DNA from: Thermoplasmatales archaeon SW_10_69_26 | GTDB lineage: Archaea; Thermoplasmatota; SW-10-69-26 | NCBI GenBank assembly: GCA_003009755.1 | Contig: PXUB01000041.1 | Span: 56,827-62,200 of the forward strand | Reading direction: 5' to 3' | DNA: 5,374 nt | Part shown: positions 1 to 5,374 of the stretch, piece after piece | Numbering within the stretch: the first letter of the stretch is position 1 | How the letters are laid out: every line of letters starts with the position of its first letter | Made by a program: the position numbers and the translations under genes | Notes under the pieces: model-generated | What the model saw: only the letters and a program-made list of their open reading frames with translations | The model's database searches: none | Told to the model about the DNA's origin: nothing

Positions 1-6
1 TCGGAC

Positions 7-38
7 TTCGTACGAACCTCGCGGGGCTCGGTTCGTAC
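7..38. repeat. 9-bp inverted repeat with embedded palindrome
   Basis: GTACGAACC (10-18) is the exact reverse complement of GGTTCGTAC (30-38), with 11 nt between them. The left arm also lies within a perfect 10-bp palindrome, TTCGTACGAA (7-16). The element lies about 25 nt beyond the fttA stop codon and next to a second hairpin (45-63). It could be part of a 3' untranslated region or a boundary with an unseen neighbour. No T-tract follows on either strand, so it is not a standard archaeal intrinsic terminator. Function unknown. Confidence 0.6.
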
Positions 39-44
39 TCGTTC

Positions 45-63
45 GGGACGGCGGAGCCGTCCC
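45..63 (-). terminator. Hairpin immediately 3' of fttA (possible terminator or 3' stabiliser)
   Basis: GGGACGGC (45-52) pairs perfectly with GCCGTCCC (56-63) around a 3-nt loop, giving an 8-bp GC-rich stem directly against the fttA stop codon (64-66). The stem is plain in the sequence. The terminator role is an inference and weak, because archaeal intrinsic termination normally depends on a U-tract and none is seen here. A 3'-end stabilising or processing hairpin is equally possible. Confidence 0.4.
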
Positions 64-1980
64 TCACTTCAACCGAGTCGTCTCGAGGTTGTACGGGGTC
101 CGGGTCTTGAGGTCGAACTTCTGGCGAAGCGTGTTCGCCAGCTGCAGGCACTTCGACTCCTCGCCGTGGTTCATCAAGATCTGCTCGGGCCGCGGCTGCA
201 TGTTGCCGATGTAATCGATCAACTGGCCACGATCGGAGTGCCCGGAGAACCCGTCGACGGTCTCGATCTGCATCTCGAGCTTCTTCGTGCGTCGACGTCC
301 GTCTTCCCTGACGGGGATCTCGCGACGGCCGCGTTGCAGCTTGGACCCCAGCGTGCCGGCGGCCTGGAACCCGACGAACACGAGCGAACTCTTGGCGTCC
401 TCGGCCCAGCCCTTCAGATACTCGCGGACCGGTCCCCCGTTCATCATCCCGCTGGTCGCGAGCATGATGCAGGGGTCCTCCTCCTCGACGATCTCCTCGC
501 GCATCTTGTGACTGGAGACCTGGTTGAACCGCTCGGACAAGAGCGGGTTCTCGTCCTCGTGGAGGATCTGGTTCTCGAGGTTGTTGTTCAGGAACTCGGG
601 GTAGGCCGTGTGGATCGCCGTGGCCTCTTTGATCATCCCGTCGAGGTAGATCGGGACCTCGGGGATGTTGCCCCGCCGCATGTGCTCCTCGAGGACGAGC
701 ATGACCTCCTGGGAGCGACCGACGGCGAACACGGGCACGAGCAGCTTGCCGCCCCGCTCCACCGTCGTTCGGGCGAGGTTCGCCAGCTCGTTGCTGGCCT
801 CTCCCCGCGGCGGCTGGTGGTCGTCGTGGCCGCCGTACGTGGACTCCATGACGACCGTCTCGACGCGCGGGAAGTTGTTCTCCGCGGCGTTGTACAGCCA
901 GGAGTCCTCGTACTTGATGTCGCCGCTGAACAGGATGTTGTACATCCCCTCGCCGATGTGGAAGTGCGCCGAGGCCGACCCGAGGATGTGGCCGGCGTTC
1001 TGCAACGTGAGCTTGATGTCGGGCGCGATGTCCGTCGTGTCACCGTAGTCGAGCGTGATCGTGCGCAGCAGCTCCTCGCGCACGTGCTCGCTGTCGTAGG
1101 GGACCGGATTGCCCTCCATGTTCCCGACCTTGATCGCGTCGAGCTGCAGCAACGCCGACAGCTCGCGCGTGGGGCCGGTCGTATACACGGGGCCCTCGTA
1201 CCCGTAGCGGTACAGGGACGGGACCAGGCCCGAGTGATCGAGGTGGGCGTGCGTCAGCACGACGGCGTCCAGCGAGGTCAGCGGCCAGACCTCCGGCAGG
1301 TGCAGGTAGGGGGACAGGTCGTCCTCGTCCCCGCCTGGGTTGACACCGCAGTCGATCAGGACCTTGGACTCGCTGGTCTGCAACAGGTGGCACGAACGGC
1401 CCACCTCGCGGTAGCCGCCGACCGCCGTGGTGCGGACCCACTTCTCCTTCTCCTCGCTGACGCCGCGGTTGATCCGTCGGCCGACCTTGCGCAGGAACTC
1501 CTTGCGCTCCTCGACGTTGTCGAGCAGGTAGCGCCGGACGTCGTCGATCGTCTCGGACCGCATCGGCGGGGTCCGGACGACCGTCGGCGTCCAGCCGATC
1601 TCCTTCTTGACCTCGTTCAACGTCGAGCCTTTGCGACCGATCACCAGTCCAGGCTTGCGGGCCTCGACGACGACCTCGCCGGTCGCCTCCTCGAAGTGGA
1701 CGTCGGTGATCTCGGCGTCGTCTGGAACGATCTCTCGGATCGTCTCCTTGGCTTCCTCGGTCGGGGCTCGGCAGGACGGGTCCGCGCGCACGATGACGCG
1801 TTTCTGCAACCGCTTGGCGAGCCGGCGAACGAGCTGGTCGTCGTCCGCGAACGCCTCTGGGCTATCGGTGTAGATGACGAGCGTGGCCGCCTCGAACTGG
1901 ATGTCCGTGATCGTCACCTGGCGAGGAACCTCGTCCTCGACCTCTTCGCGGACCTCTTTGATCGTGTCCTCGAGCCCCAT
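64..1980 (-). CDS. fttA: Beta-CASP ribonuclease / transcription termination factor aCPSF1 (FttA)
   Basis: This 638-aa protein belongs to the archaeal CPSF73-like family aCPSF1/FttA, which cleaves nascent RNA at U-rich 3' ends and drives transcription termination, acting as a dimer with RNA polymerase. The order is typical: an N-terminal KH-like domain (about 1-70), a second KH domain with the GRKG loop at 115-118, then a metallo-beta-lactamase core. HAHLDH at 244-249, His331 (GHILGSA) and Asp354 (FSGDIKY) supply zinc ligands. The beta-CASP region follows, with Glu379 (ESTYGG), His581 (SGHSDR) and His605 (MNHGEES). All catalytic residues are present and the length is normal, so it should be active. 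The ATG start agrees with the family's usual N-terminus. It lies 10 nt after psmB and is probably co-transcribed; no clear Shine-Dalgarno site precedes it. The identification is firm; the cellular role comes from studied homologues. Confidence 0.97.
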   Translation of the reverse strand: MGLEDTIKEVREEVEDEVPRQVTITDIQFEAATLVIYTDSPEAFADDDQLVRRLAKRLQKRVIVRADPSCRAPTEEAKETIREIVPDDAEITDVHFEEATGEVVVEARKPGLVIGRKGSTLNEVKKEIGWTPTVVRTPPMRSETIDDVRRYLLDNVEERKEFLRKVGRRINRGVSEEKEKWVRTTAVGGYREVGRSCHLLQTSESKVLIDCGVNPGGDEDDLSPYLHLPEVWPLTSLDAVVLTHAHLDHSGLVPSLYRYGYEGPVYTTGPTRELSALLQLDAIKVGNMEGNPVPYDSEHVREELLRTITLDYGDTTDIAPDIKLTLQNAGHILGSASAHFHIGEGMYNILFSGDIKYEDSWLYNAAENNFPRVETVVMESTYGGHDDHQPPRGEASNELANLARTTVERGGKLLVPVFAVGRSQEVMLVLEEHMRRGNIPEVPIYLDGMIKEATAIHTAYPEFLNNNLENQILHEDENPLLSERFNQVSSHKMREEIVEEEDPCIMLATSGMMNGGPVREYLKGWAEDAKSSLVFVGFQAAGTLGSKLQRGRREIPVREDGRRRTKKLEMQIETVDGFSGHSDRGQLIDYIGNMQPRPEQILMNHGEESKCLQLANTLRQKFDLKTRTPYNLETTRLK

Positions 1981-1990
1981 GGTGTGGTCA

Positions 1991-2626
1991 CTACGCCGTG
2001 CTCAGCTGTTCCCGGCGCTGATCGATCTCCTCCTCGGAGAACGCCTCGAAGCCGTCCTCCTCGGTGATCGTACAGAGCGCGATCCCGTCGCCGGAAGCGG
2101 AGTCGCGCGACATGGCCGCGCTGAGTGCGCGAATGGCAATGTCGACGCCCTCGTCGAGCGAGAGGTCCTCCTCCCAGAGGTCCTCGAGGACGCCGTACAC
2201 GAAGGTGGAGCCGGATCCGGTGCTGATGAAGTCGTCCGGGATGCTGCCACCGGCGGCGTCGAGCGAGTACACGTGGTACCCATCCTCGTCGGCGCCGCCG
2301 ACGAGCAGCTGCACCATGTACGGCGCGAACTTGCGCTGGTTCATGATGTTGGACAGCAGCGTCGCGGCCGCCTTGACCGACATCGATTCACCGCGTTTCG
2401 TACGGTAGAGCTCGGCTTCGGCACGCAGCAGGCGAGCGAGGGTCTGAGCGTCCCCCACCAGGCCGGCCACGGTCATGCCGAGGTGGTCATCGATCTCGAA
2501 CAGCTTCTTCGTCGTCTTGTGCGAGATCATGTTCCCCATCGTGGCTCGCATCTCGGTCGCCAGCACAACCCCATCCTGGCAAGCGAGCCCAACTGTGGTG
2601 GTACCCTTGTTCACGTCCTTGTCCAT
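1991..2626 (-). CDS. psmB: 20S proteasome beta subunit precursor
   Basis: This is the catalytic beta subunit of the archaeal 20S proteasome, which cleaves proteins unfolded by PAN or Cdc48-type ATPases. From the ATG at 2626 it is 211 aa: an 8-residue propeptide (MDKDVNKG) removed by self-cleavage, then a mature chain starting TTTVG with nucleophile Thr1 (residue 9). Counting from Thr1, Glu17, Lys33, Ser130, Asp167 and Ser170 match the active-site set, within the DAAGGS, STGSGS and RDSASG motifs. Glu at 17 and the 8-residue propeptide match Thermoplasma. A TTG five codons upstream (2641) also opens the frame, but the ATG gives the expected propeptide and has a weak AAGGGAT just before it. It is the first gene of the operon with fttA. 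The alpha subunit is not in the window. Confidence 0.97.
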   Translation of the reverse strand: MDKDVNKGTTTVGLACQDGVVLATEMRATMGNMISHKTTKKLFEIDDHLGMTVAGLVGDAQTLARLLRAEAELYRTKRGESMSVKAAATLLSNIMNQRKFAPYMVQLLVGGADEDGYHVYSLDAAGGSIPDDFISTGSGSTFVYGVLEDLWEEDLSLDEGVDIAIRALSAAMSRDSASGDGIALCTITEEDGFEAFSEEEIDQRREQLSTA

Positions 2627-2639
2627 GGTATCCCTTGTC

Positions 2640-2709
2640 AAAAACCGGCCAAAGCAGGGTCCGGCGCCGAGAACGGCAGCCTCACGGTCGCTGCACGCCC
2701 GGTTCTCGG
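2640..2709 (-). other. Potentially structured 5' leader of psmB
   Basis: If transcription starts about 25 nt after the TATA box at 2733-2742, psmB has a leader of roughly 80 nt. It contains an 8-bp perfect inverted repeat, CCGAGAAC (2667-2674) with GTTCTCGG (2702-2709), enclosing a 5-bp pair, GCAGC (2676-2680) with GCTGC (2690-2694). Nearer the start codon, short CCGG pairing is followed on the minus strand by five T (2640-2644). The repeats are seen directly. A folded or regulatory leader is an inference, and the start site is predicted rather than mapped. Confidence 0.4.
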
Positions 2710-2732
2710 TCCACCTCGCGATAGCACCTCAC

Positions 2733-2742
2733 CTTATTTAAG
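2733..2742 (-). promoter_or_regulatory. TATA box for the psmB-fttA operon
   Basis: Read on the minus strand, CTTAAATAAG is the best archaeal TATA-box match in the window and stands out in very GC-rich DNA, with purine- and A-rich sequence upstream where the TFB element would lie. The predicted start is near 2710, about 80 nt before the psmB ATG. The site is nearly palindromic, so weak firing towards the PRC-barrel gene is possible, although that gene has its own box. Confidence 0.65.
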
Positions 2743-2809
2743 TGTTCTTCTGTGGTTGCCGGTCGCTGCCGTCGGCGAACCACCGAAACCGTGAGTCGTC
2801 ACGGCAAGG

Positions 2810-2850
2810 TCTTATGCGTGATGACTTGGATACATGACCCTACTGGTGGG
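2810..2850 (+). promoter_or_regulatory. TATA-like box and ribosome binding site of the first PRC-barrel gene
   Basis: TCTTATGC (2810-2817) resembles an archaeal TATA box and predicts a start near 2838. GGTGGGG (2845-2851) lies about 10 nt before the ATG at 2861 and can pair with the 3' end of 16S rRNA. Together these favour ATG 2861, with a short leader of about 22 nt, over the in-frame ATG at 2834, which would lie slightly upstream of the predicted transcript start. Confidence 0.5.
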
Positions 2851-2860
2851 GTGTTTCAAG

Positions 2861-3184
2861 ATGACAAAGCTTCCGCGTGGCCTCGAAACGAAATCCGTGT
2901 TCGACTGGGACAACAACCAACTGGGCACCGTCCTCGGCTCCGAGCTCGACCCGAAGACGCGCGATCCGACGTCGTTGATCATCGACCTCTCGGCCGACGG
3001 CCGCGAACGCTTGGAGACCGAGGAAGACACGATCTCGCTGCCCTTCGACTACGTGTTCGGCATCCGGCGCGACGAGGTCCGTCTCAGCCGAGGGGTGACC
3101 GAGCTGCTCGACGCCCTCGAGCCTGCCACCGACGACGCCGACCTCGAGGAGGCCGACACTGAGTCGGTCGAGGTCAAGGCCTGA
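2861..3184 (+). CDS. PRC-barrel domain protein 1 (CdpB-like)
   Basis: A small acidic protein of 107 aa. Residues 1-75 look like a PRC-barrel: a strand with LETKSVFDWDNNQLGTV, a LIIDLS strand, then ISLPFDYVFGIRRDEVRLSR, the usual pattern of a barrel ending in a 'x-P-x-x-V' strand. An acidic tail (about 85-107) ends in VEVKA. No signal peptide or membrane segment is seen, so it should be cytosolic. The start at 2861 is chosen over ATG 2834 because residue 1 then aligns with the neighbouring PRC protein, MTKL against MTEI, and a ribosome binding site precedes it. PRC-barrels are adaptor domains; haloarchaeal CdpB1 and CdpB2 are small PRC-barrel proteins that link SepF to the division ring. A division role here is inference from family type and pairing only. 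Confidence 0.8.
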   Translation: MTKLPRGLETKSVFDWDNNQLGTVLGSELDPKTRDPTSLIIDLSADGRERLETEEDTISLPFDYVFGIRRDEVRLSRGVTELLDALEPATDDADLEEADTESVEVKA

Positions 3185-3217
3185 GCTCGCCGCTGCGGCC
3201 GACGCGAAGCGAAGACC

Positions 3218-3225
3218 CCTTATAC
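3218..3225 (+). promoter_or_regulatory. TATA-like box of the second PRC-barrel gene
   Basis: CCTTATAC (3218-3225) follows the purine-rich stretch GCGAAGCGAAGA (3204-3215), a plausible TFB-recognition element. A start is predicted near 3247-3250, 10 nt or so ahead of the ATG at 3259. The gene therefore probably has its own promoter despite being only 74 nt behind the first PRC gene. The box resembles those ahead of the other genes here. Confidence 0.5.
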
Positions 3226-3258
3226 TCCTGCCCTCCATACCGCAGGCGGGATGCACGA

Positions 3259-3561
3259 ATGACGGAGATCTCCAACGTCATCCAGAATGTTCCCGTCTAC
3301 ACGCGGAATGGAACGTTCGTCGGCCAAGTCCAGAACGCGATCCTGGATCTCGGATCTCGCACCGTCGAAGCCCTCCTCCTGACGGAGACCAACGAGGACG
3401 TCGTCGAAGGCGGGACCGATGTCGCCGTCCCCTACCGGTGGGTTTCGGACTTCGACGACATCATGGTCCTCCGCTACTTCCCCAAGCAGGTGGCCGAGGA
3501 CGAGGTCACCGCCGGCGGAGCCAACGGCGAGGGCGAGGACTTCATCGAGGTTACCGCCTGA
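3259..3561 (+). CDS. PRC-barrel domain protein 2 (CdpB-like)
   Basis: A 100-aa acidic cytosolic protein whose residues 1-77 fit a PRC-barrel: VPVYTRNGTFVGQVQNAILD, then VEALLLTE, then the closing strands DVAVPYRWVSDFDDIMVLRYF. The 'VPYRWV...D.(V/I)L' ending is common in small archaeal PRC proteins. A Gly/Glu-rich linker leads to the terminus FIEVTA, echoing SVEVKA of the upstream paralogue. The two proteins align from Met1, suggesting an old duplication and perhaps a heteromeric pair like CdpB1/CdpB2, although sequence identity is low. The gene has its own TATA-like box. Its TGA stop directly abuts the stop of the convergent protease gene. The domain call is fairly safe; the function is not shown by the sequence. 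Confidence 0.8.
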   Translation: MTEISNVIQNVPVYTRNGTFVGQVQNAILDLGSRTVEALLLTETNEDVVEGGTDVAVPYRWVSDFDDIMVLRYFPKQVAEDEVTAGGANGEGEDFIEVTA

Positions 3562-4890
3562 TCAACGCCCCGCGTCGGAGCCATCCGTGAACTCCGCGTC
3601 GCCTCCGGCGTTGCCTTCGTCGCTCTCCAGGGCCGACGGGCGGCCCGCTGATCGTTCGGGTCCATCCCGGTAGCCTGCTGGCGAAGAGCTCTCCTCGGCC
3701 GGACCCTCGACGAGCCCGTACACGACCCGTCCGAGGGTCACGACGACCGCGATCAGGAGCAGCGCCAGGGCTCCCACGAGGCCCCAGTGAAGCTCCTCGG
3801 TCCCTTGATCCTGCGAAGCGAGGAACCGCTCTCCGTCGAAGGTCACCACCGAGGTCCCCCCCGCCGTCGTCCGCTTGTCCCCCGTCTGCTGGAGCATCGA
3901 TTCGACGTGCTCGACCTTCGTCGCGCTGTCCTCCAACAATCGAGGGTTCGCATCCACCGCCAGGGCCAACCCGCCGGTGACGACTGGGGCGGCCTGGCTC
4001 GTGCCGGCCAGGCCGGTGTAGCCGTCATCGATCCGGTCGCGATCGAGGTCCCTCGGCCACGCGCTCATGACGACGCCCGGAGCGAACACGTCCACGCCCT
4101 CCCCGCGGTTGCTCATCTCGAGCACCTCCCCGTTCGAGGTCAAGGCGCCGACCGCGACGACGCCGTCGACGTTGCCCGGCACGGCGGGACCACGCTGGCC
4201 CTGGTTGCCGGCGCTCATCACGACGAACACACCACGCTCGACCGCCTCGCGGACCGCCGCCTCGGTCTCGGACCCGGTCACCACCTTGCCGTCCTGCGTC
4301 GTCGGCGATCGCACCCCGAGCGACAAGTGCAAGATGTGAGGCTCGTCCCCGCTGCCGGGCTCGCCGTCGGGGTCCAAGGACCAGTCGATCGCCCGAGCCA
4401 CGCGCTCGTCCTTGCCGCCACCGGTTTCGTTCATCGCCTTCGCGACGATCAGCTCGGACCCGGAGGCGATGCCCAGCGCGCCGGTCGGGAAGTAGGAGTT
4501 CAACGGGTTGGCCTGCAAGTGGCCGTTGCCAGCGATGATGCCCGCCACGTGCGTGCCGTGTCCGTTGTCGTCGTAGGGCTGGCTGCGGTTGTCGACGAAG
4601 TCCCGCCAACAGTGGTCGCAGGCCAGGGATGAATCGAGGTCCGGGTGGTCGGGCGCGATGCCCGTATCGATCACGGCCACGCGGATCCCCTCACCCGAGG
4701 GCCGCTCCTCCAAGGCGGACCGGTCGCCGTAGTTGGTCACGAACTGCGGCACGACACCCAGGCCGACGTCACCCCGCACCCCCCACAGGCTCTGCGGCAC
4801 CTGTTCCTGTTGCGCGAGCGCGGGCAGGGCCGTCCCGAGGAGAGCAACCGTCAAAAGCGCCGTCACGAGGGGCCGGCCTGGGAACGACAC
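3562..4890 (-). CDS. Membrane-anchored subtilisin-like serine protease (S8 family)
   Basis: A 442-aa exported protease from the GTG at 4890. Residues 1-26 form a good signal peptide (GRPLV, hydrophobic core, cleavage after ALPALA). The S8 domain (about 65-325) has Asp75 (VIDTG), His111 (NGHGTHVAG), oxyanion Asn229 (SAGNQG) and Ser298 (GTSQAAP), so it should be active. An Asp-rich loop (281-289) may bind calcium, and Cys91/Cys94 form a CxxC. A single membrane segment (about 371-393) precedes a 49-residue acidic, Ser/Gly-rich tail predicted to face the cytosol. Only about 40 residues separate the signal from the catalytic domain, too few for a usual I9 prodomain. The frame opens at GTG 5031, but that adds 47 low-complexity residues before the signal peptide, so 4890 is preferred; translation may be leaderless. 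Substrates are unknown. Confidence 0.9.
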   Translation of the reverse strand: MSFPGRPLVTALLTVALLGTALPALAQQEQVPQSLWGVRGDVGLGVVPQFVTNYGDRSALEERPSGEGIRVAVIDTGIAPDHPDLDSSLACDHCWRDFVDNRSQPYDDNGHGTHVAGIIAGNGHLQANPLNSYFPTGALGIASGSELIVAKAMNETGGGKDERVARAIDWSLDPDGEPGSGDEPHILHLSLGVRSPTTQDGKVVTGSETEAAVREAVERGVFVVMSAGNQGQRGPAVPGNVDGVVAVGALTSNGEVLEMSNRGEGVDVFAPGVVMSAWPRDLDRDRIDDGYTGLAGTSQAAPVVTGGLALAVDANPRLLEDSATKVEHVESMLQQTGDKRTTAGGTSVVTFDGERFLASQDQGTEELHWGLVGALALLLIAVVVTLGRVVYGLVEGPAEESSSPAGYRDGPERSAGRPSALESDEGNAGGDAEFTDGSDAGR

Positions 4891-4913
4891 AAGCCAAGAC
4901 AGCTCGCGTGGCC

Positions 4914-4922
4914 GCCATAGGC
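4914..4922 (-). promoter_or_regulatory. Possible TATA-like box for the subtilase gene
   Basis: On the minus strand GCCTATGGC is centred about 28 nt before the GTG at 4890, the spacing expected for a leaderless archaeal transcript. The match is poor compared with the other boxes. A richer A/T stretch on the minus strand, AAAAATAAAAA (5083-5093), inside the left repeat copy, is an alternative promoter that would give a leader of about 170 nt. Confidence 0.25.
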
Positions 4923-5039
4923 TTTGCCCTGTCGGCCGATGCTCCCATCGCCCCCGACGAGCCGCGGCCCAGCCCCGCTCGTGAGGGCCGGCTCCCACTG
5001 AGGGAGCACGACCGCCGGCCGAACGCGTCACCAGCGGCC

Positions 5040-5125
5040 GGGGCCTGGTCGTCGGCGACCCCGGGTTTCTGTTTCCTGAGGGTTTTTATTTTTCCGAGGT
5101 CGCCGGGCGTGGAGGCCGTCGAGTC
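5040..5125. repeat. T-tract hairpin element, left (degenerate) copy
   Basis: The stem runs from 5052-5065 to 5093-5106: eight perfect pairs (CGGCGACC 5053-5060 with GGTCGCCG 5098-5105), one C/A mismatch (5061/5097), three more pairs, and G/T at each end. The loop has TTTCTGTTT, CCTGAGGG, then TTTTTATTTTT. Similarity to the right copy extends outwards: GGGGCCTGG (5040-5048) on the left, and CGTCGAGT on the right (ending at 5125) after an extra 11 nt or so. It is therefore a duplicated segment, not merely a similar hairpin. Confidence 0.8.
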
Positions 5126-5200
5126 GGTGGGTTCGCTGTTGCGGGTCCGGTGGCGATAGCCCTGCGTGAAGACCCAGTAGCGTCCAAGGTCCGGACCGAT

Positions 5201-5277
5201 GGGGCCTGGGCCGCCGGCGACCCCGGGTTTCTTTTTCCCGAGGGTTTTTCTTTTCCCGGGGTCGCCGGACGTCGAGT
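5201..5277. repeat. T-tract hairpin element, right (perfect) copy
   Basis: A 14-bp perfect inverted repeat, 5214-5227 with 5255-5268 (core GGCGACCCCGGG), encloses 27 nt made of TTTCTTTTT (5228-5236), CCCGAGGG (5237-5244) and TTTTTCTTTT (5245-5254). The T-tracts are near mirror images, so they cannot pair with each other, while CCC and GGG can form a tiny inner stem. The stem ends 12 nt from the stop of the truncated transposase-like gene. On the plus strand the GGG plus T-tract resembles terminator signals. Terminator, insertion-sequence end and dispersed repeat are all possible. Confidence 0.85.
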
Positions 5278-5280
5278 GTA

Positions 5281-5374
5281 CTATCCAGGGACCTCGTTGA
5301 CGAGCCTGTACACGCCCTCCTCTGTGATCAACCCTGCCAGGTACACTTCGCTTGGAGTCTGGTAGTCCAGCGCC
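5281..5374 (-). CDS. C-terminal end of a transposase-like protein (truncated by window edge)
   Basis: Thirty residues and a TAG stop are visible, beginning ALDYQTPSEVYLAG and ending LVNEVPG. The 'L-x-Y-x-T-P-x-E-V-Y' pattern is typical of the last part of the integrase-core (rve, DDE) domain of IS3/IS481-type transposases, where it follows the catalytic region. The catalytic residues would lie outside the window, so activity and intactness cannot be judged. A 14-bp stem element begins 12 nt past the stop, a usual distance for an insertion-sequence end. The assignment rests on one short motif, so a host protein cannot be excluded. Confidence 0.5.
   Translation of the reverse strand, partial: ALDYQTPSEVYLAGLITEEGVYRLVNEVPG

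Follow-up and report, generated by a model that had tools for sequence, protein, structure and literature searches.

The window, that is, the whole stretch of 5,374 nucleotides that was analysed, lies at the end of contig C41, in a genome of 2.8 Mb, and contains genes for FttA/aCPSF1 (64-1980), a proteasome subunit, a PRC-barrel protein and a subtilase. At 5214-5268 it also has a perfect 14-bp GC-rich inverted repeat (P2 in Table 1), whose arms enclose two T-tracts, TTTCTTTTT and TTTTTCTTTT, which are separated by CCC-GA-GGG and are mirror images of each other that do not pair mutually. As an RNA, the hairpin folds with -40.4 kcal/mol on the plus strand (z -4.03) and with -38.9 kcal/mol on the minus strand (z -4.01), and on either strand none of 200 shuffles was as good. 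Since a second, decayed copy is present nearby and about 30 copies occur genome-wide, the hairpin is confirmed as a real feature that is not due to chance. The outer stem, the inner CCC/GGG and the T-tracts are as the sequence-only reading had described them. It was also right in regarding a pair of facing pyrimidine tracts held between GC stems as no ordinary terminator, for this is a designed, recurrent feature, and the mirror symmetry it noticed is a requirement of a pyrimidine-motif triple helix.

Table 1. Features at the 3' end of the window (positions in the window; P1, P2, outer and lower stem; Y1, Y2, U-rich tracts; R0, downstream A-rich tract; IS, insertion sequence)
Feature	Position	Strand	Remarks
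Second, decayed copy	5040..5105	+	84% over 75 nt; 162 bp upstream of the hairpin
P1 5' arm of decayed copy	5040-5045	+	
P2 of decayed copy	5053-5064/5094-5105	+	
Y2 of decayed copy (TTTCTGTTT)	5066-5074	+	
Y1 of decayed copy (TTTTTATTTTT)	5083-5093	+	
Conserved domain 5' of hairpin, GTTGC..GATAGCCCTGCGTGAAGACCCAGTAGCGTCC..	5138..5200	+	72-94% identical copies at about 20 genome sites
P1 5' arm GGGGCC	5201..5206	+	partner GGCCCC past the IS, on contig C44
P2 (lower stem) 5' arm	5214..5227	+	double compensatory changes across 11 copies
Y2, U-rich, proposed Hoogsteen binder of R0 (UUUCUUUUU)	5228..5236	+	mirror of Y1
Apical CCCGAGGG	5237..5244	+	GAG can lengthen the Y1:R0 helix via CTC after R0
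Y1, U-rich, Watson-Crick partner of R0 (UUUUUCUUUU : AAAAGAAAAA)	5245..5254	+	complementarity, covariation
P2 3' arm	5255..5268	+	inverted repeat, fold, compensatory changes
16-bp direct duplication GTCGCCGGACGTCGAG flanking the IS	5261..5276	.	other copy on C44 before GCCCCCTAGAAAAGAAAAAGGCTC
Multicopy IS, 3' end; transposase tail ..LDYQTPSEVYLAGLITEEGVYRLVNEVPG and stop, end TGTACTATCC	5277..5374	-	

A search with the flanks of the hairpin divided this region into a dispersed repeat (5138-5276) and the end of a multicopy IS (5277-5374). The copies of the repeat in the host genome were collected with a covariance model built from 11 of them. Both sides of P1 (GGGGCC/GGCCCC) and of P2 vary between these copies with pairing kept, and the domain preceding the hairpin is found elsewhere in the genome also alone or in tandem. 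In intact copies, a third strand follows 3' of the hairpin, namely the A-rich tract R0, which reads GAGC-ATTTTTCTTT on the minus strand and often starts inside a stop codon; no such A-tract is present 3' of the decayed copy at 5040-5105. R0 pairs with a tract in the P2 loop, and the complementarity of this tract, Y1, to R0 lies above that of copy-swapped controls (P 5e-5). The non-T extension of the two tracts (X/X') covaries as well, with GAG:CUC, GACC:GGUC, GAAG:CUUC, GAAC:GUUC and GCAG:CUGC among the pairs in host copies. The Hoogsteen signal of the third strand is modest in the host genome (P 0.002; 0.02 in the reduced set), since the tracts are nearly symmetric there, and G-U and A-C mismatches are equal in number, so that the strand is undecided in the host copies and is settled by the relatives. 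The long copies (L106, L107, L110, L113, L090, L096, L100, L101) carry near-identical extra hairpins, either within the loop or in the stretch from P2 to P1. Since these copies are dissimilar in P2 and in the tracts, it seems that modules have been exchanged between them. L110 and L113 are 90% identical and also agree in about 20 nt at the tail of the gene upstream.

In the window, the IS stands between the hairpin and its P1' and R0. The R0 of the window copy was predicted beforehand as the complement of UUUUUCUUUU, and a genome search for P1' plus R0 with up to three mismatches led to two places. The predicted R0 was found on contig C44, 114 bases from the contig end, within GTCGCCGGACGTCGAG-GCCCCCTAG-AAAAGAAAAA-GGCTC and with the other IS end before it. 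Since GTCGCCGGACGTCGAG is present at both sides and the IS ends (TGTACTATCC/TGAGCAATCC) are imperfect terminal inverted repeats, the IS appears to have entered an intact element and to have generated a 16-bp duplication. Judged from this join of C41 and C44, which comes from contig ends and not from reads, the window shows two strands of an element that has three. As the IS has parted R0 from the hairpin, the window copy should be inactive. That the hairpin belongs to the mobile element is not supported, since the IS is unrelated to it, exists in multiple copies without it (L033, L034) and interrupts it. The same IS is also found at the contig ends C15, C31, C42 and C44.

A scan of 389 genomes of the phylum for the three-tract pattern revealed three genomes, G322, G320 and G043, with matches above AT-rich chance. 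They contain a cleaner version of the element with the order P1, GA, GCAGG-P2, Y2, loop, Y1, P2'-CCAGC, RSA, P1', R0. The stems in these genomes and in G079 are unrelated to those of the host, and the architecture is the same. A model of seven copies from G322, G320 and G043, none of them from the host genome, recovers the window hairpin (5216-5266, E 0.003) and finds more copies in the three source genomes, at least one in G079 and at least three in the host genome, these numbers being minima from at most ten candidates scored per genome. When the class to which G322 belongs was searched for the motif, 20 of 200 genomes were positive, with up to 21 exact copies each, whereas the backwards control motif gave no match in this class; many complete genomes of other families had none. 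In all, no fewer than 20 other genomes of the phylum show this architecture. The sequence-only reading had made its interpretation dependent on further copies in this or related genomes, and since they occur in both, it stands on this point. Thirteen scattered matches in unrelated bacteria (pattern scan, named genome contigs) were taken as chance, and so were the weak matches, the only ones obtained, of the R1 model against 40 relatives. The apical stem is variable, with CCC/GGG in the window, where a short upper stem is an alternative to the lengthened Y1:R0 helix, extra hairpins in the long copies and often no stem at all in the relatives. Three copies, L208 (G043:C71:24979-25130), L210 and L185, fall outside the standard form; in one of them a hairpin is inserted next to Y1, and the other two have the tracts UUAUAACUUUUU:AAAAAGUUAUAA and AACUUUUU:AAAAAGUU without the C/G register.

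In total, 112 distinct copies were parsed, and 104 copies were aligned. Over the 104 copies, which the counts treat as independent although related copies are not, the structure composed of P1, P2 and Y1:R0 has 88.0% of its cells paired compared to 74.9% after shuffling, 391 double changes compared to 127 in shuffles, and a covariation score of 0.357 compared to 0.140 for shuffled and at most 0.118 for slid partners. Strong covariation is thus seen in each of the three predicted helices over more than 100 copies. The complementarity of Y1 and R0 also exceeds that of swapped copies in the relatives (P 5e-5), and beyond the tracts themselves Y1 forms 2.92 pairs with R0 compared to 1.69 (sd 0.10) for swapped partners. 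The apical extension of the Y1:R0 helix covaries in the relatives, too.

The register of Y2 covaries with R0 in the related copies. The U-run before C in Y2, the U-run after C in Y1 and the A-run before G in R0 are of equal length in 86 of the 104 copies, the common run lengths being 3, 4, 5 and 6, and none of 10,000 permutations of Y2 against R0 reached the observed match. The parallel Hoogsteen register is supported with P 5e-5 (1e-4 in the reduced set). The antiparallel control also beats chance (P 0.003; 0.008), because several tract types are nearly symmetric, and it is asymmetric combinations, for instance UUUCUUUUUUU with AAAGAAAAAAA, that decide in favour of the parallel register; one family of relatives combines AAAGAAAGAG with UUUCUUUCUC. 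It is covariation, then, that supports a parallel Y2 with presumed U•A-U and C+•G-C triples. Over P1 and P2 of the relatives, 83 G-U pairs on the plus strand contrast with 31 A-C mismatches. Moreover, Watson-Crick pairs in both stems are substituted by tandem G.A/G.A, which on the minus strand would be pyrimidine mismatches. The G-U excess and the tandem G.A pairs point to the plus strand as the folded one.

On these grounds we propose that the plus strand, in the order P1, P2, Y2, loop, Y1, P2', P1', R0 (R0 being of the AAAGAAAAA type), can form an H-type pseudoknot. As the sequences show, P2 is the stem of a hairpin with Y2 and Y1 in its loop, and the downstream A-rich R0 pairs with Y1, plus a few extension pairs. 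Since Y2 is the mirror of Y1, its direction is parallel to that of R0, with U facing A and C facing G, so that U•A-U and C+•G-C triples as in ENE/MALAT1 RNA could arise. On the sequence evidence we consider the triple helix itself very probable, and it is only slightly less probable that the window holds an IS-split copy of a dispersed archaeal element of which the plus strand folds as an H-type pseudoknot, with the triple helix in its major groove. Formation of P1 may alternate with that of the triple helix, because the linker from P1' to R0 is short and would have to span P1 plus P2; both might exist together only if the conserved internal loop is sharply bent. The folded molecule is presumably an RNA at or near a transcript 3' end, whose A-rich tail would be held by the triple helix and so be out of reach of 3'-5' exonucleases. 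Such protection of RNA ends is a tentative assignment with somewhat less than an even chance. The complement of R0 on the opposite strand is a T-tract, which may end the transcription of a convergent gene or tRNA, and the element would therefore also mark a transcript boundary. An RNA end structure that doubles as a transcript boundary is the likeliest role. It counts against this role that the U-tracts Y2 and Y1 themselves could end transcription before R0 is made.

The position of the copies relative to genes has to be considered here. In the host genome, 11 copies, the window copy not among them, start 2-7 nt past the stop of a minus-strand gene and thus place a T-tract, the complement of R0, on the coding strand just past the gene, whereas only 6 of 212 ordinary host genes have such a tract. 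When the R0 side is near a gene (up to 60 nt), convergent gene or tRNA ends prevail in the relatives (10 vs 2), and on the 5' side same-strand gene tails do (10 vs 3), all of these being small counts from crude gene calls. A T-tract behind a convergent gene is fitting for the U-tract terminators of aCPSF1/FttA (PMC8716108). Given the position beside gene and tRNA 3' ends, a transcription boundary is conceivable also in the sense of the sequence-only reading, which had suggested a U-rich target of FttA or an insulator against antisense transcription. In eight copies (L176, L177, L178, L188, L200, L205, L226, L230), the R0 end abuts the 3' end of an opposite-strand tRNA, the adjacency in L188 and L200 being judged from flanking sequence.

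The genes that end at the element have a TAG stop in 8 of 11 cases (23% genome-wide) and phenylalanine at codon -3 also in 8 of 11 cases (3% genome-wide), as in TTCNNNNNNTAG; the loci with this bias are L087, L090, L096, L103, L106, L107 and L110. The possibility that the element supplies the C-termini with these F-x-x-stop ends was rejected, since the RtcB copy at L093 has a native-looking end, which we take to be the native C-terminus of RtcB, and therefore the element follows the native stop there. A protein-coding 3' domain was likewise dismissed; its frame is open in several copies but has stops or frameshifts in the conserved L061, L066 and L073.

The same observations could be explained by a bidirectional archaeal terminator or insulator with T-tracts on both strands, in which the complementarity would be a by-product of one preferred terminator sequence. 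This would be in line with the spacing behind host stop codons, with the rarity of such tracts at ordinary host genes, with tRNA 3' ends adjoining the element in G322 and others, and with the role of U-tracts and aCPSF1/FttA in ending archaeal transcripts (PMC8716108). A simple convergent-gene terminator is not what the host genome suggests, as the right-hand neighbours are not mostly convergent (8 vs 11). Moreover, a terminator would leave unexplained the covariation of the non-T extension, the fact that Y2 is a mirror and not a repeat of Y1, the register of the three strands, and P1 and P2 with their tandem G.A pairs. We therefore regard this explanation as unlikely, albeit as the most serious of the alternatives.

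Slightly less likely still is a miniature mobile element of the MITE, REP or BOX kind, which an enzyme provided in trans would recognise as a single-stranded DNA hairpin with a triplex and which would keep its structure for mobility. The element resembles REP/BIME/BOX and MITE repeats, since it is dispersed, multicopy, intergenic, palindromic and modular (extra hairpins) and has tandem copies, and one pair of copies has even 20 nt of gene tail in common. Its patchy distribution across families is as expected of a mobile repeat, too, and counts against the preferred explanation. However, the stems differ widely within one genome with pairing kept, as expected of a function at each site, and, unlike in these repeats, different families have kept a pseudoknot in which the third strand covaries. 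The copies show no clear ends and no consistent target sequence, neither terminal repeats nor a transposase were found for the element, and a pattern scan of viral contigs gave no copies. TnpB was not found in the host genome with positive controls run, which speaks against mobility and led us to reject an IS605/TnpB guide RNA.

The plus-strand structure can be drawn equally well as DNA, and bacterial genomes are known to contain intrastrand triplex motifs, in which a single strand likewise has mirror-symmetric triplex-capable tracts (PMC4666352). An H-DNA-like intrastrand triplex that acts on replication or genome stability instead of on RNA is nevertheless improbable, because the position of the element is tied to gene and tRNA 3' ends, and tandem sheared G.A pairs together with the tolerance of G-U are typical signatures of RNA. 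In addition, the bacterial motif studied is G/C-rich (PMC4666352), whereas the archaeal element is A/U-rich and has two further covarying helices. That the hairpin forms a cruciform for the transposase of the adjacent mobile element, as the sequence-only reading had suggested and as the hairpin abutting the IS end at 5277 might imply, is hardly credible, since other copies of the IS lack the hairpin, about 30 copies of the hairpin are free of the IS, and 16 bp of the element were duplicated when the IS inserted.

By its predicted fold, the element is an ENE/MALAT1-like triple-helix pseudoknot, of which, to our knowledge, none is known in archaea. The literature search, which was partial in its coverage, found no archaeal or bacterial ENE, and no Rfam covariance model scored above threshold, the only matches being to tRNA or due to chance. 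ENE-type triple helices that protect RNA ends have been described from viral and eukaryotic RNAs, and the ENE/MALAT1 arrangement comprises nine U•A-U triples and one C+•G-C triple (PMC11411715), compared to eight plus one predicted for the window copy. As in MALAT1, MEN-beta and KSHV PAN with their ENE and A-rich tract, the strands would be anchored by flanking helices. Unlike those RNAs, the element is archaeal, is dispersed in many copies and has a variable apical part as well as an outer helix, P1, whose GA/RSA internal loop is conserved, and its A-tract is encoded beside a convergent gene or tRNA end; the likeness is one of architecture. Repeated, dispersed triple-helix elements are also known as the ENEs of plant and fungal transposable elements (e.g. 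Evade), which use the poly(A) tail in retrotransposon RNA (PMC12501189), whereas the A-rich strand of the archaeal element is genomic and no retroelement was seen. A further H-type pseudoknot is that of telomerase RNA, where a U-A stem accommodates the U-rich loop 1 in its major groove; its stems and its role are different.

It is possible, at a little below an even chance, that these elements constitute a new archaeal class of RNAs with genome-encoded triple-helix ends, present in dozens of copies per genome, which cap 3' ends, stabilise them and also end convergent transcripts. If this is true, they would be a prokaryotic counterpart of the end protection in MALAT1 and PAN. A widespread archaeal version supported by covariation would extend the ENE-type RNA end structure to prokaryotes, and its many natural variants would help to read the rules of triple-helix register. 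It would also invite a closer look at the ways in which archaeal RNA 3' ends are protected or defined. The window copy further illustrates that a seemingly unpaired hairpin may be what is left of a structure of three strands after an insertion has disrupted it.
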